From: a virus
Length of the DNA: 43,382 nucleotides
Virus record (IMG/VR): IMGVR_UViG_3300046514_000317
Location: 1-43,382 of that record
Strand: one strand, 5' to 3'
Part shown: positions 1 to 43,382 of the stretch, piece after piece
How the letters are laid out: each line of letters opens with the position of its first letter
Numbering within the stretch: the first letter of the stretch is position 1
Program-made: the position numbers and the translations under genes
The notes under the pieces: model-generated
The model's database searches: none
What the model was told of the DNA's origin: nothing
The model's input: the letters and a program-made list of their open reading frames with translations, nothing else

Positions 1-2
1 GT

Positions 3-182
3 ATACCAGATCCGCACCCGTGGTGGAGAACGGAGGCCGCCGACGCGTTCGTGGAGCGCGTTGCGTCCTGGGGGACTGACCACGAGCTCGCGCGCGCAAT
101 CGCGCGGATCGCTGACGACACGGACGAAGCGGATGCCATCTTGGCGTTCATTGACGAGTATCGTCGGGCTGCAGGGCGTTAG
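3..182 (+). CDS. Partial small acidic phage protein (variant copy of the 42132-42320 gene)
   Basis: The reading frame is open from the window edge to a TAG at 180-182. It matches the complete 62-aa protein at 42132-42320 from the motif TEAADAF onward, sharing ARIA.DTDEA.AIL.FI.EYR.AAG. The 5' end lies outside the window, and the first residues (positions 3-29) no longer align. No function is recognised: the protein is short, acidic and helical. Its last 35 bases overlap the 3' end of the convergent 589-aa gene, and the same overlap exists at the other end of the window, so both are versions of one locus. Confidence 0.6.
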   Translation: MPDPHPWWRTEAADAFVERVASWGTDHELARAIARIADDTDEADAILAFIDEYRRAAGR

Positions 183-1917
183 CCGCCGCACCAGCGCCGA
201 CCGTCGCCGCGAGCGGTGACAGCAGGGGCTTCTTGCCGCGCACGAAGTCGAGCAATGCCTTGGTGGGCGTGCCGCCGAGCGTGGCGGCGGTCTTCTGCAG
301 GCGGCCCTCGACGGCACCCATAAAGGATGTCGGTAGCGAGCGCAGCCCCGTGACGCGCCCCCCGCCCACCCACAGCGCCGCCTGCAGCTGCGCGGGGCTT
401 ATGCCCATCTCGCGCGCCAGATCCTGCTGGAAGCCCTCCAGGGCGGCGTAGTGGTTGGCCTCGGGCACGTCCTTCCAGGCCTGCGGTATTTCCAGCATCT
501 GGTCGATCGTGAGCCGCCCCGATTTGACCTCATCGCGCCAGTTGATCTTGTCGCCCTTCTTCACCCCGATCGACGGGTAATTAACGTCCGCCGTCTGCGT
601 CGTGTTGAGGAACTCGGGGTCTTTCGACAGCATGCCGATCAGGCGCAAATTGTGCTTGTCCACCGTTACCGGCTCCTGATTGCCACTCAGATTGGCGTCG
701 AAGCTGGCGCGCTTCGGGCGCATCTCTGGATCGAGCGGATTGCCGCCGGCAATGTCGCGGTAAGCGCCGTATTGCGCGCCCTGCATTTTGTGCCCGTAAG
801 GGCTTTCTAAATCGATTGGCGTCCACTTCTTGTTAGGAAGTTGCTCCCCCTGCACCGGGTTTCCCTGTCGCTCACGCACGTTGTAGTAGCTCGCGGTCCT
901 AATGTTCTGGCTCACGTCGGACCCGGCCGAAACGGCGCCAACCGTGCGCATGTATTTAGCAAACGTGGCGTTGCCTTCCTCTGGTCCCAACTCGGTGACA
1001 AACGCCAGGCGTAGGGGCTCGGCGTTGTACCAGTAGGCGCCGCCGGTCTTCAGCCCCGCCTCTGCCACCGTCCGCAGCTTAGCGCGGATCTCGGGATCGG
1101 TGGTGGCGTCGATGATGTGCGGCGGCAGCCCCTTGCGGCGCCCCGCCTCGGGATCGATGCGCGACAGCGGTTCCTGCGGGACATCCGGCACGCGCCAGGT
1201 ATCGGACAGGTCGAACACCTGGCCAGGCCGCACTGGCGAGCCCGATTGGACCAGGCTCTCGGGCACCGGGCCGGTGTTGGTCGACGGCACGATATCGTTG
1301 TAGGCCGGCAGCCCCAACGCCTCGAGCGTCGCGTCCGCGTTGGAGCCCATCCGTCCCGCCATTGATGTTGCCACCCCGCCCCGCGTCTGAGGGGCCGCCC
1401 AGATGGCAGACCGCACTGGCGGGTTGTTGTGCCCGATGCCGAAAACCGGCGGCTCGCCGGGTGGCGCCGGAACGCTAGGATCGATCGTCTCGTAGCCCGG
1501 GCCGATGCGGCGGTAGCGCGCGCCGGTCGTCCCCATCATGCCGAGCGCCATGGTCGGCGCCACGTCCTTCGCGGTCTCTATCGCCTGATGCGCCGCAGCT
1601 ATATCCGAGGCCATGACCGGCGAGCCGTCCTGCCGCATAAACGCGACCTGATCGTATGGCCCCCGCGGCATACTCAGCGACTGCTCGCCCAGGCTCTGCG
1701 TGCCCACGGGGTTGGACATAGGCCAGATCGATGGCTGGTCGCGTTGATGCTTGGCGCGCATCGAGGCGAGCCAGTCCACCAACGGGTCCACAACCGTCGG
1801 CGTCCCGGTATCCGGCAGTGTTGCTGTAGCCGGGTCATAGGGTGGCGCAGGCGCGCGCCCCAGCGGGTTGTCGCTGGTGCCGTAGGGGTCGCCATACTGG
1901 AGCAGGTTGACCGCCAT
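148..1917 (-). CDS. Uncharacterised 589-aa phage protein between portal and scaffold
   Basis: This long ORF starts with ATG at 1917, 4 bases after the portal stop, so it is probably translated with the portal gene. The N-terminal ~170 residues are Pro/Gly-rich and low in complexity. The C-terminal ~400 residues are better ordered and include GGAYWYNAEPLRLAF (about 290-305) and PSIGVKKGDKINWRDEVKSG (about 450). The last ~30 residues are Ala/Gly-rich and hydrophobic. Its place between portal and scaffold suggests a virion or assembly role, but I recognise no family with certainty. A diverged copy of its C-terminal two-thirds is at 42286-43382; the two differ most near residues 350-375, where this copy has an insertion. 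Confidence 0.85.
   Translation of the reverse strand: MAVNLLQYGDPYGTSDNPLGRAPAPPYDPATATLPDTGTPTVVDPLVDWLASMRAKHQRDQPSIWPMSNPVGTQSLGEQSLSMPRGPYDQVAFMRQDGSPVMASDIAAAHQAIETAKDVAPTMALGMMGTTGARYRRIGPGYETIDPSVPAPPGEPPVFGIGHNNPPVRSAIWAAPQTRGGVATSMAGRMGSNADATLEALGLPAYNDIVPSTNTGPVPESLVQSGSPVRPGQVFDLSDTWRVPDVPQEPLSRIDPEAGRRKGLPPHIIDATTDPEIRAKLRTVAEAGLKTGGAYWYNAEPLRLAFVTELGPEEGNATFAKYMRTVGAVSAGSDVSQNIRTASYYNVRERQGNPVQGEQLPNKKWTPIDLESPYGHKMQGAQYGAYRDIAGGNPLDPEMRPKRASFDANLSGNQEPVTVDKHNLRLIGMLSKDPEFLNTTQTADVNYPSIGVKKGDKINWRDEVKSGRLTIDQMLEIPQAWKDVPEANHYAALEGFQQDLAREMGISPAQLQAALWVGGGRVTGLRSLPTSFMGAVEGRLQKTAATLGGTPTKALLDFVRGKKPLLSPLAATVGAGAAANALQPDDTRQ
1145..1271. repeat. 127-bp sequence repeated exactly at the window end
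   Basis: Bases 1145-1271 are identical to 43256-43382, and the last mismatch is at 1144/43255. The length fits the k-mer overlap left by a de Bruijn graph assembler. It lies inside the 589-aa gene. Upstream of it the two flanks are homologous but diverged, so this looks like the point where two strain variants rejoin, not a biological terminal repeat. Confidence 0.85.
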
Positions 1918-1920
1918 CGA

Positions 1921-4077
1921 TCACTGCACCGTTGCGGGCGCCGCGGACGCGTCTGGGGCCGGCGGCGCCATGCGGGCGGCCAGATCCCCCTGCACGTCGG
2001 CGTGGCCCTCCAGCACCGGCTGCAGGCGCGTGCCCAGCATGTCCTGCACCATATTCCGCACAATCACCTGCAGGCTGTGCGGATCGATCGTCCCCACCGC
2101 GGCCAGGCGCCTGGTTTCGGCGTCGTAGTCTTTGATCTTCAGCTCGTCGTCCTTGTCCTTGGCCTGTGCCTGCAGCTGGGCGACTTGTTGCTTGAGCTGT
2201 GCCACTTCCTGATCGGCCTGGCCGAGCAACTGCTGGGCGTGCTGGGTAACGGCCTGCACCTGCGGATCTGGCCCGGCCCGGTATTGCGGCGGCAGCCCCC
2301 GCTTCAGCCGATCGGCCAGCTCATCGGCGCCGGGGAAGTCCGAATTGGCCGCCCAGTAATCCCCCACGATCTGAAACGCCGCCGGGTTCTGCTGCATGAT
2401 CTCACTGAATGCATTGGCCGCCTCTTGCCGCTGCGTGCCGTACGCCGGCCCCACATCAGCCTCGACGTCGTATTCCCCGATCAGCGGGTTGAAAATGATG
2501 GCAGGGTCGGGCCGGTTCGGATCTTCCTGCGCGGCATCGGCCTGACCTGGCGTGACCGGCGCCGCGCCACCGCCGGGTTGTGCCTGCACCTGCTGGTGTG
2601 CCTCGGGGGCGTCAGGCGCTACCAGCACGCGGCCCTCGCTGCCGTCCTCGGCCAGCGTCAGCACCACACGGTGGGTGTCGTATACTTTAGGGATGAGATC
2701 CAACAGGATACGACCGATCTGCCTAATCCCTTTGGCTTGATTGTCGATGTAGTGATACGTCGCAGTATCGCCCTGCCGTTGCCGCTGCTGTATTGCGACG
2801 CCGCTGCGCTCGTTGGACGGCATGCCCATCTCGGCCTGATACTGGCCGGTGACCGACATCAGATCCTGCCGCGCGATGGTCATGCCCTGGATGTAAGCCT
2901 GCGCCATCTGCGGCGGCTGCTCACGCTCGGGCCGCTGGATCGGGTTGCCCTGCTCATCGAGCGGATTATAAAGCAGCACCGACCAGTTCTTGGTATTGGC
3001 GGTGGCCCACTGTTCCTCGCGTCCCTCGATCGCATCGGCACGCGCCACGTAGGGTGACTTCGTCTGCAGTGCCACTTGCTCGACGGCCGCACTGGCCCAG
3101 TAATTATAAATCCTTTGCGCATCTATCTGCGCCCGCGTGTGGCCCTTGCGATCCATCTCGCCGGCCACCACGGTTTCCTCACCGAGCCACGGCACGATCG
3201 GGATGTATTTGCCCAACCACTCTTCGCGATCGACGATCTTGTCGCCGGCAAACTTGAACCACTCGACAGTGCGTTCCTGCACTTCGCGTGATTTGGTGAT
3301 CAGCCCCTTGACCTGATCGCGCAACTCGCTTGGGATCTCATCATCGCGCACCACGGTGCCGTCGCGCAGGCGGTGGATGGTGCTGCTGGTGATGACCACG
3401 CGCCAGTATTCGGCAATGCGCACATGATCCCGGTCGTTCCAGCCATCGGTATGATCGAGCGCCGCTGGAGCTGCCTGGTCCTCTTTGCCGTATTCGTCTT
3501 CATAGCGCGACCGCTCGATGTCCTCGAACACGAAGGCAAACATCGCGTCCGATTTGTCATACAGCTCGCAGTCCGGGTCCATGTAGATCGTGCGGGGATC
3601 TTTCACCCGCTTAATGAACAGCTCGAGGTCAAACGACTGATCGTTGACATAGCCGGTGTCGACTCGACAGTAGCCGATGCCGCTTTCGACCTGGTGGTAT
3701 GTCGCGGTGGCGTAGGCATCGACGGCTTTGGATTGATACTCGATGCGCCGGATGATGCCCGAGAACACCTGCGCCGCTTCATACGACGCACGCCCACCGG
3801 TAGGCGTTACCTTGATCTGCGCCTTATGCTGTCTCGCGTCATTGATCACCTGCAGATTATGCTGCCGCACCTGGTTGTAGGTGAGGCATGGGCGGGCGCC
3901 GCGCTCGGTGCGCACGTTGGTGTCCCACTGCCACGCGTTGAGCGGATCGCCGTTGGCAAATTTGGTGTCGAACAACGCACGGTCGCGCCACGCGCTTTCC
4001 CACGTCTCGCACCGCTCGAAGCGCTCCTTGCCCTCGCGCAGGATCTCAGCGTCGCCGGATTGTGGGCGTCGGGCCAT
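1921..4077 (-). CDS. Portal protein, P22-like
   Basis: This 718-aa protein would form the dodecameric ring at the packaging vertex through which DNA enters and leaves the capsid. It has the P22-type portal layout: an N-terminal region with NQVRQHNLQVINDARQHKAQ (about residue 70-90), then a region of tyrosine- and aspartate-rich segments (YMDPDCELYDKSDAMFAFV). The C-terminal third is a long Gln-rich coiled coil (about 620-690), corresponding to the barrel of P22-like portals. Length matches P22 gp1 (about 725 aa). The ATG at 4077 overlaps the upstream TGA by one base (TGATG). Large terminase lies upstream and, after circularisation, scaffold and coat lie downstream, as expected. Confidence 0.9.
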   Translation of the reverse strand: MARRPQSGDAEILREGKERFERCETWESAWRDRALFDTKFANGDPLNAWQWDTNVRTERGARPCLTYNQVRQHNLQVINDARQHKAQIKVTPTGGRASYEAAQVFSGIIRRIEYQSKAVDAYATATYHQVESGIGYCRVDTGYVNDQSFDLELFIKRVKDPRTIYMDPDCELYDKSDAMFAFVFEDIERSRYEDEYGKEDQAAPAALDHTDGWNDRDHVRIAEYWRVVITSSTIHRLRDGTVVRDDEIPSELRDQVKGLITKSREVQERTVEWFKFAGDKIVDREEWLGKYIPIVPWLGEETVVAGEMDRKGHTRAQIDAQRIYNYWASAAVEQVALQTKSPYVARADAIEGREEQWATANTKNWSVLLYNPLDEQGNPIQRPEREQPPQMAQAYIQGMTIARQDLMSVTGQYQAEMGMPSNERSGVAIQQRQRQGDTATYHYIDNQAKGIRQIGRILLDLIPKVYDTHRVVLTLAEDGSEGRVLVAPDAPEAHQQVQAQPGGGAAPVTPGQADAAQEDPNRPDPAIIFNPLIGEYDVEADVGPAYGTQRQEAANAFSEIMQQNPAAFQIVGDYWAANSDFPGADELADRLKRGLPPQYRAGPDPQVQAVTQHAQQLLGQADQEVAQLKQQVAQLQAQAKDKDDELKIKDYDAETRRLAAVGTIDPHSLQVIVRNMVQDMLGTRLQPVLEGHADVQGDLAARMAPPAPDASAAPATVQ

Positions 4078-4367
4078 CAGGTTTCCTGCAGTTCAGACGG
4101 CAGTGGCGGCAGGGTGTGGGCGCCGGGTCGTAGCGGCTGCGGGCGTGGCATCTGCTGCGCTCTGGCCACCTGGCAATCCACGGGCGGCGCCTTAGGTAGT
4201 GGCGGCAGGTCCAGCGCCTGGAGTTGCTTTCCGACGCTGTATTTGCTGCGCCCCAGCATCCTGCCGATCAGCACAGGGCCGAGGCCATTGGCGCGGAGTT
4301 GCCGCAACAGCGTGCGCTCCTCATCCGTCCAGGGAACGCTCACCACGTGCTTCATGCTGGCTGGCAT
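4077..4367 (-). CDS. Small GcrA/SANT-like helix-turn-helix protein
   Basis: This 96-aa product starts at ATG 4367, behind a GGAG ribosome site; a longer in-frame ORF reaches 4538 but would run through a hairpin region. The segment PWTDEERTLLRQLRANGLGP, followed by IGRMLGRSKYSVGKQLQAL, resembles the N-terminal DNA-binding domain of the alphaproteobacterial regulator GcrA (W-T-[DE]-E-R...S...I...LG...V..K...L). The rest is Pro-rich. It is coupled to portal by TGATG. A regulatory role is inferred from the domain only; a small homeodomain-like packaging protein is an alternative. Confidence 0.65.
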   Translation of the reverse strand: MPASMKHVVSVPWTDEERTLLRQLRANGLGPVLIGRMLGRSKYSVGKQLQALDLPPLPKAPPVDCQVARAQQMPRPQPLRPGAHTLPPLPSELQET

Positions 4368-4422
4368 GGCGGCTCTCCGCTGTGCTAGGATCGGTCCCGC
4401 GATAAGTCCGAGAACCTCAAGC

Positions 4423-4458
4423 GCCCCGTATCTCCCCGTGAGTGCGGGGCTTTTCTTT
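4423..4458 (+). terminator. Rho-independent terminator reading rightward
   Basis: A perfect GCCCCG/CGGGGC stem (4423-4428 with 4445-4450) is followed by TTTTCTTTG (4451-4459). No rightward gene lies immediately upstream. It therefore either blocks antisense transcription or ends a short RNA starting near the TAGGAT at about 4386. The same tail, GGGGCTTTTCTTTG, ends the terminator at 12796-12854. Confidence 0.7.
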
Positions 4459-4473
4459 GGGCATGCGAGGTGG

Positions 4474-4692
4474 TCAATTGTGGCATGGCTCGAAATTGGC
4501 CGCGAAATACGCAGCCGCCACCAGCCACTGATCGCCATGGTCCTGCGGGTTACGCGCGATCATATCGCCCGCCTTCGGTGACCCCGCAGCACGATCCGGC
4601 TTGGAAATGCTGACGTCAGCGAGCACCTCGCCTGGCTCATAGGGGCGCAACTCGGCAATCTGGCTGCGGCGATAGGGTTTGAATTGTGGCAA
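4474..4692 (-). CDS. Conserved small phage protein (PKAGDMIARNP family)
   Basis: The 72-aa product carries the block SPKAGDMIARNPQDHGDQWL followed by VAAAYFAANFEP. I recognise this block from many tailed phage genomes, where it has no assigned function. In this window it is the leftmost gene of the accessory region, divergent from the rightward gene at 4754. The 61-base gap between them must hold at least one promoter. Confidence 0.8.
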   Translation of the reverse strand: MPQFKPYRRSQIAELRPYEPGEVLADVSISKPDRAAGSPKAGDMIARNPQDHGDQWLVAAAYFAANFEPCHN

Positions 4693-4753
4693 CTGGCACC
4701 TGACTGGGGGTAGCTATCGGTAATGGGCATTTTGAAGAGTAGGAGGCGGTCAG

Positions 4754-4954
4754 ATGTTCGATCCTCGCCGACAATGCTGCTGGTGCGGCAGCGCCAATTT
4801 CCGCGGCGTCACCGGCTATGCTGGCGAGCGTCAGTGCCTAACCTGCGGCTGGGGCGGCGACGGGGAACCGGACGTGCCGTGCATGTTCTACAAGCTGATC
4901 CGGCGTGAGGGGCAGGTTGAATGGACGACAACCGAGTGCCGGTTCTACGGTTAA
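4754..4954 (+). CDS. Small zinc-ribbon protein
   Basis: This 66-aa protein begins CCWCGSANFRG and then has QCLTCGWGG, a CxxC...CxxC pattern typical of a zinc ribbon, followed by a third cysteine-containing segment near the C-terminus. AGGAGG ends 7 bases before the ATG. It is the first of four rightward genes (4754-5553) that run against the surrounding leftward genes, so they probably have their own promoter in the 4693-4753 gap. Function is unknown; small zinc ribbons like this are usually nucleic-acid or host-protein binding. Confidence 0.7.
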   Translation: MFDPRRQCCWCGSANFRGVTGYAGERQCLTCGWGGDGEPDVPCMFYKLIRREGQVEWTTTECRFYG

Positions 4955-5115
4955 CAGCGTTTCCACCCGGATACGGTCCCTACGAACGTTGGGAGCTGAC
5001 GGTCGAGGAGACCGGAGAAGTGCTCGCGAACGGCCCTGCGCCCCCGGACGCAGAAATCATCGGGGTAGCCGCCGACGCGTATCGAGCCCGGGTCCGCCGA
5101 GGCTTCGGCGTTTAG
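4921..5115 (+). CDS. Small hypothetical protein
   Basis: This 64-aa ORF overlaps the end of the zinc-ribbon gene by 34 bases in another frame. It contains YERWELTVEETGEVLANGPA, a plausible beta-strand pair with acidic character. The predicted product is well balanced in composition, unlike shadow ORFs here, which are Arg/Ser-rich. I recognise no family. The next gene starts 5 bases after its stop. Confidence 0.6.
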   Translation: MDDNRVPVLRLTAFPPGYGPYERWELTVEETGEVLANGPAPPDAEIIGVAADAYRARVRRGFGV

Positions 5116-5119
5116 GCAG

Positions 5120-5314
5120 ATGAACGACGAAAACGACCGCGAGGCCGCGTGGCTGGCGTATCAGGAGAACCTCGGCAACCGCACAGTCGGCGAGGAGGCC
5201 CTGGCCGAGCGATCGTTCAAGGCTGGTTGGACGGCCCTTGCTCAACTGCTGGAGGCGCGCGCGGCGGCACGGCCCCCGATGGGGCCATACTGGCATCCCG
5301 GAGATGAGGCGTGA
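5120..5314 (+). CDS. Small hypothetical protein
   Basis: This 64-aa product starts MNDENDREAAWLAYQEN and contains a helix-rich stretch ending KAGWTALAQLLEARAAA. Phage proteins of this type (W..Y......A...F.AGW) are common and uncharacterised. Its stop overlaps the GTG start of the next gene (GTGA), which indicates translational coupling within the 4754-5553 rightward unit. Confidence 0.65.
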   Translation: MNDENDREAAWLAYQENLGNRTVGEEALAERSFKAGWTALAQLLEARAAARPPMGPYWHPGDEA

Positions 5315-5553
5315 GCCAAGACCTAACCGATATCGTCACCATGATGCTGAAGGTTGACGCCAACCACGACCCGTCAGAGGCGAACGAACTGCTGTCGGCA
5401 GGAGCCCGAGAGATTGAGCGGCTCCGCGCCCGTGAGCATGTGGCGAACGATCTGCTGTCGGCAGGGGCGCGGGAGATCACGCGGCTTCGCACGGCTCTCG
5501 CTGAGATAGCCGAGGAAATGAACGCGCCAATCGTGCTTCGTGGCGGGGCGTGA
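5311..5553 (+). CDS. Small coiled-coil protein with an internal 21-residue duplication
   Basis: The GTG start at 5311 overlaps the upstream stop. The 80-aa product contains NELLSAGAREIERLR and, 21 residues later, NDLLSAGAREITRLR. The DNA is also similar in the two copies. A 21-residue period equals three heptads, so the duplication preserves a coiled-coil register. Function is unknown. It ends the rightward unit and converges with the gene at 5647-6318; the 93 bases between hold no clear terminator. Confidence 0.7.
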   Translation: MSQDLTDIVTMMLKVDANHDPSEANELLSAGAREIERLRAREHVANDLLSAGAREITRLRTALAEIAEEMNAPIVLRGGA

Positions 5554-5646
5554 GAAAGATTTTCTACCACCCAAAGGCCGAAGACGCGCCGTGCTCAGAT
5601 CGGTCCTCAACAGCCCCGCTTTTAGGTTAACTGGGACCCTCGGACG

Positions 5647-6318
5647 CTATGACCGTTCTCCGCACCCCGTCCAAAAGCTGCCTCGACGGCTGAATTGTGT
5701 TGTGGTCCCCAACTCTCCAAAATCAGCCTTTTGAAGAGCACCCAACCGGCTCAGCAACGCCCGTGCCGCAGCCCGCTCCAGCGCGCTGGGCGCCCATTCC
5801 GGCAATACCTCGACCATACGCCCACCCAGCCCGGTGTAGTCCTTGTCCGTCGTCAGGGGCGCCAGCCCATCCGGCTTGCCATTGGCCCGGCGGGTGATCT
5901 CGCGCGCCTCGAACAGCGTCTGCCGCTCGCCCGCATCATCGCGCCAGGTGATCGCCACCATCACCGCCTCCAGGCGGTCCTCCGCATCGCGCGGCTGGAC
6001 GGCGCGCTGCCGCGCCTCGAATTCTGCCTCAGTCTCACGCGGATGCCGCTCCATGCGCCGCATCCAGACTTCGCTGATGAACGTCAGCGCGTGCGCGTCG
6101 TGCGCGATGCACCAGAGCCGCACCAACTCGCGACATCGCCGCTTCTCCTCGTCGTCCGCCCATGGCGTCACGAGCACATGGGCGCCGCTGCCCTTTGTGT
6201 GGACCACAAACATCGCGGTCACCGAGCCCTTGGCGCACAGCGCCTTCTCGGCAAACGCCATATCGAAGCGCAGCTGCTTGGCCCAATCACCGCCGGCCGA
6301 TTTGGGCTTGGTGGTCAT
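5647..6318 (-). CDS. Hypothetical phage protein, 223 aa
   Basis: The N-terminus KPKSAGGDWAKQLRFDMAFA is followed by an alpha/beta region (TAMFVVHTKGSGAHVLVTPW), a charged middle with ERHPRETEAEFEARQRAV, and a C-terminal region rich in Ala and Leu. No catalytic motif is evident. Its start overlaps the stop of the upstream gene 6315-6755 (ATGA), so it belongs to a coupled leftward run. I cannot name a family. Confidence 0.75.
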   Translation of the reverse strand: MTTKPKSAGGDWAKQLRFDMAFAEKALCAKGSVTAMFVVHTKGSGAHVLVTPWADDEEKRRCRELVRLWCIAHDAHALTFISEVWMRRMERHPRETEAEFEARQRAVQPRDAEDRLEAVMVAITWRDDAGERQTLFEAREITRRANGKPDGLAPLTTDKDYTGLGGRMVEVLPEWAPSALERAAARALLSRLGALQKADFGELGTTTQFSRRGSFWTGCGERS

Positions 6319-6755
6319 GGCACCAGAGCGCCCATCGTCTTGCGGTGCATCAGCCGCGCTTCCTGTGCCGATTGCAGTGGCGACTTACCGATACCAACGA
6401 AAATGCCTGGCGGCCTCGGGATCGGCTGGTCCTGTGGGCGCCACCAGTGCAAGCAATAGGGGTGCGCGTTGATGTGGTCCGACGCCGGGACGTGGAGCTG
6501 CATGGCCGTCTCATCATCGGCAAAGAAACGCTGCGCCACATGCTCCATCTCGGCCCAGTTCGGGCAACGGTTCTTGCGGGAGACGCTGACATGGTCCCAG
6601 CCGCCCTCCGCGCTGGCGATGACCACAAGCTCACCGCGGTCGACCGGCGACGGCAGCACGAACGCGCCGCACGTCTCGTCACCGTCCCAGCCGTAGAATT
6701 CGCGGACGCGCTCGCCTCTGAGCCGGAACGCGTCAAGCAGCCGCAGATCCCTCAC
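6315..6755 (-). CDS. Phage protein resembling the DUF7694 type
   Basis: The 146-aa product contains GGWDHVSVSRKNRCPNWAEM, then HVAQRFF and MQLHVPASDHINAHPYCLHW ending WRP. This block is familiar from many phage genomes. Trp, His and Cys are frequent, which suggests a compact, possibly metal-binding fold, but the function is not known. It overlaps both neighbours by ATGA-type junctions (start 6755 with the stop of 6752-7024; stop with 5647-6318). The family name is from memory and should be checked. Confidence 0.7.
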   Translation of the reverse strand: MRDLRLLDAFRLRGERVREFYGWDGDETCGAFVLPSPVDRGELVVIASAEGGWDHVSVSRKNRCPNWAEMEHVAQRFFADDETAMQLHVPASDHINAHPYCLHWWRPQDQPIPRPPGIFVGIGKSPLQSAQEARLMHRKTMGALVP

Positions 6756-7024
6756 GACCGCGTCCCCTCAGTGCTGGTGAAGGTGACCAGCCGCACGCCG
6801 GTCACCGGGTGGTCGGTCTGCTGCGACAGCCGCATCACATCGTGCGCCAACGCCTCGAGCGCCTCCGCGGTGTCGCGCCGGCTGCTGAGCAGCGGCGTCA
6901 TCCCCAGCATCGGCATGCCGCTCGCCACAATGCCCTCGGTGCCGTCCCAATACGTCGCCACCCAGCAATGCAGCTCGGTGATGTGCTGGCCCGGCGTCGG
7001 CTCGGAGTGGACCAGGGCGGCCAC
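6752..7024 (-). CDS. Small hypothetical protein, 90 aa
   Basis: I place the start at GTG 7024, which overlaps the TAG of the small membrane ORF 7024-7128. A longer frame reaching 7210 would overlap the opposite-strand gene at 7186 and has a poor N-terminus. The product contains ELHCWVATYWDGTEGIVASG and a helical region EALEALAHDVMRLSQ. It has no recognised domain. It sits in the coupled run 7128 to 5647. Confidence 0.6.
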   Translation of the reverse strand: MAALVHSEPTPGQHITELHCWVATYWDGTEGIVASGMPMLGMTPLLSSRRDTAEALEALAHDVMRLSQQTDHPVTGVRLVTFTSTEGTRS

Positions 7025-7128
7025 TATCGCCCCCGGCTCCAACGCTCGGCCCAGGCGAGGATGCCGAATATGAGCGCCAGGCCGATCATAATGCCGAGCG
7101 GAAACACAACAGCCGTCCCCCGGATCAT
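7024..7128 (-). CDS. Tiny single-span membrane protein, 34 aa
   Basis: The ATG at 7128 follows GAGAGGG by 4 bases. The product starts MIRGTAVVFPLGIMIGLALI and continues FGILAWAERWSRGR: one transmembrane helix with a basic C-terminal tail, consistent with an inner-membrane peptide. Its TAG overlaps the GTG of the next gene, a typical coupling. It is one of several tiny membrane ORFs in this genome; role unknown. Confidence 0.6.
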   Translation of the reverse strand: MIRGTAVVFPLGIMIGLALIFGILAWAERWSRGR

Positions 7129-7185
7129 GCCACCCTCTCGCACAACCTACGCGCATGTTAGGCTGGATCGAGCAGGGGGGCCACC

Positions 7186-7473
7186 ATGACCACAACCACC
7201 GACTTCGCAACCTGGCTGTGCGTCCGGTGCGGCTACGCCATGGACGCCGCCGACGCCGCCGACGACAGCGATGCGGTGCCCGGCGAGGGTGATCTGTGTC
7301 TCTGCATGAACTGCGGCGCCCCCTACACGCTCGATGGCGCGGCGTGGCGGCCGGTGACCGCAGCCGAGATCGAGGCGCTGGAACCGGAAGAGCGACAGGC
7401 GATGGCCGCTGCGGAATACGCCCGGCGGCTCGCCAACCTGCCGGATCTGACCAAGGACGACGGCAAGGCGTGA
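7186..7473 (+). CDS. Small zinc-ribbon protein
   Basis: This 95-aa protein has two Cys pairs (LCVRCGYA near residue 11 and LCMNCGAPYTLDG near 40), the layout of a zinc ribbon, separated by an Asp/Ala-rich insert. A helical acidic C-terminal half follows, containing EIEALEPEERQAM. GC-rich purine sequence precedes the ATG. It is a lone rightward gene among leftward ones, so it probably has its own promoter in 7129-7185. The function is unknown. Confidence 0.7.
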   Translation: MTTTTDFATWLCVRCGYAMDAADAADDSDAVPGEGDLCLCMNCGAPYTLDGAAWRPVTAAEIEALEPEERQAMAAAEYARRLANLPDLTKDDGKA

Positions 7474-7483
7474 CCGCGTGGCC

Positions 7484-7663
7484 TCACGGGCACTTGCCCA
7501 GCCGCTGCTCGAGCAGCTCGCGCTGGTGCTGCAGCTCGGCGTTGATGTCGGCATACTCGCGGGTGAGCAGCGCCATGTCGTGCGAATTCTGCCAGGCCAC
7601 GGTGGTGAGGGCACCGATCAGCACCGGCACCAGCGCCAACACCACCTTGAGCCAGATCGTCAC
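7484..7663 (-). CDS. Small membrane-anchored coiled-coil protein
   Basis: I chose the GTG at 7663 because it overlaps the upstream stop (GTGA). The 59-aa product has an N-terminal hydrophobic helix (WLKVVLALVPVLIGALTTVA) followed by a charged helix containing REYADINAELQHQRELLEQR. This is the shape of an i-spanin, a holin accessory factor or a membrane anchor. It is the last gene of the PEP-CTERM operon (8528 to 7484). A spanin role is a guess; no overlapping outer-membrane lipoprotein partner with a lipobox is visible. Confidence 0.6.
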   Translation of the reverse strand: MTIWLKVVLALVPVLIGALTTVAWQNSHDMALLTREYADINAELQHQRELLEQRLGKCP

Positions 7664-7887
7664 GCACCGACAGTAGTGCGCTTGTCGTAGACCGACACCC
7701 CGCCATCGAGCGCCTGGATCACCTTGCCCAGACGCATGCTGGCATCCTCGAGATGACGATAGGCCAGCATGATGTTGGCCCGCGCCTCGCCGTCGGTGGT
7801 GCCGTGCTTCAGCGCCAGCACTTCCGCGGCGGTGTCTTTGATGGCGCCCCGCAGGCCGTTGATGGCCTCGATCTGCTTGTCGCTCAT
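7660..7887 (-). CDS. Small helical-hairpin protein, possibly Acb2/Tad1-like
   Basis: The ATG at 7887 shares its A with the TGA of the PEP-CTERM gene. The 75-aa product consists of two predicted helices: QIEAINGLRGAIKDTAAEV and RANIMLAYRHLEDASMRLGK, followed by a short tail with GGVSVYDK. The second helix block is common in small phage proteins. I associate it with the Acb2/Tad1 hairpin fold, whose members bind cyclic nucleotide signals of CBASS and Thoeris defence. That assignment is from memory and only moderately certain; the hairpin architecture itself is clear from the sequence. Confidence 0.7.
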   Translation of the reverse strand: MSDKQIEAINGLRGAIKDTAAEVLALKHGTTDGEARANIMLAYRHLEDASMRLGKVIQALDGGVSVYDKRTTVGA

Positions 7888-8528
7888 CACACCCGCCGCT
7901 GACGCACCAGCCCCAACCCCAGCAGCCCCAACCCCAGCACAGCCAATGATGCCGGCTCCGGCACCGCGGCAGGCGAGGCAGAGAACGTCCCCGACACGCT
8001 GCTGGTGAAGCTGCCAATACTAGTTCCAACAATGCTGAAACCTGGCGTGATGCCAGCAAACGCCAACCCCACCGCGCTCGGATTAAACAGATCGGTAATC
8101 ACGTCGCTGGTGAGCGTGAGGCTATCAGGCGGCGCACCAACCGCGAGCGCCCCACCCGCGCCACTGCCGAACGTCACGTCAGCGAAGGTGCCCGACAGGT
8201 AGTTGGTGCCCCCACCGCCAATGGCACTCGTGATGCTGAACGTCCCGGAGAACTTCTGCGCCGACCCGCCAAGGATCGGTTGGGCCGCGCCAACGGACGC
8301 CGCGTTGAGGTCGAAGAACGCCGCGGTCGGGCTGCCATTCTCGATCTGGGTGATGCTGATCGACGCATCGGTGGCGCTCAGCGTCGTCGCGTCCTGCGCG
8401 CCGTTCTCAGTCGCCGTGATCGGCGTGCCGGCAGTTTGGCCGAAGCTAAGCACCACGACCGCATAGGCCGGCGCGTGGAAGAACCAAGCCCCAGCCACAA
8501 TCGTGGCAATGCGCAGAGCGTGTTTCAT
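7887..8528 (-). CDS. PEP-CTERM sorting-signal surface protein
   Basis: The 213-aa product has a signal peptide (about residues 1-23, hydrophobic core IVAGAWFF, cleavage after APAYA). A Ser/Thr/Gly/Ala-rich beta-type body of about 165 residues follows. The C-terminus is the classic tripartite signal: VPEP at 189-192, a hydrophobic span to about 208, then RQRRV. In bacteria this signal is processed by exosortase (EpsH), and such proteins are usually linked to exopolysaccharide or the envelope. No exosortase is encoded here, so a host enzyme would be needed. AGGGG precedes the ATG. The gene heads a coupled set with 7660-7887 and 7484-7663. It is highly unusual cargo for a phage. Confidence 0.88.
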   Translation of the reverse strand: MKHALRIATIVAGAWFFHAPAYAVVVLSFGQTAGTPITATENGAQDATTLSATDASISITQIENGSPTAAFFDLNAASVGAAQPILGGSAQKFSGTFSITSAIGGGGTNYLSGTFADVTFGSGAGGALAVGAPPDSLTLTSDVITDLFNPSAVGLAFAGITPGFSIVGTSIGSFTSSVSGTFSASPAAVPEPASLAVLGLGLLGLGLVRQRRV

Positions 8529-8732
8529 GACGTGTAGCCCCTGTGGGTTTGTTGGTTGTGCCCGTCTCTCCGGGCTGTCGCGTCCATTCTCTCAGACGTT
8601 GCAGCCAGCGCGCGCCCGCTGGCAGGGCCTACTCGATGACTGGCGATAGCGCCCGCCCATTCCGGCCCTAACGGTCATACCCTCGGGCCACAACTGCCCT
8701 CGTCAGGGCGTCATCTTTCGCACGGCATCTCG
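8529..8732 (-). promoter_or_regulatory. Hairpin-rich leader of the PEP-CTERM gene
   Basis: No gene is seen in these 204 bases. They hold three perfect inverted repeats: GCCCT/AGGGC at 8696-8709, GCCAGC/GCTGGC at 8604-8623 and GCCCG/CGGGC at 8560-8575. None is followed by a T-run on the minus strand, so these are more likely leader RNA structures or a weak terminator than a standard terminator. The first could also end the transcript of 8733-9191. Confidence 0.45.
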
Positions 8733-9191
8733 CTACTTCGGCTGCGCGTGCGGCGGCAGCGGCATACCAGGGCGCAGGCTCGGATCGATCGCATGGTAGC
8801 TCCAGCCGTAGTTCGGCATGTAGACCAGGCACCAATACGTCCCGCCAGCAATGGGATGCTCCGGCGTACCAGGTACCTGGCCACCAGGCGGCGGTGCAAT
8901 CGGGTGCGTAGGCGTCCCAGGCGCGCTGCCAGAGCCCGGTGGTAGTCCCTGATCAGGCTTGGGCGGCAGGTAGCCTCCTACAGGCGGCCAGATGGCGCCA
9001 GGCGGCGTCCCAGGCGGCGCGGGGACGATCGGGTGCGCCGGCACCGGAGGCGGCCACACGCCCAACGGAGGCGGCGGAATAGGCAGCGAGTTGTCAATGC
9101 CAGGTGGTGATCCAGGCAACTCATTGTCCGGGTAATTCAGCCCAACGCTATCCAGCGTCAAAGCCCCACCAGTCACCCGAAATGTCGGCAT
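8733..9191 (-). CDS. Proline-rich phage protein, 152 aa
   Basis: After a short N-terminus (TFRVTGGALTLDSVGLNYPD) the middle is a Pro/Gly-rich region with recurring P..P.HPI and PPG.P motifs. A conserved-looking C-terminal block contains GGTYWCLVYMPNYGWSYHAI. Such proteins occur near terminase/portal genes of podoviruses and may be virion-associated; this is inference. It is coupled to 9191-9439 by TAATG. Confidence 0.75.
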   Translation of the reverse strand: MPTFRVTGGALTLDSVGLNYPDNELPGSPPGIDNSLPIPPPPLGVWPPPVPAHPIVPAPPGTPPGAIWPPVGGYLPPKPDQGLPPGSGSAPGTPTHPIAPPPGGQVPGTPEHPIAGGTYWCLVYMPNYGWSYHAIDPSLRPGMPLPPHAQPK

Positions 9192-9439
9192 TAGATGTCT
9201 CCATGTGTTGATGTGTAGACGTATCCACGTCTAGTCGTATATGCGGCTTTACGTATGGCGTGCTCCACAAGCAGCCAGTCGGTCCGCCCCTCGTCCGCAA
9301 GCATGGGGAACAAGTCCCGCCACATCCCAGGCCGGCCGTTCACCAACTCAATCACCCGGATCGCCGCCGCAACCGCCTCCCCATCCGACCCAGGCACGCG
9401 CATACGCAGCCGTCTATACCTAGTTGGCATGGTTGCCAT
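9191..9439 (-). CDS. Small basic hypothetical protein, 82 aa
   Basis: The product begins MATMPTRYRRLRMRVPGSDG and has an Arg-rich helical body with MWRDLFPMLADEGRTDWL. It has no recognised domain. Its stop overlaps the start of the Pro-rich gene downstream (TAATG). Upstream (9440-9559) there is only the hairpin at 9494-9531. Confidence 0.65.
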   Translation of the reverse strand: MATMPTRYRRLRMRVPGSDGEAVAAAIRVIELVNGRPGMWRDLFPMLADEGRTDWLLVEHAIRKAAYTTRRGYVYTSTHGDI

Positions 9440-9493
9440 TTCGACTCGACCGTGCTGTGGTGCGACACCGCTTGGGGTGCAAGCCAGGCGTCA

Positions 9494-9531
9494 GAGTAGC
9501 GGGCGGTAACCGCCAGAAGCCGCCCCTACTC
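9494..9531. other. Long imperfect inverted repeat
   Basis: GAGTAGCGGGCGG (9494-9506) pairs with CCGCCCCTACTC (9520-9531) with one bulged base. The loop contains a second small inverted repeat (GGCGG/CCGCC). It lies between the tiny-membrane-protein cassette and 9191-9439 and is not followed by a T-run on either strand, so its role (processing site, attenuator or Rho-dependent end) is open. Confidence 0.5.
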
Positions 9532-9559
9532 GCTCACCCACCGTGTCGTCACGCGACAC

Positions 9560-9634
9560 TCACGTGACAGCAGCAATAATCACCCAGCCAAGCATCACAA
9601 GATCAAGCGCAACAATGATATAGGCGCCCGTCAT
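9560..9634 (-). CDS. Tiny membrane protein, 24 aa (cassette gene 5)
   Basis: The ATG at 9634 overlaps the upstream stop (ATGA). The whole product is a single hydrophobic span beginning MTGAYIIVALDLVML and ending WVIIAAVT. Its last codons closely match those of the preceding 24-aa ORF (GCTGCTGTCAC then A/G, TGA), suggesting the two arose by duplication. The supports are coupling, hydrophobicity and the paralogous neighbour. Function unknown. Confidence 0.5.
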   Translation of the reverse strand: MTGAYIIVALDLVMLGWVIIAAVT

Positions 9635-9705
9635 GTGACAGCAGCGACGACGATGACGACGACAATCAACGCAATCTCGCCGAGGATGATGGACGGCGTC
9701 ACCAC
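9631..9705 (-). CDS. Tiny membrane protein, 24 aa (cassette gene 4)
   Basis: A GTGGTGA sequence provides the start (GTG at 9705 or 9702) and overlaps the stop of the 33-aa ORF upstream. The product TPSIILGEIALIVVVIVVAA is one transmembrane helix ending AAVT. It is too short to be judged by composition alone; the overlap with both neighbours and the similarity to the next ORF are the evidence. Confidence 0.5.
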   Translation of the reverse strand: MVTPSIILGEIALIVVVIVVAAVT

Positions 9706-9800
9706 TCGTTATCCTGCGTCGAGCGGATCATCGCGATCACCAGGATCGTGCAGACCAGCAGAGCGAACAGTCCTAGCCCGACAAGGGTCCAGAACAACAT
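9699..9800 (-). CDS. Tiny membrane protein, 33 aa (cassette gene 3)
   Basis: The ATG at 9800 lies 9 bases after the stop of the 54-aa gene. The product has one hydrophobic helix (FWTLVGLGLFALLVCTILVI) and a short polar tail, RSTQDNEW. Its stop overlaps the GTG of the next tiny ORF. A pinholin-like or membrane-regulatory role is possible but not shown. Confidence 0.55.
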   Translation of the reverse strand: MLFWTLVGLGLFALLVCTILVIAMIRSTQDNEW

Positions 9801-9809
9801 CGGCGTCCA

Positions 9810-9974
9810 CTAGAACCTGCCGCTGAACAGCAGGAACAGCACCAGCACAATCACGATGAGGCCGAAGCCACCGAAGGCGCCCCCACCATAATAGCCCTGC
9901 GAGTGACCCCAATAACCGCCCCCAAGGCCACCGAACAGCAGCACGATGACGATGATCAGCAGCAGCGGGCTCAT
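9810..9974 (-). CDS. Small Gly-rich membrane protein, 54 aa (cassette gene 2)
   Basis: The ATG at 9974 overlaps the upstream stop (ATGA). The product has two hydrophobic helices (SPLLLIIVIVLLFGG and FGLIVIVLVLFLLF) joined by a Gly/Tyr-rich loop, YWGHSQGYYGGGAFGG. This layout resembles short DUF3309-type membrane proteins. It is strongly hydrophobic along its full length, so coding is likely. Confidence 0.65.
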   Translation of the reverse strand: MSPLLLIIVIVLLFGGLGGGYWGHSQGYYGGGAFGGFGLIVIVLVLFLLFSGRF

Positions 9975-10159
9975 CGCATGCCTGGCCCCTGGATGGCGAA
10001 GCCGAATACCGCCCAGCCGAGGATGAACAACAACACGAACAGCCAGACACCGTTGAACCGCCCAAAGTTCGGGTTGTTCGCGTAAGGCCCCCAGTAGCCG
10101 GCGAGGTAGAACACGACGGCCAACAGCATGATCAGCCAGTAGATGAAGCCTATGGGCAT
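9971..10159 (-). CDS. Small two-helix membrane protein, 62 aa (cassette gene 1)
   Basis: The product has a first transmembrane helix (FIYWLIMLLAVVFYLAG), a polar loop (YWGPYANNPNFGRFNG) and a second helix (VWLFVLLFILGWAVFGFAI). Similar two-span proteins are common in phage accessory regions. Its Shine-Dalgarno GGAGG is half of a hairpin at 10169-10182, suggesting regulated translation. It leads the five-gene overlapping cassette and is a reasonable holin-class candidate, though no endolysin adjoins it. Confidence 0.75.
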   Translation of the reverse strand: MPIGFIYWLIMLLAVVFYLAGYWGPYANNPNFGRFNGVWLFVLLFILGWAVFGFAIQGPGMR

Positions 10160-10168
10160 CGCTGCGGT

Positions 10169-10182
10169 CCTCCGGACGGAGG
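10169..10182 (-). promoter_or_regulatory. Hairpin sequestering the cassette ribosome-binding site
   Basis: CCTCCGTCCGGAGG (minus-strand reading) is a perfect inverted repeat whose 3' arm, GGAGG, is the only good Shine-Dalgarno for the ATG at 10159. When folded, the site would be hidden. It lies a few bases after the tandem stops (TGA TAA) of the Ig-like gene. Confidence 0.5.
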
Positions 10183-10187
10183 GGTTA

Positions 10188-10655
10188 TCAGGCGACCGTG
10201 ACGCTGTTACTCATCGGGGCCGCGGTGCTGCCTTTGGGATTGGTGGCGGTGACGATGCACGACGCGCTCTTGCCCACATCCCCCGCCTGCACCGCATAGG
10301 TCGCCTCGGTCCCGCCGTTCGCCACGCCGTCCATGTGCCAGGCGTAGGCATAGGATGCGGGCTCACCATGCCAGTTGCCCATGGTGCAGGTGAGCGTGGC
10401 GCCGGCTTGCTGGGCGTGCGGCACGTCCACCACGGTGGGCGGCCCCTGCGCCGCGGTCATGGCGGCAAGCAACGCGCCGATCTCTTTGCTGTGCGTGCGG
10501 TCGCCATTGAGCCAGTCGGCGGCGAGCCACATCAGCAGCTGCTGTTGATCGGCGGCGGCGTCGCGTGGCTGGGCACCCTTGGCGCCGGCCTTGGTGTTGG
10601 ACGCCGACGTGCCGTGCTGGGCCTCATGCTTGTTGGCTGCTGATGTGCCGCTCAT
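10188..10655 (-). CDS. Ig-like domain protein, probable virion decoration/adhesion
   Basis: I chose ATG 10655 because AGGGAG lies 8 bases upstream; the frame is open further but would overlap the large terminase gene. The 155-aa product has a Ser/Ala/Lys-rich N-terminus and then a bacterial-type Ig-like fold (about residues 75-155): GATLTCTMGNWHGEP, YAYAWHMDG, TYAVQAGDVGKSASCIVTAT, NPKGST. Such domains decorate phage capsids and tails and bind carbohydrates weakly. Location just after large terminase fits a late virion gene. Confidence 0.75.
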   Translation of the reverse strand: MSGTSAANKHEAQHGTSASNTKAGAKGAQPRDAAADQQQLLMWLAADWLNGDRTHSKEIGALLAAMTAAQGPPTVVDVPHAQQAGATLTCTMGNWHGEPASYAYAWHMDGVANGGTEATYAVQAGDVGKSASCIVTATNPKGSTAAPMSNSVTVA

Positions 10656-10720
10656 GGTGTGGCTCCCTGTTGCATCGATAAATCCGAATACCCTGGCGAG
10701 GAAATTGCCCTCAGGGTCCG

Positions 10721-12418
10721 TCAAATACTCATCCACCCGGTATCCGCCCCGTGGCCCTGATACATGGCGCGGGGGCCGGCACCAAACTGGTTGCGGATGA
10801 TGTTGGACCCCGTACTGGCCCCCTCTTCGCGCACGCCGAGGCACAGATACCGCATGGCATCCGATCCATGGCTCGCGTGGTCATGCACCGGGCTTGCTCG
10901 CCACGCCTGCGCCTGTTCATTCCACTCGCGTTTATAGTGTCTGAGCGCATGAATGCCGCGGGCGCACTTCGTGGCATCGAACCAGGCCTTGGGCAGGATC
11001 ATGCGGACGGCGTTGATGCCATCCGCCACACTGTGCGCCTTGATGACCCGTGTGGGCCTGATCCCCAGCCCATGCATCGTCTCGGTGCGGCTTTTCCCTG
11101 ATCCCAGCTCTTTGACTTTGGCGTCATGCGGCAGCAGATGCTTCTCGTAGACATACGGGCGGGATTGCAGCAGCTGCGCGTAATGATCTAATCCAGCACC
11201 GCTATCCTCGATGTAGTCAATAATGCGCCACTCGCCGCTTTTCGTCACTTGGGCGAACCAAATGGCCGTGCTGTCATGCACACCCAGATCCCACGCCGTC
11301 CAGACTTTCAGGCTTGGATCGTGCGGGACTGATGTGATCCTGCCATCCCGTAGTAATGTGTCCATCGCGCGGCCGTAGTATGATCCGCTATTCGGGCTTG
11401 CGAATGAGCATTCTAATTCCTGCGCGAATTCCTCTTCCGTCATCTCGGCGCGCAGCCGCTCGATCGCCTCGGGCGTCAGCGCATCGGTCTTGGTGTAGTC
11501 CAACAAGTATGCCGAATAGCCTGGCGTGGTGGTCGCTCGATTGTAGGCGGCCTCGAGCAGTCCGTTGCCCTTCGGGGTGCCGCTGCGCACTAGCGTGCCA
11601 TTGCGATCGGCCAACATAGGCTCAATAACGAGCGGGACCATACTGGGTGGCGTATCGTCGAATTCATCGATAATACATTCAATGGCCCCGCCACCGCGCC
11701 ACACGTCTTGATTATCCGCACCGCCGCACTGATACGTGCCGCCGTTTGGCAGTTTCACGCTCATTTCACTGCGCCTGACTGCTGCGCCCGGTATGGCGTC
11801 CGCGGCGCGCACCAAATCGTCCCACAGGCCCGTCCGCTGCCACTGCACGCCGAAGGGCAGGATGTGGACGACCCTGGGGTTGGGCCATTTGACTTCCGTG
11901 AGGCAGCGCTTGAGCCCGCGCCACATCAGGGCGGTGCTCTTGCCGGCCCGGCGGTGGACGACGGCGACAATTCGCTTCGCGGGGTCATCGATCAGCGGGA
12001 TCTGCCAGGGGCGAGGGGCGAAGGGGATCGATATCGTCTGGCGCGGAGGCCTTGGCGCCTCAGGCGCCTTCGGCGGGGCTATAGGGGGCGCTGGTGGCGT
12101 CTGAGGCTGTGCCGCCTGTTGGGGCGGGGCATTCTGGACGGCCTCTGTGGGGCTGTTAGCGGGCTGTGGTGGGGGCGTTTTGGGTCTAGCGGGCTGTGGG
12201 ACGCCCTTACGGACTGGCGATTTGGCTGGTTTGTACGATTTAGACCCCTTCGTGTACGATTTGGCCGATTTGGCGTTAGATCCGCTCACCGACGCGCTTT
12301 CCGACACGTCGTGTGGTGGTGTCGGAAGCTTGCCAGGCGCCAGGCCGGCTTTGAAGGCCGCCAGCTGGGCCTGGAACGCCGCCGATCGGCCGCCTTGGGG
12401 TTTGCCGCGTGGCTTCAT
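10721..12418 (-). CDS. Terminase large subunit (packaging ATPase/nuclease)
   Basis: This is the motor that pumps DNA into the capsid and cuts concatemers. Motifs are visible in order: Walker A HRRAGKST (155-162), Walker B CIIDE (248-252), coupling motif SGTP (279-282), then the RNase H-like nuclease with AWDLGVHDS (about 376-383) and the late acidic block HASHGSDAMRYL. The first ~125 residues are low-complexity (Lys/Ser then Pro/Ala/Gln repeats), an unusual extension, since the ATPase domain normally starts near the N-terminus. No internal start has clear advantage. It is divergent from the small genes at 12409-12767. Confidence 0.95.
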   Translation of the reverse strand: MKPRGKPQGGRSAAFQAQLAAFKAGLAPGKLPTPPHDVSESASVSGSNAKSAKSYTKGSKSYKPAKSPVRKGVPQPARPKTPPPQPANSPTEAVQNAPPQQAAQPQTPPAPPIAPPKAPEAPRPPRQTISIPFAPRPWQIPLIDDPAKRIVAVVHRRAGKSTALMWRGLKRCLTEVKWPNPRVVHILPFGVQWQRTGLWDDLVRAADAIPGAAVRRSEMSVKLPNGGTYQCGGADNQDVWRGGGAIECIIDEFDDTPPSMVPLVIEPMLADRNGTLVRSGTPKGNGLLEAAYNRATTTPGYSAYLLDYTKTDALTPEAIERLRAEMTEEEFAQELECSFASPNSGSYYGRAMDTLLRDGRITSVPHDPSLKVWTAWDLGVHDSTAIWFAQVTKSGEWRIIDYIEDSGAGLDHYAQLLQSRPYVYEKHLLPHDAKVKELGSGKSRTETMHGLGIRPTRVIKAHSVADGINAVRMILPKAWFDATKCARGIHALRHYKREWNEQAQAWRASPVHDHASHGSDAMRYLCLGVREEGASTGSNIIRNQFGAGPRAMYQGHGADTGWMSI

Positions 12419-12606
12419 GCGTCCTGTGTGGTGATGGCTGTGGACATTGGTGCCCGGTGCAGTGGCAACGCGCCCTGGTGGTGTATGTCGCCCGGCACTA
12501 CGCCACCGCAGCGGCTTGGGAGACGCCCACGAAATCGGTCGCCAGGGTCACAGTGGACGAGCTCTTCGACAACCCAGCCGGCTGGTTGGTCAGGCGGCGC
12601 ACATGA
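12409..12606 (+). CDS. Small hypothetical protein, 65 aa
   Basis: The longest frame starts at GTG 12409, overlapping the start of the large terminase on the other strand by 10 bases; the N-terminal Cys-rich part (SCVLCGDGCGHWC) could be a zinc knuckle or artefact. The remainder, with VVYVARHYATAAAWETPTKS and TVDELFDNPAGWL, looks coding. Its TGA overlaps the ATG of the next gene (ATGA), which is the best support. No family recognised; the start is uncertain. Confidence 0.5.
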   Translation: MASCVLCGDGCGHWCPVQWQRALVVYVARHYATAAAWETPTKSVARVTVDELFDNPAGWLVRRRT

Positions 12607-12767
12607 CCGACGAGGAAGGCTTCCGGGTGGCCGATCTGGTGGCCGCAGCCGGCCTCGTGCTGCATCTGATCTGGCAGGGCGACACAGTGACCAAAGACGA
12701 CATCGAGTTCGTGTGGCTGACCAAGGCCGCCAATGCAGTCCGCGCGATACTGCCAGAGAAGGACTAA
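12603..12767 (+). CDS. Small hypothetical protein, 54 aa
   Basis: The ATG at 12603 overlaps the upstream stop. The product starts MTDEEGFRVADLVAAAGLVL, is acidic and mostly helical, and ends VRAILPEKD. It is followed within 30 bases by a terminator (12796-12854), as expected for the end of a two-gene rightward unit set inside the late region. Function unknown. Confidence 0.55.
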   Translation: MTDEEGFRVADLVAAAGLVLHLIWQGDTVTKDDIEFVWLTKAANAVRAILPEKD

Positions 12768-12795
12768 ACGCGCCTACAGTATTAGGTTGTTACTC

Positions 12796-12854
12796 GCCCC
12801 TGGTGTCACCCGAGGCTCTCGCTTCGCGTCACTGACACTGGGGGCTTTTCTTTG
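12796..12854 (+). terminator. Rho-independent terminator after the 12409-12767 unit
   Basis: GCCCC-TG-GTGTCA (12796-12808) pairs with TGACAC-TG-GGGGC (12833-12845), with a small internal loop, and is followed by TTTTCTTTG. The tail is nearly the same as at 4446-4459. The distance from an upstream TAGG (about 12779) to the tail is also similar in both places (67 and 69 bases). Confidence 0.75.
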
Positions 12855-12888
12855 CGCCGCCTGTGGCTTTCGCTTCGCGTGTTACAGT

Positions 12889-13113
12889 CTAGTTGGTGAG
12901 GCGGGCACTATTTGGGGCCGCCAACGGCTCGCTGCGCAGCACGTCCTCGATGTCCAGCTGCTGCTCGCCAGACGCATCAGGAGACGGTGGGAACTGGGTG
13001 AGCCGTTGGGTCCAGTAGGCGACCACACGCTGACGTCCAGCAGGGCTCAATTTGGCGAGTAGCCGCATGCCATTCCGCATCACATCCATCTCGTGGTCAG
13101 GGCGGTGGCGCAT
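12889..13113 (-). CDS. Small phage protein between the terminase genes, 74 aa
   Basis: AGAGGAAA precedes the ATG at 13113 by 7 bases. The product begins MRHRPDHEMDVMRNGMRLLA and contains GRQRVVAYWTQRLTQFPPSP; similar short proteins of the form G..R.L..L....R.RV..YW..R are common in phages. Its location between the small terminase-like gene and large terminase suggests a late gene, but no function is known. Confidence 0.7.
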   Translation of the reverse strand: MRHRPDHEMDVMRNGMRLLAKLSPAGRQRVVAYWTQRLTQFPPSPDASGEQQLDIEDVLRSEPLAAPNSARLTN

Positions 13114-13505
13114 CTCGTAGTTTCCTCTCAGAATATGGGATTGTATCTACGGTGGTTTTGCCTCGCCCCAAGTATTGGTAGGAGGCGATCATTACGCTGC
13201 GGATGGGGCGATCATTGCGTTTCCAGGGAGGCGATCATTGCGGAATGAATGATGGCATGAGGGATGCTGCAAATGGGCTGTATGTGGGATTGTAGATACT
13301 GAGAAACGGGGTGCAGAGTGGGGTGGTGTGAGGGCATGTGCGGCTGGGGAAAACTCGAAGTGCCCATGCCCCCGGGGGGTCGAGGTGCCAGGGCCGTTTT
13401 CCCCTGTGCTGCAGGCCTATCCGCCCGTCTCGTTGCAACCGCTGATGGTGGGATTATTACGTCCGATAAGACGTGTTTCCAGACGTGATAACGCATGTCC
13501 GCCAC
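13114..13505. other. Non-coding region between terminase genes, with repeats
   Basis: No convincing gene is present in these 392 bases. They hold two 15-mers sharing TGGGATTGTA with inverted ends (GTATCTAC at 13143-13150, GTAGATAC at 13292-13299). They also hold the three 23-bp-phased repeats at 13184-13242, a G-rich tract (13305-13390), and two AGACGTG copies 12 bp apart (13469-13487). The position is typical for a packaging-initiation (pac) site or other protein-binding locus. Confidence 0.5.
13184..13242. repeat. Three direct repeats phased at exactly 23 bp
   Basis: GGCGATCATT(A/G)CG occurs at 13184-13196, 13207-13219 and 13230-13242, starting exactly 23 bp apart. Spacers are not conserved, so only the 13-mers look selected. 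Precise phasing is the signature of repeated protein-binding sites, such as a pac site for small terminase or iterons. Confidence 0.75.
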
Positions 13506-13880
13506 TTAACGTCGTTTCGGGTTTACGCGCTGTGGTTGTGTCTCGAGAGGCGCCTCGGGCTCGAACGGCGCCTCGACAACGTCTGCATCCACAGTAGCGC
13601 TGGCGGTGCACGTGAGCGCTTTGTGCGCCTCTACCACCCCAGCTGATGCCCACTGGAAGTCGAACGCGAATGCCTCAGCGTCACGTCCAGCGATCTGCAG
13701 CGGCATCACCTTGCCAACGAGCCCGAGGAAAGCCACCGGATGGCTGATAGCGCATTCAGCGAGATACTCTTGCCCGCCCACAGCCTTCAAGGCGCCGACA
13801 ACCATTGCCCGAATGTCGGCATTGTCCTTGTTGAGCGCGCCCTTGGGCCGCCCCTGCCCTGACGTGCGAGTGACCGGCAT
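13506..13880 (-). CDS. Putative terminase small subunit / packaging-associated protein
   Basis: This 124-aa product has the motif GRPKGALNKDNADIRAMVVG followed by QEYLAECAISHPVAFLGLVG and KVMPLQ. I know this pattern from phage proteins encoded just upstream of large terminases, often annotated as small terminase or DUF5681-like. The C-terminal half is acidic and low in complexity. It would recognise the packaging site; the phased repeats directly downstream (13184-13242) are a candidate target. The function is inferred from family memory and position. Confidence 0.65.
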   Translation of the reverse strand: MPVTRTSGQGRPKGALNKDNADIRAMVVGALKAVGGQEYLAECAISHPVAFLGLVGKVMPLQIAGRDAEAFAFDFQWASAGVVEAHKALTCTASATVDADVVEAPFEPEAPLETQPQRVNPKRR

Positions 13881-13936
13881 AATCAGCGTATTTTGCGCTT
13901 TGCAGCATGGACAATTGTGTGAGCCATATCAGAGCC

Positions 13937-14521
13937 TTACGCGTCTCTTGGCACAAGCGATCTCACATCGATCGTCACTGTCCGCAGCTCGCCAAACACC
14001 AGCATGGCGACTGAGGCCTTCGTGCCCGCAACTGCGGTGATCACCGCCTCACAGCCCCTGAAAGCACCCGTCGCGAGGCTGCAAGGCACCCCAGGCGCCG
14101 CCCAGCTGTCGGTTTGGGGGTGAGTGGCGGCCAACGCCTCGACGGCCTGTAGCGCGCTCACAGCGGCCCTAGCGACGATGCTGGGATATTCCCCTGACAT
14201 GAGCAGGGCTCGGACGCCTGGCGTGTAGCGGATTGGCACCCACGGTCCCGTGATCGCGACGAATGCATAGCTCGTGAACAGCGGGCGTTGGACGCTGCGT
14301 GTCAGGCTGGGCGTCGTCCGATCGCGGACGGTGGCGTTGCGCATCGGCAGATATGTTTCGTATCCGGCACGCTTGAGATTATCGCACGCCCACTGCTCGG
14401 CCTGTGGGTGGCTGTGGATGACGCCCCAGTGCCCGGCGTCGGCTGCGGCTGCACTGCGTCCGCACCGGGGCTCACCGGCTGCGGTATCTACGCGCAGTGC
14501 TGCCTGGCTGTCCAGCGGCAC
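13937..14521 (-). CDS. NusG/RfaH-like transcription antitermination factor
   Basis: The NGN domain runs from GHWGVIHSHPQAEQWACDNL through YETYLPM, RPLFTSYAFVAITGPWVPIR and TPGVRALLMSGEYPSIV. A C-terminal KOW-like segment follows (about residue 150 on: FRGCEAVITAVAGTKASVAM, then VTIDVRSLVP). Members bind RNA polymerase and make it resistant to pausing and termination. I chose GTG 14521, 3 bases after the upstream stop; an ATG at 14605 would add a strongly Arg-rich N-terminus overlapping the upstream gene. Sitting just ahead of the packaging genes, it is well placed to act as the late-operon antiterminator. Confidence 0.8.
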   Translation of the reverse strand: MPLDSQAALRVDTAAGEPRCGRSAAAADAGHWGVIHSHPQAEQWACDNLKRAGYETYLPMRNATVRDRTTPSLTRSVQRPLFTSYAFVAITGPWVPIRYTPGVRALLMSGEYPSIVARAAVSALQAVEALAATHPQTDSWAAPGVPCSLATGAFRGCEAVITAVAGTKASVAMLVFGELRTVTIDVRSLVPRDA

Positions 14522-14523
14522 GG

Positions 14524-14763
14524 TCAATCCAGGCTCTCGATGACGTGCTTCTCGATCGCGTCGAGCACGCTGGCGGCGAGTGTGGCGCGGCTTTCGGGTG
14601 GGCACATGGTCAGCGCGTCGGCGAGGAGGAGGCCCAGCACATCGAATACCACGACGAGCGGCAAGTTGTTGAGCAGCTGACGGATGGCGTTTACGAGTGG
14701 CACGCTGATGGCGCCGCCCGGGTCTGCTGCATCGAGCGTGTCGTGGTGGAAGATCTCTGGCAT
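14524..14763 (-). CDS. Small hypothetical protein, 79 aa
   Basis: The start ATG 14763 shares a base with the upstream stop (TGATG). The product contains NAIRQLLNNLPLVVVFDVLG and LASVLDAIEKHVIESLD, mostly helical and acidic at the end. It resembles its upstream neighbour 14763-14996 in size and helical, acidic character, so the two might be distant paralogues. No family recognised. Confidence 0.65.
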   Translation of the reverse strand: MPEIFHHDTLDAADPGGAISVPLVNAIRQLLNNLPLVVVFDVLGLLLADALTMCPPESRATLAASVLDAIEKHVIESLD

Positions 14764-14996
14764 CAATGCACCACGACGTTGTCGGCTGTGACGCCGAGCT
14801 GGTCGAGCAGATTGGCGACGAAGCCGCGCACCAGCGTGTCGCGGTGCGGCCCCTCGCCCCAGCACTGCAGCGCGCTGCCTGCGAGGAAGCCGGCGAGCGT
14901 CAGGACGTCGACGGGGTGCAGGCCGTCGAGCAGGTGGGCGGCGTCGGTGAGCAGCTGGCCGATCTGCTCGCGGCTCATCGGCTCGGTGTCGATCAT
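14763..14996 (-). CDS. Small hypothetical protein, 77 aa
   Basis: I chose ATG 14996, overlapping the initiator gene's stop (ATGA). The product reads MIDTEPMSREQIGQLLTDAA and continues with HPVDVLTLAGFLAGSALQCW, then ends VTADNVVVH. It is acidic and helical with no known motif. It belongs to the fully overlapping leftward run from 19177 to 13937. Confidence 0.65.
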   Translation of the reverse strand: MIDTEPMSREQIGQLLTDAAHLLDGLHPVDVLTLAGFLAGSALQCWGEGPHRDTLVRGFVANLLDQLGVTADNVVVH

Positions 14997-15847
14997 GGCA
15001 CCACCCCGCGTGCGGCTGCTCGTGCCGCCAGCTCGGCGCGCGCCACCCGCAGCACGGCGTCTGGCAGGTAGTTGGCCTGCGGGCGTCGGGGGCACAGGGC
15101 TTCGGCCTGCTCGTCAGGCGACATGGCGGCGGCTCTGGGCGGGTAGGCCTTCATCCGCAGCGAGCGCTTCAGCTCATCGAGCACCGCCAGCGCCACCCCC
15201 GGGTCGACCGGGGGGTTGTCGTCGTCGGCTACCGGCTCACCCCGCACCACATCCTGCCCCACAACCAGTGGTTGAGCCCGTCTTGCTCGGAGCTGATCGA
15301 GGTAGCTGCCGAATGCCACGGGCTGGGTCGCCGCCTCTTCCTTTTCCGGGAAACTTAAAATCTTCCCTGCCTCGGGCGCGCTCGCGCGCCTCTTAGGGTC
15401 CTCTTTCTTGGGTCTAAAAGGGTCCCCCGTCCCGTTTGCGGGGGTCAGGGCACTATTTTGAGGGGGTCCACCCCCGCAATTGAGGGGGTACCCTGTGCCG
15501 GTTTGCGGGGGTACCCCCGTCCCGTTTGCGGGGGTTACCCTATGCTCGTTTGCGGGGGTGACCCCCGTCCCGTTTGCGGGGGTGTCGGCGCGCAGAATGT
15601 GATACCGCGTCACCTTTCCGGGGGTCATTTCCGCACGTATAAGTTGCATCACGGTGAGCCGATTGATCGCTGCCCGCACGGTGTTGTTCTTCAGCCCGGT
15701 GTATCGCTCGATCAACGGCTGCCCCGGCCAGCACACCTTGGCGCCATTGGCCTGATCGGCCAGATAGATCAATACCAGCCGATCGGACGTTCTGAGCCCG
15801 AGCGCGGCACCCTGCTCCAGAGCCCACGCAAATGCCGGAATGCTCAT
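14993..15847 (-). CDS. Putative replication initiator with N-terminal winged helix
   Basis: I place the start at ATG 15847, where it overlaps the upstream stop (ATGA); this gives 284 aa. Residues ~8-86 form a helix-turn-helix/winged-helix domain of the type seen in phage replication proteins (RTSDRLVLIYLADQANGAKV, PGQPLIERYTGLKNNTVRAA, INRLTVMQLI). Residues 89-143 are an unusual Thr/Pro/Gly/Asn linker encoded by the repeat array 15422-15585. The C-terminal ~130 residues are Ala/Arg-rich and helical. The layout parallels lambda O, whose gene also contains the origin iterons in its linker. DNA binding is well supported; the initiator role is inference. Confidence 0.65.
   Translation of the reverse strand: MSIPAFAWALEQGAALGLRTSDRLVLIYLADQANGAKVCWPGQPLIERYTGLKNNTVRAAINRLTVMQLIRAEMTPGKVTRYHILRADTPANGTGVTPANEHRVTPANGTGVPPQTGTGYPLNCGGGPPQNSALTPANGTGDPFRPKKEDPKRRASAPEAGKILSFPEKEEAATQPVAFGSYLDQLRARRAQPLVVGQDVVRGEPVADDDNPPVDPGVALAVLDELKRSLRMKAYPPRAAAMSPDEQAEALCPRRPQANYLPDAVLRVARAELAARAAARGVVP
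15422..15585. repeat. Seven-unit 22-24 bp iteron-like array within the initiator gene
   Basis: Seven units end with GGGGGT at 15445, 15467, 15489, 15512, 15535, 15559 and 15583. Five contain GTTTGCGGGGGT; the two at 15467 and 15489 are degenerate (TTGAGGGGGT). Units have dyad symmetry (ACCCCCG...CGGGGGT). Because spacing varies, the units fall in all three codon registers of the host gene, so the protein is TPANGTGV in some and PPQTGTGY or PLNCGGG in others. A candidate replication origin. A relatively AT-richer patch (AGATTTTAAG) lies about 70 bases beyond. Confidence 0.85.
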
Positions 15848-16071
15848 AGCCAACCCTCCAACACCCTGCAGCACCAGTAGTAGTTCGGGAATGTCTCGCA
15901 GTGCCGCACCGCGACTCGCACTGTCGCCTCGCAAAAGAGTTCCAGCGGGAAATTCCGCGCCAGAGCGTCGCCAATCGCTTCGATGCACTCTTCTTTCGTG
16001 AAAGCAGGATCAGCGATCCGCACAAACGGCGACCAAACCTCAATGGCCCGCAGCCATTCTTGGGGCGTCAT
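15844..16071 (-). CDS. Small hypothetical protein, 75 aa
   Basis: The product begins MTPQEWLRAIEVWSPFVRIA and includes KEECIEAIGDALARNFPLEL and VRHCETFPNYYWCCRVLEGW. It is helical, with several aromatic and Cys residues at the end. It overlaps the initiator start and the stop of 16068-16337 by ATGA junctions. It may assist the initiator, but there is no direct evidence. Confidence 0.65.
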   Translation of the reverse strand: MTPQEWLRAIEVWSPFVRIADPAFTKEECIEAIGDALARNFPLELFCEATVRVAVRHCETFPNYYWCCRVLEGWL

Positions 16072-16337
16072 GGCCGCTCTCCCAGGCTCACCACATAGAT
16101 ACGCCGGGCCTCTCCCGTGCCCCGCGTCTCAGTCACGATACCGGCCGCATCCACCGCCCGCCGGATCTGCCGGCCGCCCTCGGATGGCGAAACCCCCAAA
16201 AACCTGGCCATCCATTTGGCTGACGGTAGTCGGCAGCCGGGCGTCAGCTTGGGCAGTATCCACCGGGCGATCTTATCGCGGTGGGCACGCCCCTGCGGGC
16301 GGCAATGACGGGGATATGTTGCATTGGTCACAGGCAT
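16068..16337 (-). CDS. Small winged-helix DNA-binding protein
   Basis: The 89-aa product contains RDKIARWILPKLTPGCRLPS, AKWMARFLGVSPSEGGRQIR and AVDAAGIVTETRGTGEARRI: a helix-turn-helix followed by a beta wing. It is probably a replication or transcription accessory. It overlaps both neighbours. No specific family assigned. Confidence 0.65.
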   Translation of the reverse strand: MPVTNATYPRHCRPQGRAHRDKIARWILPKLTPGCRLPSAKWMARFLGVSPSEGGRQIRRAVDAAGIVTETRGTGEARRIYVVSLGERP

Positions 16338-16501
16338 GCCTCTTGCGTTGCGGCAGAGGCTATGCGAATCAGGGGCGGCAACGTGTCCCCATCATTCGCA
16401 ACCCTCTCACCGGGTTGGTATTGCTTCCACGCCGTCAGTGTTTCCAGCACTGGCGGCGTCTTAGCGTTTAGCGGTAACCCGTTGTGTTGCCTAGGGGTCA
16501 T
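16328..16501 (-). CDS. Small hypothetical protein, 57 aa
   Basis: The ATG at 16501 overlaps the primase-fragment stop (ATGA), and the TGA overlaps the start of the next gene by 10 bases. The product starts MTPRQHNGLPLNAKTPPVLE and contains AWKQYQPGERV. It fills what would otherwise be the only gap in a fully overlapping operon, which is the main argument that it is real. Confidence 0.55.
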   Translation of the reverse strand: MTPRQHNGLPLNAKTPPVLETLTAWKQYQPGERVANDGDTLPPLIRIASAATQEACL

Positions 16502-16944
16502 CGCTCACTCCCCAGCGCCAGCCCGTGCTCTTTGGCCAGCCATTCCACCGCCTGCATGAAGCCCAGCCCTTCAGCCCCCATGAGAAACTGGATGGCGTCG
16601 CCGGTCGCCCCGCAGGCGTAACAGTGGTAGAGGTTTGTGGGGTAGACGTAGAGCGACTGGCACAGCTCGCCGTCCTCGTCGCACCAGGGGCAATCGCCGG
16701 TGTAGATGCCGTTGCGATCCAGCCGCAGCGACGGCACACGGGGGCGAGCCACCCGCAGCAGCAGATCGGGGATCACCCTGATTGACGGCATGAGTGCGCG
16801 CCGGGTGCGCCGCTCTTCGTCCCGCGCAAAGCCCCACTCGGCGTCGTGGATCTCGTTGCACACGATCTGGTAGCAATCGTCGCAGTGCGGGTGGCCACCG
16901 AGAGTGGATGGCAACACGCTGCAGCGGATGCATAGCGTTACCAT
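16498..16944 (-). CDS. CHC2 zinc-finger (DnaG-type) primase fragment with extra zinc ribbon
   Basis: Residues 85-111 carry CPWC...HCYACG followed by GATGDAIQFLMGAEGLGFMQ and AVEWLAKEHGL, the zinc-binding domain of DnaG-type primases. An N-terminal pair of motifs, CIRC (5-8) and CDDC (21-24), forms a second zinc site. There is no TOPRIM catalytic domain in this gene or nearby, so it is either a stand-alone template-recognition subunit that recruits the host primase or a remnant. AGGAA precedes the ATG at 16944, which overlaps the upstream stop. Confidence 0.75.
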   Translation of the reverse strand: MVTLCIRCSVLPSTLGGHPHCDDCYQIVCNEIHDAEWGFARDEERRTRRALMPSIRVIPDLLLRVARPRVPSLRLDRNGIYTGDCPWCDEDGELCQSLYVYPTNLYHCYACGATGDAIQFLMGAEGLGFMQAVEWLAKEHGLALGSER

Positions 16945-17429
16945 CGCTCATTCCTCGCCTGCCATGGCGTGCCGCAGCACAGCCAGTCCCACAATTCCCA
17001 GCGCGAGCGCGGGCGCAGCACCGCATTCCCGCTGAGCGTCTCGACAGTCTGTGGCCCGGTGAAGTCGACCTTGCGCCGGCCCTCGGTCGACGCCCCCAGC
17101 GGGCCGCGCATCAGATACACCCCGCTGCCAGGCGCCACGCCAAACAACGCATGCTCGGCGGCGTGGCGGATGCACTGATCAAACAACCCCAGTGCCTGTT
17201 GTTGCATGCGCTTGAGCGCCTGCTCTGGCTGCTTGTGCTCGATCAAGCGCAGGCATGCGCGCGGCCCCACAAACTTCAGTGCGTAGCTATCGACGTCCCC
17301 GACCGTCAGCTGCTTCGGCCCCTCGCGGTGAATGATCTGGTTGAGCGCCGATGACGCCTCGTAGCCATGCCGGTTGTCGCGGTGGATCATCTCCTCGTGG
17401 CAGTCTGGACAGAATGCGCGCGTGCACAT
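16938..17429 (-). CDS. Hypothetical protein, possible small nuclease, 163 aa
   Basis: An N-terminal CPDC motif is followed by LTVGDVDSYALKF and CLRLIEHKQPEQALKRMQQQ, then a beta-rich part (GSGVYLMRGPLGAST, VDFTGPQTVETLSG). A D...EHK arrangement (DVDSY, then LIEHK) loosely resembles PD-(D/E)xK nucleases, but this is suggestive only. It lies 2 bases downstream of the methyltransferase gene, in the nuclease/methylase neighbourhood, and overlaps the primase fragment start. Confidence 0.65.
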   Translation of the reverse strand: MCTRAFCPDCHEEMIHRDNRHGYEASSALNQIIHREGPKQLTVGDVDSYALKFVGPRACLRLIEHKQPEQALKRMQQQALGLFDQCIRHAAEHALFGVAPGSGVYLMRGPLGASTEGRRKVDFTGPQTVETLSGNAVLRPRSRWELWDWLCCGTPWQARNERW

Positions 17430-17431
17430 CG

Positions 17432-18361
17432 TTATTCCGCCGCCACTGTTTCGGTGCCGCCCATGGCGATGTCAGCCCCGATCCAGCGGCGCCCCATGGA
17501 CGCCGCGACGCGCCCCCACTCGGCGGTGCCGGCGAAAGGGTCAACGATCGTCTCGCCAGGCTCGGTCAGATGCTCGATGAGATAATGGACGCCGCCCTCG
17601 GCCTGGCCCCACGCGTGCAACTCTTTGTCTGGACTGGGTGGCCGCAGCACGTCAGGCAGCAGCGTGCGTCCGCGCCGATGCGCCTTCACGTACCACAGCA
17701 CCGGCTTGAATTCGCAGAGCACAAACTTGCCGGGCAGCTGCTGCGACTGTGTGTGCAGCATGGCGAGCAACCACCAATATCTCAGATGCTCGCCAAAAAT
17801 GCCGATGTCACGATCGAGCCGCGATTGCCCGGTGTAGCAGATCAACGAGCCGCCAGGGATCAACACCCGCGCCGCCCACTGCGCCAGCCAGCGATAGAGC
17901 GGCTCGGCCTCATCGCCATACGGTGGGTCGGTGAGGATCAGCGGCACCGAGTTGTCGGCAATGTCTGCCAGTGTGTCGCGCGCATCGCCAATGCGCAGAT
18001 CCATGCCGTCCGCTAGCTCGACGGCACCGCGCGATGCTTCACGGTGCAATCTGGTCTCCTCGGCTGCGGCCAGCTTATGGACGGCCTTTTGTCCCGATGC
18101 CGCAATGTCCGCTACCGTGAGCGCTCCTTGCTCCACCGCATTGAATAACTGGACATAGCGGCGCGCGGTGCTCCATGGCACCCCCGCCACGTCCTCCACC
18201 CAACGCTCCCAGCCACCGCGCGGGATATCGTCGCTGCTCTTCGCCTCAAACAGCGCCCGCCCCGCATCCACCACCCGCTGCGCCGCGTCCGCGTGCGCCT
18301 GGCAGGCCGCCTCGTGCGCGGCGCGGATCTCAGCGGCGAGGATGGCCAGGCGGTTGCTCAT
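17432..18361 (-). CDS. DUF3102-like / N6-adenine DNA methyltransferase fusion
   Basis: I chose ATG 18361 (ATGA overlap with the upstream tiny gene); an upstream extension in frame is compositionally unlike the rest. Residues 1-90 resemble DUF3102 (AAEIRAAHEAACQAH, GWERWVEDVAGVPWSTARRY), a region found fused to phage DNA methylases. Residues 115-309 form the methyltransferase with catalytic DPPY (145-148) and the AdoMet loop DPFAGTAEWG (274-283), giving the motif IV before motif I order of the beta class. It would methylate adenine in phage DNA, probably to evade host restriction. It is followed downstream by a nuclease-like gene and preceded by VRR-NUC. Confidence 0.88.
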   Translation of the reverse strand: MSNRLAILAAEIRAAHEAACQAHADAAQRVVDAGRALFEAKSSDDIPRGGWERWVEDVAGVPWSTARRYVQLFNAVEQGALTVADIAASGQKAVHKLAAAEETRLHREASRGAVELADGMDLRIGDARDTLADIADNSVPLILTDPPYGDEAEPLYRWLAQWAARVLIPGGSLICYTGQSRLDRDIGIFGEHLRYWWLLAMLHTQSQQLPGKFVLCEFKPVLWYVKAHRRGRTLLPDVLRPPSPDKELHAWGQAEGGVHYLIEHLTEPGETIVDPFAGTAEWGRVAASMGRRWIGADIAMGGTETVAAE

Positions 18362-18483
18362 CGCAATCCATCCCCCAACCCCGTCACCACCGCCCACGTC
18401 ACGCCAAACGCCAGCGCCCAGCTGCACAACGTGATCAGCACCGCCCGCAGCAGGCCGCCCGAGGGTTTTTGCTTCGCACTCAT
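18358..18483 (-). CDS. Tiny single-span membrane protein, 41 aa
   Basis: The ATG at 18483 overlaps the VRR-NUC stop, and its TGA overlaps the methyltransferase start. The product is MSAKQKPSGGLLRAVLITLC then SWALAFGVTWAVVTG with a short polar end: one transmembrane helix with a basic N-terminus. The double coupling and amphipathic layout support coding. Its role in a DNA-metabolism operon is unclear. Confidence 0.55.
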   Translation of the reverse strand: MSAKQKPSGGLLRAVLITLCSWALAFGVTWAVVTGLGDGLR

Positions 18484-18926
18484 GCGGCATGCACGCGCAG
18501 GGGCACCTTACAAGCCGCCAGGAAGGCCAGCACGCCGGCCAGGCTGTCACACACGGCGATCGTCATGCCGGCCGCCTCGAGGCGCGGGAAGACGTCCTGC
18601 TGGCCGGCTAGCTCGCGCAGCCCACCCCGCCGCGTCCGCACGATGCGTGTGCGCGATAGCTTGCCGCCCCGACGCTTGAGCTCGATGCCATAGAGCTGCC
18701 GGTGCAGCACCAGCACGTCCGGCCAGCCGCGCTTCAGCCCCATGCGGGCTAATTTGGCGGCGAAGCGTGGGGGAAGGGGCACGCTACCAGCGGGGAAGCA
18801 GGTCCACTCGGCCGGCGGCAGCAGCAGCTTGTCGAGCGCGTCGGCCACGCTCTCGTGCAGATCCTGCTCGGGCACGATCGGTGCAGTGAGCCGGAAGCGT
18901 GCCGGCGTGCGGATGGTCACGCTCAT
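18480..18926 (-). CDS. VRR-NUC family nuclease
   Basis: The 148-aa product has the compact VRR-NUC fold of the PD-(D/E)xK superfamily: an early acidic residue in QDLHESVADAL, then GWPDVLVLHRQLYGIELKRR, with catalytic D70, E82 and K84, and a following Q helix (LAGQQDVFPRL). Stand-alone phage versions are thought to act as structure-specific nucleases in recombination or replication intermediates. It is coupled to the regulator upstream and the tiny membrane gene downstream. Confidence 0.85.
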   Translation of the reverse strand: MSVTIRTPARFRLTAPIVPEQDLHESVADALDKLLLPPAEWTCFPAGSVPLPPRFAAKLARMGLKRGWPDVLVLHRQLYGIELKRRGGKLSRTRIVRTRRGGLRELAGQQDVFPRLEAAGMTIAVCDSLAGVLAFLAACKVPLRVHAA

Positions 18927-19177
18927 TCCGCAGCCATCTGCGCGCTGTCACGCGCGCGCGCCGTGCGTCGATACAGATCCGGCCTTAACCGCCTTTCGCT
19001 GATGCCGGTGATCCGCGCCACGATCGCCAGATGCCGCTCGGGGACGCGTCGCCATTGCGACACCGCACTGCGGGAAATGCCTGTGGCGCGCGCGATCAAC
19101 GTCACCGCCATGCGTAGCTGCAACGCCTTTTCCAGCACTTCGTCTCGGTCAATTCGCCGGATGGGCGAGGGCGCCAT
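18923..19177 (-). CDS. Cro/YdaS-like helix-turn-helix regulator
   Basis: The 84-aa product carries a Cro-type HTH: TLIARATGISRSAVSQWRRV, then PERHLAIVARITGISERRLR and PDLYR, the pattern of YdaS/Cro-like repressors. It is the first leftward gene after the control region, so it is likely to regulate the divergent promoters at 19178-19680, including its own. GGTGAGG immediately precedes the ATG. A related protein is encoded at 22292-22498. Confidence 0.8.
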   Translation of the reverse strand: MAPSPIRRIDRDEVLEKALQLRMAVTLIARATGISRSAVSQWRRVPERHLAIVARITGISERRLRPDLYRRTARARDSAQMAAE

Positions 19178-19221
19178 CCCCTCACCCTAGATAAGCGCCA
19201 GCAATCCCGCAACAGTGGGCA

Positions 19222-19256
19222 TGTATAGCAGTGGCGCTGACTTAACTACGGTAAGT
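19222..19256 (-). promoter_or_regulatory. Leftward promoter with overlapping operator
   Basis: Minus-strand GCTATACA (TATACA at 19222-19227) is a good -10, and TTAAGT (19240-19245) a weak, closely spaced -35. A 17-bp imperfect palindrome, ACTTAACTACGGTAAGT (19240-19256), covers the -35 and is a plausible operator. It drives the 19177-leftward operon. Confidence 0.5.
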
Positions 19257-19293
19257 AGAGACGGTGACTGGACTGCGGGCCCTTGCGTGCTCG

Positions 19294-19310
19294 CCTTACT
19301 TCCGGTTAGG
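19294..19310. promoter_or_regulatory. Second operator-like site
   Basis: CCTTACTTCCGGTTAGG matches the site at 19240-19256 in length (17 bp) and at CTTA, T and CGGT, AG positions, with near-dyad symmetry. The two start 54 bp apart, close to five helical turns, which would suit cooperative binding by the HTH regulator encoded at 18923 or 22292. Confidence 0.5.
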
Positions 19311-19680
19311 CTGTAGTCGGACTGCACTGGGGACGGCAGATGGTGATCGGCACGTTGCACGGCACGACCCTTCCTCGTCGTCGTCGTCGGTGTCCCGTCC
19401 AAGGGGGCCGAGCCGGCGATGCATCTGGAGCGTATAGCGGTGGCGAGATAGGCGCGCCCACCGCTGACTACGCGCTGTCACCAGACTGTCACGCAACCCC
19501 AAAAGTGGCTGACGCGGGGGCAAATACGCAACTGCAACGTGTGACACACGAAGACACCACACCAAGGGATGGCGCCAATCCTATGATATATCCGGCGTTG
19601 TTGCTGCCGAAGTTTAGGTATCCCAAACACCGCCAAATCGTTGGCACACCAATAATGACACCGAGCCTGGGAGGCTCTGC

Positions 19681-19926
19681 ATGAGCGACACAATCGCCGA
19701 CGCCATCACCAGCCTGCAGCAGCGCGAGCGCGAGCTGGAGTTGGACGCTTGCACCACCCGCGCCCGCATCGAGGAGGTGCGTGAGCTGCTGGCCCAGTTG
19801 CAGCATCCGGGCCGGAAGCGCGCGAGGCGCGTCAGGCAGCCGCAGCTCGTGGCGATCGAGCCGCCGGGCATGCACGTCGAGGGCGCCGCGCACGGGACAA
19901 CCGCAGACGATGGGGACGCCGCATAA
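19681..19926 (+). CDS. Small coiled-coil protein, 81 aa
   Basis: GGGAGG precedes the ATG. The product starts MSDTIADAITSLQQRERELE and continues with a helical region to residue ~45, then a basic stretch (RKRARRVRQPQLVAIE) and an acidic tail. It is the first rightward gene after the control region and is coupled to the next gene by TAATG. Function unknown. Confidence 0.7.
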   Translation: MSDTIADAITSLQQRERELELDACTTRARIEEVRELLAQLQHPGRKRARRVRQPQLVAIEPPGMHVEGAAHGTTADDGDAA

Positions 19927-20120
19927 TGATCAGCACCGATCTGGCCAGCATCGCAGACTGGATCTTGACCAAGGCCGTCACGGGCGATGACCTCGGGCCA
20001 AATACCTGCGCGCACCTCGCCCGCGTGCTGCTGGATCTGAGCCAGCAGGCCGCCAGGCTGGAGACGCGCGCGGTGGGGCGGGTGCTGGACGAGGTGGAGG
20101 ATGAGTGCCATGCCGGGTAG
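19926..20120 (+). CDS. Small hypothetical protein, 64 aa
   Basis: The ATG overlaps the upstream TAA. The product contains DLASIADWILTKAVTGDDLG and ARVLLDLSQQAARLETRAVG. It is helical and acidic, with no recognised family. Its 3' end carries the GGAGG that serves the next gene. Confidence 0.65.
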   Translation: MISTDLASIADWILTKAVTGDDLGPNTCAHLARVLLDLSQQAARLETRAVGRVLDEVEDECHAG

Positions 20121-20637
20121 CGCCATCAGCCCGCGCCGGCTCGAGGCCGCCATGAGCGCGGTAGGGCGCCTGAAGGCGACACTGTACGAAACCCAGAGCA
20201 AACACCCCTCCACCGATCCCGACACGCCAGGCGCCCTGCGCAACGCCGAGGAACGGCTGTTGCTGGACATGATCGAGGGCGAGACAGACGCGTTTGAGTT
20301 GATCGACCGCATCCTCGAGCACGTCGTCGCTGACGAGGCATTAGTCGACGCGGGCAAGGCCAGGCTCAAACGGATCGAGGCGCGCGCCGATCGCCACCGC
20401 GCCATCCTCAAAGCGATGATGGAAGAGATTGGCGATAAGCTGGAGCGACCGCTGGCCACGCTGTCAGTGAGCGACGGCCCAAAGATGGCCCACATCATCG
20501 ATCAAGCCGCCATCCCCGACGTTTTCTGGCGCCGTGCAGTGGATAAGCACGAGCTGCTGCGGGCGCTGAAGGCCGGGCCTGTCGAGGGCGCCGAGCTCAG
20601 CAACGGGACGCCTGTCCTGCGACTGCTGACGAGGTAA
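20110..20637 (+). CDS. Gp157-family (Sipho_Gp157) protein
   Basis: I chose ATG 20110 because GGAGG lies 9 bases upstream; an in-frame ATG at 20101 is directly adjacent to the SD. The 175-aa product is mainly coiled coil in the first two-thirds (LLLDMIEGETDAFELIDRIL, RIEARADRHRAILKAMMEEI) followed by LERPLATLSVSDGPKMAHII and IPDVFWRRAVDKHELLRALK. This is the pattern of the phage Gp157 family, usually encoded next to single-strand annealing proteins, as here (ERF at 21072). Its biochemical role is not established. Confidence 0.8.
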   Translation: MPGSAISPRRLEAAMSAVGRLKATLYETQSKHPSTDPDTPGALRNAEERLLLDMIEGETDAFELIDRILEHVVADEALVDAGKARLKRIEARADRHRAILKAMMEEIGDKLERPLATLSVSDGPKMAHIIDQAAIPDVFWRRAVDKHELLRALKAGPVEGAELSNGTPVLRLLTR

Positions 20638-20657
20638 ACCAAACCCCGGAGCAAAAG

Positions 20658-21053
20658 ATGGGCGAATTGATAGACGCGCTGAAGCTGGCTAACCGAGTGT
20701 TGGACAAGCCTTACATTGATCCCGATGGCGATATCTACATGTTGGCTCGCCAGTTCCTCCGAGCATATGAGGCGAACAGATCGCTGATTGAACGCAAGGA
20801 TGGCGCTTACGAGGAACGCAACCGAGTGGTCGCCGCTATAGCTTCCATGTTCCCGTCAGGCACGAAGAGAACCGCCATCGAGGGCTGGGACCCAGAATGG
20901 CACGGGTGTGTCTATATCGACTTACCGACAGGGCAGGTGTCTTGGCATTTCCGTGACGATCAGGCGCATCTGTTCGCTGGGCTGCCGCCATACGAAGGCG
21001 AGTGGGACGGCCACGATACGCCCGAGAAATACCGCCGCCTCGCATCGCTATAA
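20658..21053 (+). CDS. Conserved phage protein with C-terminal WDGHDTPEKY block
   Basis: The 131-aa product starts MGELIDALKLANRVLDKPYI and ends with VYIDLPTGQVSWHFRDDQAH then LFAGLPPYEGEWDGHDTPEKY. That last block recurs at the end of many otherwise different phage proteins and is familiar but uncharacterised. CCCCGGAG is located 8 bases before the ATG. Base composition here is slightly less GC-rich than its neighbours, possibly a sign of recent acquisition. Confidence 0.75.
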   Translation: MGELIDALKLANRVLDKPYIDPDGDIYMLARQFLRAYEANRSLIERKDGAYEERNRVVAAIASMFPSGTKRTAIEGWDPEWHGCVYIDLPTGQVSWHFRDDQAHLFAGLPPYEGEWDGHDTPEKYRRLASL

Positions 21054-21071
21054 CCACTATACGAGGACACC

Positions 21072-21971
21072 ATGAGCCAGGCAGTCACCACCGCGCCCAG
21101 CGTCGACAGCAATACCGCCCTCATGTCCTTTATCGAGCGCGCCAGCCGGGACGACACTTTCGACGTCGCCAAATTTGGTGAGCTACTGCGACTACAGCGA
21201 GACGTGGCGCACGACCAGGCCAAGCGGGCGTTTAACCGGGCGATGGCCCAGGCGCAGGCTGAGATGCTGCCGGTGGTGCGCGACAGCAAGAACCAACACA
21301 GCGGCAACCGCTACGCCAAACTGGAAACGATCGACGCCAAGATGCGCCCCATCTACACCTCGCACGGTTTCTCGGTGCGCTTCGGCTCAGCCCCACCCCC
21401 ACAGCCTGGCTGGTCGCGCATCACCTGCACGGTGGCGCACGAGGCCGGCTATTACGAAGAGAACTACCTGGACTCGCCTGTGAGCACGACAGGCAGCCAG
21501 GGCGGCAAGATGGCGATGACGCCAGTGCAGGCGATCGGTGCCACGGTCACGTATCTACGCCGGTATCTATTGGGCATGGTTTTCAACGTGGTCCTAGCGG
21601 ATGACGACGACGACGGCGAGGCGATGCGCGGCGGCGGCACAACACCGGCCCCCAAGCCACCATACCGCGCCGAGCGCTTCCACCGAGAGCCCGTCGAAAG
21701 CACACCCGATCCGCTGCTCGAGCCCGATGGCCCGAAATGGCTGATCAACCTCGAGACCGCGCTAGCCAATGCGCAGACGCAGCAGGAAGTCGTGGACATC
21801 GGGCACCACCCATCGGTCACCACAGCCATCGCCCCGACATCCGGCGTGCCGAATGACGTCAAGCGTCGGATCAATGAGCTGCTGGCGGCTGCCTTCGGAC
21901 GGTTCCACGATCCCGACACGGGCGAAGTGCGCATTGCCGGCGAAGAGAAGATGGCCAGCGGCAATGACTGA
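21072..21971 (+). CDS. ERF-family single-strand annealing recombinase
   Basis: The 299-aa product carries the ERF core: RAFNRAMAQAQAEMLPVVRD, SGNRYAKLETIDAKMRPIYT, SHGFSVRF, then VQAIGATVTYLRRYLLGMVF and an acidic DDDDDGE patch (about residues 170-180). ERF proteins anneal complementary single strands and support phage circularisation and recombination. The C-terminal ~110 residues, after a Pro-rich linker, form the usual variable tail that contacts SSB. GAGGAC precedes the ATG. No dedicated SSB gene is visible. Confidence 0.9.
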   Translation: MSQAVTTAPSVDSNTALMSFIERASRDDTFDVAKFGELLRLQRDVAHDQAKRAFNRAMAQAQAEMLPVVRDSKNQHSGNRYAKLETIDAKMRPIYTSHGFSVRFGSAPPPQPGWSRITCTVAHEAGYYEENYLDSPVSTTGSQGGKMAMTPVQAIGATVTYLRRYLLGMVFNVVLADDDDDGEAMRGGGTTPAPKPPYRAERFHREPVESTPDPLLEPDGPKWLINLETALANAQTQQEVVDIGHHPSVTTAIAPTSGVPNDVKRRINELLAAAFGRFHDPDTGEVRIAGEEKMASGND

Positions 21972-22248
21972 GCAACGGATGACCGACGTTGAGGTTGCTC
22001 TATGCCGCATGTTCGCGGCGCTGTGGGACGCATTCCAGCAGGGTGTGGGCGTCGACGCTATGGATCTGGAAACCATACTCGACCACAGCAGCCTGGCCGT
22101 GTGGCTGCCCGCCACCGAGGCTGATGTGCAGGCCAACGAGGGCCTGGCGATCGAGGTAGGCGACAAGCTGCTCACGCTCACCGTCGATGGCCGGCGGCTG
22201 GCGCGCGAAGGCCGCCGCTTTCTGCGGGCCCACCCTAAGTCCGAGTAA
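21964..22248 (+). CDS. Small hypothetical protein, 94 aa
   Basis: The ATG at 21964 lies inside the end of the ERF gene (8-base overlap). The product includes MFAALWDAFQQGVGVDAMDL, AVWLPATEADVQANEGLAIE and LLTLTVDGRRLAREGRRFLR. It is acidic then basic, with no recognised domain. Coupling to ERF suggests a recombination-associated role, but that is inference. Confidence 0.65.
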   Translation: MTEQRMTDVEVALCRMFAALWDAFQQGVGVDAMDLETILDHSSLAVWLPATEADVQANEGLAIEVGDKLLTLTVDGRRLAREGRRFLRAHPKSE

Positions 22249-22255
22249 GCCGTCG

Positions 22256-22288
22256 TTGACCCCATGGCATGGCAACGCTACCCTGCCA
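22256..22288 (+). promoter_or_regulatory. Alphaproteobacterial-type promoter of the 22292 HTH gene, with dyad
   Basis: TTGACC (22256-22261), 17-bp spacer, TACCCT (22279-22284); read as TTGACCC-N14-GCTACCCT it fits the TTGACGS-N10-14-GCTANAWC pattern of alphaproteobacterial housekeeping promoters. The -10 ends 7 bases before the ATG, so the message would start at or next to the start codon. TGGCA/TGCCA arms (22270-22274, 22284-22288) form a dyad over the -10. Confidence 0.6.
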
Positions 22289-22291
22289 GCC

Positions 22292-22498
22292 ATGACGGCG
22301 TTGCAGCAGGCGATTGAGCGTGTGGGTGGGCGGCGAGAGCTGGCCCGGCTGCTCGGCATCTCGCACCAGGCCATCGCGCATTGGCGCCGCGTGCCGGCTG
22401 AGCGTGTGCTGATCATCGAGCGGTTGACCGGCGTGACGCGCCACGCATTGCGTCCCGACATTTACCCGAAGGAGCCCCGCCATGTGGCTGCCCGATAA
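22292..22498 (+). CDS. Cro/YdaS-like HTH regulator, probably leaderless
   Basis: The 68-aa product has the motif GGRRELARLLGISHQAIAHW, RRVPAERVLIIERLTGVTRH and ALRPDIYP, similar to the leftward regulator at 18923-19177 (IVARITGISERRLRPDLY). The promoter at 22256-22284 would give a message with almost no leader, as for lambda cI from PRM. It probably forms a switch with the 18923 protein. It overlaps the next gene by 17 bases. Confidence 0.8.
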   Translation: MTALQQAIERVGGRRELARLLGISHQAIAHWRRVPAERVLIIERLTGVTRHALRPDIYPKEPRHVAAR

Positions 22499-22817
22499 GA
22501 TCATCGCTGACGTCGACGACGCCGTGCAGGTGTTCTATCTGCCCTATTCGACGTGTCGCTACTGGGCGGAAAACAGAGCGCCCGGCGAGCCGCTCGTTTT
22601 CAGCGGCTGGTATTGGGCGCAGGGCAGTCGCGAGGCCGGCCCGTTCAAGTCCCGCAGCGCCTGCTTTCGCGACGCGTGGTATCGAGCGGTAACGCACAAG
22701 CGCCCGCCTGTCCTGCACGCTGACAGCGTCAAAGCCGAGCAGGAGCTGCGCGAGCGTGCGCTGGCCAAGGTGGTGAGGCTGCCAGTCGTGCAGCGCCGTA
22801 AGCGGAAGGCCGCGTGA
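22482..22817 (+). CDS. Hypothetical protein, 111 aa
   Basis: The ATG lies inside the HTH gene, behind AAGGAG. The product is aromatic-rich at first (QVFYLPYSTCRYWAENRAPG, FSGWYWAQGSREAGPFKSRS) and becomes very basic at the end (VQRRKRKAA). It could be a small DNA-binding protein. I recognise no family. The stop overlaps the next start (TGATG). Confidence 0.65.
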   Translation: MWLPDKIIADVDDAVQVFYLPYSTCRYWAENRAPGEPLVFSGWYWAQGSREAGPFKSRSACFRDAWYRAVTHKRPPVLHADSVKAEQELRERALAKVVRLPVVQRRKRKAA

Positions 22818-23305
22818 TGGCCGGCAAGTTTCCGAAAAAGGCCGCGCTGCCCTATCTGCAGCCGATGATGCTGGCGATCCATGACGCGATGCGCGAGCGC
22901 AATCTGGACGTCACAGCCTTATGCGGCGCGCTAGGCGTCTCGCTCGACAAGCGCCCGGCGATCTATAACTGGGTCGCAGGAAAGAATGGCGTTGGCGACG
23001 CCTATCGCGCCAGGCTGGCGCGGGTGCTGGGCCTCACCGAGGCGCAGCTGACGTCGCCGCACACCGTGGGCGCGCACAGCAAGTATCCCGCGACACTCGG
23101 CCCGGCGCAGCGTGCCGTGGCGCTGGTGCAGGCCGCGCCGCCGGGGGCTGTGCCCGCGGAGCCGGTGCGGGACGTGTTCACCATCAGCGGGCGCAGTGAC
23201 GGTCAGATTAGCCTGCGCCTGCAGGTGACGCTGGATGTCGGGCCCGGCCTGGCCCTCGCCCGTTTTCTTATGGATGCCGGGCTGGTGGTCGGTGACGGGG
23301 AATGA
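22817..23305 (+). CDS. HTH-containing regulatory protein, 162 aa
   Basis: The N-terminal half carries a HTH: MLAIHDAMRERNLDVTALCG, ALGVSLDKRPAIYNWVAGKN and YRARLARVLGLTEAQL. A Pro/Ala-rich linker precedes a C-terminal domain with SGRSDGQISLRLQVTLDVG and LALARFLMDAGLVV, possibly dimerising. This two-domain layout suits a repressor, but there is no LexA-like cleavage site. Start ATG 22817 overlaps the upstream stop. Confidence 0.7.
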   Translation: MAGKFPKKAALPYLQPMMLAIHDAMRERNLDVTALCGALGVSLDKRPAIYNWVAGKNGVGDAYRARLARVLGLTEAQLTSPHTVGAHSKYPATLGPAQRAVALVQAAPPGAVPAEPVRDVFTISGRSDGQISLRLQVTLDVGPGLALARFLMDAGLVVGDGE

Positions 23306-23516
23306 AAAGGGCGCCGGCATTGCTGCTGGCGCCCTGGATGACCAAGAACGTGAGTTGAGGATTGAGCTAATGACCGTCCAAATCGAGCACTATCAGCAGC
23401 AGATCAAATGGGAGCCGTGGAAAGCGATGGCAACCGCGTTTGCTGCCGGCGCTGGCTTCATGGGCGCCATCATCGCGCTGCTCGGTCTCATCCTGCACCT
23501 GACAGGCAAGCTATGA
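23292..23516 (+). CDS. Small membrane protein, holin-like, 74 aa
   Basis: I prefer GTG 23292 (14-base overlap with the HTH gene) because ERELRIELMTVQIEHYQQQI reads as a coding amphipathic helix; ATG 23370 is the alternative (48 aa). After KWEPWKAMATAFAAGAGF a transmembrane helix follows (MGAIIALLGLILHLTGK). The soluble helix plus C-terminal span resembles small phage membrane proteins near lysis genes. Coupled to the next gene by ATGA. Confidence 0.6.
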   Translation: MTGNEKGAGIAAGALDDQERELRIELMTVQIEHYQQQIKWEPWKAMATAFAAGAGFMGAIIALLGLILHLTGKL

Positions 23517-23767
23517 CGCACATCCTGCTCGGCGCGATCCTGTTCGTGCTCGTATATACACTGATTTTCCGCCCCTGGCGCGCGGCGCGGCGGGAGCGCC
23601 TTCGCCTCTATGAGGCCGCATATCTTTGGGAACTACGCAAGCAGCATCTGCTGTCGCAAAAGCTACCTGCAACGCCAGCTCTCACGCCGGATCTGCCGCA
23701 GCCGACTCCACGACCAGAGCCTTGGCTGAATGGCTGTCGGGTCATTCCCCTCTTTACGATGCGCTAG
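23513..23767 (+). CDS. Small membrane-anchored protein, 84 aa
   Basis: The product has an N-terminal membrane helix (ILLGAILFVLVYTLIF), a basic juxtamembrane region (RPWRAARRERLRLYEAAYLW) and a Pro-rich tail. It could be a holin partner or a spanin-like factor; no lipobox or endolysin is adjacent. Its TAG shares a CTAG with the stop of the convergent ejection-protein gene, so the two operons end on the same four bases. Confidence 0.65.
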   Translation: MTHILLGAILFVLVYTLIFRPWRAARRERLRLYEAAYLWELRKQHLLSQKLPATPALTPDLPQPTPRPEPWLNGCRVIPLFTMR

Positions 23768-26562
23768 GGCTGCAACGGATTAGCCGGCCCGCCTTGCGAC
23801 AGCAGCCGTTGCTTCATGGCGGCGATCTCAGCCTGTGTGGCAGCCTCTTGCTTGGCAGCGCGCATGGCCTGGCGCAGTGGGTTGGCCGTTTGATACATGC
23901 CGATCACCGCATTGACCCCCGGAATGCCGTGCTCCGCCGCGTATACGCCGGCCCCGTGCGCCGCCATGCCCCCGACCACCCGCGCCGCCACCCCCAGCGG
24001 ACCCGCGCCGCGCTTAGCCATGCTGCTCCGCATCTGTGCCGTTGGTGATCCTGGCTCGAGCGCCTGCTCGCGGGTGAATTTCTTAGTGGCCAACTCGTTG
24101 CGCACATTCACGATAGTCTGGATCTGGTCGTCGGTCAGCGACTGCGCCTTGTGAACCGACTTCAGGTGACCCTCTTGGATGTCAGCGAGCAGCTTTTGCA
24201 CCGGGCGGAATTGCAGCTTGCCATTGCCGTCCCACAGGCTCTTGGGTTGGCCCGCTCGGTATTGCTGCAGGAACTCCTGCCGATCGATCGGCTTTGACAA
24301 TTCGTGCCATACCTGCCGCCATTCTTCGAATTTCGGCGCGCCGGAATTTATCACCTCGTCAAATTTCGGGATTAGGTCGGTGAGATGCTTTCTGACGGCC
24401 CGCACCGCATCGCTGGCGTCGCCGGCTTTCTTGTCGAGCCAGTTGGTGACGTTCTTGCGCCCGCCGTAGATGAAGGATGGCATGGTCTCCAGGTTGCCGT
24501 CCGCATCGTGCAGGCTGTCGAGGATGTCGTTGAATATCGCCTTGCTGGCTTTAGTCTTGCCTTCCGGCCCGTCCCGCAGGGCCTCGATGTCGCGGCGCAG
24601 GGCCTCGGCCTTGCCGGCATCGACCGGCTTCTGTTGGGTAAACACCCCCATGTCATCGGGTGACGACAAGGCACGCTCGTCCCTCAGTTGTGTCAGGGTG
24701 TTGCCGTCGCCCATCTCGGCTTTTAGTCGATCCGTCATGCCGCTGTTGCGCTCGGCGTCGATCGCGTCGGCGTGGGCTTTGTAGGCGGGGTCATCGCGCA
24801 TTGAGGTCTCGTGGTCGATCGCGCTCTGGGTGCTGAACTCGCGATGCGCCTCGATACGCGGCGGGATGTCTTCCACATAGGCGGTGTCGTCCCGCAGGCC
24901 GGGGCCGGCGCGATCGGCGGCGGTCTGCTCGACGTCTTTCTGGATGTTGGTCGCGCGTTGCACCCGGGTCTGCTCGGGGATCGGTTCGGTGGTCGCCGCC
25001 GCCCCGGCTGCGGTGGGTTGTGGTGACGCTGCAGCACCGCCTGATGGCTGCGGCTGAGGCGCCGGCTGCTGCCCCGTTCGTTGCGCGCGTAGCTGATCAC
25101 CGTAGTTCTGATAGAATTGATCGAAGTCGGCCCGGGTCTTAATCGCGCCACTGTCAACCTGCGCTTTGGCTGCCTGCAGAATGGTTGACGGCGCCCCGGC
25201 TTCAGTCAGGTCGCCCTTCTGCAATTGGCTCCATAGGTGATCGCGCAGGCTATCGCTGATTGCCGATCCCATCCCGCCTACTGCAGCGGTGAGCCCGGTC
25301 GTATCGGTCGGTGGCGGCTCCGGCTGTGGCGATGCGCCACCGAACGAGCCCCCGCCTAACGGCCGGCCGGTAGTCGGATCGGTAATCTCGAAATCGCCCG
25401 ACACGCCGGCTTGCTCTGGCTGCAGCGCATTGCGGTCCGAGCGCCGGATCGCGTCGGTGATCTCCTGCACCGATATGGGGCGTTGCCGCGAGAATGGCGT
25501 GCGCCGGGCTAGTGCGTTGCGCGCCGCCAGTGCTGACGGCGGCACCATCGGCATATCGACGCCAGTCGGGAACGCCTCGGGCAGCGCCTGGATGTCACGG
25601 GTGAGCTTAGGGTCGCCGCCGGCAGCCTCACCGAGGAACTGCAGGCCGCCGCGCAGCCCCGCGCCACCAATCTCGAGCAGCGGATTGACGATAAACCTGC
25701 CGAGCTGCAGGCCGCCTGGCGCCCAACTGCTGGCGTCGGGGGTTTCCGTCGCGCCCTGTCGCGCGGCCCCGATGATGCGCTCAAGCGGTGTGGTGGCAGC
25801 AATCTGCTTGCGCTGCTCGGGCGTGATGGTGTCAGGCAGAAAGAGCGCGTTCTTGGCGGCCTCTGCGGGCGGCGACAGTTGCAGCGGCGCCGTAGGGATC
25901 GGGCGCCCATAGTCGTCCACCAGCGGCACGTCTGGTGCTGGCGTCTTGGCCGGCGGCCCGGTGAAGTCGCCGCCCTTGCCGTCCGACAGCTCCTGCTTCA
26001 GCTGCTCTTTTGCCGACGTCGGGGGCGCGTCACTCGAGGGGGATGTGGTGGTCGAGGTGCCGCCGCCCCCCAACTCTTGCTTGAGTTGCTCTTTGGCTGA
26101 CGACGTGGGCGCTGGCGTCTGCGACTGGCTCGGTGGTGGGTTGTTGTAGTCCGGTGCCGGCTGGCTGCTGTCGCCACCCTGTCCCTGGCCCCCCTGGTAG
26201 CCGAGTTGCTTCACCGCGTTCTGCGCGTTGGCCGCGACGGTCTGGGCGTAGTTCGGATTGACGGTGTTGTAACCGCCCTTCACCAGCATGGCGGCCTGCA
26301 CAGCTGGATCTGTGGTGGTGCTGACGCCGGCATAGCGTGGCGTCTTCATCAGGCTGACGAACGCCTGCGAGGCGGTCTGCACGTCGGGGTAGCTGGCGAC
26401 GCGGCCGCCAGGCGAGATGCCGAAGATGTTGCTGCCGAGCACATGCTGGCCGTGCCCGGTCTCGGTGTCGATGATGCCGAGCACGGTGGCTGGGTTCAGC
26501 CCTGTGTGGTCCGCGATATCGTTCGCGAGCGGCGCGTAGGTGGTGAGGAAATCGTCGGCCAT
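23764..26562 (-). CDS. Ejection protein with N-terminal glucosaminidase-type hydrolase domain
   Basis: The 932-aa product begins with a peptidoglycan-hydrolase domain of glucosaminidase/lysozyme type: YAPLANDIADHTGLNPATVL, the catalytic-type DTETG (about residue 34), SNIFGISPGG, and YNTVNPNYAQTVAANAQNA (about 100). A low-complexity linker carries two copies of SAKEQLKQEL. The remaining ~700 residues are helical and charged with a hydrophobic Gly/Ala segment near the end. This is the layout of a virion protein injected with DNA that locally opens the cell wall, analogous to P22 gp16. It is the last gene of the late operon. Confidence 0.8.
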   Translation of the reverse strand: MADDFLTTYAPLANDIADHTGLNPATVLGIIDTETGHGQHVLGSNIFGISPGGRVASYPDVQTASQAFVSLMKTPRYAGVSTTTDPAVQAAMLVKGGYNTVNPNYAQTVAANAQNAVKQLGYQGGQGQGGDSSQPAPDYNNPPPSQSQTPAPTSSAKEQLKQELGGGGTSTTTSPSSDAPPTSAKEQLKQELSDGKGGDFTGPPAKTPAPDVPLVDDYGRPIPTAPLQLSPPAEAAKNALFLPDTITPEQRKQIAATTPLERIIGAARQGATETPDASSWAPGGLQLGRFIVNPLLEIGGAGLRGGLQFLGEAAGGDPKLTRDIQALPEAFPTGVDMPMVPPSALAARNALARRTPFSRQRPISVQEITDAIRRSDRNALQPEQAGVSGDFEITDPTTGRPLGGGSFGGASPQPEPPPTDTTGLTAAVGGMGSAISDSLRDHLWSQLQKGDLTEAGAPSTILQAAKAQVDSGAIKTRADFDQFYQNYGDQLRAQRTGQQPAPQPQPSGGAAASPQPTAAGAAATTEPIPEQTRVQRATNIQKDVEQTAADRAGPGLRDDTAYVEDIPPRIEAHREFSTQSAIDHETSMRDDPAYKAHADAIDAERNSGMTDRLKAEMGDGNTLTQLRDERALSSPDDMGVFTQQKPVDAGKAEALRRDIEALRDGPEGKTKASKAIFNDILDSLHDADGNLETMPSFIYGGRKNVTNWLDKKAGDASDAVRAVRKHLTDLIPKFDEVINSGAPKFEEWRQVWHELSKPIDRQEFLQQYRAGQPKSLWDGNGKLQFRPVQKLLADIQEGHLKSVHKAQSLTDDQIQTIVNVRNELATKKFTREQALEPGSPTAQMRSSMAKRGAGPLGVAARVVGGMAAHGAGVYAAEHGIPGVNAVIGMYQTANPLRQAMRAAKQEAATQAEIAAMKQRLLSQGGPANPLQP

Positions 26563-28646
26563 CAGGGCATCGCCCTGGTTTCACCGAGATAGCCGTTGCG
26601 TCGGACCAGCGCGAGCGAGTCCTGCAGCTTCCTGGCGTAGGCCTCGTCGTGCTTGTCGATATCCTCGAGCAGCGTTTTCTTTTGCTCCGGGTTATACATA
26701 TCCCAAGCGAAGGCGCGCGGATCGACGGTCTTGTTAAAGTCGCGCAGGAAATCGTTGTAGTAACCATACTTCGCGCGCACCGCTGGGTCGTCCCATTGCG
26801 ACCGTGCTGCCGCCGTCATCCGCATCAGCGCGATGCCGGCCTTCATCATGTCGGCGCCGGCCAGCTCGTGGATGCCGGTGTTGGCATTGCCGGCGAGCGT
26901 TGCTGCCAGGCGCGCATCAGAGCCTTGCGCGACCGGGTTGCCGGTGATGATCTGCGACAGCCATTTGTGCTGCGCGTCGTAGGATGCCGCGTCGTCGGAG
27001 ATCTGTGTGTTGACCCCCATGCTGCGCAGCACGCCGCCGGCAAAGCCCTTCGCTGCGTTGAGAAAGTCGGAGCCTGGCGCAGTGGTCATGCCGCGGCCGT
27101 AGCCGGCGAGCGCCTGGGTGTAGGGAAACACGGTGCCGGCGTAGGACGCGGACAGCCTGCTGTCGGCCGCCAGCCGTTCCTGCGAGGTGGTGGCGGTGGT
27201 CTGCTCGTCATAGCCGGGGCCGGCGGCGAAACTGCCCGAGCCGCCCACGGCCTGCTGGGTGCCCCCCGAGGGCGCCGCGCGCGCCCGGTTCATGCCGGCG
27301 AGGATGGCATCGACGTCACCGCTCACCGCCGGGCCTGGTGGTCCTGCCGGCCCGACGTTCGGCTGCAGCGCGTTGATCGAGGCGACTGGCACGCCACCCG
27401 ACAGATCCGCGCGTGGTTTCGGCATCATCGAGTCGCGATTGGGTGGCCCGATGTTCAGCCCGTCAGGCTTTGCCACGAGGCCCTGCCCGCCTGGGATCGG
27501 CACCTCCTGCCCGGTGGCCTTGGCCTGCGCCTTCTGCGCCGCATAGGGATCGGCTGGCGCGGTGGTCGGAGTGGCGGCTGGTGGCGGCACCACAGCCGGC
27601 GGTGTCGGTGGCAACGGCAGGGGCGCCGCAGGGGCCGTGGGGGCGGCGCTGATCGCAGTCCCGGCACTGACAGGCGGCGCGGCTGGCGCAGCCGCTGTGG
27701 GGGCTACTGGGAGCGCTGGCGTGGCGGTCTGCGGCGGCGTCACGTTGAGCCGGGGCGGATTGGCGGGAGAGGCTCTGGTGCCGTCGCTGTTGACGACACC
27801 GCTGGATGCCGGCGGCCGGGTGCCGAGGATGGCGTTGGGCGGCAACAGGCCGCTGTCCTGACGCCGCTTCGCCTCGACGCCTGAGATGTAGATTTCCTGG
27901 CCAGGCTCGGTGGCGGTTCCGGCCTGCACGTCCGCCTGGGTCGCCTTCACTCGCACATCCGGCAGGCTGACGACGGTATCGGGCGAGGCGGTAAGGTTCA
28001 CGCTGCCCGGTCCCGTCGCGAGGCCGCCTGGCCGCCCTGGGCTCGGCTGGGTGACCGTCACCGGTTGGATCTGGCTACCCGTGTTGACGCCCTGCGTCTG
28101 CCCGATGACCTGGTGCAGCTGCTCAAGCGAGGTTTGCCCGACGCGATAGGCGTTCTGCTGCCGCTCGGCCGGCGACATACCGAGCCACCGCGCCCGCTCA
28201 CGCTCCACCTGGTCCCGCGGGCTGCCGTTTGCGATGAGGTTGTCGAACGAGGCATTGACGTTGGCGTCGGACGGGTCTTGCGCCACCGTAATTGCCGACG
28301 TGCCAACCAGCTTCAGGTGGCCGGCGATGTTGTTGATCTGCGAGGTCTGTAGCTGCGCGTTGTTCGACAGGTTCGCCGCCGCCGCCTGTGCCGCTGCCGG
28401 CCCCATGGTGGCCGCGATCCGGTTGGCCTTGGCGTAATCGACATTGCCATTTTCATCGGTCGCCTGCTGCAGCGCCTGCCCCCACAGTCCCTGCCCCTGC
28501 TTGGCGCGGGTGTCGAAGATAGCCCCCGCCGTCTGCGCCGCACTGGCCATCGCTGCCAGCGGGTTGACTTGCGCGGGGTTGGCGATGCCCTGCAGCACGC
28601 TCGAGGAGCGGTTGGCCTGCAGCAGGCTGTTGAGGTCATCGGCCAT
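26562..28646 (-). CDS. Internal virion / ejection protein, 694 aa
   Basis: The N-terminal ~200 residues are Ala/Gln-rich helices (NPLAAMASAAQTAGAIFDTR, MGPAAAQAAAANLSNNAQLQ). The middle (about 290-400) is an extended Pro/Ala/Thr linker. The C-terminal ~230 residues are helical and charged. Composition, size and position between two other ejection-type genes correspond to P22 gp20. It shares one base with the start of the hydrolase-bearing gene. The role is inferred from order. Confidence 0.7.
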   Translation of the reverse strand: MADDLNSLLQANRSSSVLQGIANPAQVNPLAAMASAAQTAGAIFDTRAKQGQGLWGQALQQATDENGNVDYAKANRIAATMGPAAAQAAAANLSNNAQLQTSQINNIAGHLKLVGTSAITVAQDPSDANVNASFDNLIANGSPRDQVERERARWLGMSPAERQQNAYRVGQTSLEQLHQVIGQTQGVNTGSQIQPVTVTQPSPGRPGGLATGPGSVNLTASPDTVVSLPDVRVKATQADVQAGTATEPGQEIYISGVEAKRRQDSGLLPPNAILGTRPPASSGVVNSDGTRASPANPPRLNVTPPQTATPALPVAPTAAAPAAPPVSAGTAISAAPTAPAAPLPLPPTPPAVVPPPAATPTTAPADPYAAQKAQAKATGQEVPIPGGQGLVAKPDGLNIGPPNRDSMMPKPRADLSGGVPVASINALQPNVGPAGPPGPAVSGDVDAILAGMNRARAAPSGGTQQAVGGSGSFAAGPGYDEQTTATTSQERLAADSRLSASYAGTVFPYTQALAGYGRGMTTAPGSDFLNAAKGFAGGVLRSMGVNTQISDDAASYDAQHKWLSQIITGNPVAQGSDARLAATLAGNANTGIHELAGADMMKAGIALMRMTAAARSQWDDPAVRAKYGYYNDFLRDFNKTVDPRAFAWDMYNPEQKKTLLEDIDKHDEAYARKLQDSLALVRRNGYLGETRAMP

Positions 28647-29428
28647 TATTGCGGCACCCCGGTTTCGCTAAATTTGGGCGAATTTACCGGCGTATAGCCG
28701 CTGGTCTGTGGGTTCAGGTAACCCTGCAGCGCGTTGTAGGCGAGATAATTGTTAGCCGCCCCGGTCACCGCGTTGCTGACGCCGGTCGTGCCGGCGGCCG
28801 ATGCCAGCCCCGCCTGGTTGATGTAGTTGCCTGCCGTCGCGGCCGCCGAGGTTCCCGCCACACCGGTCTGCGCTGCTGCGCTCTCGCCGGTATGGGCGAT
28901 GTCGGCCAACCGGTTGAACTGACCCTGGATGACCCCCTGCTGCGAGGTGTTGAGGTTGAGCACGTCCTGGAATCGTTGCTGCTGGGTATTGAATTGGTCC
29001 AAATACGTCTTGTCCGCGAGCCCGGTCGCATACGTCGACGCGCCCTTGAGGCTCGCCCCGCTGACACCGAGCCCGCGCGCCGCGGCTGCACCCTGCGTGG
29101 CCTTCAGGCCCTGCGCCAACGTGAACTGGTAGCCCGGCGTCTGTTCCAACTCTGCCTGCGTCATCCGCGGCGGCAGGAACTGATTGTAAGCGATGCTGGT
29201 GTAGTCGGGACCGCCGCCGGTCGGCCCGCGATCTGTCAGGGCCAGCGCGTTGTGCAACGCCGCCTGGCCTGCTGCGTCGTATGGCTGCAGACCCTCTCGC
29301 GTCCTGTAGTATTGATCCTCCTGCAGGTTAGCGGCGTTGCTCGCGCTCTTCGCCGCCGAACTACTGCCAGCCAGCGAAGCGCCAGCGCCTAGGACGGCCG
29401 ATCCAGCGACAACCGCGGCCATTACCAT
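28646..29428 (-). CDS. DNA transfer / ejection protein, P22 gp7-like position
   Basis: The 260-aa product starts with a Gly/Ala hydrophobic segment (AAVVAGSAVLGAGASLAG), then REGLQPYDAAGQAALHNALA, ELEQTPGYQFTLAQGLKATQ and an Ala/Gly/Asn-rich tail. The block QTPGY.F....GL......AA.G is common in phage DNA-transfer proteins of podoviruses. GGAG is located before the ATG. It would be packaged in the virion and injected. Confidence 0.8.
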   Translation of the reverse strand: MVMAAVVAGSAVLGAGASLAGSSSAAKSASNAANLQEDQYYRTREGLQPYDAAGQAALHNALALTDRGPTGGGPDYTSIAYNQFLPPRMTQAELEQTPGYQFTLAQGLKATQGAAAARGLGVSGASLKGASTYATGLADKTYLDQFNTQQQRFQDVLNLNTSQQGVIQGQFNRLADIAHTGESAAAQTGVAGTSAAATAGNYINQAGLASAAGTTGVSNAVTGAANNYLAYNALQGYLNPQTSGYTPVNSPKFSETGVPQ

Positions 29429-29429
29429 G

Positions 29430-29897
29430 TCAGTCTCCTAGCCACTTCGCGTGATACATCTCGATGGGCGCGAACCCCAGCCGCTTGAATAGTGGGGATG
29501 CGTCATTGTGCAGCTTCGCGCCGACACACCAGCGTTGCACGCCGCGCCTGCGCAATTCCTTCTCCACCGCCTGAAACAGGATGATCCCGTTGCGACCACG
29601 CCGATGCTCGGGATGCACGAAGAAGATGTCCATTGTAGCGGTGAGGCATGTCGCGTAATGCAACCCCGGCGCGATGAAGCCCCAATAGTAACCGATGATA
29701 TGACCACCATCACGCAGCACCACGATGTGGAACTCGCCGCGCGCCTCACGTTCGTCGTAGACGTGCCATTGCGGGTCGAGCGGCACCTTGTCCTTATCGA
29801 GCGCCAACTCTTCCCAGTGCAACGGCAGCAGCGGCAGCATCTCATCGATGGTCGGGCGCCACGGCTCGGGACCAGCGGTAATCACGGCGCCAAGCAC
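29430..29897 (-). CDS. GNAT-family N-acetyltransferase
   Basis: The 155-aa product has a GNAT fold: strand HIVVLRDGGHIIGYYWGFI, motif A region MDIFFVHPEHRRGRNGIILF (acetyl-CoA loop HRRGRNG, about 98-104) and the final KLHNDASPLFKRLGFAPIE. It would transfer an acetyl group to an amine, but the substrate cannot be told. It is embedded among virion genes and overlaps the hydroxylase gene by 16 bases, so the two are probably made together. Confidence 0.85.
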   Translation of the reverse strand: MLGAVITAGPEPWRPTIDEMLPLLPLHWEELALDKDKVPLDPQWHVYDEREARGEFHIVVLRDGGHIIGYYWGFIAPGLHYATCLTATMDIFFVHPEHRRGRNGIILFQAVEKELRRRGVQRWCVGAKLHNDASPLFKRLGFAPIEMYHAKWLGD

Positions 29898-30442
29898 ACG
29901 TCCACGATCAGATGAATGCGGTCATCGGCACTGTTGTTTTCCACCGCATGCACTTCGCGCGGCGTGAATGTCCACACGCTACCGGTCAGCATCGCCACGG
30001 TCTCGTCGCCGTTGTGATAGAGCGAGCCGGGCAACCCGAGCAGCGCGACATGGAACCGTGCGCGCTCATCATTGCGGGCGGCATACTCACCAACGTTGTC
30101 CGCGTGCGGCGCGATGCGCGCGCCAGGCCGCAGCCGGGTGATCAGCAGCCGGTCGAGCTGGTAGGCAGCGACGCGGCGCATCAGGTCCAGCACGATGGTT
30201 TGCCACGGCAGCAGCCGCGCGGCTGGCAACCACACCGGCTTGTCATCCTCGATCACAGTATCGACGCTGCGAGCCGCGCTCGGCCCGGTGTAGCGCAGCA
30301 GGATGTCGTCCACCTCGCTGTGCGGCGTGCCAGGATAGGTCGTGCGGAATGTGTCGGCGTTCCACAGCTCGGGGTGACGCTGTAGCGCGAGCAGCATCGG
30401 CATTGTATCAACGCCGGCAGCGATCTGTTGGAAGTATCGCAT
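29882..30442 (-). CDS. Aspartyl/asparaginyl beta-hydroxylase-like 2-oxoglutarate oxygenase
   Basis: The 186-aa product has the iron-binding pattern HAD (His113, Asp115) and a distal His165 in TPREVHAVENN, with Arg175 in DDRIHLIVDV as likely 2-oxoglutarate ligand. The cupin strands around RARFHVALLGLPGSLYHNGD fit the aspartyl/asparaginyl beta-hydroxylase family. It may hydroxylate a phage structural protein or host target. The pairing with a GNAT gene in a tail/ejection cluster is known from other phages, without known substrate. Confidence 0.82.
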   Translation of the reverse strand: MRYFQQIAAGVDTMPMLLALQRHPELWNADTFRTTYPGTPHSEVDDILLRYTGPSAARSVDTVIEDDKPVWLPAARLLPWQTIVLDLMRRVAAYQLDRLLITRLRPGARIAPHADNVGEYAARNDERARFHVALLGLPGSLYHNGDETVAMLTGSVWTFTPREVHAVENNSADDRIHLIVDVCLAP

Positions 30443-30451
30443 GCAACTATC

Positions 30452-31024
30452 CTAAGCCGACGTGCTGTCCGTTATGAGCCCATAGGCAGCCAGCGCGACG
30501 CACAGCGCCTTCCCCGCGGCGTTGCCGGCCCACGCCCCGCTGACCGTCGGCTTGCCGATCGGCGTCGTGCTGTGGAACCCCACGTTGAGCATGCCGAGCG
30601 CCCCCGTCATGGTATCGCCGGCCCGGTTCACCTTGCCGGCGAGTGCCGCGGCGTTGGCGGTGACTTGCGTCTGCAGGTTGGCATCGGCCGCCTGGCGTGC
30701 CTGCGCCTCGACCAGAGTGCTGTTGTTGGTCCCCATGGTGAGCGCCTGGTCCGCAGTGACGCGGGCGTCCGTCTCGGCGCGGTCGGCATTGGCGCGCGCC
30801 AGGGCCTCGGCGGCGAGGTTGTTCGTCAGCGTCGTATCAGCCGCGGCGCGCGCTGCCGTCTCATCCGCCAGGTTGCTGGCGGTTCCCCCCGCATCGGCGC
30901 CAGCCGCCTGGCCTGTGCGGCGCCACAGCGAAACGAAGAAGCTACGCCATGCCACCGCAATGTCGCCCGTGCTGGGATCGATCAGCGGGCCTGACGGGAA
31001 CGCGGTGCCGAGCGCGCCAGACAC
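30452..31024 (-). CDS. Tail fibre / needle-like coiled-coil protein, 190 aa
   Basis: GTG start at 31024. The N-terminus PSTGDIAVAWRSFFVSLWRR is followed by ~90 residues of trimeric coiled-coil type repeats (AARAAADTTLTNNLAAEALA, RADRAETDARVTADQAL-like), and then a short beta domain with KVNRAGDTMTGALGMLNVGF, a motif common in phage fibres. It probably forms a slender trimeric tail component. Confidence 0.75.
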   Translation of the reverse strand: MSGALGTAFPSGPLIDPSTGDIAVAWRSFFVSLWRRTGQAAGADAGGTASNLADETAARAAADTTLTNNLAAEALARANADRAETDARVTADQALTMGTNNSTLVEAQARQAADANLQTQVTANAAALAGKVNRAGDTMTGALGMLNVGFHSTTPIGKPTVSGAWAGNAAGKALCVALAAYGLITDSTSA

Positions 31025-31027
31025 TGC

Positions 31028-31855
31028 TCAGTGCCCTATCGCGAACCAGGTGAAGCTGGTGTTTGCCAGCCCGATGGACGTGCCGGACGACACGTCGATC
31101 TTGAGCAGGTAACCGGTGGCCGCCGCGGTGGTCACCTGACCCGACCCGCCACCGGATGCGTTGAATCGCGAAAAGTATGCGCCCGGGTTGGCGCTGCCGC
31201 CGTCAGCCTGGAAGTCCATTGTCCGGTCGGTCCACGGTGTCGGAAAGTTCACCGCGACGGCTGCGCTGCCATCCGAGATGCTGGTGCCCTTTTGCATCGT
31301 CACGATACCGCTGGGGGCGGTTACCGCAATGGCGTTGATTTGCGCCTGCAGGTTGGCATCGCCCGTCTGGCGGTCGGTCTGCTCGCTCTGGATCGCGTCA
31401 AACAGGTCATTGTCGGCATTGAATCGCGCCGTGCCCTCCGCATCATCAGCTGCAATGCGCGCGTTCTGCTCGGCGCTGTCGGCGTTGCTGCGTGCCGTCG
31501 CCTCGGCCGCGATCAATGAGTTGACGCCCAGTATGTCGAGCGCATCGGCAATCGTCGGTGCCGACACCACGGGCGCCATGGCCGCGCTGACGATGGTGGT
31601 GGCCTCAATGTCGGCCACCAGGTTGCCGTGGATGTCTTTGACGATCAGCCGGTAGTCGCCGTTGCCATACATCAGCGAGTAGCCGGCGGCGTTGAGCACA
31701 ATCGGATTGGTGTTGAGCGCGGTCAGGCCAGGATCGAGCCAGGTCGATTTCGGCGTGCTGGTGCCGGCGATGTAGGTGGTGATCGTGCCGCCCGCATAGG
31801 GCGTGCCCTCGGCATCAGCCCATTGCAGATACGGGACAACGATCGGCACACCCAT
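31028..31855 (-). CDS. Tail fibre / spike-type protein, 275 aa
   Basis: ATG 31855 with GGAG upstream. The N-terminal domain (GVPIVVPYLQWADAEGTPYA, GGTITTYIAGTSTPKSTWLD, NPIVLNAAGYSLMYGNGDYR) is a familiar virion-attachment domain of phage tailspikes. A coiled-coil stretch (ATARSNADSAEQNARIAADD) follows, then a beta-rich C-terminal domain. It probably binds the virion by its N-terminus and ends in a receptor- or structure-stabilising domain. Confidence 0.75.
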   Translation of the reverse strand: MGVPIVVPYLQWADAEGTPYAGGTITTYIAGTSTPKSTWLDPGLTALNTNPIVLNAAGYSLMYGNGDYRLIVKDIHGNLVADIEATTIVSAAMAPVVSAPTIADALDILGVNSLIAAEATARSNADSAEQNARIAADDAEGTARFNADNDLFDAIQSEQTDRQTGDANLQAQINAIAVTAPSGIVTMQKGTSISDGSAAVAVNFPTPWTDRTMDFQADGGSANPGAYFSRFNASGGGSGQVTTAAATGYLLKIDVSSGTSIGLANTSFTWFAIGH

Positions 31856-31859
31856 GATG

Positions 31860-33401
31860 CTACTCCGCTGCCTGCTGCTGCCGCACCGGCTCGTCGGCAT
31901 CGGCGGCCTCGGCGGTGACCCAGGCGCCCTGCAGCACGGTGGGCGCATTGACTGTCCAGCTCACCCGGAAGACCCGATCGCGCGCCATCCCCAAGCGCTG
32001 CCACTGCATCGACGTCTGGTAATCGCCACCGGCTCCGAGTGTTGGCGATGTGCCGCCGATCGCCTGCGTCACCGGAAAACCGTAGCTGTGGCCACGGTCG
32101 TCGCTCCAGTCCAATGACACCAGCAGATTAGCTGGCACCGGGCCCTGTTTCGGTGCGGTGCCGGTTTCCATGTCGGCCACGAATTCCCGGTAAAACACCC
32201 GGCCGCCGTTGTTCACCAGATGGGGCCACGCGCGCTGGCGCAGGATCGGGCCGACAACCGAGCCCTTGCAGTCGGTGTAGATCTCGGCATCGAGCGCATA
32301 GAGGTCGCCGGTCTGGTGATCACCGATCAGCAGCGTGCCGTCGCTGAGCGCGCAGAAGGCATTGGCGCGGTGCCGATGCACATCGCCGTTGGTGTCGATC
32401 CAGCCCCACTCGTGCCACAAGCCGGTGCCGGTATCATAAACCCAGGTTGCGTCAGCGGTGGGGAAGGACAGGGCGTAAAACGTATGCCCGCCGATCTGAT
32501 AGCAGAAGCCGATAGCGTCACCGATCGTCGGGTATTTACGGATGGTGTCCTCGATCGCATACGTGCTGATGCGTTTGGTCTGGTAGCCGGCGGTCATCAT
32601 CACCACGCCGCGGCCCTGGCGATTGCGCGAGAGCCAGAAAATACCGTTGTCATACTCAGCAACCGAATAGACCGCGGCGCAGCCGTGATCGATGAACACG
32701 CCCTGCACTTCGGCGAACTGGGACGAGCCTGCACCGGTATCGGTGGGGCCGGCATTATACCAGACTTCCGACGTGCGCACGCCCAGCAGGTAGACCTCGC
32801 GCCGCGCCACCGCGATCGTCAGCAGTAGATCACTAGCGCTCTCTTTGTTGGCGAAATCGCCGGCCAAAGGGTCGAACTGGTTGGACAGGCTCAGGCTCCA
32901 GTAGAACTGCGGTGTGAAGTCCCTGTTGAAGAGAAAAAACGTGTCGAGATATTTGACCGCGGACGCGCCAGTGAATAGGCCGCTGGGGTCGACAATCTGG
33001 CTCATGGTATAGGTCGTCAGGTTGACATCCCACCCATTGGCGCTGCCGTCGACGATCAGCATGTCTAGCCCATTGTCGGCCATGGACACCGGGCTCGTGA
33101 TGCCGGCGGTGACGGCGCCGAGCGCGGTGCCGCCGGTCCACCCGGTGGTATCGAGCTGGAACACCTCGCCGCCGCTGACCACGAATGTGCCCTCATTGGC
33201 GGCCTGGTGGATGCCGCGGATCGGGCCGGTGCCAACGCTGGTGAGCCACCGTGTGCCGGGTGTCGGGTAGTGTGCCAGGCGAGCCGGCTCACCCTCGGCT
33301 TCGGGGATCGGCTCGGGGTAGAGGTTGAGGCAGCGCTGCGCCGAGGCGACGACGCTGCGCGCCTGGTAGGCACCACCGGTGAGCGGGACGGGCTTGGCCA
33401 T
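31860..33401 (-). CDS. P22 gp10-like packaged-DNA stabilisation / tail hub protein
   Basis: The 513-aa product starts KPVPLTGGAYQARSVVASAQ then RCLNLYPEPIPEAEGEPARL, the characteristic N-terminus of the gp10 family. A beta-propeller-like series follows (GLWHEWGWIDTNG, ADATWVYDTGTG, GTLLIGDHQTGDLYALDAEI). gp10-type proteins plug the tail after packaging, below the gp4 ring. Position among gp4-like and fibre genes agrees. Confidence 0.85.
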   Translation of the reverse strand: MAKPVPLTGGAYQARSVVASAQRCLNLYPEPIPEAEGEPARLAHYPTPGTRWLTSVGTGPIRGIHQAANEGTFVVSGGEVFQLDTTGWTGGTALGAVTAGITSPVSMADNGLDMLIVDGSANGWDVNLTTYTMSQIVDPSGLFTGASAVKYLDTFFLFNRDFTPQFYWSLSLSNQFDPLAGDFANKESASDLLLTIAVARREVYLLGVRTSEVWYNAGPTDTGAGSSQFAEVQGVFIDHGCAAVYSVAEYDNGIFWLSRNRQGRGVVMMTAGYQTKRISTYAIEDTIRKYPTIGDAIGFCYQIGGHTFYALSFPTADATWVYDTGTGLWHEWGWIDTNGDVHRHRANAFCALSDGTLLIGDHQTGDLYALDAEIYTDCKGSVVGPILRQRAWPHLVNNGGRVFYREFVADMETGTAPKQGPVPANLLVSLDWSDDRGHSYGFPVTQAIGGTSPTLGAGGDYQTSMQWQRLGMARDRVFRVSWTVNAPTVLQGAWVTAEAADADEPVRQQQAAE

Positions 33402-34816
33402 CAGGTCGTCGCCGCCTGCAGCTCGGCGCCGGACAGTGCCCGCGGCCAGTAGCGAACACGCCTTACCCAGCCATTCAGATATGCGCCGATTGTCGGGTTG
33501 TCGTTACCGAACGTCAGCCGGCTCAGCGAGCTGGGAACCCCAACGCTATACGACACAGTCGCCGCGCCATTCAGGCAGCCGGTGCCTGTCGTCCCGTTCC
33601 ACGCCGCACCGAGCTTCGTCACGGCGCTCGCGGCAACGGAGCCCGCTGACGGCGAGGTCGTGTGGGATGACGCTATCGACGTGGCAAACTGTGCGGTTGC
33701 TACGTTCGCCATCAACCCGCGCAGGATCAATCGGTTGGCGGGGCTTTGGTCAGTAAACGCGCACACATCTCGGACCGGCGCCCCTGGGTTGGGGCTTTGC
33801 CCGACCATGAACTCGCCGACCAACGAGCTAGCGGCCGTATTGAACCAGCTGCCGATTGGCATGTAACAGGCATCAGCGATGCGCTGCGCCGATGCGCCGG
33901 CTGTTGGTATATAGCTCGTGGCAAACGTCCCAGCCTCAAGCTGTGCATTGGTCACGCTGCCAGTGACGGTCAGCGTCAGGCTGCCGGCGGTGGGAGTAAA
34001 CGTCTGCGACACACGCTGGGCGGCACCGGTCCCCACCAATGCGCCCGTCGCGGTGCCGCTCTTTGTGACGGTTCCTGTGCCGTAGAATGACAGCGTCGTG
34101 GCGACGGCGGTGGTGGTGACAGATTGGGTGGAGAGCGCCGCGCTGTTGAGCAGTAGATTGGTGCGCGTCTCTTCGATCAACACGCCGTTCAGCAGATGCG
34201 AGACCGGGTCATAGTCCCATCGCGGCACATCCGCGGCCGCGATCTGCAGCGCGCCGTTCGCATCGATGTAGGTGCCGACGCTAGCCCGTAAAAATGTGAT
34301 GCGCGGCTCGAGAAAGCCGGGCGTCATGAAGCTGATATCGAGCATCGATGGCCCTTGCGCCGTCGCTGCCCACGCGCCCCCAGTCCAGTTGAATAGAGCG
34401 ACGCCGGCAAGCACGCCGTAGGGTGTTGCGACTGAGGGCCCGGCCTGGCCCGCCGGCTGCCAGGTGGCGCCGTCCCAGTTGAAGGCCGCGACCCCCCGTA
34501 GTGAGCCGCTTGGCGTCGCAGGCGACGGCTGCCCGCCCGGTGGCGTCCAGGCCGATCCTGACCAGGTATAAATCGCGGCACCGTCAAGCACGCCGGATGG
34601 TGTCGCGACGCCCGGCTGAGCGCGGCCAGCCGGCTGCCAGGTGGCGCCGTCCCAGGCGAATGGCGCAAGGCCCCGCAACACGCCCGTGGGCGTCGCCACA
34701 GAGGGGCTGGCCTGGGCCGATGGCTGCCAGGCAGCGCCGTCCCAGGCGAACGTCGCCACGCCCTGCAATGTGCCTGTGGGCGTCGCCACGTCCGTGGTTG
34801 GATCAGATGCGGCCAC
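33401..34816 (-). CDS. Tail protein with five ~30-aa repeats and a LamG-like C-terminal region
   Basis: Residues ~10-155 hold five repeats of the form ATP.G.L.GVA.F.WDGA.WQP. A phage-typical domain follows (ITFLRASVGTYIDANGALQI, RWDYDPVSHLLNGVLIEETR), then threonine-rich strands and a concanavalin-like end (LTFGNDNPTIGAYLNGWVRR). This is typical of surface-binding appendages. The repeats look like repeated short beta hairpins that space the binding region from the virion. Confidence 0.75.
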   Translation of the reverse strand: MAASDPTTDVATPTGTLQGVATFAWDGAAWQPSAQASPSVATPTGVLRGLAPFAWDGATWQPAGRAQPGVATPSGVLDGAAIYTWSGSAWTPPGGQPSPATPSGSLRGVAAFNWDGATWQPAGQAGPSVATPYGVLAGVALFNWTGGAWAATAQGPSMLDISFMTPGFLEPRITFLRASVGTYIDANGALQIAAADVPRWDYDPVSHLLNGVLIEETRTNLLLNSAALSTQSVTTTAVATTLSFYGTGTVTKSGTATGALVGTGAAQRVSQTFTPTAGSLTLTVTGSVTNAQLEAGTFATSYIPTAGASAQRIADACYMPIGSWFNTAASSLVGEFMVGQSPNPGAPVRDVCAFTDQSPANRLILRGLMANVATAQFATSIASSHTTSPSAGSVAASAVTKLGAAWNGTTGTGCLNGAATVSYSVGVPSSLSRLTFGNDNPTIGAYLNGWVRRVRYWPRALSGAELQAATT

Positions 34817-35102
34817 TGTCCTGCGCCTCCTCCTGCGTCGCCGCCGCTATCTCTTCCTCCAGCTGCGCTTGCCGCGTTGACAGCATGGCGCCCTGTGTGC
34901 CGCCGCGGTCAGTCGTTGGCACTGGGCCCTGCTGTCCCTGCTGGCTCTGCTGGCGCAGCTGGATAATGATGCTGTCGTAGACTGGGCGGGCCATGCCGTG
35001 CTCGATCCGATCGAGTCCCGCCAGCACGATGTTCCAGTAATCGGGTGACAAAGCCGCGCTCAGCGCCTTGTTGGGTTCGACCAGCGGGTGCGGTAGGTCC
35101 AT
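34803..35102 (-). CDS. Small tail-region protein, 99 aa
   Basis: ATG 35102; the product has LPHPLVEPNKALSAALSPDY and WNIVLAGLDRIEHGMARPVY, then a Gln-rich coiled coil and a Glu-rich end. It overlaps the repeat-bearing tail gene by 14 bases. Its role is unknown; such short coiled coils often chaperone fibres or join baseplate parts. Confidence 0.6.
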   Translation of the reverse strand: MDLPHPLVEPNKALSAALSPDYWNIVLAGLDRIEHGMARPVYDSIIIQLRQQSQQGQQGPVPTTDRGGTQGAMLSTRQAQLEEEIAAATQEEAQDSGRI

Positions 35103-35106
35103 GAGG

Positions 35107-35295
35107 TCAATCCTGCACGTAGGTTGGCACGCCATTATTGTTCCACCATGTGCCAGCGGCACCGGGTGCGATCGGCAGCGCCAGCAGCCATGCCGTTATG
35201 GCCGCCGAGATTTGGGTGGCGGCGCCCGCGTTGGCGATGGCGGCGTTGAGATCGGCCGCCAGCAGCTCATCGCCCTGTTGCCATGGATACGGCAT
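35107..35295 (-). CDS. Short tail-region protein sharing a motif with 35297-36850
   Basis: The 62-aa product starts MPYPWQQGDELLAADLNAAI. The pattern YPW..G.LL.AADLNAA is also near the start of the next larger gene (residues about 18-34). It looks like a shared capping/attachment motif, so the short gene may be a derived duplicate or a partner that assembles at the same site. It lies 1 base after that gene's stop. Confidence 0.65.
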   Translation of the reverse strand: MPYPWQQGDELLAADLNAAIANAGAATQISAAITAWLLALPIAPGAAGTWWNNNGVPTYVQD

Positions 35296-35296
35296 A

Positions 35297-36850
35297 TCAC
35301 GCGGCCCCCGCAGTCAGCGCGATGTGATACCAACCGCCAGAAAGCGGGTCATAGATGTTCAGGTTTTTGGTCTGGGTGTTATAGACCGTGAACGCGTTCG
35401 AGATATTGACATTGGCGGGGACGCCGGTCGGTGTGCCGTTGACCACCGGCCACGGCGACACAAAGCCAGTGGTGGCAGAGGGCACCGGTGGCACATTCGA
35501 GAGCTGCAAATTGCCCCCACCCACCATGTAGATGCGCGCGTTGCCGGACGCTGTAGCGCCGGCCATGCCTATGGTGTTGGTCACCGGCACGCCGCTGTCG
35601 AGCACCTCGAGGGCGCTGCCTTGGGTGGTGGCAAGAACCGTCTGCGCGCTGCCTGACCCGACGATCGTATGGTCGAAGGCGTCGAGGTGCAGCATATCCA
35701 CCCAGTCGGTGCCGGCATGGTTCTGCGACAGGTAAGCCGCACTGGAGTTGGCGTAGTTTCTGATGCCGTAGCAAGCCGGAATGCTCGGTTGGAAGTTCTG
35801 TAGATACAGCACGCCGCCCGCCGACAGCGGCTCGATCCATTGCTGCATCACATGCTCGTCGGTAGAGCTGTTGTCGGAGTAGCGCCACTGCACGAATTGC
35901 GACCGCGAGCCAGACGACAACGATGATATGTGGTTGCGTTGGCCAATGTCGACCGCGACAACCGCAACACCATCAGGCGATACCAGGGTGACGTTCCACG
36001 GATAGGAACTCGTGGCGCGAACTGTGGTGGACGGGATCACGCCAACATCGGCACTGAGATTGTAAGTTCCGGTTCCCCCGGCGCCGGAGCCGAGCGAGGC
36101 GATGGTGACGTAGGCGGTGCCGTCGACACCGGTCGACTCCAGCCGCATGCCGACAGCGAAGGTGCCGGTCGACACCGCGGCGACGGTCATCAGCGTGCCG
36201 TTAAACGACGCGGTGCCGATACCGAACGGGCCGATGAACACCTGGCTTGCAAACGCCATTAAATTAGTGCCGGAATTTGGCTGCACTTTGAAATAGCCGT
36301 CATGCAGCGTGCCGCGCACGGTCGTTGATGGATTGCCGCAATACCAGTCGAACTCGTTTTGCAGCCGGACGTTGGTGTGTGTTCCATTAGCAAGCGGGCT
36401 ATCAACGGTAACGCTGCCGAACGCTCCAGTTACGCAGTTGTCCGCATCCACGACGCTGTAGCCGCCGACCGCAAAGCAGACGGCGCCCGGAGCGAAGTTA
36501 TCAGCGAACCCGGATACCCCGGTGTGATATGTGTTAAAGGGGGTCGCGGTGGCCGGTAGCGTAATCACACCTTCCAGCGCATTGAACGTGCTGCGCGGCG
36601 GCACATTCAGAATTTTGGCGAAGATATCGACGGCCGAGTTCTGGCCATAGCGTGCCGAGAACGTGTAGCCCGGCACCGGGGGGGTGCCGCCGGCCGTCGC
36701 CGGGTCCACCACCGAGGACGGCGCGAACAGGTTCAGCGGGCCGTCGAACGCTGCGTTGAGGTCAGCGGCATACAGCAGCTCGCCGTCGTGCCACGGGTAA
36801 CCGGTGCCACCGTTGCGTGGTGAACCGCCGAGCCGCGTGATGGCATTCAT
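35297..36850 (-). CDS. Tail fibre/spike protein, 517 aa
   Basis: The N-terminal motif YPWHDGELLYAADLNAAFDG is followed by a long Gly/Ser/Thr/Asn-rich beta region (GIGTASFNGTLMTVAAVSTG, GAGGTGTYNLSADVGV) with the character of beta-helical or beta-sandwich phage fibres. It ends NLNIYDPLSGGWYHIALTAG, a common fibre-tip module. No catalytic motif is seen. It probably mediates host-surface binding. Confidence 0.75.
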   Translation of the reverse strand: MNAITRLGGSPRNGGTGYPWHDGELLYAADLNAAFDGPLNLFAPSSVVDPATAGGTPPVPGYTFSARYGQNSAVDIFAKILNVPPRSTFNALEGVITLPATATPFNTYHTGVSGFADNFAPGAVCFAVGGYSVVDADNCVTGAFGSVTVDSPLANGTHTNVRLQNEFDWYCGNPSTTVRGTLHDGYFKVQPNSGTNLMAFASQVFIGPFGIGTASFNGTLMTVAAVSTGTFAVGMRLESTGVDGTAYVTIASLGSGAGGTGTYNLSADVGVIPSTTVRATSSYPWNVTLVSPDGVAVVAVDIGQRNHISSLSSGSRSQFVQWRYSDNSSTDEHVMQQWIEPLSAGGVLYLQNFQPSIPACYGIRNYANSSAAYLSQNHAGTDWVDMLHLDAFDHTIVGSGSAQTVLATTQGSALEVLDSGVPVTNTIGMAGATASGNARIYMVGGGNLQLSNVPPVPSATTGFVSPWPVVNGTPTGVPANVNISNAFTVYNTQTKNLNIYDPLSGGWYHIALTAGAA

Positions 36851-36862
36851 GACCGTCGCCCC

Positions 36863-38851
36863 CTAACCGAGAACCGAGTTGCCGCCGACCGTCCAGGCGC
36901 GATCGAGGCCGCGGCCTGCCCAGCTCGATGAGTCGCCGCCGCGGAAGCCCGACAATGCTGCTGGCATCGACAGCAGCGGGATCTGTGTGTTCGCCAGGCG
37001 GATGGTGTTGAGCGAGGCGCGCGCCTGGCTGAGCAGCAGCGGGCTCACCTGCGCCCCTGGCGAGGCCAGCGCGACGCGCACAGCCAGGTTGTTCACCAGC
37101 GCGTCGACGTATTCCGGCGGCAGCGCCAGGTCGTCAGCGACGGTCTGGTAAACCGGCAGCGTCGCCTTGACCGCGAGGCGCATCTCGTAGGCGTTGGCCG
37201 GCGGCACCGGCCAGAAATACAGGCGCCCGACCGGAAAGGCGCTGTCGTAGAACACCGCGGCCGGGATCGAGCCGAGATCTTTGATGGTGATGGTCGACCA
37301 GTCTTCGCGCGCCTCGATGATCGAGAGGGGGATATCGACATTACGCCCGACAGCGGTGGTCCCGGTGCCGGCGGTCGGCCCCTCCCCGAGCGGAAACGGC
37401 AGCATGGCTGGGAGCAGCGCGCCATTGCTGCCAGGACCGCCGCCACCGCCACCAGTGTGCAGCAGCCGCACGAATGCTGCGTGGATCTTGTCGGGGCGCG
37501 TGGTGTTGAAGTCCTGGCGCGGCCCGATCGTATAGGACAGCGCGCCGGTTGAGACGAGCGAGATTTCCTGCTCGTTCCACACCAGCCACCGACGTCGCTG
37601 CCACTGCGCCAACATCATGACCAGCAGGCTGAATGCGTCGGCCACATCCTTGCTGCCGTCGCTGACGCTCTGCGTATCGGTAATCCGCCCGGCCATGCGC
37701 AGTGCCAGGAACAGCGCCTCTATGACGGTCTCTGGCGGGCCTGGGTGCAGCGGCAGTGTCTGGTGCTGGTTGTTGGCCTGCACCAGCTGTAGCGCCATCG
37801 TGGCCCGGTCCAGCAGGGTCTTGGAGACCTCGCCCCCGACCCAGTCGCGCAGCCGCACCGCGAGGTTGAGCACGATGGCGTTGCGCACGCCCGATGTGAG
37901 GGACAGTGGCGTGTTGAGATTAGAGATGGTCGGCAGTGAGCCGGGGATGACCTTGACGGCGCGCTCGCGGTTCCACTCGTCCAGCATCTCATTCATCAGG
38001 GATGCGGCGTCGGTGACGTCTTGCGATCCCGGGGTGAGGCCTTGGGTGTCGGTGACGCGGCCGGCGGCACGTAGCGCGAGGAACACGACCCCATAGCCCG
38101 TGCCGTCGTTGTGCGCGATCAGCGGTGCCGGGTTCTGCTGCAGGTTGATTGCCTGGAGCAGCTGCAGGGCGCGATCGGCACGCTCGGTCAATGTCTTCGA
38201 CACCTCGGCGCCGAATGCATCGCGCAGCCGCACCGCGAGGTTGAGCACGATGGCATTCTTCTCGCCGGGCGTCATGACCAGCGTCGTGGTCAGGCTGGTG
38301 ATCGGCGGCAGCACGCCGGGGATCACGCGCACGGCGCGCTCGCGGTTCCACTCATCGAGCATTTCATTGAGCATGGACAGAGCGTCGGTGACATCCTGCG
38401 ATGTCTGGTTGAGGCCCTGTTCGTCATTCACCCGGCCGGCGGCACGCAGCGCCAGGAATATGATGCCGCCGCCTGTGTTGTCGGTGGCGGCGATGATCGG
38501 CGCGGCGATATTCTGCAGGTTGATGCTGTTAAACGCTTTGAGCGCCGACACCGCGAGTTGCACGTCGAGCTGAACCGGCGGCAGCGCATAGATTTGCCGC
38601 AGCCGCACCGCCATGGTGGTGAGCAGGACGTGTTCGTAATTGCTCCAGAACGGCACGTCGGTGGTGAGATTTGGGAAGCCCGGCAATTCGATGCGGTTGA
38701 CGCGGACCTCTCGCTCGAGGTTCCACTCGCTGATCATCGCATTGAGGATCTTAAAGCTATCGTTGACGTCATCGGGCATCGGCGTCTGGCCAATGCCGTT
38801 GACGCCGGAATTACGCAGCGACAGGAAAACGATGTCGTTGGCGACGGTCAT
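36863..38851 (-). CDS. gp4-like head-tail joining protein with tandemly expanded modules
   Basis: P22 gp4 (166 aa) seals the portal and starts the tail. Here the 662-aa product has the gp4 N-terminal module four times: ANDIVFLSLRNSGVNGIGQT..., IIFLALRAAGRVNDEQGLNQ..., VVFLALRAAGRVTDTQGLTP..., EALFLALRMAGRITDTQSVS..., each with a LNEMLDEWN.ER-type helix. The first three continue into a C-terminal-type helix (AIVLNLAVRLRD), while only the last retains the central beta region (SYTIGPRQDFNTTRPDKIHA, AREDWSTITIKDLGSIPAAV). Each short module is ~120 aa. The expansion is unusual for the family. Confidence 0.85.
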   Translation of the reverse strand: MTVANDIVFLSLRNSGVNGIGQTPMPDDVNDSFKILNAMISEWNLEREVRVNRIELPGFPNLTTDVPFWSNYEHVLLTTMAVRLRQIYALPPVQLDVQLAVSALKAFNSINLQNIAAPIIAATDNTGGGIIFLALRAAGRVNDEQGLNQTSQDVTDALSMLNEMLDEWNRERAVRVIPGVLPPITSLTTTLVMTPGEKNAIVLNLAVRLRDAFGAEVSKTLTERADRALQLLQAINLQQNPAPLIAHNDGTGYGVVFLALRAAGRVTDTQGLTPGSQDVTDAASLMNEMLDEWNRERAVKVIPGSLPTISNLNTPLSLTSGVRNAIVLNLAVRLRDWVGGEVSKTLLDRATMALQLVQANNQHQTLPLHPGPPETVIEALFLALRMAGRITDTQSVSDGSKDVADAFSLLVMMLAQWQRRRWLVWNEQEISLVSTGALSYTIGPRQDFNTTRPDKIHAAFVRLLHTGGGGGGPGSNGALLPAMLPFPLGEGPTAGTGTTAVGRNVDIPLSIIEAREDWSTITIKDLGSIPAAVFYDSAFPVGRLYFWPVPPANAYEMRLAVKATLPVYQTVADDLALPPEYVDALVNNLAVRVALASPGAQVSPLLLSQARASLNTIRLANTQIPLLSMPAALSGFRGGDSSSWAGRGLDRAWTVGGNSVLG

Positions 38852-38874
38852 GCTGATGCCTCAGTGAGAGGACA

Positions 38875-38908
38875 GCCCCGAGGCTGCCGGGTATCACGCG
38901 CTCGGGGC
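38875..38908 (-). other. Perfect 8-bp hairpin between late genes
   Basis: GCCCCGAG (38875-38882) pairs with CTCGGGGC (38901-38908) across an 18-base loop, in the leader of the gp4-like gene. No T-run follows on the minus strand, so it is more likely a processing or attenuation structure than an intrinsic terminator. Confidence 0.5.
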
Positions 38909-38965
38909 CACACGCGTTAGGCGAAGCCCGGCGGGAGGATTGCGGGGCTTCCGGCAGCAAGCTGT

Positions 38966-39370
38966 TTATGCGGACAGCACGCCGAACCAGGCGCCCGCCA
39001 GCGGTGAGATCAGCGTCATCGTCTTGCCGTTCGCGAGCGCGATCCCGGTAGCATTGGCGATGCCGTTGATGGTGTCGGCGCCGGGGGCCGCGAACACCTG
39101 AGAACTCGCAGCCCCAGCATTGGTGAGCCACATCACCTGGCCCCCCACGGCGGGCGGCAGCTGCACGCTGTCGGCGGCAGTGGCACAGACCGCGATCAGG
39201 GTGCAGGCGGTGCGCACGGGCGTTGCCAGCGCCTGCGTGCCGCCTGCGCGGGCGGTGATGCTGGCGGCCGACCAGCCGTTGCCGCTGGCGAGCTGCGAGA
39301 TGTCATGCAGCCCGACACCGGTCTGGAAGTTGACGCTGCGGCCGGCGGGATAGACGACTTGGGTTGCCAT
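38966..39370 (-). CDS. Small beta-rich virion protein, possible decoration protein
   Basis: The 134-aa product reads MATQVVYPAGRSVNFQTGVG, GTQALATPVRTACTLIAVCA and ADTINGIANATGIALANGKT followed by MTLISPLAGAWFGVLSA. It is a compact beta-strand protein like those found next to phage coat genes. It sits directly after the coat gene, consistent with a capsid-decoration role, which is inferred from position. Confidence 0.65.
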   Translation of the reverse strand: MATQVVYPAGRSVNFQTGVGLHDISQLASGNGWSAASITARAGGTQALATPVRTACTLIAVCATAADSVQLPPAVGGQVMWLTNAGAASSQVFAAPGADTINGIANATGIALANGKTMTLISPLAGAWFGVLSA

Positions 39371-39382
39371 GACCCGCCCTCC

Positions 39383-40585
39383 TCAATTCGCGCAGAGGCG
39401 AACCGCGAGCTGCGGACGCAACGCCGCAGACCCCCAGAGCACATCTATTCGTATCGGCATCGTGTCGTCGCTGATGCTGTATTGCCGCACGGCGCGCATG
39501 CTGATGCCGTCCTTCACAACACGCGACGCCATATCGACCCCGCCCGGCATCACTAAATCCGCAGTGGCGAAGGTGAACGCGTCAGGATGGAACGCGAGGC
39601 TGAGCCCGGTTGCTGTGCTGGCGGTATTCATGAACGTGAGCGCCGCAGTCGCGTTGGCGGCGGTGACGACGTTCTGTGACGGGCTGCCGCTGACGCCATT
39701 GATGGCCGGCGCGATCGACATATTGCCCGCGCCGCCCGCATAGGCTGCGGTCAGCACGAACTGCTGCAGCACGCCGCTGCTGATCTTAGTTTCGGGATGG
39801 CACCGGAAGACGCCAGCGATCGTAAATACATCACCCGCATTGCCTGCGCCCGTGCCGGTGATCACGGCGAGTGTGCTGCCGGTATTCTGATTGGCGACAA
39901 CGGCGGTGGTGTAAGCGCCACTTTCCGCGCCACGGGTCTGCGTGGTCAAGTGGGTATTCTCCGCCCATTCGAAGCCAGCCGACAGGCCCATCACACCATC
40001 GGTGTATTGGCTGCGGATCTCCGTCGATGATTGGAACAACCCCTTGAGGCTGTCGACCATATCGACATTGTCCTGCGTGTTTATGCGCAGCAACCACTGC
40101 TTGGATTGTGGCGTCAGGTTGTCGAGCAGCTGCTTGCGGGCCTGCAGCACAGTCTTGAACGTCTGCGCAGCGCCACTCGTCCCAACCTGGTTCCACACTT
40201 GCGGCCACATGGCATTGACGAAATCGCTCTCGAGGCGGGCGGCCAACACAGCAATCGCCGGCTCAATGTAGCGAGCGCTGAAGTCATCGATGCTCAACGT
40301 CAGCTCAGCGCTGCTGAAGCTAAAGTCGACGTGATACTGGTTGGTGATCGGCAGGCTGACGAATGTCTCGACGGTGTTCTGCAGCGACAGCGCGGGGGTG
40401 GTACTGACGGTGTATTGCACCGGCAGGCGGATGCGCAGCGTGCTGCCGATCTTGGCGCCGCTATTGGCGAAGCTGTCATCGTATTGCCGGTTGACCGCGC
40501 CAATTATGTTGCACTTCTGGTGCAGTATAGCGAGCGCCTTTGCGGTGATCATATTGATGGTGAGGAGGGTATTGGTAGCGGGCAT
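39383..40585 (-). CDS. Major capsid (coat) protein, P22-like
   Basis: The 400-aa product starts MPATNTLLTINMITAKALAI and has LRIRLPVQYTVSTTPALSLQ, then VSLPITNQYHVDFSFSSAEL. The central region (QNTGSTLAVITGTGAGNAGD, VFTIAGVFRCHPET) corresponds to the inserted domain of P22-type coats. The C-terminus is SMRAVRQYSISDDTMPIRID. Length and motif order suit the HK97-fold gp5 family of P22-like phages. Scaffold is just upstream. Confidence 0.9.
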   Translation of the reverse strand: MPATNTLLTINMITAKALAILHQKCNIIGAVNRQYDDSFANSGAKIGSTLRIRLPVQYTVSTTPALSLQNTVETFVSLPITNQYHVDFSFSSAELTLSIDDFSARYIEPAIAVLAARLESDFVNAMWPQVWNQVGTSGAAQTFKTVLQARKQLLDNLTPQSKQWLLRINTQDNVDMVDSLKGLFQSSTEIRSQYTDGVMGLSAGFEWAENTHLTTQTRGAESGAYTTAVVANQNTGSTLAVITGTGAGNAGDVFTIAGVFRCHPETKISSGVLQQFVLTAAYAGGAGNMSIAPAINGVSGSPSQNVVTAANATAALTFMNTASTATGLSLAFHPDAFTFATADLVMPGGVDMASRVVKDGISMRAVRQYSISDDTMPIRIDVLWGSAALRPQLAVRLCAN

Positions 40586-40811
40586 GACATGCCCCTTTCG
40601 TCACACGAGTGCGGGAAAAGGGCTCCTCACCGGCTATGCGGTTCTTGGAGCCTCGATTGCCCGCTGCGACGACAGGGGTAGACACAGCCGCAGGCGGATC
40701 AGCACGACACGGCGGATTTAGAGCCTCGCGAGGGCTGGGTGTGCTGTAGCCACAGCGCCATATACCGGGCGCGGCGGTGGCGGGGCTGACCTACCCGCTA
40801 GAGGTTAGGCG
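40586..40811. other. Leader region upstream of the coat gene
   Basis: No gene is seen. The 226 bases include a 10-bp perfect palindrome, CCTCGCGAGG (40724-40733), and a small GCTGT/ACAGC hairpin near 40742-40755. It would be the untranslated leader of the heavily expressed coat gene and may hold a promoter, but no clear hexamers were found. Confidence 0.4.
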
Positions 40812-41090
40812 CTACTTCTTGCGCTGCGCCTCGCGCTTCTTGCTGTAGGCGATCGCTACAGCCTGCTTGACCGGCTTGCCGGCCTTCACCTCGGCCTTGA
40901 CGTTCGACGTGAACGCCTTGGGTGATGTGCTGGTCTTGAGTGGCACATATCCCTCCGCAGTTAGAGGATTGCCGAAGACATACTGGATGTCTCCATCACC
41001 ACACTCGCAACTCAAGTCGGATAGCGACAGGCTAAAATCGACTTGATGCTCGGGGAAGATTATGGGCGGAAGCACAACACGTCCCATCAC
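40812..41090 (-). CDS. Conserved small phage protein with KAGKP..QAVAIA motif
   Basis: The 92-aa product has PEHQVDFSLSLSDLSCECGD and a C-terminal block KAFTSNVKAEVKAGKPVKQA then VAIAYSKKREAQRKK. That basic block (S.N...E.KAGKP..QAVAIA.S) is very common in phage proteins encoded near scaffold and coat genes, with no known function. Its start overlaps the scaffold stop by 4 bases. Confidence 0.75.
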   Translation of the reverse strand: MMGRVVLPPIIFPEHQVDFSLSLSDLSCECGDGDIQYVFGNPLTAEGYVPLKTSTSPKAFTSNVKAEVKAGKPVKQAVAIAYSKKREAQRKK

Positions 41091-41827
41091 CGCCTCGATC
41101 GGTGGCGCTCGAGATCCTTCTTCAGGTAGTAGTCGGCGAGCGCCTCGGGGCTTGCGGTGTATTCGTTGAACACGGGCGACGCGCGTCCCGTCACCGGGCG
41201 CACTGGAGCCGGCGCCCGGGTGGCGGGCAGGGGTGCGGCCGCACGGGCATGTCCGTTGCCGTTGTCGGCCCCCAGCGTCGCGGCATACTTGCCCAGCGCG
41301 ACAGCCCGCGCCCTCTCGCTCCGCAGCCCGGCAATGCGCTCGACCTCGGCCGGATCGGCGGCCAGGGCGCCGGCAACACGCACGCCGTCAGGCATCTCGA
41401 CCAACAACTGCGCAAAATTCGCATCGGCGCCCATCTTGATCAGATCGTCGCAGCGCTGGTTCCAGTCGCCGTATTCGGTCGCGCCCTGTTCGTGAAAGCG
41501 CTCGGTGCGGATCTGCGCCTCGACCTCGGCGCGGATAGCGACACGCTCGCGCTGATAGCGTTGCTCGGGGGTTTCCTCGCCCTGTGGCTGCGCCACGGCC
41601 TGGCGGCGATAGAACTCGAGTTCCGCTGCCTGCTGGGCCTGGAGCCTCTCAGCGGCGCTGAGCTTGGCCGTGATGGCGGCGAAGCGGCGGTCGCCCCGGC
41701 TCTTACGTTCGGCCTCTTCCTCGGGCGTCGCCTCTGGAGCGTCGTCCGGTGCCGGTGTGGACTCTGGTGCGGGCGTGGACGCGGGTTCGCGTTCCGGCTC
41801 GGCCGGGTGTTCAGTCGTCTCGCTCAT
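41087..41827 (-). CDS. Scaffolding protein
   Basis: The 246-aa product is highly charged and mostly helical: a Pro/Glu-rich N-terminus (APESTPAPDDAPEATPEEEA), central coiled coil (AAITAKLSAAERLQAQQAAE, RVAIRAEVEAQIRTERFHEQ) and a basic C-terminal end (DYYLKKDLERHRSRR), which in P22-type scaffolds contacts the coat. Position between portal and coat agrees. It would guide procapsid assembly and then exit. Confidence 0.85.
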   Translation of the reverse strand: MSETTEHPAEPEREPASTPAPESTPAPDDAPEATPEEEAERKSRGDRRFAAITAKLSAAERLQAQQAAELEFYRRQAVAQPQGEETPEQRYQRERVAIRAEVEAQIRTERFHEQGATEYGDWNQRCDDLIKMGADANFAQLLVEMPDGVRVAGALAADPAEVERIAGLRSERARAVALGKYAATLGADNGNGHARAAAPLPATRAPAPVRPVTGRASPVFNEYTASPEALADYYLKKDLERHRSRR

Positions 41828-41847
41828 GGGGCGCTCGTCGGTGAGGG

Positions 41848-42030
41848 TTAGCGTGGGGCGTTGGGTGCCACGTCGTGGACGATCGTCGCCGGCTCGTCAG
41901 GCGTGAGTGTGGGCTGTGCCAGGGCGCCATGGGTCACGGCAGCGGCGGCTTCCAGCTCGAGGATGCGGGCGCGCAGGCGCTCGATCTCGGCATGCGCCTC
42001 GGCCAGGCTGTTGGGGGTGTCGTCGCTCAT
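41848..42030 (-). CDS. Small coiled-coil protein upstream of scaffold, 60 aa
   Basis: I chose ATG 42030. The product begins MSDDTPNSLAEAHAEIERLR then ARILELEAAAAVTHG, a short coiled coil with a Pro/Thr-rich tail. It is the first late gene after the variable locus, and the promoter for the divergent gene at 42132 starts only 3 bases upstream of its ATG. Function unknown; possibly an assembly accessory. Confidence 0.6.
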   Translation of the reverse strand: MSDDTPNSLAEAHAEIERLRARILELEAAAAVTHGALAQPTLTPDEPATIVHDVAPNAPR

Positions 42031-42032
42031 CT

Positions 42033-42062
42033 TTGGGAAATCCACAGCGGTTATGCTATATG
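42033..42062 (+). promoter_or_regulatory. Rightward promoter for the 42132 gene
   Basis: TTGGGA (42033-42038) and TATATG (42057-42062) are 18 bases apart; GCTATATG also fits the alphaproteobacterial -10 form. The site is 70 bases upstream of the ATG at 42132. Confidence 0.5.
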
Positions 42063-42131
42063 CGGGGCGGGACCGGTGTTTGCGCGCCGGCCCCACCCCT
42101 AGCGACGCCCCTTGGCGAGAAGGAACGAGGC

Positions 42132-42320
42132 ATGACGCGCACTATATCCGATTGGTCCTGGGACCAGACAGAAGCCGCCGACGCGTTCGTGGCGAACGCC
42201 GAGCGCTGGGGGACCGCCCCCGCGCTAGCCCGGGCCGTCGCGCGGATCGCTGAAGACACCGATGAGGCAGTCGCCATCCTCGAGTTCATTGGCGAGTATC
42301 GTCAGGCTGCAGGGCATTAG
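42132..42320 (+). CDS. Small acidic phage protein, 62 aa
   Basis: GAACGAGG precedes the ATG. The product MTRTISDWSWDQTEAADAFV continues with ARAVARIAEDTDEAVAILEF and IGEYRQAAGH. It is acidic and helical with no recognised family. It is the complete version of the partial ORF at 3-182 and converges on the 589-aa gene, whose 3' end it overlaps by 35 bases. It is a rightward gene in a leftward late region, with its own promoter. Confidence 0.7.
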   Translation: MTRTISDWSWDQTEAADAFVANAERWGTAPALARAVARIAEDTDEAVAILEFIGEYRQAAGH

Positions 42321-43382
42321 CCGCCGCGCCTGCGCCGACCGTCGCGGCGAGTGGCGACAGCAGGGGCTTCTTGCCGCGCACGAAGTCGAGCAGCGCCTTG
42401 GTGGGTGTGCCGCCACGCTCGGCGGCGGTCTTCTGCAGGCGGCCCTCGACGGCGCCCATAAAGGATGTCGGCAGCGAGCGCAGGCCCGTCACGCGCCCCC
42501 CGCCCACCCACAGCGCCGCCTGCAGTTGCGCGGGGCTCAGGCCCATCTCGCGCGCTAGATCCTGCTGGAAGCCCTCCAGGGCGGCGTAGTGGTTGGCCTC
42601 GGGCACGTCCTTCCAGGCCTGCGGTATTTCCAGCATCTGGTCGATCGTGAGGCGCCCCGATTTGACCTCATCGCGCCAATTGATCTTGTCGCCCTTCTGC
42701 ACGCCGATCGACGGGTAATTAACGTCGGCAGTCTGCGTCGTGTTGAGGAATTCCGGGTTTTTCGACAGCATGCCGATGAGCCGCAGATTGTGCTTGTCCA
42801 CCGTCACCGGCTCCTGATTGCCCGACAGGTTGGCATCGAATGACGCACGCTTCGGGCGCATCTCGGGATCGAGCGGGTTGCCGCCTGCAATATCGGAATA
42901 GGCCCCAAATTGGGTGTTTTGCATCTTGTGGCCGTAGGGCGAGATTAGATCATCAACCGACTGCACTGGGTCGCCCTGGCGTTCCTTGACGTTGTAGTAG
43001 CTCGCCGTCCGAATGTTCTGGGACACGTCGGAGCCGGCCGAAACAGCCCCCACCGTCCGCATGTATTTGCTGAATGTGGCGTTGCCCTCTTCCGGCCCCA
43101 GCTCGGTGACGAAGGCGAGGCGCAGCGGCTCGGCGTTATACCAGTAGGCGCCGCCGGTCTTCAGCCCGGCCTCGGCCACCGTCCGCAGTTTCCCGCGGAT
43201 GTCGGGATCGGTGGTGGCGTCGACAATGTGCGGCGGTAATCCCTTGCGGCGCCCAGCCTCGGGATCGATGCGCGACAGCGGTTCCTGCGGGACATCCGGC
43301 ACGCGCCAGGTATCGGACAGGTCGAACACCTGGCCAGGCCGCACTGGCGAGCCCGATTGGACCAGGCTCTCGGGCACCGGGC
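42286..43382 (-). CDS. Partial variant copy of the 589-aa protein
   Basis: The frame runs off the window end, so the N-terminal third is missing. It aligns along its length with 148-1271 and is identical over the last 127 bases. Differences are mostly conservative (for example KDPEFL/KNPEFL), apart from a shorter, different segment after NVKERQGDPVQ (this copy has SVDDLISPYGHKMQNTQFGA). The pattern fits a second strain's allele of one gene, not a functional paralogue. Confidence 0.8.
   Translation of the reverse strand, partial: PVPESLVQSGSPVRPGQVFDLSDTWRVPDVPQEPLSRIDPEAGRRKGLPPHIVDATTDPDIRGKLRTVAEAGLKTGGAYWYNAEPLRLAFVTELGPEEGNATFSKYMRTVGAVSAGSDVSQNIRTASYYNVKERQGDPVQSVDDLISPYGHKMQNTQFGAYSDIAGGNPLDPEMRPKRASFDANLSGNQEPVTVDKHNLRLIGMLSKNPEFLNTTQTADVNYPSIGVQKGDKINWRDEVKSGRLTIDQMLEIPQAWKDVPEANHYAALEGFQQDLAREMGLSPAQLQAALWVGGGRVTGLRSLPTSFMGAVEGRLQKTAAERGGTPTKALLDFVRGKKPLLSPLAATVGAGAAANALQPDDTRQ
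43256..43382. repeat. 127-bp exact copy of 1145-1271
   Basis: This is the window-end copy of the exact repeat. It supports joining the window end to position 1272 to close the genome at about 42,111 bp, leaving two alternative alleles of the 1-1144 region. Confidence 0.85.

Follow-up and report, generated by a model that had tools for sequence, protein, structure and literature searches.

The virus analysed here, IMG/VR record IMGVR_UViG_3300046514_000317 (positions 1 to 43,382; this whole stretch of 43,382 nucleotides is referred to below as the window), encodes a protein that ends in the PEP-CTERM signal of exosortase substrates, and so do many of its relatives. Our main reading, to which we assign a probability of roughly 0.6, is that this is an accessory gene (a moron) whose product is sorted by the exosortase of the host and alters the envelope or the extracellular polysaccharide (EPS) of the infected cell.

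The gene lies at the positions given in the original prediction, 7887–8528, on the minus strand, and codes for 213 amino acids; it was identified by profile matches and is kept in 34 other viral contigs. A leader, AACCCACAGGGGCTACACGTC-ATG (8526–8549, minus strand), is near-identical 5' of the gene in several relatives and likely provides the ribosome-binding site. A consensus scan for a promoter or terminator of the gene's own performed no better than chance. On inspection, the N-terminus, MKHALRIATIVAGAWFFHAPAYA, resembles a Sec signal peptide in having a basic stretch, a hydrophobic stretch and an A-x-A region (residues 1–23; 8460–8528, minus strand), and the two alanines of the A-x-A region, A21 and A23, are invariant across 15 aligned relatives. 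The protein ends in AAVPEPASLAVLGLGLLGLGLVRQRRV, and the PEP-CTERM signal, composed of a VPEP motif, a hydrophobic span and a basic tail, is encoded at 7893–7967 (minus strand). Both profiles by which the predicted signal was to be checked scored above their curated cut-offs (PF07589, 28.1 bits versus 20.7, E 2e-6; TIGR02595, 22 bits versus 16). The match spans residues 188–211 of 213, i.e., the extreme C-terminus, and is similarly placed in relatives. When the whole record was searched in six frames, this gene gave the sole PEP-CTERM match (E 8.5e-9), and the same search of 14 control genomes gave none.

Between the two signals lies the body of the protein (residues 24–186; 7971–8459, minus strand). 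An earlier structural model was poor (pLDDT 61.5). A model of the body built with bacterial and viral homologues was confident (pLDDT 85.5, pTM 0.83) and revealed a small all-beta barrel consisting almost entirely of strands, which bears out the predicted beta-type body. A Foldseek search with this fold returned nothing significant, and VIA-align returned only unrelated small barrels (Z of 8.6 or less), a common arrangement that does not indicate a function. Beyond the signal, the best NCBIfam likeness was to the flocculation protein PepA (NF033554; residues 73–212, E 1e-10), with a whole-protein score of 41.9 bits against a family cut-off of 80. PepA binds EPS to cells in flocs, and overexpression of pepA increases bound EPS and restores flocs (PMC9850573). 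The phage product could thus act on exopolysaccharide in the manner of bacterial floc PEP-CTERM proteins, changing the binding of EPS to the infected cell, so that cells would be kept in the aggregate or EPS would be loosened for phage release. We consider this explanation unlikely: the score falls short of PepA membership, no EPS-active domain was found in the protein, and, of several PEP-CTERM genes tried, pepA alone restored flocs (PMC9850573).

A search of IMG/VR with the gene, in line with the survey of viral databases that had been proposed, yielded 38 loci, comprising 34 close relatives, one relative at 40% identity and three matches to the C-terminus only. The full-length copies in the 34 related contigs are 72–92% identical to the window's, and the C-terminal signal is intact in each full-length copy of this main set; the contigs are only partly independent, since many of the source samples fall within one block of accession numbers. 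Median dN/dS (Nei–Gojobori) was 0.20 over the gene as a whole, 0.17 in both the body and the C-terminal signal, and 0.42 in the signal peptide. Purifying selection therefore acts on the gene, on its body no less than on its signal, and we regard it as nearly certain that it is a phage-borne gene under selection. The same values bear on the view that the product is a decoy, an excess of which would keep the host exosortase busy and deprive the surface proteins of the host of its action. The strong conservation of the signal would suit such a role, as would the many PEP-CTERM proteins that could serve as competitors in bacteria with homologues of the body (see below). A pure decoy, however, would need no selection on its body, and the body is constrained as strongly as the signal; the decoy is thus disfavoured and, in our judgement, very improbable.

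The window is the genome of a tailed phage that has P22-type features, with portal, coat, head closure, scaffold, DNA ejection and terminase genes; an ERF recombinase, a NusG-like protein and a DNA methylase are also encoded. The accessory region that holds the PEP-CTERM gene is bordered upstream by the gene of the terminase large subunit (10721–12418, minus strand; profile match) and downstream by that of the P22-type portal (1921–4077, minus strand; phrog_156). The NusG-like protein (13937–14605, minus strand; PF02357) is encoded at the start of the packaging region, is 35–53% identical in related phages, and is possibly an antiterminator of late genes. A gene for a GNAT acetyltransferase and an aspartyl/asparaginyl hydroxylase-like gene adjoin each other among the structural genes (29430–29897 and 29882–30442, minus strand), and a small hydrophobic DUF3309 protein is encoded in the region after the terminase (9810–9974, minus strand). 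The contig ends overlap as direct repeats (30–1271 versus 42167–43382, 88–89% identity), so that little of the genome, about 42 kb in size, is probably missing, odd as the imperfect overlap is; the record may represent a circle closed over two strain variants, or the repeat may be a diverged duplicate. The first 25 kb of the window had no megablast match among 50,697 phage records, and the portals, coats and terminases of isolate phages are all less than 60% identical to those of the window; among the matches listed, the closest isolate portals are those of Acetobacter phage phiAX1 (41%) and Pseudomonas phage PAE2 (45%).

The claim that this is a phage gene held up well, as it was found in many viral contigs and is common to three phage backbones with different terminases, portals and capsids. 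Almost all of the 34 related contigs have terminases, portals and capsids other than the window's and are dominated by two further backbone types, L009-like (portal phrog_1216) and L022-like (P22_portal, capsid phrog_334), both of which were confirmed as phage with PHROGs and Pfam. Such a difference in backbone, together with the occurrence of the body family in bacteria, would be seen if bacterial DNA had been spliced onto the phage contig, a danger pointed out in the original prediction itself. Two independent contigs, however, link the gene to a window-type backbone. In L016, the PEP-CTERM gene is 87%, the portal 80% and the major coat protein (39383–40585, minus strand, in the window) 95% identical to the window's, and a helix-turn-helix (HTH)-like gene found beside the portal gene in the window is present as well. 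In L197, a window-type terminase and a window-type portal accompany a relative of the PEP-CTERM protein at 51% identity. (L197 also contains two terminase-like copies, at 776–2218 and 7194–8579, which flank the PEP-CTERM gene.) Taken with the many relatives of the gene, these linkages exclude a chimera. In a tree, the copies of the window and of other viral contigs cluster apart from those of Acetobacteraceae, and no one source of the phage gene stands out. We therefore regard the artefact as refuted in substance.

When contigs spanning the slot of the gene were counted (after deduplication by hand), the PEP-CTERM gene was present in about 10 of 19 contigs of the L009 type and about 11 of 18 of the L022 type. 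The nearest terminase relative of the window, L171 (88%), has the neighbouring genes, including one for a single-span protein, and lacks the PEP-CTERM gene. The gene thus shows the patchy presence between otherwise similar phages that characterises morons and other accessory genes, and we conclude that it belongs to an accessory cassette passed from phage to phage. Closely related backbones do without it, so it cannot be a general requirement for infection; its absence from the closest backbone relative also counts against our proposal.

The order of neighbouring genes is kept across backbones. Upstream of the PEP-CTERM gene is a gene for a Pro-rich protein (8733–9191, minus strand; 24 of the 34 related contigs), and downstream are small overlapping and single-span genes, followed by the HTH-like gene that closes the accessory region (4077–4538, minus strand; 26 of the 34, with weak matches to regulators). 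In L009, an IS605 OrfB/TnpB-like gene (PF07282, PF01385) stands between the Pro-rich and PEP-CTERM genes (6873–8249, minus strand). The start of the first downstream gene overlaps the PEP-CTERM stop codon; it codes for a 76-aa helical protein (7660–7890, minus strand), a relative of which is present in 12 of the 34 related contigs; in about a third of the contigs, such relatives come immediately 3' of the PEP-CTERM gene. This protein matches PF24729, the Acb2/Tad1 hairpin domain, marginally (27.9 bits versus a cut-off of 27), and a PDB search with a profile of its relatives brought up neither an Acb2 nor a Tad1 chain. The domain is that of counter-defence sponges, for which the protein is only a candidate. 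A 59-aa protein with one hydrophobic span and a GTG start, recognised from its sequence, is encoded next (7484–7663, minus strand) and gave no family match; single-span proteins come after the PEP-CTERM gene in most relatives. The position of the gene among late-type genes and beside these proteins could mean that it is part of a lysis or late-envelope programme, in which its product and the neighbouring single-span proteins would act together as infection ends. This appears improbable to us, given that L171 has the single-span gene without the PEP-CTERM gene, and that the neighbours matched no holin, endolysin or spanin family in PHROGs or Pfam.

In agreement with the original prediction, no exosortase is encoded in the window, a search of the record with PF09721 having been empty. 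The same family was absent from all 50 viral records tested, and the idea of a phage-borne exosortase was rejected on this count. A scan of IMG/VR with four exosortases produced no confirmed match; only two peptide patterns were used, which makes this weak evidence. Among bacteria, the body has homologues in Sabulicella and Roseococcus (42–46% identity over the whole length) and in a Planctomycetales metagenome-assembled genome (42%). All three encode an exosortase, and they have 13–25 PEP-CTERM matches. Among 200 sampled genomes of the order Acetobacterales, strong full-length matches to the body were seen in only Sabulicella and Roseococcus. These two genomes (G001 and G002) have about ten dispersed copies each (e.g., L040, L042 and L044), and the family is absent from most of the genomes sampled in the order. 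The bacterial genes differ from the phage gene in being chromosomal, in their number of about ten per genome and in their signal, VPAPAG versus the phage VPEPAS. A 55% terminase match was found in a Sabulicella relative (G038), on a contig without any other matched window protein, and coat relatives in the 200 genomes are at most 40% identical. This terminase, the Acetobacterales coats and the isolate portals are together too little to name a host.

Judged by its sequence, the product is very likely an exosortase substrate, with the exosortase presumably supplied by the host. Bacteria that lose exosortase show a changed set of PEP-CTERM proteins outside the cell (PMC12188702). If the phage protein behaves as its family does, it would be made together with the products of the small genes overlapping the end of its gene, exported by Sec and anchored through its C-terminal span in the inner membrane; the host exosortase would then cut it near the PEP motif, and the cleaved product would reach the cell surface or the EPS. 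The least certain step is the last, in which the body would change the envelope of the infected cell to the benefit of the phage; that the envelope or the EPS is modified in some way we consider fairly probable. The most likely benefit would be that the adsorption of competing phages is hindered (superinfection exclusion); otherwise, EPS attachment and aggregation might be altered. Exclusion is our first guess for two reasons: a similar anchor carries different bodies in different phages, and surface lipoproteins of phages act in this way elsewhere, in another host group (PMC3952083). We tentatively put superinfection exclusion first, as one possible role, and rank effects on EPS and aggregation second. 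Processing by a host exosortase, altered receptors or aggregation and a restricted host range, all put forward in the original prediction, are at this stage predictions. Against exclusion, a gene of the late region may act too late in the lytic cycle for much gain.

The variety of bodies was apparent in other records. Of the 33 records with a related terminase, 12 had a PEP-CTERM match at E of 0.001 or less, 10 of them over the cut-off; inspection revealed several bodies unlike the window's, and some genomes with two copies. A motif scan detected the PEP-CTERM motif in at least 120 IMG/VR stretches. The proteins from these putatively viral contigs formed 44 BLAST clusters, many of which are fragments or singletons. 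In isolate phages, nothing matched body types A or C, and type B matched only at the level of chance. Other bodies on a similar signal, some in two copies, are as expected of a display platform. It is therefore conceivable, if doubtful, that the host exosortase serves uncultured podoviruses as a general platform for surface display, in which exchangeable bodies are joined to a PEP-CTERM anchor, the cassette moves between phage lineages of the same exosortase-positive hosts, and the envelope of the infected cell is remodelled against rival phages.

The window protein shares with known exosortase substrates (PF07589, TIGR02595; e.g., PepA, to which the similarity is partial and below the family cut-off) the layout of a start resembling a signal peptide, an unrelated-looking body and a VPEP motif with hydrophobic span and basic tail. 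It differs from them in being phage-borne, in not lying beside exosortase or EPS genes and in having a body of no named family. Ltp of Streptococcus thermophilus phage TP-J34 is the product of a phage gene and is exported and put on the surface by host machinery (PMC3952083), as is predicted for the window protein. Ltp has a lipid anchor, a Gram-positive host and a demonstrated function, whereas the window protein has an exosortase signal and is known from sequence; the comparison concerns a possible mode of action, not a family. An exosortase-type C-terminal domain has been reported in viral contigs before, in TIGR03118 proteins of Yellowstone viruses (n = 13; PMC11003980). That report devotes one sentence to them, among transferred genes, and does not analyse context, selection or mechanism. 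The literature searched, which included few subscription papers, contained no analysis of phage-encoded PEP-CTERM proteins beyond this mention, consistent with the earlier statement that no phage gene of this kind has been characterised. What is new is the carrier and the setting, a phage; the sorting signal was already known.

To our knowledge, little is understood of exosortase and its many PEP-CTERM substrates, only a few of which have been assigned a task. Where a phage maintains one of them by selection, the task of a sorted surface protein can be approached in a simple case, with a gene that can be taken away. The gene also hints at the hosts of the uncultured phages that carry it, which should be exosortase-positive. 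In this virus, as in many relatives, the encoded protein bears the address of the cell surface, and the surface of the infected cell is probably changed by way of the cell's own sorting enzyme. If the protein does act on adsorption or EPS, exosortase sorting would be added to the list of host pathways through which phages remodel the surface of cells, and the ecology of phages would be linked to the behaviour of flocs and biofilms.
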